Shown: positions 1-41,593 of the stretch, in pieces
How positions within the stretch are numbered: position 1 is the first letter of the stretch
How the letters are laid out: each line of letters opens with the position of its first letter
Source: an uncultured Veillonellaceae bacterium
Lineage (GTDB): Bacteria > Bacillota > Negativicutes > Selenomonadales > Selenomonadaceae
Reading direction: 5' to 3'
Assembly: GCA_902766015.1 (NCBI GenBank)
Contig: CACXCC010000083.1
Span: forward strand, 1 to 41,593
Length of the DNA stretch: 41,593 bases
Notes under the pieces: model-generated
Told to the model about the DNA's origin: nothing
Database searches by the model: none
What the model saw: the letters and a program-made list of their open reading frames with translations, nothing else
Position numbers and translations under genes: made by a program

Positions 1-107
1 AGTCGATACCCGCCGTTGCCGCAGTCTGCCGCGACTTGCCGCACTCTATTTCAATCTGCCGAGAGCAGGGGACTCCTGCCGTGGCAAACAAATAAGATAC
101 GCTTCAT
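1..107 (-). pseudogene. Possible remnant of a low-molecular-weight protein tyrosine phosphatase gene (truncated by window edge)
   Basis: Just after rsmG on the same strand there is a good ribosome binding site (GGAGGG, 8 nt spacing) and an ATG at 107. The reading frame begins MKRILFVCHG and continues RSP, then stops at 51-53 after 18 codons. Low-molecular-weight tyrosine phosphatases begin with the same strand and then have a C-x5-R loop (CHGNICRSP). Here the three residues between G and R are missing and the frame closes soon after, so the catalytic loop is destroyed. The rest of the stretch to base 1 is a degenerate run of TGCCG-type repeats. This could be a decayed gene or a chance match; the window ends before it can be settled. 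Confidence 0.35.
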
Positions 108-127
108 CGGGGGTCCCTCCATGACAG

Positions 128-844
128 TCAAAGCGGCTTTTTCACGGGCGTTCCCGCCTTGCGCGGATAGGCTTTCGGCGTTTCGCGGACTTTGCGGATG
201 ACGAGGATCGCGCGTTTATCGTCAAGTCCCGGCAGATGGACGGCGCGGGTTTCGATGAGCCGCCCGCCGAGGAGTTTGAGGGCGCGTGCGGCGTCTTCCG
301 ACTCTTCCTCGTACTTCATGCCTTTGAGCGCGAGGAAATGCCCGCCTGTCCTCACGAACGGCAGGCAGTATTCGGCGAGTACGGAAAGCCGTGCAACGGC
401 GCGGGAAACGGCAAGGTCGAATTTACCGCGGTACGCGGGATTTCTCGCGCCGTCCTCCGCGCGGCTGTGAACGCAGTCGACGCCCTCGAGTCCGAGTTCC
501 GTCACGACGGTTTCGAGAAATTTGACGCGCTTGCCGAGCGAGTCCATGAGGGTAAGTTTGAGATCCGGACTCAGGATTTTCAGCGGAATCCCCGGAAATC
601 CCGCCCCCGTGCCGACGTCAATAATTGACGCCCCCTGCGTAAAGAGACGTTCGTCATAGGCGGAAAGCGAATCGATCATATGTTTTACGGCGACATCTTC
701 CGGTTCCGTGATCGCCGTGAGGTTCATTTTTTCGTTCCAGCTGACGAGAAGTTCATAGTAGCGGGTGAACTGATCGATCTGACCTGACGTCAGACTGAGA
801 CCAAAGTCCCCTGCCGCACGCGTCATAGCTTCGGAAAAGGTCAT
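128..844 (-). CDS. rsmG: 16S rRNA (guanine-527-N7)-methyltransferase RsmG (GidB)
   Basis: This 238-residue protein methylates N7 of G527 in 16S rRNA using S-adenosylmethionine. The SAM-binding loop is visible as VGTGAGFPG near residues 77-85, and the N-terminal helix region with SWNEKMNLTAIT is typical of GidB. The length matches the family (about 205-240). The ATG at 844 is chosen because it has a strong ribosome binding site (GGGGAGG) and lies one base past the mnmG stop; the open frame extends further upstream only through mnmG. It is the last intact gene of the mnmE-mnmG-rsmG run, a near-universal Firmicute order beside oriC. Confident. Confidence 0.95.
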   Translation of the reverse strand: MTFSEAMTRAAGDFGLSLTSGQIDQFTRYYELLVSWNEKMNLTAITEPEDVAVKHMIDSLSAYDERLFTQGASIIDVGTGAGFPGIPLKILSPDLKLTLMDSLGKRVKFLETVVTELGLEGVDCVHSRAEDGARNPAYRGKFDLAVSRAVARLSVLAEYCLPFVRTGGHFLALKGMKYEEESEDAARALKLLGGRLIETRAVHLPGLDDKRAILVIRKVRETPKAYPRKAGTPVKKPL

Positions 845-845
845 G

Positions 846-2741
846 TCATTCCTCCCCTTTCTGACGCGCCTGCTGCAGACGGCGCTGCTGTTCGAGCCAG
901 ACGAGCAGGACGGAAATGTCAGCCGGCGAAACGCCGCTGATGCGCGATGCCTGACCGACGGAACGCGGACGAATGAGCGCGAGTTTTTCGCGCGCTTCCT
1001 CACGCAGGCTCGGCACTTCCTGATAGTCAATATCCTCCGGCAGAAGCTTGGACTCGAGTTTTTCCATATGGGCAACCTGCTCTTTCTGCTTGCGGATATA
1101 GCCTTCGTACGTGATCGCGATTTCGATCTGCTGACGTACCTCAGTGGAAATATCCGGCAGATCAAAGCCGCGCTTTAACGTTTCGTACGTAACACCGGGA
1201 CGGCGCAGGAGGTCATAAAGCGTCGTTGACGTGCGGATCGGATCGATGCCCGCACTTTCGAGCCGCTGCTGCGTTTCCTGATTCGGATGAATGACCGTAC
1301 TCTGCAGCTGCTGTTCGACTTCCTCGATCTGACTCTGTTTTTCCTCAAAACGCACCCAGCGCGCATCGCTGACGAGTCCGACACGTCGTCCGAGCGGCGT
1401 AAGCCGTTGATCGGCATTATCCTGACGCAAAAGCAGGCGGTATTCGGCACGGCTCGTCATGATGCGGTACGGTTCGCTCGTTCCCTTCGTGACAAGGTCA
1501 TCGATGAGGACGCCGATGTAGGCATCCGAACGTTTCAGAATGAGCGGTTCTTCGCCTTTAATGAACATCGCGGCATTGATGCCCGCAATAATGCCCTGCG
1601 CGGCCGCTTCTTCATACCCGGACGTACCGTTTGACTGTCCCGCCGAGAAGAATCCCGAAATGTCCTTGAATTCGAGCGTCGGCTTTAACTGCAGCGGGTC
1701 AATGCAGTCGTATTCGATCGCGTAGCCCGCGCGCATGATATGGCAGTGTTCCAGTCCCGGAATCGTATGGAGGAACTCGAACTGAACGTCCATCGGCATA
1801 CTCGTCGACATGCCCTGCACATAGACTTCGTTCGTATGGATCCCCTCCGGCTCCAAAAAAAGCTGATGACGCTCTTTATCCGGGAAACGCAGGATCTTCG
1901 TCTCGATCGACGGGCAGTAACGCGGGCCGATCCCTTCGATGATGCCGTTTGCCATCGGCGCACGGCTCATGTTGCGTCGGATAATGTCATGCGTTTTTTC
2001 GTTCGTATACGTCAGCCAGCACGGGATCTGCTCGCGCGTCGTGACGTCACTCATAAACGAAAAATTGCGCGCTTCGTCGTCGCCCGGCTGGATCTGCATT
2101 TTGTCATAGTCCAGCGTGCGCGCGTCAACGCGGGCCGGTGTACCGGTTTTAAAGCGCATGAGGCGGACACCCGCTTTTTTGAGTGAATCCGTGAGTTTCA
2201 TCGCGGCGCGCTGGCCGTTCGGGCCGCCCGTATAGGTATGCTCGCCGATGATGATACGGCCGCGCAGATACGTGCCCGTCGCGAGAATGACGGCGGGAGC
2301 GAGATACGTTTCCCCCGTTTCGACGACAACGCCCTTCACCGCACCGTCCTCGATGAGGATATCGTCGATGAGGATCTGTTTGACGTCAAGATTCGGCGTA
2401 TTCTCGCACGTCTCCTTCATCGTGAACTGATAGAGTTTTTTGTCCGCCTGCGCACGCAGCGCGTGTACAGCCGGTCCTTTTCCCGTATTGAGCATACGGA
2501 ACTGGATGCACGTTTTGTCCGCGTTGACGCCCATTTCGCCGCCGAGTGCGTCAAGTTCGCGGACGAGATGACCTTTGGCCGGGCCGCCGACAGACGGATT
2601 GCACGGCATCAGTGCAATATTATCCATCGAAAGCGTGGCCAATAAGGTACGGCAGCCGATACGAGCGGCCGCAAGTCCCGCTTCAACGCCCGCGTGCCCG
2701 GCTCCGATGACGATGACGTCATATTCTCCTGCAGTAAACAT
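846..2741 (-). CDS. mnmG: tRNA uridine-5-carboxymethylaminomethyl(34) synthesis enzyme MnmG (GidA)
   Basis: MnmG is the FAD-containing partner of MnmE and modifies the wobble uridine (position 34) of certain tRNAs. The 631-residue product starts with a Rossmann motif, [10 protein letters not shown] at about residues 13-22, and carries the GidA signatures [12 protein letters not shown] and [11 protein letters not shown]. The C-terminal helical region ([21 protein letters not shown]) is the one that contacts MnmE and tRNA in the family. The ATG at 2741 is preceded by AAAGGGCGACAGGAT; an in-frame extension upstream runs through mnmE and is not used. It lies 16 nt after the mnmE stop, so the two are probably co-translated from one transcript. 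Confidence 0.96.
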
Positions 2742-2757
2742 ATCCTGTCGCCCTTTC

Positions 2758-4143
2758 TTACTTACCGATACAGAACCGCGAAAAAATCTCGTCAATGATA
2801 TCCTCGCCGACCGTTTCTCCCGTGAGCTCGCCGAGTTTTTCCCATGCCGAACGCAGATCGATCGAAATGAAGTCAAGTCCGAGATCCCGGCTGATCGTCA
2901 TCAGCGCTTCGCCCAAATGACCGTCAACGCGGCGAAGAATGTCCGCCTGACGTCCGTCGTCGATGAACGTACCTTCGTCGCCCGCCTCTTCGCGTCCGTA
3001 AACGCGGCTGACGACAAGCTGCTCGAGTTCGGAGAATCCCGCATTCGTCTTCGTCGAAACGGCGAGAACCGGCGTATTTTCCGGCAGAATGCCGCGAAGT
3101 TCCTCCGGCGTCACCGTCTGCGGCAGATCCGCCTTGTTGATGAGTGCGATCGTTTCCTTGCCGTCAACAAGTGCGGCGATTTCGCGGTCTTCTGACGAGA
3201 GAGGCGCCGAACCGTCAAAGAGTGCGAGTACGAGTGACGCCTTTTCGACGTAACCGCGCGCTTTTTCAACGCCGATCTGCTCGACGGCGTCATCCGTCGC
3301 ACGGATTCCGGCCGTGTCAATGATGCGGAGCGGTACACCGCCGACGTTCGCGTATTCTTCGATCGCGTCACGCGTCGTTCCCGGGATGTCCGTGACGATC
3401 GCGCGGTCCTCGCGCAGCAGTGCATTTAACAGACTCGATTTACCGACATTCGGCTTGCCGACAATGGCCGTGAGCAGTCCGTCGCGCAAAATGCGCCCCG
3501 TATGTGCCGTACGCAGGAGCTTTTCAATATCTTCGCGAAGCTGCGTCACTTCCTGACGGATGCTTTCCGCGACCACTTCATCGACGCCGTCCTCGGGGAA
3601 GTCAATCGTCGCCTCGATATGGGCGATCATCGCCAAAAGACTTTGACGCATGGCGTGAATTTTTTCCGAAAAACGTCCGGTCAAATGCCCCGCCGCCATC
3701 TCGAGGGAGCGGTCTGTGCGCGCTTCGATGATCTCCATAACGGCCTGGGCCTGCGTCAGGTCAAGCCGCCCGTTTAAAAAAGCGCGTTTCGTAAATTCAC
3801 CGCGTTCGGCAGGACGCGCCCCGCAGCGCCACGTAAGCGAAAGTGTCGTTTTGAGCGCCTGCGAACTGCCGTGACACTGAAGCTCGACGATATCTTCTTT
3901 CGTATACGAATGAGGCGCACGCATAACGAGGGCAACGCATTCGTCAACGGTATGCCCCTGTTCGTCAACGATACGCCCGTAAGCGGCGCGGTATGTGTCA
4001 AGTTCTGCGAGTTTTCGTCCGCTTTTTGACGTAAAAACCCGATCCGCGACGGCAACGGCGTGTTCGCCGCTGAGCCGGATAACACCGATTCCTCCTGCGC
4101 CGGGCGCGGTCGCAATCGCGCTGATCGTATCTCCCTGCTGCAC
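2758..4143 (-). CDS. mnmE: tRNA modification GTPase MnmE (TrmE)
   Basis: MnmE is a dimeric GTPase that works with MnmG in tRNA wobble-uridine modification. All expected parts are present in 461 residues: an N-terminal folate-binding domain, a helical domain, and an inserted G domain with GKPNVGKS (229-236), TTRD (256-259), DTAG (276-279) and NKAD (336-339). The protein ends in FCIGK, the conserved C-terminal cysteine motif. Translation starts at a GTG codon (4143) with an excellent ribosome binding site (GGAAGGAG, 6-nt spacing). An intrinsic terminator lies between the upstream gene jag and this start, so mnmE may depend partly on read-through or on its own promoter. Confidence 0.96.
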
Positions 4144-4179
4144 TGTTTCTCCTTCCTGCCGCTTTTTACGGCTTATCGC

Positions 4180-4214
4180 AAAAAAAGGGCGGCCTCAAGA
4201 CGAGACAGCCCTTT
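4180..4214 (-). terminator. Intrinsic terminator between jag and mnmE
   Basis: Read on the minus strand, a 10-bp stem with one mismatch (arms 4202-4211 and 4187-4196, loop 4197-4201) is followed directly by seven T residues (4180-4186). This is a textbook rho-independent terminator. It falls 20 nt after the jag stop and would separate the rpmH-to-jag transcript from mnmE-mnmG-rsmG, at least in part. Confidence 0.85.
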
Positions 4215-4233
4215 CACAGCTACCTGAAACGGA

Positions 4234-5169
4234 TTATTCTTTATTGACTTTCTCGACCGGTTTTTCCGAACGGCGGCGGCGCGTTTTTCTGCGGCGCTGC
4301 TGCGGCGAAATGACCACATAACGACGCGGCTCCTCGCCGAGACTGAACGTCGCAACGCGGCGGTCCGACTGGAGCGCCTTATGAATGACTTTGCGCTCGT
4401 GACGGTTCATCGGTTCGAGATGAACATCTTCGCCCATCCGGCAAGCTTTGTCCGCAAGATGGCCGGCGAGGCGCGAAAGCGTCTCTTCGCGGCGGCTGCG
4501 GTAAGACTCGACGTCCAGTATGATATGCACATGCGGCAGACTGCGGTCGCGGTTCGCCGCGAGATTGACGAGATACTGCAGCGAATCGAGTGTCTGACCG
4601 TGTTTCCCGATGAGAACGCCGAGATCGGCTCCTTCGAGTCCGAACTGTACGCCGTCTGCAACGGGCTGACGCGTCAATTTGACCGGCAGGTTCATCGCCG
4701 TAAGCAGTTCACGTAGGAATGTTTCGCCCATCTGCAGGGCTTTTTCCTCGCCGGCTTTGCGTTTTGCGGCGGCTTCCGGCGACTCGGCTTCTTTCGGCTC
4801 ACTGACGTCAGCGGCTGTTTTCGTTGCTTTCGAAGCATCACCGCCGTCAAAAACGGCGTCAACTGCAGCGTCAACCGCAGTATCGACAGCAGCGTCAATC
4901 GCAGTGTCAATCGATTTGTCAAACGCAGCGTCAACAGCAGCATCAACCGCGGCGTCAATCGCAGTATCAAGATCCGTTTTTTCCTTTTTGACCGGAACTT
5001 TCCGGCTGACACGTACAAATGCGGGCTTTGACCAAAGGCCGAACAGCCCTTTTGACGGCTGCGCGAGAACTTCGGACGTCACTTCATCCGCCGTTGCCCC
5101 GAGCATTTTCAGCGCTTTTTCGATCGCTTCTTCGACGGTTTTTCCCGTCGTTTCTACAACTTCTGCCAT
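4234..5169 (-). CDS. jag: Jag/KhpB-type RNA-binding protein (SpoIIIJ-associated), with an unusual Ala/Asp repeat linker
   Basis: Jag (also called KhpB or EloR) binds RNA and is linked to cell elongation and envelope control in Gram-positives. The 311-residue protein has the Jag-N domain (1-50), a KH domain with GKHG at 188-191, an R3H domain (R-x3-H near 259-263), and a very basic tail. Between Jag-N and KH lies a low-complexity linker (about 66-109) made of short units such as DAAV, DTAI and DAAF, a likely amphipathic helix. The start ATG at 5169 is one base past the yidC stop, so the genes are translationally coupled. The jag-yidC pairing is conserved in Firmicutes. Confidence 0.93.
   Translation of the reverse strand: MAEVVETTGKTVEEAIEKALKMLGATADEVTSEVLAQPSKGLFGLWSKPAFVRVSRKVPVKKEKTDLDTAIDAAVDAAVDAAFDKSIDTAIDAAVDTAVDAAVDAVFDGGDASKATKTAADVSEPKEAESPEAAAKRKAGEEKALQMGETFLRELLTAMNLPVKLTRQPVADGVQFGLEGADLGVLIGKHGQTLDSLQYLVNLAANRDRSLPHVHIILDVESYRSRREETLSRLAGHLADKACRMGEDVHLEPMNRHERKVIHKALQSDRRVATFSLGEEPRRYVVISPQQRRRKTRRRRSEKPVEKVNKE
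4840..4974 (-). repeat. Degenerate 12-bp tandem repeat inside jag
   Basis: The DNA encoding the Ala/Asp linker of Jag is a run of about eleven imperfect 12-bp units on the theme GCAGCGTCAAC(C/T) as read on the plus strand. Units differ mostly at third codon positions, so the protein pattern (four-residue D-x-A-x) is kept better than the DNA. Unit number could change by slippage or recombination in multiples of four residues without breaking the frame. Confidence 0.8.
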
Positions 5170-5170
5170 A

Positions 5171-5842
5171 TCAGGCAGCCCCCTTCTTCTTCGACGGTTC
5201 GCGATACATCCACCACTGCTGGGCGATCTGGACAACGTTCATCGTAACCCAGTAAAGGACAAGGCCGGAAGGGAAATTCAGGCTGATCCAGCCGATAAAG
5301 ATCGGCATACCGATCATCATAATCTTCATCTGCTGATTCATTTCCGTCGTCGTCTGCTTCTGCTGCAGGAACGTCGTCAATGCGGAAAGAACCGGCAGGA
5401 TGTAATACGGATCCGGGTCCGACATGCTCGGCAGCCACATAAATGCGGCGGCTTCCGGCGAAGGATACTGGAAATTATACAGAGCATAGTACATGCCCAT
5501 GAGAATCGGCATCTGAATGAGAAGCGGCAGGCAGCCCGCGAGCGGATTAACGCCGGCTTCTTTGTAAAGCTCGCCGACTTTCTGCTGCATGATCTGCGGT
5601 TTATCCTTGTACTTCTCCTGCAGTTTCTTCATTTTCGGCGACAATTCCTGCATCGCCTTCATCGACTTGACCTGTTTGACCGTCAACGGATACAGGATCA
5701 TCTTGATGACAATCGTCAACAGGATAATCGCGAGTCCGTAGCTGCCGAGTCCGACCGAGTCGGTGACGGTATACAGGAGTTCCAGGACAACGTGCAGCAA
5801 ATCCTGAATCGGCTGCAGCAGCGTGCTAAAGAATTCGATCAA
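5171..5842 (-). CDS. yidC: Membrane protein insertase YidC/Oxa1 (short form)
   Basis: YidC inserts membrane proteins into the cytoplasmic membrane, alone or with SecYEG. The protein lacks the large periplasmic domain of proteobacterial YidC. It has the Oxa1 core with about five membrane segments, the cytoplasmic loop rich in K/M/Q (MKKLQEKYKDKPQ), and the family motif NPLAGCLPLLIQMP. No lipobox cysteine is seen. I place the start at a TTG codon (5842), giving 223 residues beginning MIEFF; an alternative TTG at 5872 would add ten residues. No ATG start is available, so the exact start is uncertain. It sits between yidD and jag in the rpmH operon. Confidence 0.92.
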   Translation of the reverse strand: MIEFFSTLLQPIQDLLHVVLELLYTVTDSVGLGSYGLAIILLTIVIKMILYPLTVKQVKSMKAMQELSPKMKKLQEKYKDKPQIMQQKVGELYKEAGVNPLAGCLPLLIQMPILMGMYYALYNFQYPSPEAAAFMWLPSMSDPDPYYILPVLSALTTFLQQKQTTTEMNQQMKIMMIGMPIFIGWISLNFPSGLVLYWVTMNVVQIAQQWWMYREPSKKKGAA

Positions 5843-5901
5843 AGTGTACTCACATCCTAATCTTTGTAACAAGAACCATCGGAATCGTCGTCATTCCGCC
5901 T

Positions 5902-6114
5902 TCACGGTACCGGATCGTAACCGCCTTCATGAAACGGATGGCAGCGCAGAATACGTTTGACAGCCATTTTTCCGCCTTTCCAGGCGCCGTAACGCCGAAT
6001 TGCAATCTGCGCGTATTCCGAACACGTCGGAATATAACGGCAGGACGGCGGAAAGAGCGGCGAAATACAGCCGCGGTAAAATGCGATCAGAATCAGCAGA
6101 ACTTTCTTTGCCAT
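5902..6114 (-). CDS. yidD: Membrane protein insertion efficiency factor YidD
   Basis: This 70-residue protein belongs to the small YidD family found between rnpA and yidC; it assists membrane protein insertion. The family hallmarks are visible: an N-terminal hydrophobic/amphipathic stretch, then [24 protein letters not shown], and the three conserved cysteine positions, ending in [12 protein letters not shown]. The ATG at 6114 has an AAAGGA-type ribosome binding site. The open frame reaches further upstream but that part overlaps rnpA and does not look like YidD. Confidence 0.94.
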
Positions 6115-6142
6115 GCCGGTCCGCTTTCCTTTCCTAACATGT

Positions 6143-6487
6143 TCAGGAAAAAATCCCCGCACGCTGAGCCGTACGGACGAAATTCCGCTCCACATCCGAT
6201 TCGACGGCATTGACCGCCGCTTTTCGGCCGACGAGCAGAATCGCGAGACCCGGACGCAGGAATTCCTGATTTTTTCGGTAACTCTCACGCAGCAATCGTT
6301 TGACGCGGTTGCGCACGACGGCGCAGCCGAGTTTTTTCCCCGCTGCAAAGCCAACCTTGCCCCCAAGGCTGTCATCTTCCAAAACGTACAGAACAAAGTA
6401 ACGGCCGGCATAGGAACGTCCCAGATGATAAACGCGCTGGAAATCCTCGCGCCGCTTCAGCATCCGGCTTCTCGGTAACGTAAGCAT
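6143..6487 (-). CDS. rnpA: Ribonuclease P protein component
   Basis: RnpA is the protein subunit of RNase P, which trims the 5' end of pre-tRNAs together with the catalytic RNA. The 114-residue product carries the diagnostic [10 protein letters not shown] motif near residues 59-68 and the early DFQRVY motif. The ATG at 6487 has GGGGA upstream; a second ATG eight codons later is possible. It is separated from rpmH by a terminator-like hairpin, a common arrangement that lets L34 mRNA exceed rnpA mRNA. Confidence 0.95.
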
Positions 6488-6512
6488 TAAATCATTCCCC
6501 GCCTAAAATAGT

Positions 6513-6536
6513 AAAAAAAGGCCACCGCAGTGACCT
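6513..6536 (-). terminator. Intrinsic terminator/attenuator between rpmH and rnpA
   Basis: On the minus strand a 6-7 bp stem (AGGTCAC with GTGGCCT, tetraloop TGCG) is followed by seven T residues. It lies just after the rpmH stop. The stem is short, so partial read-through into rnpA is likely and would set the L34 to RnpA ratio. Confidence 0.75.
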
Positions 6537-6542
6537 CGCTCG

Positions 6543-6677
6543 TTATGCCGAAAGCTTCTTTCTGCCGCGCTGGCGTCTTCTCTTCAGTACGAGACGACCG
6601 CCTTTCGTCTTCATGCGTGCACGGAAGCCGTGCGTCTGTTTACGCCAATGGTTATTCGGCTGATAAGTCTGTTTCAT
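6543..6677 (-). CDS. rpmH: 50S ribosomal protein L34
   Basis: A 44-residue, extremely basic protein reading [18 protein letters not shown] and ending [13 protein letters not shown], which is unmistakably L34 of the large ribosomal subunit. Length and all conserved positions match the family. The ATG at 6677 follows a perfect ribosome binding site (AAGGAGGTG). It is the first gene of the leftward operon that runs through rnpA, yidD, yidC and jag, and the last gene before the origin region. Confidence 0.97.
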
Positions 6678-6759
6678 CGATCAAGCACCTCCTTCAATCT
6701 ATCTAAGTCCGCCCCCTCCCGAGGTACGGAGCATAGTATCAGAATTTTAACTATGTCAA

Positions 6760-6788
6760 ATTATAGCCTACGCCCCTGCCGGTGTCAA
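6760..6788 (-). promoter_or_regulatory. Consensus promoter for rpmH operon
   Basis: On the minus strand there is a perfect sigma-A-type promoter: TTGACA (6788-6783), a 17-bp spacer, and TATAAT (6765-6760). It would start transcription about 75 nt before rpmH. A DnaA-box-like site (6819-6827) lies about 30 bp upstream, so DnaA binding could influence it. Confidence 0.85.
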
Positions 6789-6818
6789 GCGTATTTGACG
6801 CGTCAATTGACGCTTTTC

Positions 6819-7008
6819 GGTGGATAACTTGACGTCAGTGCCGCCTTGTCCACGGAAAACCTGTTGATAACTTTACCTGATTCTGATAAGATATTGTTGA
6901 TTACATTGCGGATAACGTGTCAGGTCGAATTCGCCCGTTCCCCGTCACTTTGCCTCTCGGCGGGAAACGGGCAAAGTTATCCACAGCTGTGGATAATAAT
7001 GTGGATAA
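6819..7008. other. oriC part 1: DnaA-box cluster upstream of dnaA
   Basis: Three perfect TTATCCACA boxes lie at 6977-6985 (+), 6988-6996 (-) and 7000-7008 (-); the first two form the palindrome TTATCCACAGCTGTGGATAA. Weaker boxes are at 6819-6827 (-), 6862-6870 (-, TTATCAACA) and 6907-6915 (-, TTATCCGCA). The region between rpmH and dnaA contains no gene. In Firmicutes this is the upstream half of a bipartite origin and also the site through which DnaA represses its own gene. A TATACT (7043-7048) may be the dnaA -10; no clear -35 was found. Confidence 0.88.
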
Positions 7009-7082
7009 CCTATTTTCACCTGTGCACATTATTTTTTTCTTCTATACTTTGACACTCCCATCGTTCAGAAAGGATTTTGCAC

Positions 7083-8516
7083 ATGGAGCAGACAGAACTG
7101 CAGGCCTTTTGGGAACAGGTTCTGACCAGGATTCGGGAAACCCTGGCCGAGCCCGCCTGCAAGAAATGGCTCGTCCCCCTAAAGCCGCTTGACCTGACGT
7201 CAACGGCGCTTACCCTCGGCGCGAAAACGGATTTTGAACGCGACTGGATCGAAGGGCGCTATCTCCCGATCATCCGTGACGCTGTCGCCGCTGTTGTCGG
7301 ATCGCCGCGTCGGATTATCCTGCAGATTGTACCGGAACAGGAAACCGCGCCGAAAGACAAGACACCGAAATCCGAACTGCGGAAAGAAGAACCGGAACAT
7401 GTCAAACCGCAGCAGGGAACACTCATTGACCCGTCAGACGCCGCAACCGTCAGCGACACAAAAGATATGCACATCGTGACGCCCGGTGACACGTCATCCC
7501 TGAACCCGAAGTATACCTTTGACTCCTTCGTCACGGGCAGTTCGAACCGCTTTGCCCACGCAGCGGCGCTTGCCGTCGCCGAAGCGCCGGGAAAAGTCTA
7601 CAATCCGTTCTTCATCTACGGCGGCGTCGGACTCGGCAAAACGCATTTGATGCATGCCATCGGCAACCGTGTGCTGCACAATCATCCGGAAATGCGCGTC
7701 CTCTACGTGTCAAGCGAACAGTTCACGAACGAAATCATCCGCTCCATCCAGGAAGGCACGGCCGAACTGTTCCGTCAAAAATACCGCAGCATTGACGTTC
7801 TCCTCGTCGACGATATCCAGTTCCTGTCCGGCAAGCAAAGTACACAGGAAGAATTTTTCCATACGTTTAACACGCTGCATGACGCACAGAAACAGATCAT
7901 TCTGTCGTCCGACCGCCCGCCGCGTGAAGTGCAGAAACTCGAAGACCGTCTGCGTTCCCGCTTCGAATGGGGACTCATCACGGATATTCAGGCGCCGGAT
8001 CTCGAAACGCGTATTGCGATCCTCAACAAGAAGGCAACGATTGACCATTACAGCGTACCGAATGACGTACTCGTCTATATCGCGAGCCGCATTGACAGCA
8101 ACATCCGTGAACTCGAAGGCGCGTTGACGCGTGTCGTCGCGTACGCGTCACTCATCGGCCGTCCCGTCACGACGGAACTTGTCGCCGAGGCGCTCAAAGA
8201 CGTGTTCCCGAACAACAAGACGCGGGAAATCACGCTCGAAGTCATCCAGGAAATCGTCTCGTCGTACTTCAAAATCCGCATCGAGGACCTGCATTCCAAG
8301 AAGCGTTCGCGTCCGATCGCTTATCCGCGTCAAATCGCCATGTACCTCTGCCGCGAATTGACGGATACGTCGCTGCCGCAGATCGGCAACTTCTTCGGCG
8401 GACGCGACCATACGACGGTTCTGCATGCCTACGACAAAATCACGCGCGAGCGTCAGCGTGACATGAAACTCAATGCCATCATCAATGAACTCATCGAGCG
8501 GCTCCAGAAAGTCTGA
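7083..8516 (+). CDS. dnaA: Chromosomal replication initiator protein DnaA
   Basis: DnaA binds DnaA boxes, oligomerises with ATP and melts the origin. The 477-residue protein has domain I, a variable linker (about 85-140), the AAA+ domain with Walker A GVGLGKT at 181-187 and Walker B LLVDDIQF, and the C-terminal DNA-binding domain with [12 protein letters not shown]. The ATG at 7083 (AAAGGA, 8-nt spacing) is preferred over a TTG at 7077, which sits too close to that site. DnaA boxes flank the gene on both sides, so it lies inside its own origin. Confidence 0.97.
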
Positions 8517-8530
8517 CCCGTGTATAACCG

Positions 8531-8740
8531 TGTGGACAAGTCTGGGAGTACCGCGTGGATGAAATGTGGATAAAGGGCGGGAGAGGTTATCACCGTGAAT
8601 TCTGTGGATAACTTCTCCCGCTCTTTGCACGGCATTATCCACAACCGGAATGTGTGCATATTCCCGCACCGCCCGCCTTATCCACATTTCCACAGCCCCT
8701 ACTACTACGACGACTATTTTTTATTATATAGATATACGAC
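8531..8740. other. oriC part 2: DnaA boxes, DnaA-trio-like repeats and AT-rich unwinding element
   Basis: The dnaA-dnaN gap (8517-8764) holds perfect boxes at 8565-8573 (-), 8603-8611 (-), 8635-8643 (+) and 8678-8686 (+), plus TTGTCCACA (-) at 8531-8539. After the last box comes a short GC block, then CTA CTA CTA CGA CGA CTA (8699-8716), then an AT tract (8717-8740). This order of boxes, GC cluster, trinucleotides and AT-rich DNA matches the basal unwinding system described for Bacillus, in which DnaA strands form on DnaA-trios. I infer that melting begins near 8717. Confidence 0.85.
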
Positions 8741-8764
8741 TTAAAACCAGAAAGGAAGACCCAC

Positions 8765-9877
8765 ATGAAGATCAACTGCCTGAAAAGCGAATTGACCGGT
8801 GCCGTTGCCATCGTTTCCAAAGCCATTGCCGGGAAACCGCAGACCCCCATTCTCTCCGGTATTTACCTCAAAGCCGAAAACGGACAGCTCGAACTGCAGG
8901 CAACCAACTATGAAACGGGCTTCATCAGCCGTATTCCGGCCGAAATCGAAGAAGAAGGACAGGTTGTCGTTTCCGGACGATATTTTCAGGAAATGATCCG
9001 TAAACTGCCGGCAGACCGTGTCATTCTGACCGTCAACAACGACGAAAACACCGTTCATATCCAGTCGGGTCCGGCAAACTTCACCTTGCTGCGTATGAAT
9101 CCGGCGGAATTTCCGGTCATTCACCGGCTCGAAGGTACGCTTTCGTTCACGACGAAAGACAATATCCTCCGTACGCTGATCCGCAAAACCGTTTTTGCCT
9201 GCTCGAAAGACGAATCCCGCCCCGTTTTCACGGGCTGCTCGCTGCAGTTTGACCATACGAAACTCACGATGGCGGCGACGAACACGCACCGTCTTGCTGT
9301 CCGCACGGAAACGTTTGACACGGAAATCGGCCAGATCAACGTCATCGTTCCGGGCAAGTTCTTAAATGACCTGCTCCACTATATGACGTCGGAAATCCCG
9401 ACAGATGTCACGGTGACGTGCTCGCTGAACCAGATCAGTTTCGAGTTTGACAATCTCTATCTGACGTCGCGTCTCATCGAGGGTTCGTTCCCGAACTATC
9501 AGCGCGTCATTCCGCAGAATCTGCCGACAAGCGCCGTTGTCGACACGCAGGCATTTGCCGCAGCCGTTGACCGCGTCTCCCTCATTTCCCGTTCCGGCGA
9601 GTACAACATCATCCGCCTGCAGTTTGCAGACAATCAGATCCACATTTCGTCGAACAATCCGGAAGTCGGCAACGCCGAGGAGAGCGTCCCGGCTTCGATC
9701 GAAGGCCCGGAACTCAACATTGCGTTCAATGCGCTTTATATCAACGACGCCCTTCATGTCATCGAAAGTAAGCAGTGCCGCATCGGACTCGACCGTCCTC
9801 TGTCGCCGGTCCTGATCCGCGATGACGGAGATCCGACATTCCTTTATGTCGCTACGCCGGTACGTACGCAGAACTGA
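8765..9877 (+). CDS. dnaN: DNA polymerase III beta subunit (sliding clamp)
   Basis: DnaN forms the ring that tethers DNA polymerase III to DNA and binds many replication and repair proteins. The 370-residue length and the threefold repeat of the clamp fold (near 1-120, 130-250, 255-370) match the family, with typical segments such as FTGCSLQFD, ATNTHRLAVR and EGSFPNYQRVIP. The ATG at 8765 has the ribosome binding site AAAGGAAG. It follows the origin unwinding region and is probably transcribed with yaaA and recF. Confidence 0.97.
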   Translation: MKINCLKSELTGAVAIVSKAIAGKPQTPILSGIYLKAENGQLELQATNYETGFISRIPAEIEEEGQVVVSGRYFQEMIRKLPADRVILTVNNDENTVHIQSGPANFTLLRMNPAEFPVIHRLEGTLSFTTKDNILRTLIRKTVFACSKDESRPVFTGCSLQFDHTKLTMAATNTHRLAVRTETFDTEIGQINVIVPGKFLNDLLHYMTSEIPTDVTVTCSLNQISFEFDNLYLTSRLIEGSFPNYQRVIPQNLPTSAVVDTQAFAAAVDRVSLISRSGEYNIIRLQFADNQIHISSNNPEVGNAEESVPASIEGPELNIAFNALYINDALHVIESKQCRIGLDRPLSPVLIRDDGDPTFLYVATPVRTQN

Positions 9878-9889
9878 GGAGGATAAACG

Positions 9890-10120
9890 ATGAACGAAAC
9901 ACCGGAAATCGTCACGATTGACACGGAAGAAATCCAGCTTGACCAGTTCCTCAAATGGGCCGGCGCAACCGCCTCGGGCGGCGAAGTCAAGGCGCTCATC
10001 GCCGAAGGCCTCGTTTACCGCAACGGCGAAAAGGAATCGGCACGCAGACGCCGCCTGCACGACGGCGACGTCATTACAGTCAAGGGACTCGGGTCCTATC
10101 AGGTGAAAGTAAAGGGATAA
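9890..10120 (+). CDS. yaaA: S4-domain RNA-binding protein YaaA (RlbA-like)
   Basis: A 76-residue protein with a single S4 RNA-binding domain: LDQFLKWAGATASGGEVKALI followed by EGLVYRNGE and a basic stretch SARRRRLHDGD. It is the small gene conserved between dnaN and recF in Firmicutes, thought to act in ribosome assembly or RNA binding; its exact role is not established. The ribosome binding site GAGGAGG precedes the ATG. It lies 12 nt after dnaN and 3 nt before recF, so all three are clearly co-transcribed. Confidence 0.9.
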   Translation: MNETPEIVTIDTEEIQLDQFLKWAGATASGGEVKALIAEGLVYRNGEKESARRRRLHDGDVITVKGLGSYQVKVKG

Positions 10121-10123
10121 AGA

Positions 10124-11248
10124 ATGTATGTTCGTTCTTTAATTCTGAAAGATTTTCGAAATTATCCGGAACTCGAACTGGAGTTTTCTCCGGAAATTAA
10201 TTTATTCTTAGGACAAAATGCCCAAGGAAAGACGAATATCCTCGAGGCTGTTTTCTATGCGTCACTGGGACGTTCGCACCGGACGCATACGGATACGGAT
10301 CTCATCCGCTGGGATCAGCCGGGCGCCGATGTCAAATTGACGGTCATGCGCCTCGGCGTCGAAAATACGATCGAGTTCCGTTTCGGACGCGGCGAGCGTC
10401 GGCGCATTCTCGTTAACGGTCAGGGTGTACGCCCGAAAGATCTGCTGGGGCATCTCAATACCGTACTCTTTTCGCCGGAAGATCTCATGCTCATCAAGGG
10501 CGCTCCCGTCGGCAGACGGCGCTTCCTCGACGGCGAGATTTCTCAGGCGAGTCCCGCGTATTATCATGAACTGCTGGTGTTTCAGCGTCTCTTAAACCAG
10601 CGAAACGCTCTCCTCAAGAAAATCCGCGAACGTCAGGCGCGGACGGATATGCTGGCGCTCTGGGACGATCAAATGGCTGTCAGCGCGGAGCGGATTGTCA
10701 AAAAACGTCTCGAGGCCGTTTCGCGTCTCAGTATGCTCGCCAATCTCATGCAGCGGCGTCTGTCGGGGAGTCTCGAAAACCTTGCCGTCGACTACGACAT
10801 TGCGGGCGTTGAGGGCGATACGGCAAAATCGTCCGATGTGGCTAAAAATTACGCCGCATGGTATAATAAAGTATTGACGCAAACGCGGGAACGGGATATT
10901 CTGCGCGGGACGACGGGAACGGGACCGCATCACGATGACCTCGTGTTTTCGGTCAACGGTGTCAATCTGCGCTCGTTCGGCTCACAGGGGCAGCAGCGTA
11001 CCGGCGTGCTCTCGCTGAAACTCGCGGAACTTGAGTTTCTGCGCGCGGAAACGGGCGAATACCCGGTGCTGCTTCTCGATGACGTCATGAGCGAGCTTGA
11101 CGCGTCGCGCCGCCGTCAACTTTTGGCTTTTATCGGCCGGGAGCGGATCCAGACGATTATTACGGCGGCAGACCGCGCATACTTCCCGCCGCGCCAGACG
11201 GGGACGGTGTTCCTCGTCAAAGCCGGTACGGTTGAAAAACAGGGGTAA
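10124..11248 (+). CDS. recF: DNA replication and repair protein RecF
   Basis: RecF is an SMC-like ATPase that loads RecA at single-strand gaps together with RecO and RecR. The 374-residue protein shows Walker A GQNAQGKT (30-37), the ABC signature region FGSQGQQRT and Walker B VLLLDDVMSELD. The start lies 3 nt after yaaA, so its translation is probably coupled. Length is normal for the family. Its place after dnaN-yaaA is standard for Firmicutes. Confidence 0.96.
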   Translation: MYVRSLILKDFRNYPELELEFSPEINLFLGQNAQGKTNILEAVFYASLGRSHRTHTDTDLIRWDQPGADVKLTVMRLGVENTIEFRFGRGERRRILVNGQGVRPKDLLGHLNTVLFSPEDLMLIKGAPVGRRRFLDGEISQASPAYYHELLVFQRLLNQRNALLKKIRERQARTDMLALWDDQMAVSAERIVKKRLEAVSRLSMLANLMQRRLSGSLENLAVDYDIAGVEGDTAKSSDVAKNYAAWYNKVLTQTRERDILRGTTGTGPHHDDLVFSVNGVNLRSFGSQGQQRTGVLSLKLAELEFLRAETGEYPVLLLDDVMSELDASRRRQLLAFIGRERIQTIITAADRAYFPPRQTGTVFLVKAGTVEKQG

Positions 11249-11251
11249 ACG

Positions 11252-12205
11252 ATGGCAAAACGCACGCCGGGATTTGAGAAGCCCGATACACTCATACCGA
11301 AAGCAATCCGCAATCTCGGCCCCGAGATTGCGCAGAAATACTACGAGAACTGGGCCGTTTGGCATTGGCGCGATATCGTCGGGAAAGATTTTGCGCGTCA
11401 CGTCCGCGCCGTCAAGGTCGAACGGGATGTACTCTATCTTTCCTGCTATGAATCCGTCTGGCAGAATGAAGCGAGGATGCTCATGCCGCAGCTCGTCAGT
11501 AAAGTCAATACGTTTGCGGGTCAAAAACTGATCCGTGAGATCCGTTTCGTGTCATTCCGCGAACTGCGGGATTGGCGTGAAGAAGCGGAGACAAAGCGCG
11601 GGCAAACAGCCGCGGCGGAACGGAAAAAAACGGCAGCGCGGAAGCAGACGGTTTTGACGGATGCGGAAATCCGTCAGGCAAGGGATGACGGCAAACGGTT
11701 TGCCTTTGACGCGGATCTCGAGCGTGCCGTCATGAAAGTGTCCCTCGGACGAAAAAAAATGAAACGCTGGCAGGAACAGGAAAACTGGCAGCCGTGTCAG
11801 CGCTGCGGCACGATGACAGAGCCCGGAACGGTCTTTTGTCCCGCCTGCCGACGCGCGAGACACGCGGAACTTCGCAGTCGTATCCGCGCCGTTTTGCGGG
11901 ATATTCCTTGGGCGCACTGCAATGAAGTTCGCACATATGTTCCGGAATGTACGCCGTCCATGCTCAACGAACAGCGGGCAATTCTCGTGCAGCAGCTCGC
12001 CGCAAAAGTTGACGTCAATGACACGACGAGCCTCGACGCGAAGACCCTGGTCATGCTTTACCGCTGCATCCCGCCGGGAGAGTTGACGGATGAAAATGTC
12101 AGACGCGCGTTATATCGTCTGCGTTTTGACCTGCATCGTCCGCGGGATTACCGGACGCCGAAACGCTATGATGTCATCGGCAGGCACAGAAAGAAGGGAA
12201 ATTGA
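11252..12205 (+). CDS. DciA-like (DUF721) protein fused to a zinc ribbon and a C-terminal domain
   Basis: Residues about 13-108 resemble DUF721/DciA, the family that loads or supports the replicative helicase in bacteria lacking DnaC or DnaI; the WRDIVGKDFARH and YLSCYESVWQNE segments are typical. After a charged linker comes a zinc-ribbon motif with cysteines at 182, 185, 196 and 199 (CQRC...CPAC), then about 110 further residues without a family I recognise. At 317 residues it is about twice a normal DciA. It starts 3 nt after recF and overlaps the next gene by one base. A helicase-loading role is inferred from family and context. Confidence 0.8.
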   Translation: MAKRTPGFEKPDTLIPKAIRNLGPEIAQKYYENWAVWHWRDIVGKDFARHVRAVKVERDVLYLSCYESVWQNEARMLMPQLVSKVNTFAGQKLIREIRFVSFRELRDWREEAETKRGQTAAAERKKTAARKQTVLTDAEIRQARDDGKRFAFDADLERAVMKVSLGRKKMKRWQEQENWQPCQRCGTMTEPGTVFCPACRRARHAELRSRIRAVLRDIPWAHCNEVRTYVPECTPSMLNEQRAILVQQLAAKVDVNDTTSLDAKTLVMLYRCIPPGELTDENVRRALYRLRFDLHRPRDYRTPKRYDVIGRHRKKGN

Positions 12206-12468
12206 TGTTTCTTCATCTGGGAAACGGCATTTCCGTACGCGAAGAAGAAATTTTAGGTATATACGATTATAACCTGTTCCGGTCGGGGGAAAACCGGCGT
12301 TACCTGACGGAACGTCAATCCCGTATGATTTACCCGGAAGACCGGGAACAGCCGGTCAAGGCGGTTGTCGTGACGTCAGATGCGATTTACTTTTCCTGCA
12401 TCGCGCCGGTGACCCTGTACCGCCGCGCCGGATTATTTACACGCCTCGGCAGGAAACTGCGGCAGTAA
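12205..12468 (+). CDS. remB: RemB/YaaB-like DUF370 protein
   Basis: This 87-residue protein matches the DUF370 family (MFLHLGNGISVREEEILGIYDYNL), related to RemA and RemB, small DNA-binding regulators of matrix and osmoprotection genes in Bacillus. It is conserved between recF and gyrB. The ATG overlaps the previous stop in the form TGATG, so the two are translationally coupled. A TTG one codon earlier is possible but less likely. Target genes cannot be inferred from the window. Confidence 0.85.
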   Translation: MFLHLGNGISVREEEILGIYDYNLFRSGENRRYLTERQSRMIYPEDREQPVKAVVVTSDAIYFSCIAPVTLYRRAGLFTRLGRKLRQ

Positions 12469-14589
<2,121 letters not shown>

Positions 14590-14627
14590 CGTCAAAACAC
14601 GGTACACAGAGAAAGAAGGTGTCAGCC

Positions 14628-14843
14628 GTGAAAGAACCGAAAAGTTACTTAATCAAAGACACGACACGCGAACAGCGCATCGCCATTGTCCGTCGTTCCC
14701 TGCACTGCACGGGAGCGTGCGACAACTGCATGGGATGTTCGGGCGGACTTGACCCGTGGGAGATGTACGAGCCGTATATCGAAGGCGAAAAAGAGATCCG
14801 CGAGATCAACATGGAATACCGTACGTCATACGGTATTCACTGA
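14628..14843 (+). CDS. Small cysteine-rich conserved-looking protein of unknown function
   Basis: A 71-residue protein beginning at GTG (14628) after the ribosome binding site AAGAAGGTG. It contains four closely spaced cysteines at 27, 31, 34 and 37 (C-x3-C-x2-C-x2-C) in a glycine-rich stretch, flanked by charged helices and ending in TSYGIH. The spacing would suit a metal ion or an iron-sulfur cluster. It follows gyrB by 38 nt and likely shares its transcript. I do not recognise a named family, and no function is assigned. Confidence 0.7.
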   Translation: MKEPKSYLIKDTTREQRIAIVRRSLHCTGACDNCMGCSGGLDPWEMYEPYIEGEKEIREINMEYRTSYGIH

Positions 14844-14847
14844 TGTC

Positions 14848-14876
14848 TTGCCAACGAGTCAAAGGTATAGTATAAT
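14848..14876 (+). promoter_or_regulatory. Promoter for the manganese riboswitch-terC transcript
   Basis: TTGCCA (14848-14853), a 17-bp spacer and a perfect TATAAT (14871-14876) lie right after the small cysteine-rich gene. Transcription would start near 14883, just before the riboswitch aptamer. Confidence 0.8.
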
Positions 14877-14889
14877 ACGCATATAGAGA

Positions 14890-14984
14890 TGCTCTCGACA
14901 AGGGGAGTAGCTGAACGGCCGGATATCGTCAGAACGGATGTCAATCCCGGTACGGCCGACAGATGATGTAAGCAAGACCTTGTC
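14890..14984 (+). ncRNA. yybP-ykoY (Mn2+) riboswitch aptamer
   Basis: The hallmark AAGGGGAGTAGC (14900-14911) of the yybP-ykoY class is present, downstream of a promoter and upstream of a TerC-family gene, the usual partner of this riboswitch. The closing stem can form between GACAAGG (14897-14903) and CCTTGTC (14978-14984). The second strand is also part of the terminator 5' arm, so aptamer folding with Mn2+ should block the terminator. This predicts an ON switch, as known for the class. Confidence 0.88.
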
Positions 14985-15024
14985 CCGATGAAGTGAACAC
15001 TGCTTTGTCGGGGCAGGGTCTTTT
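14974..15024 (+). terminator. Terminator forming the expression platform of the Mn2+ riboswitch
   Basis: Arms 14974-14988 and 15008-15022 pair over 15 bp with two G-U wobbles and are followed by a short T tract (TCTTTTC). The 5' arm shares seven bases with the aptamer closing stem, so the two structures exclude each other. Confidence 0.85.
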
Positions 15025-15055
15025 CGTATCTCTAGCGATTGAAGGAGGAATTGCG

Positions 15056-15757
15056 TTGGAATCATTCCTTGCCGGCATGTTCTCGCCGGAATGGTGGGCG
15101 GCTCTTTCGGGAATTTTGCTTCTCGATCTGCTGCTTTCCGGGGATAACGCCGTCATGATTGCTCTCGCGAGTCACAGTCTGCCGCCGGAAAGCCGTCAAA
15201 AAGCGGTTATCATCGGCGGACTCGGCGCCGTTTTCGTCCGCATCAGCTGTACGCTGTTTGCGACGGGACTGCTCGCCGCGCCGTATCTGAAGTTCATCGG
15301 CGGCTTTTTGCTGCTTGCGATCGCGATGAAGCTCGTATCGGAAGATCCGGGCGGCGGAGGCAGCGATAAGGAACAAAAGCAGCCGAAAACACTCGGATCG
15401 GCGATCCGCACGATCATCATTGCGGATTTTATCATGAGTCTCGATAACATTCTCGCACTTGCCGGTGTCGCCAATACGGTACCGGACGGCAAATGGAGTC
15501 TGATTATCTGCGGTCTCATGGTCAGCATTCCGATCGTACTCTGCGGTGCGCAGTTCTTCCTGCTCATCATGCTGAAAATCCCGGCTCTCGTCTACGTGGG
15601 CGGCGCCATTCTCGGCTATACGGCCGCGGAACTCATGACGACGGATCCGACGCTCGGAGGCAGCGCGGAACCGTACGCACTCGCCCTCAAAATCGGCTAC
15701 GTTGCCCTCGTCGTCGGTTTCGGCATTCTCTACAAGCGCCGGAAAAGCGCCGATTAA
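15056..15757 (+). CDS. TerC-family membrane protein (YjbE/YceF type), probable Mn2+ exporter
   Basis: A 233-residue integral membrane protein with about seven hydrophobic segments and the two TerC signatures LLSGDNAVMIALA and MSLDNILALAGV, whose acidic residues are thought to handle metal ions. TerC proteins controlled by the yybP-ykoY riboswitch act in manganese efflux or in loading secreted metalloenzymes in Bacillus. Translation starts at TTG (15056) with a strong ribosome binding site (GAAGGAGG, 7 nt); upstream in-frame codons fall inside the terminator. The riboswitch strongly supports a role in manganese balance. Confidence 0.9.
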   Translation: MESFLAGMFSPEWWAALSGILLLDLLLSGDNAVMIALASHSLPPESRQKAVIIGGLGAVFVRISCTLFATGLLAAPYLKFIGGFLLLAIAMKLVSEDPGGGGSDKEQKQPKTLGSAIRTIIIADFIMSLDNILALAGVANTVPDGKWSLIICGLMVSIPIVLCGAQFFLLIMLKIPALVYVGGAILGYTAAELMTTDPTLGGSAEPYALALKIGYVALVVGFGILYKRRKSAD

Positions 15758-15790
15758 TCCGAATGGATTCTCTTTAGGAGGTTTTTTAAA

Positions 15791-16648
15791 ATGAACACGT
15801 TTAAAACAGCTGTCCTCATGGCCTTGTTAATGGGCCTCATGGTAGCCATCGGCGGATTTGTCGCCGGTTCGACCGGCGCGACGTTTATGCTCGTCATTGC
15901 CGTCGGCATGAATTTCTTTACGTATTGGAACTGTGACAAAATGGTTCTCAAGGCTTACGGTGCCGAGCCTTTAGAGCGCGAACAGGCTCCGGAGCTTTAC
16001 GGACTCGTGGAAAGCCTTGCCCAGCGTGCGGGGCTGCCGATGCCGAAAGTCGCCATTGTCGACTCGGATGTTCCGAACGCATTTGCGACGGGACGCAACC
16101 CGGAACACGCCGCCGTCGTTGTCACGACGGGCATTATGCGCGTTTTGACGTATCAGGAACTTTCGGGCGTCCTCGGCCACGAGCTCACGCACGTCAAAAA
16201 CCGCGATATTTTGACGTCAACGATCGCGTCAACGATGGCAACCATGATTTCGTGGATCGCCAATATTCTGCAGTTCTCGGCCATTTTCGGCAACAGTGAC
16301 GACGAAGGCGGCAATCCGATCGCGTCCCTTGCGATGGCCCTCATCGCGCCGATCGCCGCTTCGATCATCCAGCTTGCCATCTCCCGTTCGCGCGAATACG
16401 AGGCGGATAAAGGCGGCGGCGAAATCTGCGGCAATCCGAACTATCTCGCCGACGCGCTTGAAAAAATCGAATACTACGCGATGCACGCACAGCCGATGCG
16501 TCAGGCCACGCCGCAGACGTCCAATCTCTTCATCGTCAACCCGCTCGAAGGCGCCGGCAAAACGCTCGCGAACCTCTTCAGCACGCACCCTGACACGGCC
16601 GAACGCATCGCCCGCCTGCGCCATCAGGCTGCGGAGATCGGGAAATGA
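15791..16648 (+). CDS. htpX: Membrane metalloprotease HtpX (M48 family)
   Basis: HtpX is a zinc protease of the cytoplasmic membrane that degrades damaged membrane proteins. The 285-residue protein has two N-terminal membrane segments, the catalytic HELTH at 130-134, two further hydrophobic segments (about 142-190) and the third metal ligand region SREYEAD. It ends with THPDTAERIARLR, typical of the family. The ribosome binding site is AGGAGG. It lies 33 nt after the TerC gene and may share its riboswitch-controlled transcript, tying membrane-protein quality control to manganese. Confidence 0.95.
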   Translation: MNTFKTAVLMALLMGLMVAIGGFVAGSTGATFMLVIAVGMNFFTYWNCDKMVLKAYGAEPLEREQAPELYGLVESLAQRAGLPMPKVAIVDSDVPNAFATGRNPEHAAVVVTTGIMRVLTYQELSGVLGHELTHVKNRDILTSTIASTMATMISWIANILQFSAIFGNSDDEGGNPIASLAMALIAPIAASIIQLAISRSREYEADKGGGEICGNPNYLADALEKIEYYAMHAQPMRQATPQTSNLFIVNPLEGAGKTLANLFSTHPDTAERIARLRHQAAEIGK

Positions 16649-16786
16649 AATAGGAATTGACCTTGACATTCTGAGGGAAAACACCCCTGCCCCTCTTCTT
16701 TATCGTTATGTTACGTTTCTGGGAAGATCAGCAAGGGAAACACCGCTCCCCCCGATCTCCCTTATTTATCCGCAATATCCGTATAT

Positions 16787-16817
16787 AAAAAGAGACCTGC
16801 CAAGAGGCAGGTCTTTT
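16787..16817. terminator. Bidirectional intrinsic terminator
   Basis: GACCTGCC (16794-16801) and GGCAGGTC (16806-16813) form a perfect stem with an AAGA loop. An A-run precedes it and a T-run follows, so it can stop transcription from htpX on the plus strand and from the kinase-like gene on the minus strand. The 16649-16786 stretch before it shows nothing I can identify. Confidence 0.85.
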
Positions 16818-16840
16818 ATATTACCCCGCTCAGGGGGAAA

Positions 16841-17392
16841 TCAATTCAATCGTTTTTCGCAGTGCATGATCGCGAGGAGCTGGTTTGCGGCATCGTCAAG
16901 GCTGCCTGTGTTCTTAATGACACAGTCTGTGAGTTTCCAGCCGTCGACGTCGCCGCCGTCGTGATCATCCTGCAGCTGCTGACGAATCGTCTCATAATCG
17001 GCACCCATCTTCAACATGCGCTGGATCTGGACATCATAGTCCACCATGAGGAAAATCGTTACAAGTCGTTCGCCGAGGAGCTCTTTCAGGGCAGGCAGAG
17101 CCGGCAAATCGATGAGCATAATGCTCGTCGGATTCTCATCGAGAGCCTGAAGCGTTTCCTGCTGGCGAATACCGAACGTGATACCGTGATACGTGTACGT
17201 CATGAGATACTGACGATTTCCGAATTCCTGACGGCTGACACAGCAGGCAGGGCTTGTTTCCCGTCCCTCCGGGAGATCATTCAGGCAGGTGTCAAGTGAC
17301 AGGATCGGAATACCGAGTTCGCTCATCTTCGCAGCTAAGGCCGTCTTGCCGGACGCGTGCGGTCCGACTAAGGCGTAGATTCGATTGTCCAT
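16841..17392 (-). CDS. P-loop kinase-like protein related to guanylate kinases
   Basis: A 183-residue protein with a P-loop GPHASGKT (10-17) at its start. A later YTYHGITFGI segment and a C-terminal DCVIKNTGSLDDAANQLLAI resemble the substrate-lid and final helix of guanylate kinases. Key guanylate-binding residues are not clearly conserved, so I would not call it Gmk. It may phosphorylate another nucleotide or act as a sensor. The ATG at 17392 is 12 nt from AAAGGAG, a long spacing. It stands alone on the minus strand among plus-strand genes, with its own promoter and a hairpin-bearing leader. Confidence 0.7.
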   Translation of the reverse strand: MDNRIYALVGPHASGKTALAAKMSELGIPILSLDTCLNDLPEGRETSPACCVSRQEFGNRQYLMTYTYHGITFGIRQQETLQALDENPTSIMLIDLPALPALKELLGERLVTIFLMVDYDVQIQRMLKMGADYETIRQQLQDDHDGGDVDGWKLTDCVIKNTGSLDDAANQLLAIMHCEKRLN

Positions 17393-17472
17393 AAATGTGT
17401 GTTTCTCCTTTTTGCAGTTGTGGACTTCGACACCAATAAACACAAAATTTTCTGATTATTCTCGAGGGAAGG

Positions 17473-17504
17473 AAAACAAAAACGGGAACTACCGAACGTT
17501 CCCG
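17473..17504 (-). terminator. Terminator-like hairpin in the leader of the kinase-like gene
   Basis: On the minus strand CGGGAAC and GTTCCCG (17504-17498 and 17489-17483) form a 7-bp stem with an 8-nt loop, followed by TTTTTGTTTT. It lies about 50-90 nt downstream of a good minus promoter and 80 nt before the kinase-like start. It may attenuate that gene or end a short RNA. Confidence 0.65.
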
Positions 17505-17531
17505 CCTTTGCCGCCTCTATACCTTCTGCCG

Positions 17532-17551
17532 GAGGTTATAAAACTAACCTC
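17532..17551 (-). other. Hairpin near the 5' end of the kinase-like gene leader
   Basis: GAGGTTA (17532-17538) and TAACCTC (17545-17551) form a perfect 7-bp stem with a 6-nt loop. Together with the terminator-like hairpin about 30 nt downstream it makes a compact two-hairpin leader. I could not match it to a known riboswitch or T-box. Confidence 0.5.
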
Positions 17552-17563
17552 TCTCCCATACTC

Positions 17564-17592
17564 ATTATACGTTATTTAACAGAAAATTGCAA
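17564..17592 (-). promoter_or_regulatory. Minus-strand promoter for the kinase-like gene or a short RNA
   Basis: Read leftwards: TTGCAA (17592-17587), a 17-bp spacer and a perfect TATAAT (17569-17564). The predicted start is near 17557, leaving a leader of about 165 nt before the kinase-like ATG. Confidence 0.7.
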
Positions 17593-17621
17593 TGATGAAA
17601 CGGTATTTTGACGTCAACAGC

Positions 17622-17660
17622 TGTCAAATTTTTGACAAATCTGTCAATAAATCCCATAAA
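17622..17660 (+). promoter_or_regulatory. Operator-like palindrome overlapping the thrC-like gene promoter
   Basis: TGTCAAATTTTTGACA (17622-17637) is a perfect 7-2-7 palindrome. Its right half doubles as a consensus -35 (TTGACA, 17632-17637), with CATAAA 17 bp further on as a plausible -10 (17655-17660). Another TGTCAA follows at 17642-17647, and TTGACGTCAA lies just upstream. A repressor binding here would block the promoter. The rest of the 381-bp gap (17393-17773) holds the divergent promoter and leader listed separately, plus about 105 nt of leader in which I see nothing else. Confidence 0.55.
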
Positions 17661-17773
17661 AACTTCCGACGAGAAAAGGTATTTGTTCCCTGCGTGGCGA
17701 ATAGATAAATTAAGTTGCAATTCCGATGCTTTAGAACGAAGTAATAGACAACAACAAGGAAGAAGGTTTATTT

Positions 17774-18769
17774 ATGTACTTCTATTGTGAAAAATGTAAG
17801 AAAAAATACCCGTTGAATACCCATTCGTATCAGTGCGAATGCGGCGGCCTGTTCCGCGTCTATAAAGATCCGGGTGAAGAATATGTTACGGGCGTAACGC
17901 TCGGGGAACATGAGACGCCGATCCTGCCGTTTGACGCGAACGGTCTGCAGATTTTGCTGAAAATGGAAGATCGTCAGCCGACGGGCTCGTTTAAGGACCG
18001 CGGTTCTTACCGCATGATCAATGAGCTCAAATATCACGGCGTTACGAAAATCGCCATGGACTCGGCGGGCAATGCCGGTGCTTCCGTTGCGGCATATGCG
18101 GCTGCAGCCGATATTGACTGCACGATTTATGTACCGGATGACATTTCTCAGGAACTTGTCAAACAGATCGAGATGTACGGCGCCAAAGTCGTCAAAGTTG
18201 CAAACGGTCGTGCCAATGCCTGTGCCGCCGTCAAACAGAATCTCGGCGATGCCTATTATGCGTCCCACGTCTATAATCCGCTGTTTGCGGAAGGCGTCAA
18301 GTCGATGGCCGGCGAAATCTACAAACAGCTCGGCAATAAAGTACCGGATTATATCTTTATCCCGGTCGGCAACGGCACGATGCTGCTCGGACTGTTCCTA
18401 GGGTTCCTCGAAATCGGTCGTATGCCGCATCTCGTTGCCGTTCAGAGCTCGAAATGTGCACCGCTTTATGAGGCATTCCACGGAACGGAACCGCAGCCGA
18501 AGAAGATGACGATTGCCGAATCCATCCGCATCGCTGAACCGAAACGTCTGAATGACATGCTGAATGTCCTGCATGCATCGCAGGGCGATGTCATTACGGT
18601 CGAGGATGTCGACATTCTGCGCTGCCGCAAGATGCTCGGCAAGAAAGGCATTGACGCTGACTTGACGGCTGCTGCGGCTCTCGCCGGCGCCATGGACTAT
18701 TTCAAAGACGGCAAGCCGGATAACTACAACGTCATCGTTCCGGTCACGGGTACCGGCCTGAAACGTTAA
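17774..18769 (+). CDS. Threonine-synthase-like PLP-dependent enzyme with N-terminal zinc ribbon
   Basis: A fold-type II pyridoxal-phosphate enzyme of 331 residues. The PLP lysine is K74 in GSFKDRGS, and a glycine-rich phosphate loop is visible as PVGNGTMLLG. An N-terminal ribbon has cysteines at 5, 8, 21 and 23, common in archaeal-type threonine synthases that convert O-phosphohomoserine to threonine. It is on the short side for ThrC, so a related ammonia-lyase or cysteate-synthase activity is possible. No other threonine genes are nearby. It is followed after 31 nt by an exopolyphosphatase gene on the same transcript. Confidence 0.8.
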   Translation: MYFYCEKCKKKYPLNTHSYQCECGGLFRVYKDPGEEYVTGVTLGEHETPILPFDANGLQILLKMEDRQPTGSFKDRGSYRMINELKYHGVTKIAMDSAGNAGASVAAYAAAADIDCTIYVPDDISQELVKQIEMYGAKVVKVANGRANACAAVKQNLGDAYYASHVYNPLFAEGVKSMAGEIYKQLGNKVPDYIFIPVGNGTMLLGLFLGFLEIGRMPHLVAVQSSKCAPLYEAFHGTEPQPKKMTIAESIRIAEPKRLNDMLNVLHASQGDVITVEDVDILRCRKMLGKKGIDADLTAAAALAGAMDYFKDGKPDNYNVIVPVTGTGLKR

Positions 18770-18800
18770 TTGGACACGTCAACAATAAGGGGCGGTTGTT

Positions 18801-19712
18801 ATGCTTTACGGAATCATTGACATCGGCTCGAATACGATCCGTATGGCCGTTTATCAGATTCGGGGCGACTCGCTGGAGATGCTCATGAAGAAAAAGCACA
18901 CAGTGGGACTTGCGGCCTATGTCAAAGACGGCGTCATGCAGCAGGCCGGCATCGACAAGACGATTACGATCCTGAAGGAATTCAAAGAGTTCCTGCATTG
19001 GCTGTCCATTGACAATATCGTCGTCTTTACGACCGCGGCTCTGCGTAATGCGAAAAACAGCCGCGAGGCAATCGCCGCGATCAACGCGGGCACGGGACTT
19101 CAGGTGCGTGTCATCAGCGGTGACGAAGAAGCCGTGTTTGACTTTGTCGGCGCTGCCCATGACCTGCACGCCGATGAAGGCATTCTCGTCGATATCGGCG
19201 GCGCGAGCACGGAAATCGTCCATTACAAAGGCCGGAGTATCGCGCATAAAGTCAGCGTTCCGCTCGGGTCGCTCGCGCTGCGTACGCGTCATGTCACGGA
19301 TCTTCTGCCCACGTCAAAGGAATGTGAAGCGATGCGCGAAGAAGCCAAACAGGCTCTCGGCAGCGTCAAATGGCTGCGCGGGATGAAGGCGAATGCCATT
19401 GCGGGCATCGGCGGCACGTTTAAAGGCGCGACGGCTCTTTATAACGGCCTGTTCGGTGTAGATCCCGTCAATAAACACCTCGAAGCCGGCAAACTCCGCC
19501 GCCTTATTGCGGATTTTTCGGGTGACATACCACTGACGGAAGAACAGACCTGTCATTTGATGCGCGCTGTTCCGGACCGCATGCATACGGTCATTCCGGG
19601 GCTTATTATCGCGGATGTTCTCATGCGGATTTTCGGTTGTCAGACGATCACGTACAGCGATTCCGGCGTCCGTGAGGGATATCTCTACGATCGGGTCATC
19701 GGGCGTCAATAA
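18801..19712 (+). CDS. Exopolyphosphatase/guanosine pentaphosphatase (Ppx/GppA family)
   Basis: A 303-residue member of the actin-like ATPase fold that removes phosphate from polyphosphate or from pppGpp. The family hallmarks are IIDIGSNTIRMAVY near the start, the catalytic/second phosphate loop LVDIGGASTEIV around residue 132, and GIGGTFKGATAL. The protein has only the two core domains, like short Gram-positive Ppx proteins. It is co-transcribed with the thrC-like gene. Whether it acts on polyphosphate or the alarmone cannot be told from sequence. Confidence 0.9.
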   Translation: MLYGIIDIGSNTIRMAVYQIRGDSLEMLMKKKHTVGLAAYVKDGVMQQAGIDKTITILKEFKEFLHWLSIDNIVVFTTAALRNAKNSREAIAAINAGTGLQVRVISGDEEAVFDFVGAAHDLHADEGILVDIGGASTEIVHYKGRSIAHKVSVPLGSLALRTRHVTDLLPTSKECEAMREEAKQALGSVKWLRGMKANAIAGIGGTFKGATALYNGLFGVDPVNKHLEAGKLRRLIADFSGDIPLTEEQTCHLMRAVPDRMHTVIPGLIIADVLMRIFGCQTITYSDSGVREGYLYDRVIGRQ

Positions 19713-19783
19713 CCGACGTCAGGGAGGCAAAAACGTCCTCCTATGCCGTCATTCGTGGACTTTTCCGTCAAAAAATGATAAAA

Positions 19784-19789
19784 TATAAT
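19784..19789 (+). promoter_or_regulatory. -10 element of the gyrA promoter
   Basis: A perfect TATAAT lies 77 bp before gyrA in an AT-rich stretch. No convincing -35 is present at the right distance (TTTTCC at 17 bp). Gyrase promoters are often weak and supercoiling-sensitive, which would fit. Confidence 0.55.
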
Positions 19790-19804
19790 TTGAATGGATA
19801 CATC

Positions 19805-19832
19805 ATTTCCAGCTCAGCTGGAAATTTTTTTT
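19805..19832 (+). terminator. Intrinsic terminator between the gyrA -10 and gyrA
   Basis: ATTTCCAG and CTGGAAAT pair over 8 bp around a CTCAG loop, followed by at least eight T residues. It can end the thrC-like/ppx transcript. Because it sits downstream of the predicted gyrA start site, it would also be the first structure in the gyrA leader, so attenuation is possible. Confidence 0.8.
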
Positions 19833-19865
19833 TCACAAATGATTCGAAAGTTTTGAGGTGAGATT

Positions 19866-22295
19866 GTGGATTTTGGAGAGGGAAAAGTCATTCCGGTCAA
19901 TCTGGAACATGAGATGAAAGACTGCTACATCGACTATGCGATGAGCGTTATTGTCTCGCGTGCGCTTCCGGATGTCCGGGACGGATTGAAACCGGTACAC
20001 CGCCGCATTCTATATGCGATGCAGGAAGCCGGCATGGGATCCAATAAGCCCTATAAAAAGTCGGCGCGTATCGTCGGTGAAGTCCTCGGTAAATATCATC
20101 CGCACGGCGATAGCTCCGTTTACGATGCGATTGTCCGCATGGCGCAGGATTTTTCCATGCGTTATATGCTCGCTGACGGTCACGGCAACTTCGGTTCCGT
20201 CGACGGCGATCCCCCGGCAGCTATGCGTTATACGGAAGTCCGTATGTCAAAAATTGCCGAACTTATGCTGCAGGATATCGAGAAAGAGACCGTCGAATTC
20301 CGTCCGAACTACGATGAGTCGCTGAAGGAACCGACGGTTTTGCCGTCCAAATTCCCGCAGCTGCTCGTCAACGGTACGTCGGGTATCGCCGTCGGCATGG
20401 CGACGAATATCCCGCCGCATAATATGTGCGAAGTCATTGACGCGACCTTGATGCTCATCAAAAATCCGGAAGCGACGATCGACGATCTCATGCAGATCAT
20501 CAAAGGACCGGATTTCCCGACAGGCGGACTCGTTCTCGGCCATACGGGTATCGAAGAAGCATACCGTACGGGACGCGGCGTCATCAAAATGCGCGCCAAA
20601 GCCCATATCGAGACCATGTCAAACGGCAAGTCCCGCATTATTGTGACGGAGCTGCCGTATCAGGTCAATAAGGCACGTCTTATCGAGAAAATCGCGTCGC
20701 TCGTCCGTGACAAACAGATCGAAGGCATTACGGACCTGCGCGACGAGTCGGACCGCAACGGCATGCGTATCGTCGTCGAACTGCGCCGTGACGTCAACGC
20801 AAATGTCACGCTCAACCAGCTCTACAAACACACGCAGCTTCAGGACAGCTTCGGTACGATCATGCTGGCACTCGCCGACGGCCGTCCGCGCATCCTGAAT
20901 CTCAAGGAAGTGCTTTCGTACTATATCGCGCATCAGGAAGACGTCATCACGCGCCGGACGCAGTACGAACTCAAAAAAGCCGAAGCCCGCGCTCATATCC
21001 TCGAAGGTTTGACGATCGCCCTCGATCATCTCGATGCCGTCATTACGACGATTCGCGAGAGCCGTACGACCGATATTGCGCGTGCCGCTCTCATGGAAGG
21101 GTTCAAACTCAGCGAGAAACAGGCCCAGGCCATCCTCGATTTGCGTCTGCAGCGCCTCACGGGACTCGAGCGCGACAAGATTGAAGAAGAGTATCAGGAA
21201 GTGCTCAAAGCGATCGAAGATTACAAGGCCATTCTCGCCGACGAAAACCGCATCAAGGCGATCATCTGCGACGAACTCACTCAGGTCAAGGAAAAATTCG
21301 GCGACGAACGCCGCACGCGTATCACGGTTGACACGTCAGAGCTCAATGTCGAAGACCTGATCGCCGACGAAGACGTTGTCATCACGATGACGCACAACAA
21401 CTACATCAAGCGCATGCCGCTGACGACATACCGCAAGCAGAACCGCGGCGGCAAAGGCATCAAAGGCATGACGACGAAGGAAACGGATTTCGTCGAGAAT
21501 ATGCTCGTCACGACGACGCATCAGACGATCCTCTTCTTTACGAGCCGCGGCCGCGTCTTCTATCTCAAGGCTTACGAAATCGCCGAGGCGAGCCGTCAGG
21601 CCAAGGGAACGGCGATCATCAATCTCCTGCAGCTTGATGCAGACGAAAAGATTACGGCCGTCATTCAGGTTCGTGAATTCCGTCCGGACCGCTTCCTCTT
21701 CATGGCAACGCGTAAAGGTATTGTCAAGAAGACGGGACTTTCGGAATTCAGCTCAATGCGCAAGACAGGCCTGATTGCCCTGAATCTTGCGGATGACGAT
21801 GAACTTATCGGCGTCAAGTTTACGGACGGCGAAAGCTATCTGATGCTCGCGACGAAGCAGGGCAAGGCAATCGCATTCCGCGAGGAGGATGTTCGTCCGA
21901 TGGGCCGTAATGCCCGCGGTGTCAAAGGCATCAGCCTGCAGGATGACGATGAAGTCATCGGCATGGATGTGCTGCACCATAACGCGCAGGTTCTCACGGT
22001 TACGGCAGGCGGCTACGGCAAACGTACGCCGGTTGAGGATTATCGTCCGCAGGCGCGCGGCGGTAAGGGTCTCATCAATATGAAGGTCACGGAGAAGACG
22101 GGCGAAGTCGTCGGTGTCAAAGCTGTTCATCCGAATCAGGAACTCATGCTGATTACGACAGACGGCATTGTGATCCGCACGACGGTCGATGAGGTGTCGG
22201 TGATCAGCCGCAATACACAGGGTGTCAAACTGATGTCCATCGCGGAAAATGACCGCGTGACGTCGTTTGCTACGCTCAATCAAAAGAATGACTGA
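19866..22295 (+). CDS. gyrA: DNA gyrase subunit A
   Basis: GyrA cuts and rejoins DNA in the gyrase reaction. The 809-residue product has the catalytic tyrosine at 122 (AAMRYTE). The quinolone-resistance region [15 protein letters not shown] carries serine 83 and aspartate 87 in E. coli numbering, which is the susceptible-type sequence. The C-terminal beta-propeller has the GyrA-box-like QNRGGKG and repeated blades. Translation starts at GTG (19866) after GAGGTGAG. It is separated from gyrB by five genes, unlike the adjacent arrangement in Bacillus. Confidence 0.97.
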
Positions 22296-22321
22296 CACAT
22301 TTCGGTCTTAATGTCAAGTAA

Positions 22322-22566
22322 GCAGAGGGGGCGGCGATACCGGGCGGACTGACTGAGATTAAGTTTCCTGTATAAGGCGCAGAAGGAGCGGCGGCAACGG
22401 ACTTCGTTCCTGCTGCAGGCTAAACGTCAGACGGTTTCCCTTAATATTGTCGCCCTGAATCAAACCGCTTCGCTTAAACAATTCAGGGCTCCGTGGGAAA
22501 CCGTCTGACGTTCTTCACGCCTGCTGACGCAAAAGTCACTCAGTCCGCTGCCGCCGCTCCTTCTGC
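22322..22566 (-). repeat. Nested inverted-repeat element, copy 1 (reverse, with extra half-arm)
   Basis: Outer arms 22379-22402 and 22543-22566 pair over 24 bp with one G-T. An inner stem 22423-22440/22495-22512 is a perfect 18 bp, and a third stem 22452-22460/22481-22489 closes a conserved loop (TTTAAGCGAAGCGGTTTGA when read in reverse). A degenerate extra copy of the outer arm lies at 22322-22357. The element occupies the gap between convergent gyrA and the malic enzyme gene; apart from it and the terminator after it the gap holds nothing I can see. Confidence 0.9.
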
Positions 22567-22585
22567 TTACGTTTACTTTTCAAGT

Positions 22586-22624
22586 AAAAAGGGATACCGC
22601 ACGTGACATGCGGTATCCCTTTTC
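22586..22624. terminator. Bidirectional terminator between gyrA and the malic enzyme gene
   Basis: AAGGGATACCGCA (22589-22601) and its complement (22609-22621) form a perfect 13-bp stem with a 7-nt loop, with A-rich sequence before and T-rich sequence after. It serves the convergent genes on both sides. Confidence 0.88.
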
Positions 22625-22648
22625 TGCTATCCGATAAACGGCGTGAAG

Positions 22649-23884
22649 TTATTTTTTGGCAACGAGTGCTTTGGCGTGCTCGAAAACCTGTTCCGGCGTG
22701 ACGTCAGTCAGGCGGGCAACACCGGTATCGAGAGCGGCTTTTGCGACAGCGGCGGCGATCGTCGGAGCGACGCGCGGATCGAAAACGCTCGTGATAACGT
22801 GATCTTCGTCAAGTTCGTCTTCGCTGACAAGGCCTGCGATGGCGTTTGCGGCGGCAACTTTCATTTCTTCGTTGATCTCTTTGGCGCGAACGTCAAGCGC
22901 ACCGCGGAAGATGCCCGGGAATGCGAGCAGGTTGTTGACCTGATTCGGGAAGTCGCTGCGGCCCGTGCAAACAACGCGTGCGCCGGCTGCTTTTGCCTGA
23001 TCCGGCAGAATTTCCGGAACCGGGTTTGCCATAGCCATGATGACGGCGTCTTTGTTCATGGAGCGGACCATATCCTGCGTCACGCAGTTGGCAACCGAAA
23101 CACCGATGAAGACGTCGGCGCCTTTGATGACGTCAGCGAGCAGGCCTTCTTCTTTGTTCGGGTTCGTAATCTTCGCGATGTCATCCTTGTACGGATTCAT
23201 GCGGTACGGGCGGCCCGTAAAGATCGCGCCTTTGGAGTCGCAGAGGATGATATTGCGTGCACCCATGCTGTAAAGCAGACGCGTGATAGCCTGACCTGCG
23301 GCACCGGCACCGTTGACGATGATTTTGACATCTTCGAGCTTTTTGCCGATGACTTTGAACGCATTGATGATAGCCGAGGCGACGACGATAGCCGTACCGT
23401 GCTGGTCATCATGGAAAACCGGAATATCGAGCGTCTTTTTGAGCTCTTTTTCAATGTCAAAGCACTGCGGAGCTTTGATATCTTCGAGGTTGATGCCGCC
23501 GTACGTCGGAGCGATCAGCTGGACCGTACGGATGACTTCCTGAGGATCCTCCGAGTCAACGCAGACCGGAACGGAGTCAACACCGCCGAACGCTTTGAAC
23601 AGAAGGGCTTTGCCTTCCATAACCGGCAGGCCGGCACCGGCACCGATGTTGCCGAGGCCGAGAACAGCCGTGCCGTTCGTGACGACAGCGACCATGTTGC
23701 CTTTTGACGTATAGTCATAAATCGTTTCCGGGTTTTTATTGATCTCGAGGCACGGTGCGGCAACGCCCGGCGTATACGCGAGGGAAAGATCCTCCGGCGT
23801 ATTCAGAGGGATTTTGCTCGTGACGGCGATTTTGCCGCGGTTGTTTTTGTGAAGCTCTAATGCAAGTTCCTTTACATTACTCAT
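22649..23884 (-). CDS. NAD(P)-dependent malic enzyme (oxaloacetate-decarboxylating)
   Basis: This 411-residue enzyme converts malate to pyruvate and CO2 with reduction of NAD(P). It is the short bacterial type, with [10 protein letters not shown] near residue 36, the nucleotide-binding [17 protein letters not shown], the metal-binding region [11 protein letters not shown] and a second dinucleotide motif [10 protein letters not shown]. The ATG at 23884 follows AAAGGGAG; the open frame upstream is only the leader. It stands alone between two inverted-repeat elements. Cofactor preference is not settled by what I can see. Confidence 0.93.
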
Positions 23885-23979
23885 TCGAATTGCTCCCTTT
23901 CTGTTATCGATTTGCAGCTTACAAATTTTGTAAACACAACTGATTATAATTGCCATACTTGTAAGGGTGTTATGTTACT

Positions 23980-24007
23980 ATTATACAGATTTTCCCTGAA
24001 ATGGCAA
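23980..24007 (-). promoter_or_regulatory. Promoter for the malic enzyme gene
   Basis: On the minus strand: TTGCCA (24007-24002), a 16-bp spacer and TATAAT (23985-23980). A second TATAAT lies closer to the gene (23948-23943) but lacks a good -35. The -35 sequence equals that of the terC promoter. Confidence 0.7.
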
Positions 24008-24079
24008 GCTAAATCGTCTTTACCTGACGGATAAACAGGTGAATTGATAGGAATTGACGTTATTGTTTGCTAAATGTGA

Positions 24080-24256
24080 GGGATCGCGGCGGGGACACCG
24101 TCTGCCGTTGCTGAAAAAGGCGTTAAGAAAAAATTTCGTTTTCGCGTGGAGCCCGTATTGTTTAAGCGCAGCGGTTTGATACGGGCGACTTAATTAAGCG
24201 AAAACGAAATTTTTTTAAGCCTCAGCTCAGGCAGACGGTGTCCCCGCCGCGATCCC
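24080..24256 (+). repeat. Nested inverted-repeat element, copy 2 (forward)
   Basis: Outer arms 24080-24106 and 24230-24256 are a perfect 27-bp inverted repeat starting GGGATC and ending GATCCC. The inner stem (24128-24145 with 24198-24215) has an A-run on one side and a T-run on the other, and a third stem (24151-24158/24179-24186) closes the conserved TTTAAGCGCAGCGGTTTGA loop. It fills the space between the malic enzyme promoter and the terminator of the next gene; the rest of the gap from 23885 to 24347 holds those two signals only. Confidence 0.92.
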
Positions 24257-24312
24257 GCCTTTGAAACGATACATTTACGAGATCGTCATGCTTCAGTTTA
24301 ATGTTTAGAGGC

Positions 24313-24341
24313 AAAAAAAGAAGCTGTCAAATGACAGCTTC
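24313..24341 (-). terminator. Terminator of the LytR-CpsA-Psr gene
   Basis: GAAGCTGTCA (24320-24329) and TGACAGCTTC (24332-24341) form an inverted repeat, followed on the minus strand by seven T residues (24319-24313). It begins 6 nt after the stop codon of the gene. Confidence 0.85.
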
Positions 24342-24347
24342 GAATTC

Positions 24348-25568
24348 TTATTGCGTTTTACCGGATTCGCTGCCGCGGACCGGGGCGACAACATCATTGG
24401 AGCCGGCAGGCTTTGACGTAACGGGAGCGCTCTTTTCCTGAACCTCGCGGCTCTCGGTCTCACGGCGGGTTGTCGAAGAAGAATGGGATGTTTCCTCTCT
24501 CCGTTTCATCGTTGACGACGTCGAGGACGACGACTTTTTCGTTGACTCGGTGCTTGCGCCCGGACCCGGTTCGGTCTTGGCATTTGCCGGGATCGAGTTC
24601 TTGTATTCCTTCAGCGTCTTTTCAAGATGTTCGCGGTTCGTCGAATCCATCTGGATGCCGAGCGTATCGGCGAGTGAATGACGCAATTTATCGACGTCCG
24701 GAATCCAGTAGCTGACACCGTCGATGTAGAGCGGCGTGCCCGGGACCATATCGGTCTTGAGGCCGTTTTTCTGCGCTTCCTTCAGCGTGCCGGCGAATTC
24801 GAGGATCTGACGGACGGAAAGGTCGGTGCGAACGGACTTGGATACTTCACGGATAACAGACGGCAGCTGCGGGATGATCGACGGTGACGTGATCTTGTCC
24901 ATGCAGGCCTTCATAAACTTCTGTTGACGCTTGATGCGGCCGATATCGCCTTCTTCATCGCGGTAACGGACGTATGTGATGGCTGTTTTGCCGTCCATAT
25001 GCTGCATGCCCGGATGCAGGTCGATGATGAGTCCGCCGTCATCGTCCCACGGGTCTTCGTAGTACATGCGCTTTTCGACGTCAATGTCAATGCCGCCGAT
25101 CGCGTCAATGATCTTCTGGAATGCCTGGAGATTGACGATGACATAATGATCCATGTTGACGCCGAGGAAGTTTTCGACCGTATCCTGTGTCAATTTTTCG
25201 CCGCCGTAAGCGAAAGCGGCATTGATCTTGTCAAAACCGTGTCCTTTGATGCGCACGCGTGTGTCACGCGGGATCGAAAGCAGGGCGGCCTGATTTTTCT
25301 TCGGGTCAAGCGTCGCGATCATCAGCGTGTCACTGCGGCCGACGTCATCGGCGCGTTCGTCGACACCCATGATCATGACGGTCGTTTTGTCATGTGATGT
25401 GAGCAGGCCTTCCTCGACGACATCGTCCGGGGAACGGTCAAGCAGACTGCTTGACGCGAAAAGCGCACCGAGAGCGGCTGCGCCGATAAAGACGAACAGC
25501 AGGATGACCCAAGGCCAAATTCGGCGCCTGCGTGATTCGCGCCGCGGCGGTATCGGATTGTATTGCAA
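24348..25568 (-). CDS. LytR-CpsA-Psr (LCP) family protein
   Basis: LCP proteins transfer polymers such as teichoic acids or capsule onto peptidoglycan. This 406-residue protein has a basic N-terminus, one membrane segment (about 18-41), and an extracellular LCP domain with DKTTVMIMGVDERADDVGRSDT, LLSIPRDTRVRI, and YVRYRDEEGDIGRIKRQQ (catalytic arginines). The last 60 or so residues are a Ser/Thr/Glu-rich disordered tail. I place the start at TTG (25568) with AGAAGG 8 nt upstream; the frame stays open further up but includes the promoter region. Its exact polymer substrate is unknown, and in a diderm Firmicute it may differ from teichoic acid. Confidence 0.9.
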   Translation of the reverse strand: MQYNPIPPRRESRRRRIWPWVILLFVFIGAAALGALFASSSLLDRSPDDVVEEGLLTSHDKTTVMIMGVDERADDVGRSDTLMIATLDPKKNQAALLSIPRDTRVRIKGHGFDKINAAFAYGGEKLTQDTVENFLGVNMDHYVIVNLQAFQKIIDAIGGIDIDVEKRMYYEDPWDDDGGLIIDLHPGMQHMDGKTAITYVRYRDEEGDIGRIKRQQKFMKACMDKITSPSIIPQLPSVIREVSKSVRTDLSVRQILEFAGTLKEAQKNGLKTDMVPGTPLYIDGVSYWIPDVDKLRHSLADTLGIQMDSTNREHLEKTLKEYKNSIPANAKTEPGPGASTESTKKSSSSTSSTMKRREETSHSSSTTRRETESREVQEKSAPVTSKPAGSNDVVAPVRGSESGKTQ

Positions 25569-25626
25569 CGGTTCTACCTTCTTTTCTGCTGAAATATATA
25601 GTATACATACACAACGATTATCTCTT

Positions 25627-25655
25627 ATTATACGTAGCGCGCCCGATTTGTGCAA
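25627..25655 (-). promoter_or_regulatory. Promoter for the LCP gene
   Basis: On the minus strand: TTGCAC (25655-25650), a 17-bp spacer and TATAAT (25632-25627), about 60 bp before the TTG start. Confidence 0.7.
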
Positions 25656-25766
25656 TGATTCTTTTTCGGGCAGACAGCTCCTATTATTTAATTTTACGGT
25701 TCAAAGGTGAAAAGAGGATGGCGGAACGGTTAAGATCGGATTAAAATTAACGGTGAGGTGATGATC

Positions 25767-26231
25767 ATGAAAGAGATCGAACGAAAATTTCGCGTCAAAC
25801 CGTACTGGAAGCCGCAGGACGAAGGAACGTATATCGCACAGGGATATCTTTCCGTTGTCCCCGAACGCACCGTACGCGTGCGCCTGCGCGGCGACAAGGG
25901 GTATTTGACGGTCAAAGGAAAGAATGTAGGCATCAGCCGAGCGGAGTACGAATACGAGATTCCTTCGAAAGACGCGGCGGAACTGCTCAAACTCTGTATC
26001 CCGCCTGTCATCGAAAAACGGCGCTATCTGGAACAACACGGCGGCTTTACCTGGGAAATCGACCGCTTCGCCGGTGTCAACGAAGGACTCACGGTTGCCG
26101 AAATCGAACTTCCCGCTGTCGACACCGTGTTCGCCCGTCCGGACTGGCTCGGCGAAGAAGTATCCGGCGATCCCCGCTATTACAACGCCAATCTCGTCGA
26201 ACACCCGTATACGACATGGAAAACGAAATAA
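25767..26231 (+). CDS. CYTH domain protein (inorganic/thiamine triphosphatase family)
   Basis: The 154-residue protein begins with MKEIERKF, the E-x-E-x-K signature of the triphosphate tunnel (CYTH) fold. It has the expected alternating charged strands (TVRVRLRGDKGYLTVKGK, WEIDRFAGVNEGLTVAEIEL). Single-domain bacterial CYTH enzymes usually hydrolyse inorganic triphosphate, and a few act on thiamine triphosphate. The ATG at 25767 is chosen because it puts the signature at the N-terminus and is well placed for GAGGTG; GTG 25758 and ATG 25761 are alternatives. It stands alone, with the third DnaA-box cluster starting directly after it. Confidence 0.88.
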   Translation: MKEIERKFRVKPYWKPQDEGTYIAQGYLSVVPERTVRVRLRGDKGYLTVKGKNVGISRAEYEYEIPSKDAAELLKLCIPPVIEKRRYLEQHGGFTWEIDRFAGVNEGLTVAEIELPAVDTVFARPDWLGEEVSGDPRYYNANLVEHPYTTWKTK

Positions 26232-26239
26232 GGCTGCGG

Positions 26240-26474
26240 TTATCCACAAACCTTCGTGGAAATATCGGGGCATCAGCCACAAAATATGGGATATTGACAA
26301 ATTTTTTTACCGTATATCTTGGGTTATCCACCGATTTATCCACATTATCCACAGATTTGACGTCAGTTTTGTACACGATATACACAACAGCTGTGTATAT
26401 TTATTGTAAGAAACTCGTAAAAACGGGAACTGCGCGGACAGGTTATCCACAGCTGTGGATGGATTTGTGGATAA
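26240..26474. other. Third DnaA-box cluster, outside oriC
   Basis: Perfect TTATCCACA boxes at 26240-26248 (+), 26336-26344 (+), 26345-26353 (+), 26443-26451 (+) and 26466-26474 (-); near-perfect at 26324-26332 (+) and a degenerate one at 26454-26462 (-). The last three have exactly the order, orientation and spacing (0, +11, +23) of the three-box core at 6977-7008. AT-rich stretches lie at 26291-26317 and 26380-26405. No gene is present between 26232 and 26945; the rest of the gap holds two inverted-repeat elements and a 52-nt spacer. Confidence 0.85.
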
Positions 26475-26510
26475 CGAAACTGTGTTTGCCTTATAAAGAA
26501 CGGTAACAAG

Positions 26511-26693
26511 ACGGGCGTGCGGGAAGGACGCGGATGACACACTGCCGGCTAAACGTCAGACGGTTTCACTCAATTGAGTCGCCCCATTGTTAAACGCGCT
26601 TCGCTTGAACGAAACAACGGGGCTCCGTGTGAAACCGTCTGACGTTCTTAACGCCTCAAGCAGCAAAGCCATCCGCGTCCTTCCAGCACGCCC
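26511..26693 (-). repeat. Nested inverted-repeat element, copy 3 (reverse)
   Basis: Outer arms 26513-26536 and 26670-26693 pair with one mismatch. The inner stem 26552-26569/26629-26646 is a perfect 18 bp and nearly identical to that of copy 1 (ACGTCAGACGGTTTC core). The third stem (26581-26591/26613-26623, one mismatch) closes the conserved loop. It faces copy 4 across a 52-nt spacer (26694-26745). Confidence 0.9.
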
Positions 26694-26745
26694 TCATGTT
26701 TCTTTGTACACGAAAGTCAACATATGCCTTAGTGAAGTAACCTAA

Positions 26746-26919
26746 GGGATCATGGGGCTCTCTCTGATGCCGTTGCTGAAAAAGCGTAAAGAAAAAAATC
26801 CGTTTTCGCCCTGTCGACTGTTTCTTTTAAGCGCAGCGGTTTGAAACAGTCGACATAAATTAAGCGAAAACGGATTTTTTTAGCGACAGCTCAGGCAGCA
26901 GAGAGAGCCCCATGATCCC
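26746..26919 (+). repeat. Nested inverted-repeat element, copy 4 (forward)
   Basis: Perfect 21-bp outer arms (26746-26766/26899-26919), an 18-bp inner stem with A-run and T-run (26792-26809/26864-26881) and an 11-bp third stem (26813-26823/26844-26854) around the conserved loop. It ends 27 nt from the PTS stop codon and could act as its terminator. Confidence 0.92.
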
Positions 26920-26945
26920 GCCTAGGATGTACTTTAGCTCATATG

Positions 26946-28844
26946 TTACTTTTCGTGCACCGGTTTTTTCCAGATTCCCATGAAGATGCAGCCAATGACA
27001 GCGCCGACAAAAACAGCGAGGATGAAATAGAGCGGATAACCGATAGTCGGGACGACGAAAATGCCGCCGTGCGGCGCGCGCAGCGTACAGTCAAGTGCCA
27101 TCGACATGCCGCCCGCGACGGCGGAACCGATGACACAGGACGGGAGAACGCGGATCGGATCGCTCGCGGCAAACGGAATCGCTCCTTCCGTGATGAACGA
27201 AAGTCCCATGATATAGTTCGTGAGACCGGCGCGGCGTTCGGCCGGGGTAAAACGGTTGCGGAAAAACGTCGTGCAGAGTGCGATAGCGAGAGGAGGAACC
27301 ATGCCGCCGGCCATTACGGCCGCCATCACGTGATATTCTCCCGACGCGAGCAGTCCCGTTCCCGTCAAATACGCGGCTTTATTGACCGGACCGCCCATGT
27401 CAACCGACATCATGCCGCCGAGGATGAGTCCCATGAGCACGCGCGCTTCGGGATTGAGTGTACTGAGTGCGTCAATGAGCCAGAAATTGAGAGCCGTACA
27501 GGGCGGCGCGATAATAAAGAAACCGATGAGGCTGACGATGAGAATGCCGAAAAACGGATAGATGAGAATCGTCTTGATACCGTCAAGTGACGCCGGCAAA
27601 TGACGGCAGATGAGTTTGAGACGCCGAACCGTATATCCTGCCGCAAAACCCGCGATCATCGCGCCGATAAATCCGGCATGGGTTGCCTGCATGATCGCGC
27701 CGCCGACAAATCCGACGGCGAGACCGGGACGTTCGGAGATCGAACGCGCGATAAAACCGGACAATACCGGCAGCATAAAACCGAAAGCGAGATCGCCCGT
27801 ATCCTTGAAAAACTTGGCGATCGGGCGGTTTGAGCCGAAGTTGGCGGGATTGAGTGCGTAATCGTCAAAGAGAAATGCGAGCGCGATGAGAATGCCGCCG
27901 CCGACGACAAACGGCAGCATATGGGAAACGCCGTCCATGAGGTTTTTGTAGATTTGACGCGCAAGACCTTCCTGCTTGACGGGAAGATCCTGTTTGACGT
28001 CATCCGTTTCATCGGTGCCCTGATAGACGGGGACTTTGCCTCCGAGTGCCTGATCGATGAGTTTGTCCGCATTGCGGATGGCGTCATCGGCCGAACACAT
28101 GAGGACGCGGCGTCCGCGGAACCGTTCCATGGGGACGGTTTTGTCTGCGGCAACAATGATTGCCTCGGCGTTGGCGATTTCGTCATACGTCAGACGATTT
28201 TTGACACCTACGGCGCCGTCAGTTTCGATCTTGACGGCGATACCGCGTTTTTCCGCGCGTTCACGCAGATTTTCCGCGGCCATATACGTATGGGCAATGC
28301 CGGTCGGGCAGGCCGTAACGGCAAGCAAACGCGGCATCGGCCTTGCTTCACGGGCCTGCTGCCAAACGTCTGCTTCCGTACTGAATTGTTCCTGCTCCTT
28401 ATGATGAAGCAGCGAGAGGAATTCGTCCGTGTCCTTTGCCGCGATGAGTCCGTCTTTGAGTTGCGGATCCATGAGGCAGGTCGCGAGACGCGAGAGAATC
28501 GTCAAATGTTCGTCACTCGCATCATCCGGCGCGGCGATAAGGAAAAACAGGCGGGCGGGATTGCCGTCGAGTGAGTCAAAGTCAACGCCTTCAGGGATTG
28601 TCATGGCGACGAGAGACGCGTGTTTGACGCCGCTGCTTTTCGCGTGCGGCGTGGCGATGCCGTCGCCGAGTCCCGTCGATCCCTGCGATTCGCGTTCAAA
28701 GACATCGTGACGGTATTGACCGGGATCCGAAAGTTCGCCGGATTTCACCAGACAATCGACAAGCATGTTGATGGCATCTTTTTTATTTTTTGCCGTCGCC
28801 CGCAGCAGAATTCGCTCGGGCGGCAGCAGATCGGTTATCAGCAT
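26946..28844 (-). CDS. Fructose-type PTS transporter, EIIA-EIIB-EIIC fusion
   Basis: A single 632-residue chain with three PTS parts in order: EIIA (about 1-150) with phospho-histidine H67 in ATPHAKS; EIIB (about 170-270) with cysteine C179 in TACPTGIAHTYMAAE; and EIIC (about 300-632) with roughly eight to nine membrane segments. It imports and phosphorylates a sugar of the fructose/mannitol class. The usual partners, 1-phosphofructokinase and a DeoR-type regulator, are not adjacent, and no HPr or EI gene is in the window. The ribosome binding site is AAGGAGG. Fructose is the likely but unproven substrate. Confidence 0.92.
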   Translation of the reverse strand: MLITDLLPPERILLRATAKNKKDAINMLVDCLVKSGELSDPGQYRHDVFERESQGSTGLGDGIATPHAKSSGVKHASLVAMTIPEGVDFDSLDGNPARLFFLIAAPDDASDEHLTILSRLATCLMDPQLKDGLIAAKDTDEFLSLLHHKEQEQFSTEADVWQQAREARPMPRLLAVTACPTGIAHTYMAAENLRERAEKRGIAVKIETDGAVGVKNRLTYDEIANAEAIIVAADKTVPMERFRGRRVLMCSADDAIRNADKLIDQALGGKVPVYQGTDETDDVKQDLPVKQEGLARQIYKNLMDGVSHMLPFVVGGGILIALAFLFDDYALNPANFGSNRPIAKFFKDTGDLAFGFMLPVLSGFIARSISERPGLAVGFVGGAIMQATHAGFIGAMIAGFAAGYTVRRLKLICRHLPASLDGIKTILIYPFFGILIVSLIGFFIIAPPCTALNFWLIDALSTLNPEARVLMGLILGGMMSVDMGGPVNKAAYLTGTGLLASGEYHVMAAVMAGGMVPPLAIALCTTFFRNRFTPAERRAGLTNYIMGLSFITEGAIPFAASDPIRVLPSCVIGSAVAGGMSMALDCTLRAPHGGIFVVPTIGYPLYFILAVFVGAVIGCIFMGIWKKPVHEK

Positions 28845-28871
28845 AATGATCCTCCTTGAATCATGAGGTAC

Positions 28872-28894
28872 ATCGACGCAGAAACCGCGTCGAT
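28872..28894 (-). promoter_or_regulatory. Operator-like inverted repeat upstream of the PTS gene
   Basis: ATCGACGC (28872-28879) and GCGTCGAT (28887-28894) form a perfect 8-bp inverted repeat with a 7-nt centre. It lies between the PTS promoter and its start codon, a usual place for a sugar-responsive repressor or for an RNA hairpin. Confidence 0.55.
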
Positions 28895-28903
28895 TCTACT
28901 TTT

Positions 28904-28933
28904 ATTATAACTGTCCATCTTTCTTACGGTCAA
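28904..28933 (-). promoter_or_regulatory. Promoter for the PTS gene
   Basis: On the minus strand: TTGACC (28933-28928), an 18-bp spacer and TATAAT (28909-28904). The operator-like inverted repeat follows directly downstream. Confidence 0.7.
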
Positions 28934-28980
28934 CGGGAGCCATGTTTTTTTACAGTTTCGTTAAAAAGATACTCACGTCA

Positions 28981-29009
28981 TTGCTTTTTTACAGGGCAGC
29001 ATATAAAAT
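28981..29009 (+). promoter_or_regulatory. Putative promoter for the yitT-like gene
   Basis: TTGCTT (28981-28986), a 17-bp spacer and TAAAAT (29004-29009). The match is moderate; it is the best candidate in the divergent gap. Confidence 0.45.
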
Positions 29010-29051
29010 TACAATAGATGCTATGTTATGGATGAATTGGGGAGGAACCGG

Positions 29052-29951
29052 ATGGACGCACAACAGAACACCACTACACCGAAAAAAGCCTGTAAATTAC
29101 CGGGCAGGACTGTTTCGTTTTATGTCAAAAAATATCTCATGATCTTTGTCGGCTCGATCATTGCGGCAATCGGCCTCGAACTTTTCCTGATCCCGAACAA
29201 CGTCATCGACGGCGGCGTTGTCGGTATCTCGATCATGATGCAGTCGATTACGGGTCAGGCACTCGGTATTTTCCTCGTGCTGCTCAATATTCCGTTTCTC
29301 TATCTCGGCTATAAACAGATCGGCAAGAATTTCGCGATTGCGACGATGATCGCGATCTGTTTTCTGTCCTTTTGGTCCGGCGTTTTCGCGCCGCTTCCGC
29401 GCGTGACGGACGATCCGTTCCTCGCGGCGATTTTCGGCGGCATTATTGACGGCCTCGGCGTCGGACTCATCATTCGCGCGGGCGGATCGCTCGACGGCAC
29501 GGAGATCGTGGCGATTATCATGGACAAGAAGTCGGTCTTTTCGGTCGGCGAAGTGGTTATGTTCATCAACCTCTTTATTTTGTCGAGCGCGGGCCTGCTT
29601 TACGGCTGGGACAAGGCGATGTATTCGCTCGTCGCGTATTTTGTCATTTCGAAGATGATTGACGTCGTCATCAAGGGTCTTGACGAGTCGTATGCCGTTA
29701 TGATCGTAACGAATGAACACGTGGAAATCACGTCGGCGCTCAATGACCGCCTCGGCCGCGGTGTGACGCTCCTGCACGGCGCGGGAGGATATACGGGCGC
29801 GAGCAAGGAAGTGCTGTATTGCGTTGTGACGCGTCTTGAGGTCGATAAGCTGAAGGAGATTGTGTTGGAGAAGGATGCGAATGCGTTCGTGACGATTAAT
29901 GCGGTGCACGATATTATCGGCGGGCGCTTTAAGAAGAAGTCGATTCATTGA
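29052..29951 (+). CDS. YitT family membrane protein (DUF161/DUF2179)
   Basis: A 299-residue protein with five to six membrane segments (residues about 25-200; segments such as IFVGSIIAAIGLELFLIP and GGIIDGLGVGLIIRAGGS) followed by a cytoplasmic DUF2179 domain of about 80 residues (ESYAVMIVTNEH to VHDIIGG). This is the standard YitT layout; the transported substrate of the family is not established. The ATG at 29052 follows GGGAGGA. It is transcribed away from the PTS gene and followed by a pair of inverted-repeat elements. Confidence 0.9.
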   Translation: MDAQQNTTTPKKACKLPGRTVSFYVKKYLMIFVGSIIAAIGLELFLIPNNVIDGGVVGISIMMQSITGQALGIFLVLLNIPFLYLGYKQIGKNFAIATMIAICFLSFWSGVFAPLPRVTDDPFLAAIFGGIIDGLGVGLIIRAGGSLDGTEIVAIIMDKKSVFSVGEVVMFINLFILSSAGLLYGWDKAMYSLVAYFVISKMIDVVIKGLDESYAVMIVTNEHVEITSALNDRLGRGVTLLHGAGGYTGASKEVLYCVVTRLEVDKLKEIVLEKDANAFVTINAVHDIIGGRFKKKSIH

Positions 29952-29971
29952 CGTTTATTTTACATAACTAG

Positions 29972-30191
29972 GCGGGATCATGCTGTTCTTCCTGTTGACT
30001 AAGCTGCCGCTAAAAGACGAGATCGGCGTGTTCTCCCAGCTGCCTAAGCTGTCGCTAAAAAAATTGCACTTTCGCTTAATTGAGTCGCCTGTTTCAAACC
30101 GCTGCGCTTAAAAGAAACAGGCGACGGGCGAAAGTGCAATTTTTTCTTTACGCTTTTCCAGCAATGGCATCCGGGAGAACACGCCGATCTC
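29972..30191 (-). repeat. Nested inverted-repeat element, copy 5 (reverse, with extra half-arm)
   Basis: Outer arms 30019-30037 and 30173-30191 are a perfect 19-bp inverted repeat. The inner stem (TTGCACTTTCGC type with A/T-runs) and a 12-bp third stem surround the conserved loop. A further half-arm starting GGGATC (29972-30015) with the usual GCTGCCGCTAAAA ending precedes it and has no partner of its own. The gap from 29952 to 30504 holds this copy, copy 6, a 51-nt spacer and the -10 of the next gene. Confidence 0.9.
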
Positions 30192-30242
30192 TTACGTTTA
30201 TCTTATGAAGTCTTATTTGGCGTCCTCGAAAAAATAACGTGA

Positions 30243-30419
30243 GGGAACGCGGGATTGGAGCGGGGGATGTTGCTGCATAAAGGCGTTAAGAAAAAAATCC
30301 GTTTTCGCCTGCCGACTGAATTGTTTAAGCGAACGCGGTTTGATTCAGTCGGCTTTCATTAAGCGAAAACGGATTTTTTTTAGCCGCAGCTCAGGCCCCC
30401 GCTCCAATCCCGCGTTCCC
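30243..30419 (+). repeat. Nested inverted-repeat element, copy 6 (forward)
   Basis: Perfect 23-bp outer arms (30243-30265/30397-30419), the forward-type inner stem (TCCGTTTTCGC with A- and T-runs) and an 11-bp third stem around the conserved loop. It pairs with copy 5 across a 51-nt spacer (30192-30242). Confidence 0.92.
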
Positions 30420-30462
30420 GCCTTTATAATGGAAATTTCAGGAAATTGATCTTAATTTCGGC

Positions 30463-30468
30463 TATAAT
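30463..30468 (+). promoter_or_regulatory. -10 element upstream of the secreted protein gene
   Basis: A perfect TATAAT 36 bp before the start codon. TTGATC at 30446-30451 is too close (11 bp) to be its -35, so an activator may be needed. Confidence 0.5.
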
Positions 30469-30504
30469 AAAGAAAAAGAATGTTTTTCGTAAGGGGGATT
30501 GACG

Positions 30505-31227
30505 ATGAAAAGCATGGGAAAACAGATACTCGGGTTGACGGTTGCTTTGGCTTTGACGGCAGGATTTGTCGTTCCGGGGATTTCGCAGGCGGCAGAACAG
30601 GAAACGGCGCCGGTTCAGCAGGAGATTTTGACGTCAGATACGGCGGACGAGACGGCGAAAACGGCGTCAAACGGTGCGGAGAAAACGGTGCAGCAGCCGA
30701 TTAAACTGGCGCGGATGCCGCTCATGATTCGTTCGTATTACCGCCCGGACAGCCGCGAGGAATCGCAGATTGAACTGCCGCTTGACCGCGCTTTACATGT
30801 GCCGCTCAACGGGATATTGAAACGCGTCGATTATCTTGACGAAGACAAATGCATTGACGCGTTTGACGAAGTCGTCGGCAATGTCGGCGGCAAGCAGAAG
30901 ATGGAAAACTATATGCGTCCGCTCGCCGAAAAACTGGACGCGGACCTTGTCGTTTTGCCGACACTCGAGGATTATTACCAGGAAATCTACTACGGCTGGG
31001 GCTGGCACAACGAAACGTATATGTACAGCCGCGCCGAAGTCAAACTGTTTATCTATGATCGCCGTACGGACAAGATGAAAGTCAAGAGTATCTCGCGTTT
31101 CTTCCATGACACGTATATGCCGAGCGGCGAAGCCGTCAATCTCGCCGTTGACGCGATGGATACCGTCATCCGGGAAACGAATCTGCGCACGTACATCTGG
31201 CCATCAAAGGAACAGAAGGAGAAATAA
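30505..31227 (+). CDS. Secreted protein of unknown function
   Basis: A 240-residue protein with a clear Sec signal peptide (basic start, hydrophobic 8-24, cleavage near the AxA-type site at about 29-31). A short Thr/Ala/Glu-rich region follows, then a mature domain rich in aromatic residues, including YYQEIYYGWGWHNETYMYSR. That segment and the following KLFIYDRR strand suggest a beta-rich lipocalin- or DUF-type fold, but I do not recognise the family. The start is ATG 30505 (GGGGG, 7 nt); a TTG two codons earlier is less likely. It is a single gene; no function is assigned. Confidence 0.75.
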   Translation: MKSMGKQILGLTVALALTAGFVVPGISQAAEQETAPVQQEILTSDTADETAKTASNGAEKTVQQPIKLARMPLMIRSYYRPDSREESQIELPLDRALHVPLNGILKRVDYLDEDKCIDAFDEVVGNVGGKQKMENYMRPLAEKLDADLVVLPTLEDYYQEIYYGWGWHNETYMYSRAEVKLFIYDRRTDKMKVKSISRFFHDTYMPSGEAVNLAVDAMDTVIRETNLRTYIWPSKEQKEK

Positions 31228-31292
31228 CTGTCATCAATTGGATCTATGACAAGCGATAGGGAAAAAGTTTCCCGGTTTCCCGAGCGCATACC

Positions 31293-31321
31293 TTGACAGG
31301 TCTCGGTTAACGATTTATAAT
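31293..31321 (+). promoter_or_regulatory. Perfect consensus promoter for metY
   Basis: TTGACA (31293-31298), a 17-bp spacer and TATAAT (31316-31321). This is the ideal sigma-70/sigma-A sequence, predicting strong expression of the sulfhydrylase gene. The leader is only about 65 nt, too short for a SAM riboswitch or T-box, and none is seen. Confidence 0.88.
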
Positions 31322-31392
31322 ATAAAACATATTAATCAAGTATGTTAGATACGGCCACACGTATTTGGAATTGACGGAAGGAAGGATCATTC

Positions 31393-32688
31393 ATGAGTGA
31401 AGAAAGAAAATACAAATTTGAAACCCTGCAGCTTCATGTCGGTCAGGAAGAAGCCGATCCGGCAACCGATGCCCGCGCCGTTCCGATTTATCAGACGACG
31501 TCCTATGTTTTCCGTAACAGCCAGCATGCATCCGATCGTTTCGCTTTGCGTGATGCCGGCAACATTTACGGCCGTTTGACGAACCCGACGGAAGATGTTT
31601 TTGAGCGTCGTATTGCGGCTCTCGAAGGCGGTGTAGCGGCTCTTGCATTCGCATCCGGCGCTGCTGCCGTAACGGCCGCGATTCAGGGACTTGTCCATGC
31701 AGGACAGCATATTGTCGCCGCTACGACGATTTACGGCGGCACGTATAACCTCTTCGAGCATACGGCTCCGGATTGGGGCATCGAGACGACATTTGTTGAC
31801 CCGACGAAAGGTGTTCAGGTCTTCGAGGATGCCGTCAAAGATAACACGCAGATCATTTACATCGAATCGGTCGGCAACCCGAATGCAAACCTCATTGACA
31901 TCGAGGCTGTTGCCGAGATTGCTCACGCTCACAAGATTCCGCTCGTCGTTGACTCGACGTTTGCTACGCCGTATCAGCTGCGTCCGTTCGAATACGGTGC
32001 TGACATTGTCGTTCATTCCGCAACGAAATTCATCGGCGGTCACGGCACGACGCTCGGCGGCATTGTCGTTGACAGCGGCAAGTTCGACTGGGTTGCTTCG
32101 GGTAAATTCCCGTGGCTCGTTGAACCGAATGCCAGCTATCACGGCATCAGTTTCGCAAAAGACATCGGCGCAGCCGCTTTCGCCACGTATCTGCGTGCCC
32201 TCCTCCTGCGCGACACGGGCGCAACGCTTTCGCCGTTTAACGCATTCCTGCTCCTGCAGGGCACCGAGACGCTCTCGCTGCGTGTTGAACGTCATGTCGA
32301 AAACGCACTGAAAGTTGTCGACTATCTCGCGAAGAACCCGCATGTAGCCAAGGTCAATCATCCGGCTCTCCCGGATCATCCGGACCATGAGCTCTATAAG
32401 AAGTACTTCCCGAACGGCGGTATTTCGATCTTCACGTTCGAGATCAAGGGCGGCGAGAAAGAGGCGCAGAAGTTTATCGATCATCTGAAAGTCTTCTCCC
32501 TGCTCGCAAACGTCGCTGACGTCAAGTCTCTCGTTATTCATCCGGCCAGCACGACGCACAGCCAGATGAATGAGGAGGAGCTCCTTGCTTCCGGTATTAC
32601 GCCGTCGACGATTCGTCTGTCGATCGGTACGGAGCATATTGACGATATCATTTACGATCTTGATCAGGCTTTTAAAGCACTCGACTGA
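31393..32688 (+). CDS. metY: O-acetylhomoserine sulfhydrylase (MetY-type)
   Basis: A 431-residue fold-type I PLP enzyme of the Cys/Met metabolism family. The PLP lysine is K212 in [12 protein letters not shown]. The length and segments such as [22 protein letters not shown], and a C-terminal [10 protein letters not shown], fit O-acetylhomoserine (thiol)-lyases rather than the shorter cystathionine gamma-synthases. It would make homocysteine directly from sulfide, or methionine from methanethiol. The ATG has GGAAGGAAGG upstream. It stands alone between a strong promoter and a terminator. Confidence 0.92.
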
Positions 32689-32703
32689 TTATGACATCTC
32701 CCG

Positions 32704-32734
32704 GACCTGCCGGCTTCTGCCGGCGGGTCTTTTT
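32704..32734 (+). terminator. Intrinsic terminator of metY
   Basis: GACCTGCCGG (32704-32713) pairs with CCGGCGGGTC (32720-32729) with one wobble and is followed by TTTTTG. It begins 16 nt after the metY stop. Confidence 0.9.
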
Positions 32735-32766
32735 GTTTGCGTAAAAATGAATTGACGGTAACACGA

Positions 32767-32985
32767 CGGGATCGCGGTCCGTCACCGGATGCCTAAGCTG
32801 CGGCTAAAAAGGCGAGATAACAGCATCGTTTCTGCCTTAAAAGCTGCCGCTAAAAAATTGCATGTTCGCTTAATATAGTCGCCTGAATCAAACCGCTGCG
32901 CTTAAATAATTCAGGCTCCGTGCGAACCTGCAATTTTTTCTTAACGCTTTACGCAGCAAAACGGCAGAAACGATGCTGTTATCCC
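32767..32985 (-). repeat. Nested inverted-repeat element, copy 7 (reverse, with extra half-arm)
   Basis: Perfect 21-bp outer arms (32816-32836/32963-32983), an inner stem with one mismatch (TTGCATGTTCGC type) and a third stem around the conserved loop. An unpaired half-arm beginning GGGATCGCGG (32769-32810) precedes it. It fills most of the 32689-33056 gap; the rest holds the metY terminator and a promoter for the next gene. Confidence 0.9.
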
Positions 32986-33017
32986 TTATGTTATCATTCT
33001 ATTAGCGTTTCGATGTA

Positions 33018-33026
33018 TGATATAAT
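33018..33026 (+). promoter_or_regulatory. Extended -10 promoter element for the panE-like gene
   Basis: TGATATAAT, an extended -10 (TG-n-TATAAT), lies 30 bp before the start codon. No good -35 is present, which is usual for extended -10 promoters. Confidence 0.6.
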
Positions 33027-33056
33027 GAATGAATAACATTACAATGAGGTGATGAT

Positions 33057-33986
33057 ATGAAGATCGTGATCTTGGGAACAGGCGGAACGGGCGGCGTGCT
33101 CGGGGCTTTTCTTTCGCGTCAGGGTCAGGATGTGACGCTGATTGCGCGCGGGGAGCATCTGCGCATGATCCGCGAAAAGGGACTGAAGGTGGAGTCGGCG
33201 ACGCTCGGAAATGTGACGATTCATCCCGCGGGCGTGTGTACGACGGAGGAGTATGACGATACACCCGACGTCATTTTTGTCTGCTTTAAGTATTACAGCC
33301 TGAAGACGGCGGTGGAGTTTGTGCGCCGTCATGCGGGGAAAGGGACGCTCGTCATTCCGATTCTCAATGTATTCGGCACGGGCGCGGTGATGCAGGAGCA
33401 GTTGCCCGATTTGACGGTTCTTGACGGATGCATTTATGTTTTTGCGAGCAAAAAGGCGCCCGGTGTCATTTCTCAGCCGCAGAAGATTTTGCGCGTGTTT
33501 TACGGTTACCGTCCGGGTCAGGCGCATGATTTGGAGGCGAAGGCGCGTGAACTCGAGTCCGTTATGAATGAGGCAGGGATTGAGACGCATTTTACGCCGG
33601 ACATTGTCCGCGATGCGATTGAGAAGTTCGCCTTTGTGTCACCGATGGGCGCGGTTTGTCTGTATTTTGACGTCAAAAGTGAGGCGTTTCAGCAGGAAGG
33701 AGAGGTCCGCGCGTTTTTCTGTCAGTTGATCCGCGAGGTCGAGGCGATCGGTCACGCGATGGGCGTCAGGGCATATACGAAGGATCTCGTTGCGTTCGGG
33801 CTGAAGCTCATTGACAGTTATCCGCCGGGACTGACGACGTCGATGCAGCGCGATGTTGCGGCGGGCCACGTTTCGGAGTTTTCAGGGCTCGTTGACCGCG
33901 TTGTTACGCTCGGAAAGCAGTACGGGGTTGCCGTGCCGGGATATGAGAAGGTCAGTTGTTGGGGACGGGAACATGACGTCAAATAA
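33057..33986 (+). CDS. Ketopantoate reductase-like protein (PanE/ApbA family)
   Basis: The 309-residue protein begins with the dinucleotide-binding motif GTGGTGGVLGAFL at residue 7. It has the two-domain layout of ketopantoate 2-reductase, including VIFVCFKYYSLKTAVE and a helical C-terminal domain with the EIEAIGHAMG-like REVEAIGHAMG. PanE reduces 2-ketopantoate with NADPH to pantoate, a vitamin B5 precursor. Other 2-hydroxyacid reductases share this fold, so activity is probable rather than certain. A pantothenate symporter is encoded 1.5 kb downstream. The ribosome binding site is GAGGTGAT. Confidence 0.82.
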   Translation: MKIVILGTGGTGGVLGAFLSRQGQDVTLIARGEHLRMIREKGLKVESATLGNVTIHPAGVCTTEEYDDTPDVIFVCFKYYSLKTAVEFVRRHAGKGTLVIPILNVFGTGAVMQEQLPDLTVLDGCIYVFASKKAPGVISQPQKILRVFYGYRPGQAHDLEAKARELESVMNEAGIETHFTPDIVRDAIEKFAFVSPMGAVCLYFDVKSEAFQQEGEVRAFFCQLIREVEAIGHAMGVRAYTKDLVAFGLKLIDSYPPGLTTSMQRDVAAGHVSEFSGLVDRVVTLGKQYGVAVPGYEKVSCWGREHDVK

Positions 33987-33999
33987 CCCATGACACGAC

Positions 34000-34229
34000 G
34001 GGATCACGGCAGGAAAACGAAGGACAGAGCTGCGGCTAAAAACTTTATCCGGTAAGTTCGGGGCAGTGTCCCGTTCCTTGCTTAAAAGCTGACGCTAAAA
34101 AAATTGCACTTTCGCTTAATTGAGTCGCCTGTTTCAAACCGCTGCGCTTAAAAGAAACAGGCTCCCGGCGAAAGTGCAATTTTTTCTTAACGCTTACTCA
34201 GCAAAACGCAAGGAACGGGACACTGCCCC
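34000..34229 (-). repeat. Nested inverted-repeat element, copy 8 (reverse, with extra half-arm)
   Basis: Perfect 22-bp outer arms (34060-34081/34208-34229), an inner stem identical in core to copy 5 (TTGCACTTTCGC) and a third stem around the conserved loop. A half-arm (34000-34042, GGGATCACGGCAGG) precedes it; its first part is complementary, with one wobble, to the far end of copy 9. The 33987-34479 gap holds this copy, a 55-nt spacer and copy 9 and nothing else I can see. Confidence 0.9.
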
Positions 34230-34284
34230 TCTCATGACTCGAAAAAGGAGCTTTCTAAGCAGAACTGTATTACCGGAAACGTAA

Positions 34285-34459
34285 GGGATCGCGGCAGGCA
34301 ATCGGAGGCCATTGCTGATAAAGGCGTTAAGAAAAAAAACCGTTTTCGCCCGCCGACTGAATTGTTTAAGCGTAGCGATTTGATTCAGTCGGCTTTTATT
34401 AAGCGAAAACGGATTTTTTTTAGCCGCAGCTTAGGCCTCCGATTGTCTGCCGCGATCCC
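34285..34459 (+). repeat. Nested inverted-repeat element, copy 9 (forward)
   Basis: Outer arms 34285-34310 and 34434-34459 pair over 26 bp with one G-T. The inner stem has A- and T-runs and the third stem (ACTGAAT type) is the same as in copy 6. The loop is TTTAAGCGTAGCGATTTGA. It ends 20 nt from the stop of the VOC gene, which it may terminate. Confidence 0.92.
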
Positions 34460-34479
34460 GTCTTATTATAGGTTATAGA

Positions 34480-34878
34480 TCAGCACTCTTTAAAAATCTC
34501 GATGACTTCGCCGCAAGGTCCGACGACGAAGGCGATGCGGACCGGGAAGGGCGGTTCGGAGGGAATCGTCAAATCCATCGGTTCCGTCGTGACGGCGTAT
34601 CCGGCTTCGCGGACGGCCTTGACGACGGCATCGACGTCATCCGTTCCGAGCGCGTAGTGATTGACCGAACCCGTTTCATGGCAGGCACATCCCTGTGCGA
34701 AAATCTCGATGAGTGCACCGTCACCGGCGTCAAACATAATGCCGGCGTCTGCGCCTTTGCCCCACGAACGTTTGACGGCGAGGCCGAGAACGTCTTGATA
34801 GAAACGGATCTCTTCCTCGAATTCAGCCTGACAGCTGCATTTCATTGCGACATGATGAAGTCCTTTGATTAAAGCCAT
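34480..34878 (-). CDS. VOC family (glyoxalase/dioxygenase-like) protein
   Basis: A 132-residue single-domain protein of the vicinal oxygen chelate fold. The pattern GLHHVAMKC at the N-terminus, FYQDVLGL, a middle VNHYALGTDD and a terminal GEVIEIFKE give the two beta-alpha-beta-beta-beta repeats and likely metal ligands (His and Glu). Members include lactoylglutathione lyases and methylmalonyl-CoA epimerases. It is unusually cysteine-rich near C20, C22, C71 and C73. No substrate can be inferred. The ATG at 34878 follows AAAGGAAG. It is convergent with the panE-like gene. Confidence 0.82.
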   Translation of the reverse strand: MALIKGLHHVAMKCSCQAEFEEEIRFYQDVLGLAVKRSWGKGADAGIMFDAGDGALIEIFAQGCACHETGSVNHYALGTDDVDAVVKAVREAGYAVTTEPMDLTIPSEPPFPVRIAFVVGPCGEVIEIFKEC

Positions 34879-34979
34879 GATACATCTTCCTTTCTCCACA
34901 GCCGATATTCACACTTACATATGAACTTATTCTGTTTTCAGCCTCGGATTTCCTGTTTTTCGGGGGATTTTTTTCTGAC

Positions 34980-35008
34980 TTGTCAGCAGGCGGAAAATGT
35001 TCTAAGAT
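34980..35008 (+). promoter_or_regulatory. Putative promoter for yhdT-panF
   Basis: TTGTCA (34980-34985), a 17-bp spacer and TAAGAT (35003-35008). It would give a leader of about 175 nt before the yhdT-like gene. The 34879-34979 part of the gap, upstream of the VOC gene, shows nothing clear. Confidence 0.5.
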
Positions 35009-35101
35009 AATGGCGTCGACGTCATGTCAGAAGGCAGACGTACGATGAATGGTTATTCATGTTGACAAAACTCGCAGCCCGTATCCTTAGGGAACGGGAC
35101 T

Positions 35102-35175
35102 GTCCGCCATATGCTTCGGGAAAACTATGCCCTTTTCCGGTGCGTCGGACATTCTGTGAGTGTCCCGCAGGGACG
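35102..35175 (+). other. Structured leader upstream of yhdT-panF
   Basis: GTCCG (35102-35106) with CGGAC (35146-35150) and, nested, GGAAAA (35119-35124) with TTTTCC (35133-35138) form a branched hairpin. A GTCCC/GGGAC hairpin follows at about 35161-35175, close to the ribosome binding site. The open frame through it (from 35059) lacks coding character. It could be a cis-regulatory RNA; I do not match it to a known class. Confidence 0.45.
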
Positions 35176-35190
35176 GAAAGGGGTATTTTT

Positions 35191-35451
35191 ATGAGTGAAT
35201 ACGAAAAATACCGGCAGGTCTGCCGGGAAGCCGTTTGGACGGGTGTGACGCTTCTCGTTCTGATTGCGGCGTGGCTTGTTTTGGGCTTCGGACTTGCGCC
35301 TTTGGGCGGCACGGTTTTCGGACTTCCGGTCTGGACGCTTGCGTCAACGGTTGGATTTTGGCTTTTTGCTGTCGCTCTTGTTGCGCTGCTCGTGCATGTT
35401 GTTTTCCGCGACATGGATCTCGGCGCGGATGACGGGGAGGCGCGGAAATGA
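35191..35451 (+). CDS. YhdT family small membrane protein
   Basis: An 86-residue protein with two membrane segments (about 16-40 and 48-72) and the arrangement YRQVCREAVWTG, then LGFGLAPLGGTVFGLPVW, typical of YhdT (DUF997). YhdT genes are regularly found next to panF and its product is thought to be an accessory subunit. The ATG at 35191 is chosen from the family start; an upstream ATG at 35059 would add 44 residues of unlikely sequence. It overlaps panF by four bases (ATGA), so expression is coupled. Confidence 0.88.
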   Translation: MSEYEKYRQVCREAVWTGVTLLVLIAAWLVLGFGLAPLGGTVFGLPVWTLASTVGFWLFAVALVALLVHVVFRDMDLGADDGEARK

Positions 35452-36932
35452 CACAGGGAAATCCGATGGCGCTTTTGCCGCTGCTTCTCTTTATGGCGCT
35501 GATGATTGCCATCGGCTTTTATGTGCGGCGCAGTCAAAAAAGCGGCAATTTTATTCAACAGTATTTTATCGGCAATCACGATCTCGGCGGTTTTGTACTC
35601 GCGATGACAACGGTTGCGACGTACAGTTCCGTCAGTTCGTTTGTCGGCGGGCCCGGTATGGCGTGGCAGATCGGGTTCGGCTGGATTTATATGGCCGTCG
35701 TTCAGGTCACGGCGATTTTTCTCGTGCTCGGCATTTTCGGCAAACGCGTCGCGCTGCTTTCGCGTAAATTTGACGCCGTGACGGTCGTTGACATCATCCG
35801 CGAACGGTTTCAATCGGACGGACTCGCGGCCATGGCGGCGTTTATCATCGTTTTGTTTTTCTGCGGGACGATGACGGCGCAGTTTGTCGGCGGCGCGAAA
35901 CTTTTCGCTGCCGTTACGGGGTACAGTTATTCGATGGGACTTTTGCTGTTCGGACTCGTCGTCGTCGTTTATACAACGGTCGGAGGATTCCGCGCCGTCG
36001 CGTTTACGGATACGTGCTGCGCCGTCATGATGATGATCGGGATCGTGCTGCTTCTGTACTACGTTTTATCCGCGGGCGGCGGCTATACGGCCGTGATCAC
36101 TGGACTCGAGGCGAATCATCCCGAGATGTTCGAGCCTCTTTCGGACGGACATATGCCCGTCGGCCTCTATCTGACGCAGTGGATTCTCGTCGGTATCTGT
36201 ACGATCGCTTTGCCGCAGTCTGTCGTTCGCGGGATCAGTTATCGTGACACGAAAAGCCTGCATCACGCGATGATCATCGGTACGGTCGTCATCGGTTTTA
36301 TGAACATCGGCGTCAACTTTACGGGCATTCTCGCGCACGGCATTTTGACGGGACCGCTCGCGTCATACGGCGGTGTCGACAACATTATCCCGAGTACGAT
36401 CGTTGCGGCGATGCCGCAGGCACTTGTCGGCATCGCCATTATCGGTCCGCTCGCCGCGTCCGTGTCAACGATTTCCGGACTGCTCATCGTCGCGTCGTCT
36501 GCCGTCGTCAAAGACGTTTATCTGCATCATCAGAAAAAACGGGGCATTGTCCCGTCAACGCAGAAACTGCGTACGCTTTCGATGGCGGCAACAGCCGTTG
36601 TCGGCGTCATCGTCTTTTTCATCGCCCTGACGCCTCCGAGTCTCATCTGGATTATTAACATGTTTGCCTTCGGCGGACTCGAAACGGCGTTTTTCTGGAC
36701 GCTCCTCCTCGGACTCTTCTGGAAACGCGCCAATCGTCTCGGTGCATTGCTCTCTATGGGAGGAGGAACGATCGCTTATTGCCTGACGCAGGGACTCGGA
36801 TTTAAGGTCATGGGGCTGCATCAGATTACGATCGGTATTACCGTATCGCTCCTCTTCTTCCTCCTCGGAACGTATCTCGGCAAACCCGAAGATAAGAAAG
36901 TCCTCGCGGTTTTCTTCCCGGAGAAAGATTAA
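35448..36932 (+). CDS. panF: Sodium/pantothenate symporter PanF
   Basis: A 494-residue member of the sodium:solute symporter family with about thirteen membrane segments. Features include FIGNHDLGGFVLAMTTVATYSSVSSFVGGPGMAW near residues 41-74 and GPLAASVSTISGLLIVASSAVVKD, which carry the sodium-site serines and threonines. The coupling to a YhdT gene supports pantothenate rather than proline as substrate. With the panE-like gene nearby the cell may both take up and partly make vitamin B5. Confidence 0.92.
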   Translation: MTQGNPMALLPLLLFMALMIAIGFYVRRSQKSGNFIQQYFIGNHDLGGFVLAMTTVATYSSVSSFVGGPGMAWQIGFGWIYMAVVQVTAIFLVLGIFGKRVALLSRKFDAVTVVDIIRERFQSDGLAAMAAFIIVLFFCGTMTAQFVGGAKLFAAVTGYSYSMGLLLFGLVVVVYTTVGGFRAVAFTDTCCAVMMMIGIVLLLYYVLSAGGGYTAVITGLEANHPEMFEPLSDGHMPVGLYLTQWILVGICTIALPQSVVRGISYRDTKSLHHAMIIGTVVIGFMNIGVNFTGILAHGILTGPLASYGGVDNIIPSTIVAAMPQALVGIAIIGPLAASVSTISGLLIVASSAVVKDVYLHHQKKRGIVPSTQKLRTLSMAATAVVGVIVFFIALTPPSLIWIINMFAFGGLETAFFWTLLLGLFWKRANRLGALLSMGGGTIAYCLTQGLGFKVMGLHQITIGITVSLLFFLLGTYLGKPEDKKVLAVFFPEKD

Positions 36933-36949
36933 GGTTCAAGAAAACGTAA

Positions 36950-37123
36950 GGGATCGAGGGGCCGCCCCCGATGCCATTGCTGAGGAAGGCGTTAAGAAAA
37001 AATCGGTTTTCGCCCTGTCGCCTGTATCTTTTAAGCGTAGCGGTTTGATACAGGCGACTATAATTAGGCGAAAACCGATTTTTTTAGCCGCAGCTTAGGC
37101 ATCGGGGGCGGCCCCTCGATCCC
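36950..37123 (+). repeat. Nested inverted-repeat element, copy 10 (forward)
   Basis: Perfect 26-bp outer arms (36950-36975/37098-37123), an inner stem (ATCGGTTTTCGC type) with A- and T-runs, and a third stem (GTCGCCTGTATC type) around TTTAAGCGTAGCGGTTTGA. It lies 17 nt after the panF stop and 3 nt before the thiE stop, so it probably serves as terminator for both convergent genes. Confidence 0.93.
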
Positions 37124-37126
37124 GTC

Positions 37127-37765
37127 TTACTTAGAAAAATACTCTTGATACGTTTCCTTCCGCATCATCCCGCTCATGACGCAGGCGCCCGCAGCACCCA
37201 TGCGGCGAACGGCGGGGAGGTTGACGGCGGAAATGCCGCCGATCGCGTAGACCGGGAGAGGACAGTTTTTCGTCATCTCGCGCAAAAACGGCAGCCCGCG
37301 CGGGGGGAGCCCGTCCTTACACTTCGTCGCAAAAATATGTCCCGCCGTAATATAATCGGCGCCGAGCTTGACGGCTTCCTGCGCGTCGGCGAGCGAATGA
37401 CATGACGTTCCGATGACGTCAAATGCGTCATATTCATCCGGCGTTAATTGACGCAAAAGCGGCAGCGGCAGATGAATCGCGCGCGCGCCGAGTTTGACGG
37501 CAACACTCGTAAACGTATGCAGGATGACCGGCACGTCGTGAATGCGTCCGAGCGTCAAAACATCCTGGGCGAGCTTTTCGTAGGCGGCTTCATCCAAATC
37601 TTTTTCGCGCAGAATCACGGCAGCCGGATGCAAATGCATGACATTGCCGAGCTGCGTCAAAAAGTCACCCGTTACAAGATGCCGGTTTGTCACGCAGACG
37701 ACGGGAAAATGCCCGAGATCGTCCTCGCGGCACGGGAACGAAGGATTCAGAGCGTGATCAGACAT
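37127..37765 (-). CDS. thiE: Thiamine-phosphate synthase (ThiE/TenI family)
   Basis: A 212-residue TIM-barrel protein that would couple the thiazole and pyrimidine halves of thiamine. Visible family features include VCVTNRHL, ILREKDL, a middle AIHLPLPLL, IGTSCHSLADAQEAVKLGADYITAGHIFATKCKDG and YAIGGISAVN. It could instead be a TenI-type thiazole tautomerase, which shares the fold; the HIFATKCK and CHS segments fit both. It overlaps thiH by 8 nt and is the last gene of the thiamine operon. The ribosome binding site is weak, consistent with coupling. Confidence 0.85.
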   Translation of the reverse strand: MSDHALNPSFPCREDDLGHFPVVCVTNRHLVTGDFLTQLGNVMHLHPAAVILREKDLDEAAYEKLAQDVLTLGRIHDVPVILHTFTSVAVKLGARAIHLPLPLLRQLTPDEYDAFDVIGTSCHSLADAQEAVKLGADYITAGHIFATKCKDGLPPRGLPFLREMTKNCPLPVYAIGGISAVNLPAVRRMGAAGACVMSGMMRKETYQEYFSK

Positions 37766-39020
37766 AGAGATAATCGTTAAGGACCGGCTGCAGCCCTTCT
37801 CCTTTCATGTCATCATACATCTGGTGCAGGCTTCGCTGATCCTGAATCTCGAACTGTTCATCGCCGGCATTTTCATCGTCTTTTCCTTCGTATTTGCTCT
37901 CGTGGTCGCCGATACCGGTCGAAACACCGGCCGAGATTTTCGTTGCGGCGATTTTCGCGATGCCGTTGCGGAAACGCGCCGATTCGCGCGACGAAACCGT
38001 GATGCCCGCAAACGGCAGGAACAGGCGGTATGCGCAGAGAATTTGGCAGAGAACGCGTTCGCTGACGTCAAGCGGATTGATCTTGTCGTTGTTGATGATC
38101 GGACGCAGACGCGGGCAGGACAGCGAAAGTTCCGCCTGCGGATATTTGCGTTGCAGATAATAGACATGAAGTCCCGTCGCGAGCGCGTCCTTATGATAGT
38201 CCGAAAGTCCCAAGAGCGCCGAGAATCCGGCACCGCGCATACCGCCGCGGAGCGCGCGTTCCTGCGCGTCAAAGCGGTACGGCCAAACGCGTTTGTGGCC
38301 GAGAAGGTGCAGCGTTTCGTACTTTTTGAGGTCATACGTCTCCTGGAAAACCGTGACGTAATCGGCGCCGCATTCATGCAGGTAGCGGTATTCGTCCGTG
38401 TTGACCGGATAGATCTCGAGCCCGACATTGCGGAAATATTTGCTTGCGAGCTTGCAGGCTTCGCCGATATACTTGACGTCACTTTTGGCGCGGCTTTCAC
38501 CCGTCAAAATGAGGATTTCCTCCATGCCGCTGTCGGCGATGACTTTCATCTCGTGTTCGATCTGTTCGTGCTCGAGTTTCAGGCGATGAATCGAATTGTA
38601 GCAGTTAAAACCGCAGTATACGCAGTAATTTTCGCAGTAATTCGCGATATAGAGCGGCGTAAAAAGATAGACCGTGTTGCCGAAATGACGGCTCGTGATC
38701 TCGCTCGCAATACGCGACATTTCCTCGAGGAACGGTGCGGCGGCCGGGGAAAGCAGGGCTTTGAAATCCTCGATCGTGCGGTGTTCGTGATTGAGCGCGC
38801 GGCGTACATCGGCGGCCGTATAGCTCTCGTAATCGTACGCGTCAACCTCGCGCATGACTTTTTCGCGGATGTCGGATTTTATGATTTCCATGCCCGGGAG
38901 ATATTCCATCGGATCGCGGCGGCAGGACGGGTCATTTTCCAGCTGATGTTTACGCGCGAGCGCTTTCGGCGAAAGATTGCCCGTGTCAATGAGGAAGTTG
39001 TTTTCTTTTTTCTCCGTCAT
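37758..39020 (-). CDS. thiH: 2-iminoacetate synthase ThiH (radical SAM)
   Basis: ThiH cleaves tyrosine to 2-iminoacetate (dehydroglycine) for thiazole formation in anaerobes. The 420-residue protein has the radical-SAM cluster motif C-x3-C-x2-C at 129, 133 and 136 and the Trp/Tyr-binding region of the family (VTVFQETY, RFDAQERALRGGMRGAGFSALLG). The similar enzyme HydG has an extra C-terminal cysteine cluster, which is absent here, so ThiH is the better call. An acidic insert (EGKDDENAGDEQ) lies near the end. It starts 3 nt after thiG. Confidence 0.92.
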   Translation of the reverse strand: MTEKKENNFLIDTGNLSPKALARKHQLENDPSCRRDPMEYLPGMEIIKSDIREKVMREVDAYDYESYTAADVRRALNHEHRTIEDFKALLSPAAAPFLEEMSRIASEITSRHFGNTVYLFTPLYIANYCENYCVYCGFNCYNSIHRLKLEHEQIEHEMKVIADSGMEEILILTGESRAKSDVKYIGEACKLASKYFRNVGLEIYPVNTDEYRYLHECGADYVTVFQETYDLKKYETLHLLGHKRVWPYRFDAQERALRGGMRGAGFSALLGLSDYHKDALATGLHVYYLQRKYPQAELSLSCPRLRPIINNDKINPLDVSERVLCQILCAYRLFLPFAGITVSSRESARFRNGIAKIAATKISAGVSTGIGDHESKYEGKDDENAGDEQFEIQDQRSLHQMYDDMKGEGLQPVLNDYLYV

Positions 39021-39023
39021 GAC

Positions 39024-39806
39024 TTATTTCGCCTCCCGTAAAAAGCCCGTCAGCGGATCGGAAGCGGAAGCGCCGCGCGTCAAAACGCGTCCGAGTCCCG
39101 CGAGATACGCTTCGCGGCCGGCTTCGATCGCCGAACGGAAAGCGCGCGCCATACGTGTGACGTCACCGGCCGTTGCGAGAGCCGTATTTGCCATAATGGC
39201 CGCGGCGCCCATTTCCATTGCTTCGCATGCCTGGGACGGACGGCCGATGCCGGCGTCAACGATCACCGGCAGGTCGATTTCGTCGATGAGAATGCGGATG
39301 AATTCCTTGGCGGCGAGACCTTTGTTCGAGCCGATCGGAGCGGCAAGCGGCATGACCGCGGCGGCGCCGGCACTCACAAGATCGCGTGCGGCGTTCAGAT
39401 CCGGGAACATGTACGGCAGGACCGTAAAGCCTTCGTTGGCGAGGATTTCCGTTGCCTTGATCGTTTCCGTATTGTCCGGCAGCAGATATTTCGTGTCACG
39501 CATGATTTCGATTTTGACAAAATCACCACAGCCGAGTTCGCGGGCTAGGCGGGCGATACGGACGGCTTCATCGGCGTTGCGCGCACCCGACGTATTCGGG
39601 AGCAGCGTTACGTGTTTCGGGATATAGTCGAGGATATTGTCCTTTTTCTGCGTATTCGTGCGGCGTACGGCAAGTGTAATGATTTCCGCGCCGGCGTCCT
39701 TGACGGCGGCTTCGATGAGCTGCATCGAGTATTTGCCGGAGCCGAGGATGAAACGGGAATGGAATTCGTGTCCTCCGAGGATCAGAGGATCATTGGCAGT
39801 AGTCAT
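39024..39806 (-). CDS. thiG: Thiazole synthase ThiG
   Basis: ThiG builds the thiazole phosphate ring from deoxyxylulose phosphate, 2-iminoacetate and ThiS thiocarboxylate. The 260-residue TIM barrel starts [21 protein letters not shown] and has the Schiff-base lysine at K98 (FVKIE). It also has the phosphate-binding [11 protein letters not shown] and the [10 protein letters not shown] segment. The ATG at 39806 follows AGAAGG; the longer open frame upstream runs antisense to nothing useful and through thiS. It sits between thiS and thiH as usual. Confidence 0.95.
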
Positions 39807-39840
39807 GAAAAAAGCCTTCTTTCTGAAACGGGCGGCGGAG

Positions 39841-40038
39841 TCAGCAGCCTCCGCCGACAAAATGGACAATCTCGACGACGTCGCCGTCTGCGAGTACCTG
39901 GTTTTCGTACTGCGAGCGCGGCAGGATCGCTTCGTTGTATTCAACGGCAACACTTTGAGGATTGCAGTCGATCGATTGGAGGTAAGCGGCAACGGTTTGA
40001 CCGTCAGCCGCAACCTTTTCGCCGTTAATTGTAATCAT
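39841..40038 (-). CDS. thiS: Sulfur carrier protein ThiS, with a C-terminal extra cysteine
   Basis: A 65-residue ubiquitin-like protein that carries sulfur as a C-terminal thiocarboxylate to ThiG. It begins MITINGEKV and ends VHFVGGGC. Normal ThiS ends in GG, the residue activated by ThiF. Here a third glycine and a cysteine follow, so the last residue or two may have to be removed, or the cysteine may take part in sulfur transfer. The ribosome binding site (GGAGGTG) is strong. It is the first gene of the operon after the TPP riboswitch. No thiF is in the window. Confidence 0.9.
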
Positions 40039-40065
40039 AGGGGCACCTCCGGATAAGTTTTGACA

Positions 40066-40097
40066 ACAAGAAAAGCCGCCTGAACCGGGCGGCTTTT
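40066..40097 (-). terminator. Terminator of the TPP riboswitch expression platform
   Basis: AAAAGCCGCC (40071-40080) and GGCGGCTTTT (40088-40097) form a perfect 10-bp stem with a 7-nt loop. On the minus strand a T-rich stretch follows. It lies between the aptamer and thiS, so thiamine pyrophosphate binding is expected to stop transcription here. Confidence 0.85.
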
Positions 40098-40104
40098 GTA
40101 TCAT

Positions 40105-40226
40105 CGATATATTGACGGTAAATCCCTACGTTGGCATTGCCCAAATCAGGTCGTAACGGGTCGAAGGGCATACCTTCCTCTCAGCGTGTCTGCAGGCTCC
40201 CCGTACTGCAGAAAAGGCTGCAGTAC
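40105..40226 (-). ncRNA. TPP (thiamine pyrophosphate) riboswitch
   Basis: On the minus strand the THI-box landmarks appear in order: GGGGAGCC, CTGAGAGG (CTGAGA at 40184-40179), ACCTGATTTGGGCAATGCC and CAACGTAGGGA (40133-40123). These are the pyrimidine- and pyrophosphate-binding parts of the aptamer. An extra perfect 9-bp hairpin (40203-40211/40218-40226) precedes it. The riboswitch controls thiSGHE. Confidence 0.95.
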
Positions 40227-40247
40227 CTCTTGATTGTCTTGACTTCT

Positions 40248-40277
40248 ATTATATATCCGATCACGCCGTCGATGCAA
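40248..40277 (-). promoter_or_regulatory. Promoter of the thiamine operon
   Basis: On the minus strand: TTGCAT (40277-40272), an 18-bp spacer and TATAAT (40253-40248), just upstream of the TPP riboswitch. The -35 lies at the 3' end of the azlD-like gene. Confidence 0.7.
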
Positions 40278-40278
40278 G

Positions 40279-40587
40279 TTAAAGCATGATCTGCTCGGTC
40301 ACGAAGACAACGACGCAGCAAAACGCGGCGACCTGAAAGAGACTGGCGCCCGACCATGCGAGAATGACGCCCGCAACGAGTGCGAGTCCGCCCGCAAGAG
40401 GCACTTGCGTGGAATCGATGATGGCGGGAAATGTCATGACGGCGAGTGTCACATAGGGAACGTAGTAGAGGAACGAACGCAGAAAGCGGCTTTTGATTTC
40501 GCCGCGAATAAGTGTCAGCGGCAGAAGTCGGATCGCGACCGTCACGGCCGACATCAGCAGGATATAGATGTAAATGTCATGCTCCAT
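40279..40587 (-). CDS. AzlD-type branched-chain amino-acid transport subunit
   Basis: A 102-residue membrane protein with four hydrophobic segments, starting MEHDIYIYILLMSAVTVAIRLLP and including RFLRSFLYYVPYVTLAVMTFP, the AzlD/YgaH signature. It works with AzlC to export branched-chain amino acids or analogues. The ATG at 40587 lies inside the end of azlC (11-nt overlap), a common coupling in this pair. The frame extends upstream within azlC but the family start fits here. Confidence 0.9.
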   Translation of the reverse strand: MEHDIYIYILLMSAVTVAIRLLPLTLIRGEIKSRFLRSFLYYVPYVTLAVMTFPAIIDSTQVPLAGGLALVAGVILAWSGASLFQVAAFCCVVVFVTEQIML

Positions 40588-41359
40588 GGCCGGGCTCCTT
40601 TCCGTCCATATCCGGCTCGTCTTCGGTGTCATCTTTGATCGGCTTGAAAATCGCGCCGGCGGCAGCGATGAGGACCGTCAAAATGATCGTGCGCGTACCG
40701 GCCGAAAGATCCTCGAGATACGTCATATGAGCAAACGCGAAACTGAAAACGAAACTGATGCCGACAAGCCACGCAATAAAACGATCTTTCCGCGCCGTCG
40801 GAATAATGACCCAGAGAAACATGCCGTAGAGCGCAACGCTTAGGGCGCTGACGACAGATGTCGGTAAAATATTACCGGCGACGACGCCGAGTGCCGTTCC
40901 GACGGACCATCCGGGCATCGCGAGCACCATGGCGCCGTAATTGTAGTACGGATTGAGCGGACCCGGACGCGCGATCGTGATGCCGAAGATTTCGTCCGTC
41001 ATGTCAAAACCGACGAGCAGTCGTTGCATGAGCGGCGTATCCGGGGAAAAACGCTGGCTGACAACACAGCACATGAGCAGATAGCGCGCATTGGCAACGA
41101 GGGTCAAAATGATGATTTCGAGATACGGCGCATCGGCGGCAATGACGGTAAAGCCTGCGTATTCGCCGGCTGACGCGTTGTTGAAGAAGCTGACAAGAAA
41201 TCCCTGCAGCGGGTCAAGTCCGGCGTTGCGGGCGGCGATGCCGAGCGTAAATGCCACGACAAAATAACCGAGTGCGATCGGGAAACCGTCATGCATGCCC
41301 TCGACGAAAACCGCGCGGTTCGATGGGACGAGCGTGGTATCGTTGGTCAACGAAATCAT
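40577..41359 (-). CDS. AzlC-type branched-chain amino-acid transport protein
   Basis: A 260-residue membrane protein of the AzlC/YgaZ family with seven to eight hydrophobic segments and the family motif GFPIALGYFVVAFTLGIAARNAGLDPLQ near the N-terminus, plus NARYLLMCC. AzlCD exports branched-chain amino acids or toxic analogues. A charged tail (DDTEDEPDMDGKE) ends the protein. The ATG at 41359 is almost on top of the AAAGGA site; a TTG at 41350 has ideal 9-nt spacing and may be the true start. Confidence 0.9.
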   Translation of the reverse strand: MISLTNDTTLVPSNRAVFVEGMHDGFPIALGYFVVAFTLGIAARNAGLDPLQGFLVSFFNNASAGEYAGFTVIAADAPYLEIIILTLVANARYLLMCCVVSQRFSPDTPLMQRLLVGFDMTDEIFGITIARPGPLNPYYNYGAMVLAMPGWSVGTALGVVAGNILPTSVVSALSVALYGMFLWVIIPTARKDRFIAWLVGISFVFSFAFAHMTYLEDLSAGTRTIILTVLIAAAGAIFKPIKDDTEDEPDMDGKEPGHGA

Positions 41360-41393
41360 TCCTTTCCGAGTGGACTTTTTTTATATTTTTCCA

Positions 41394-41423
41394 TTGTACA
41401 CGATAGAAAACGGTTTCGACAAG
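41394..41423 (-). promoter_or_regulatory. Putative promoter for azlCD
   Basis: On the minus strand: TTGTCG (41423-41418), an 18-bp spacer and TACAAT (41399-41394), about 35 bp before azlC. Confidence 0.55.
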
Positions 41424-41514
41424 TGCAATGAAAGAAATTTCTGTCAACTACCGGTGTACACTGACGGAGGAGAAAAAAGGAATGTATGTTAACCTGACTC
41501 GTGATTCGCTGTTG

Positions 41515-41523
41515 TGATATAAT
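41515..41523 (+). promoter_or_regulatory. Extended -10 promoter for the gene at the right edge
   Basis: TGATATAAT (extended -10) lies 39 bp before the next start codon, with a weak CTGACT (41494-41499) 18 bp upstream of the hexamer. Confidence 0.6.
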
Positions 41524-41562
41524 AAAAGCAGTATTTCATGATATCCGTCGGGAGGGATCGTT

Positions 41563-41593
41563 ATGTCCGTTTCATCACTGTTATGCCGCGCAA
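41563..41593 (+). CDS. Start of an unidentified gene (cut by window edge)
   Basis: An ATG at 41563 with a good ribosome binding site (GGGAGGGA) and an upstream extended -10 element opens a frame reading MSVSSLLCRA before the window ends. Ten residues are too few to name it. It is divergent from azlCD. Confidence 0.5.
   Translation, partial: MSVSSLLCRA

What the first reader, a model, noticed from the sequence alone, without database searches (positions are those of the whole stretch)
26240..26474. A third DnaA-box cluster 19 kb from dnaA that repeats the oriC core
Five perfect TTATCCACA boxes lie within 235 bp after a CYTH gene. The last group has box starts at 0, +11 (opposite strand) and +23 (opposite strand), exactly as at 6977, 6988 and 7000 in oriC, with TTATCCACAGCTGTGGAT shared; two further boxes are directly abutting. 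AT-rich stretches lie between boxes. This could titrate DnaA (like datA or the Bacillus DnaA-box clusters), reactivate it (like DARS), or be a relic or auxiliary origin.
Basis: partly seen in the sequence, partly recalled or inferred. Interest (0 to 1): 0.78.

Follow-up and report, generated by a model that had tools for sequence, protein, structure and literature searches.

The report
NrdR-operated DnaA-box cluster near oriC
About 18 kb from the replication origin of a Selenomonadaceae bacterium lies a non-coding cluster of binding sites for the replication initiator DnaA, joined to a paired site for NrdR, the repressor that senses the DNA building-block dATP; it has been kept in 85 related genomes even where its neighbouring genes were lost, so it may tie replication control to nucleotide supply.

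Summary
The cluster is real. Five perfect TTATCCACA boxes (and one single-mismatch box) lie at 26240-26474, where chance predicts almost none. The 'same triad as oriC' claim is partly right: the +11 box here is CCATCCACA (two mismatches), although the 32-nt triad pattern occurs only twice in the window and is conserved just upstream of dnaA in relatives.

First, a canonical tandem NrdR operator (26277-26292 and 26309-26324, 16-bp spacer) abuts the direct DnaA boxes. A matrix built only from ribonucleotide-reductase promoters ranks it first in the window (19.8; best unrelated pair 6.1; shuffles at most 12.5). Second, the composite element (NrdR x2 + DnaA boxes at 0/+12/+21) is a single-copy locus in 85 of 189 Selenomonadaceae genomes (23 of 30 genera). 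It is usually 3-61 kb from dnaA and persists where CYTH upstream or mgtC-cdd downstream has been lost.

Best explanation: an oriC-proximal DnaA-binding control locus (like Bacillus DnaA-box clusters in role) whose DnaA loading is gated by NrdR-dATP. Binding and effect are inferred. Main rival: a doubly regulated mgtC-cdd promoter, now a remnant in the window. An auxiliary origin is unlikely (no DnaA-trio, no skew turn). New variant of a known kind.

The parts
26240..26248 (+). DnaA box a, TTATCCACA, perfect
26277..26292 (+). NrdR box 1, CCACAAAATATGGGAT; the six core positions C4, A6, A8, T9, T11, G13 of the NrdR consensus are kept here and invariant in 34 aligned relatives
26309..26324 (+). 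NrdR box 2, ACCGTATATCTTGGGT; 16-bp spacer to box 1; G13 kept, C4 replaced by G in the window
26324..26332 (+). DnaA box D1, TTATCCACC (1 mismatch), shares one base with NrdR box 2
26336..26344 (+). DnaA box D2, perfect, +12 from D1 (3-bp spacer, as in the E. coli nrdA double DnaA box)
26345..26353 (+). DnaA box D3, perfect, abuts D2
26397..26413 (+). degenerate copy of a conserved AT-rich motif (TATATTATAGWAGGAAA; within 4 mismatches in 21 of 27 relatives, 44-46 bp before the triad); role unknown
26443..26451 (+). DnaA box T1 of the triad, perfect
26454..26462 (-). degenerate triad box T2, CCATCCACA (2 mismatches)
26466..26474 (-). DnaA box T3 of the triad, perfect
25758..26231 (+). CYTH-domain gene upstream; usual but not obligatory neighbour of the element
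24348..25655 (-). LytR-CpsA-Psr gene; the most constant syntenic neighbour of the element
26946..28844 (-). PTS fructose IIABC gene, convergent; stands where mgtC-cdd stand in most relatives
6977..7008 (+). oriC triad (rpmH-dnaA intergenic region), the pattern repeated at 26443-26474
8531..8707 (-). dnaA-dnaN intergenic oriC part: DnaA boxes plus DnaA-trio TAGTAGTAG (8699-8707, minus strand), which the 26-kb element lacks

Best explanation
The feature is a conserved, single-copy, non-coding control locus near oriC in which a tandem operator for NrdR (the repressor that binds DNA when loaded with ATP plus dATP) is fused, in fixed helical register, to an array of high-affinity DnaA boxes. Shown here: the sites, their spacing, their conservation, the presence of NrdR, and independence from any one neighbouring gene. 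Inferred: DnaA occupies the array and so reduces the DnaA available to oriC (titration, as for Bacillus DnaA-box clusters), and NrdR-dATP, which bends DNA sharply at each box and shares a base pair with the first direct DnaA box, changes DnaA loading, so that nucleotide supply modulates initiator availability close to oriC. The sign of the effect (NrdR aids or blocks DnaA) is not known. Where mgtC-cdd follow, the same sites may also control that promoter.
For: Boxes far above chance. NrdR pair is the top pair in the window with a matrix trained only on ribonucleotide-reductase promoters, and the top pair within +/-1.2 kb in 48 of 55 elements. Box spacing equals the published 15-16 bp optimum. 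Full-length model matches (at least 39 bits) in 85 of 189 family genomes, 23 of 30 genera, one per genome (one weaker second hit in G074 has no NrdR pair). Only partial, DnaA-half matches of at most 36 bits outside the family. Boxes carry 1.0-1.7 bits per column, the linker 0.30. Kept when CYTH is lost or when mgtC-cdd are lost. 40 of 41 same-contig cases lie 3-61 kb from dnaA. NrdR present in 118 of 123 genomes outside genus g13; g13 (66 genomes) has neither intact NrdR nor the element. Triad shared with oriC.
Against: No binding or replication data exist for any member. NrdR box 2 of the window lacks the conserved C4. The ancestral layout puts the element where an mgtC-cdd promoter would be. 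Genera g6, g8, g10 and g30 have NrdR but no full element. In G019 (419 kb) and G010 (at least 300 kb) the element is not close to dnaA. Proximity to oriC may simply follow from local synteny. g13 is one genus, hence one evolutionary event, and DnaA itself was not found in 3 of the 4 g13 genomes tested.
Confidence: 0.5

Rival explanations
1. The element is the regulatory region of an mgtC-cdd (MgtC-like, cytidine deaminase-like) operon, controlled jointly by NrdR and DnaA as E. coli nrdAB is. In the window the operon has been lost and the element is a remnant or serves another transcript.
For: Most common order is LCP(-) CYTH(+) element mgtC(+) cdd(+). Cytidine deaminases belong to nucleotide metabolism. 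Several ribonucleotide-reductase promoters here pair NrdR boxes with DnaA boxes. E. coli nrdA carries a double DnaA box and an NrdR site.
Against: The full element persists with no co-directional mgtC-cdd next to it in the window, G010 and Mitsuokella, G017, G019, G027, G004 and several g22 species, with box scores as good as in genomes that keep the genes. No sigma-70-like promoter found in the window's intergenic region.
Confidence: 0.3
2. A plain DnaA titration cluster as in Bacillus subtilis, with NrdR playing no part in replication control.
For: Outside oriC, oriC-proximal, several high-affinity boxes; deleting six such clusters in B. subtilis causes early initiation (PMC5295017).
Against: The NrdR boxes are conserved at fixed register with the DnaA boxes across 23 genera, which plain titration does not need.
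Confidence: 0.12
3. A datA- or DARS-like site that changes the nucleotide state of DnaA, with NrdR as the DNA-bending partner in place of IHF.
For: NrdR bends DNA sharply at each box, as IHF does at datA/DARS2; fixed register of boxes; close head-to-head and direct box pairs.
Against: No biochemical evidence; in B. subtilis no locus is known to change DnaA nucleotide state.
Confidence: 0.1
4. An auxiliary or relic replication origin.
For: Repeats the oriC triad; AT-rich; a conserved TATATTATAGWAGGAAA motif with two trio-like triplets stands 44-46 bp before the triad in most relatives.
Against: No run of three DnaA-trios near the boxes, while the dnaA-dnaN region has one; cumulative GC skew turns at dnaA-dnaN, not at 26 kb.
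Confidence: 0.04

Closest known systems
oriC-proximal DnaA-box clusters of Bacillus subtilis (Okumura et al. 2012, via PMC5295017)
   Same: Clusters of DnaA boxes outside oriC and, by the title of the original paper, close to it; proposed to hold DnaA away from oriC.
   Different: Here the cluster carries a tandem NrdR operator in fixed register and a copy of the oriC triad, and is one specific locus conserved across genera.
E. coli nrdAB promoter (DnaA plus NrdR control; PMC12176259, PMC11317965)
   Same: NrdR box pair together with a double DnaA box of 3-bp spacing.
   Different: No ribonucleotide-reductase gene follows; more DnaA boxes; oriC-proximal; kept without a conserved downstream gene.
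E. coli datA and DARS1/DARS2
   Same: Non-coding DnaA-box loci; a DNA-bending protein (IHF there, NrdR proposed here) sits among the boxes.
   Different: No relation by descent shown; effect on the DnaA nucleotide state untested; located near oriC.
Bipartite oriC (rpmH-dnaA-dnaN) of the same genome
   Same: Shares the 0/+11/+23 box triad.
   Different: Lacks the DnaA-trio unwinding element and the skew turning point; has NrdR boxes that oriC lacks.

Membership tests
NrdR operator | two 16-bp palindromic boxes matching those of ribonucleotide-reductase promoters of the same family | tested here: met
   pair score 19.8, best in window; 0 of 2000 intergenic shuffles reach it
NrdR operator | 15-16 bp spacer (about three helical turns centre to centre) | tested here: met
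   16 bp in the window; starts mostly 31 bp apart in relatives; literature value
NrdR operator | conserved C and G nine positions apart in each box | tested here: inconclusive
   box 1: 34 of 34 aligned sequences including the window; box 2: 21 of 34, the window has G instead of C
NrdR operator | NrdR encoded in the same genome | tested here: met
   G000:C19:7059-7499, 216.5 bits over a 124.65 cut-off
NrdR operator | stands in front of a ribonucleotide-reductase operon | tested here: not met
   neighbours are CYTH and PTS genes in the window, mgtC-cdd elsewhere
Bacillus-type DnaA-box cluster | several DnaA boxes outside oriC | tested here: met
Bacillus-type DnaA-box cluster | near oriC | tested here: met
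   17.8 kb from the end of dnaA to the core in the window; 40 of 41 same-contig cases within 61 kb
Bacillus-type DnaA-box cluster | bound by DnaA; deletion advances initiation | not testable with these tools
   needs ChIP-seq and deletion
datA / DARS | promotes DnaA-ATP hydrolysis or ADP release with IHF | not testable with these tools
   biochemistry needed; IHF sites not searched
replication origin (oriC) | DnaA-trio unwinding element next to DnaA boxes | tested here: not met
   no run of three trios near the boxes at 26240-26474; present at 8699-8707
replication origin (oriC) | GC-skew turning point | tested here: not met
   minimum of cumulative skew at 9-11 kb, none at 26 kb

The most novel reading that the evidence does not exclude
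A dNTP-gated initiator reservoir: NrdR loaded with ATP and dATP binds next to and across the first direct DnaA box, bends the DNA, and sets how much DnaA is held near oriC, so that the cell's dATP level acts directly on replication initiation through a dedicated non-coding locus, independently of ribonucleotide-reductase transcription.
Probability: 0.3. Interest if true: 0.88.

Novelty: new variant of a known kind. Interest (0 to 1): 0.72.

Why it matters
How bacteria match initiation of replication to the supply of deoxynucleotides is still open. A conserved site that puts the dATP sensor NrdR and the initiator DnaA side by side near oriC, away from ribonucleotide-reductase genes, would be a physical link between the two and can be tested with one deletion and two ChIP experiments in cultivable Selenomonas or Mitsuokella. 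It would also give NrdR a role beyond its known ribonucleotide-reductase promoters.

Tried and rejected
Auxiliary origin: rejected on missing DnaA-trio and skew. Chance cluster: rejected. Element tied to the CYTH gene: rejected, because in genus g22 and in G024, G201, G203, G004 and G023 it stands without CYTH, and in G015 CYTH lies downstream. Element as a repeat: rejected, one full copy per genome. Riboswitch or known RNA: no Rfam match in the region. Sigma-70 promoter in the intergenic region: none found, though a TTGACA lies between the NrdR boxes with only about 15 bp to a TATCTT. Pattern search ATATNTDGNRTTATNNAC was too loose in AT-rich genomes; replaced by the profile model R1. A DnaA tree does not settle gain versus loss: it needs five changes and has long branches.

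Full report
OBSERVATION. Five perfect TTATCCACA boxes lie at 26240, 26336, 26345, 26443 (+) and 26466 (-), with a one-mismatch box at 26324. The window has 12 perfect boxes against 0.09 expected and the whole 2.04-Mb draft has 30 against 2 for the reversed control pattern. The boxes begin 9 bp after the stop codon of a CYTH gene and lie in the convergent intergenic region 26232-26945. The claim that the last group copies oriC exactly needs correcting: the +11 site is CCATCCACA (2 mismatches). Even so, the pattern TTATCCACA-NN-TGTGGAT-N5-TGTGGATAA occurs only twice in the window, at 6977 and 26443, never in 20 shuffles at up to 4 mismatches, and the same triad stands just 5' of dnaA in many relatives.

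THE HIDDEN PART. Aligning the region downstream of CYTH in relatives showed two further conserved AT-rich motifs 5' of the direct boxes. They match the tandem operator of NrdR: 16-bp palindromes with a 15-16 bp spacer (spacing from PMC12051234; conserved GC pairs nine positions apart from PMC9110341). To test this without using the element itself, a matrix was built only from box pairs upstream of ribonucleotide-reductase genes in the same family. Those pairs were picked with the NrdR consensus recalled from the literature, so the test is independent of the element but not of that consensus. With this matrix the pair 26277/26309 scores 19.8 and is the best in the 41.6-kb window; the best unrelated pair scores 6.1, the maximum over 40 shuffled windows is 12.5, and 0 of 2000 shuffles of the intergenic region reach it. 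In 48 of 55 element loci the pair at this exact place is the best within 1.2 kb on either side. In box 1, C4 and G13 are kept in 34 of 34 sequences; in box 2, G13 is kept in 32 of 34 and C4 in 21, and the window has G there, so its box 2 may bind more weakly.

ARCHITECTURE. From 5' to 3': box a; NrdR box 1; 16 bp; NrdR box 2, whose last base is the first base of DnaA box D1; D2 at +12 (a 3-bp spacer, the 'double DnaA box' geometry bound in vivo at E. coli nrdA, PMC11317965); D3 abutting at +21; then a gap of 87-91 or 95-98 bp in most genomes, about one helical turn apart; then the triad. Within the gap a motif TATATTATAGWAGGAAA stands 44-46 bp before the triad in most genomes and is degenerate in the window; its role is unknown. 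Box columns carry 1.0-1.7 bits, the NrdR linker 0.30.

DISTRIBUTION. A sequence-only profile (model R1) finds a full-length match (at least 39 bits) in 85 of 189 Selenomonadaceae genomes and 23 of 30 genera (counted from the table), one per genome; a second, weaker hit in G074 has no NrdR pair. In a sample of 200 genomes of the class, matches outside the family reach at most 36 bits and cover mainly the DnaA half. The element is therefore family-level. The last common layout appears to be LCP(-) | CYTH(+) | element | mgtC(+) | cdd(+), followed by PTSfru(-). Flanking genes have been lost piece by piece: mgtC and cdd in the window, G010, Mitsuokella jalaludinii (L062), G017, G019, G027 and G004; CYTH in G024, G201, G203, G023, G004 and genus g22; in some g22 genomes a convergent TPR gene now follows. 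The element remains in each case. The mgtC and cdd names rest on sequence likeness seen in the translations; they were not confirmed by a family search.

POSITION. On contigs that carry both, 40 of 41 genomes have the element 3-61 kb from dnaA (median 30 kb), on either side; G019 has it at 419 kb. Draft contigs bias this towards short distances, but among genomes of at most 10 contigs 10 of 11 are within 61 kb; a further one, G010, has dnaA and the element on different contigs with the element about 300 kb from the nearer end of its contig. Synteny alone could keep it there.

NrdR LINK. NrdR is encoded in this genome and in 118 of 123 family genomes outside genus g13; the five without it include incomplete assemblies, three of which carry the element. 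None of the 66 g13 genomes has an NrdR above the cut-off, and none has the element. This fits dependence on NrdR, but g13 is one genus and DnaA itself was not found in three of four g13 genomes tested, so the co-absence is suggestive only. Genera g6, g8, g10 and g30 have NrdR and no full element.

MECHANISM. [quoted passage not shown]). Bound here, it would share a base pair with D1 and deform DNA beside D2-D3. DnaA on five to seven boxes near oriC would hold initiator away from oriC, as proposed for the clusters of B. subtilis, whose combined removal causes early initiation (PMC5295017). The most likely working is thus a DnaA-binding control site whose loading depends on NrdR-dATP. That DnaA and NrdR bind, that they affect each other, and the sign of the effect are inferred. 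The main rival is a doubly controlled mgtC-cdd promoter of the E. coli nrdAB type. It explains the ancestral position but not the repeated retention after gene loss, and no sigma-70-like promoter was found in the window's region. An auxiliary origin is unlikely: no DnaA-trio run near the boxes, whereas the dnaA-dnaN region has one, and the skew minimum is at dnaA-dnaN.

KNOWN OR NEW. No paper in the held library was found that describes an NrdR operator joined to a DnaA-box cluster outside ribonucleotide-reductase promoters; the library lacks most subscription journals. It works like a DnaA-box cluster and is built like an nrd promoter without an nrd gene. It is filed as a new variant of a known kind.

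Noticed in passing
window 26506-26700 and 26736-26925; further copies near 22413, 24103, 30032, 30269, 32842, 34087, 34278, 36943: A dispersed family of roughly 190-bp long palindromic intergenic repeats (about 70-85% identical), also present on other contigs of the genome (L144, L141, L205, L060).
   Followed up: partly
G000:C34:49637-49744 (L143:7638-7745): Another cluster of four perfect DnaA boxes with a 0/+23 head-to-head pair, just upstream of an Orn/Lys/Arg decarboxylase gene followed by thymidylate kinase; conservation not tested.
   Followed up: partly
G000:C22:2863-2934, G000:C75:5502-5546, G000:C8:7317-7368: Smaller DnaA-box clusters beside mscL, beside a flavin reductase gene and near a phage-type integrase gene.
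   Followed up: no
genus g13 genomes G012, G113, G124, G142 (L328): In this 66-genome genus no NrdR passes the cut-off; DnaA was not found in three of four near-complete genomes, and the one found (L328) is divergent, with no dnaN match in the 1.5 kb held beside it and no perfect DnaA box. Possibly a lineage with unusual replication initiation.
   Followed up: partly
G000:C66:2879-2957 (L148), L194, L195, L196, L208, L212: Some ribonucleotide-reductase-related promoters of the family combine NrdR box pairs with nearby DnaA boxes, as E. coli nrdAB does.
   Followed up: partly
window 35016-35106 and 40104-40213: A pan motif upstream of a pantothenate symporter gene and a TPP riboswitch upstream of thiamine genes.
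   Followed up: no
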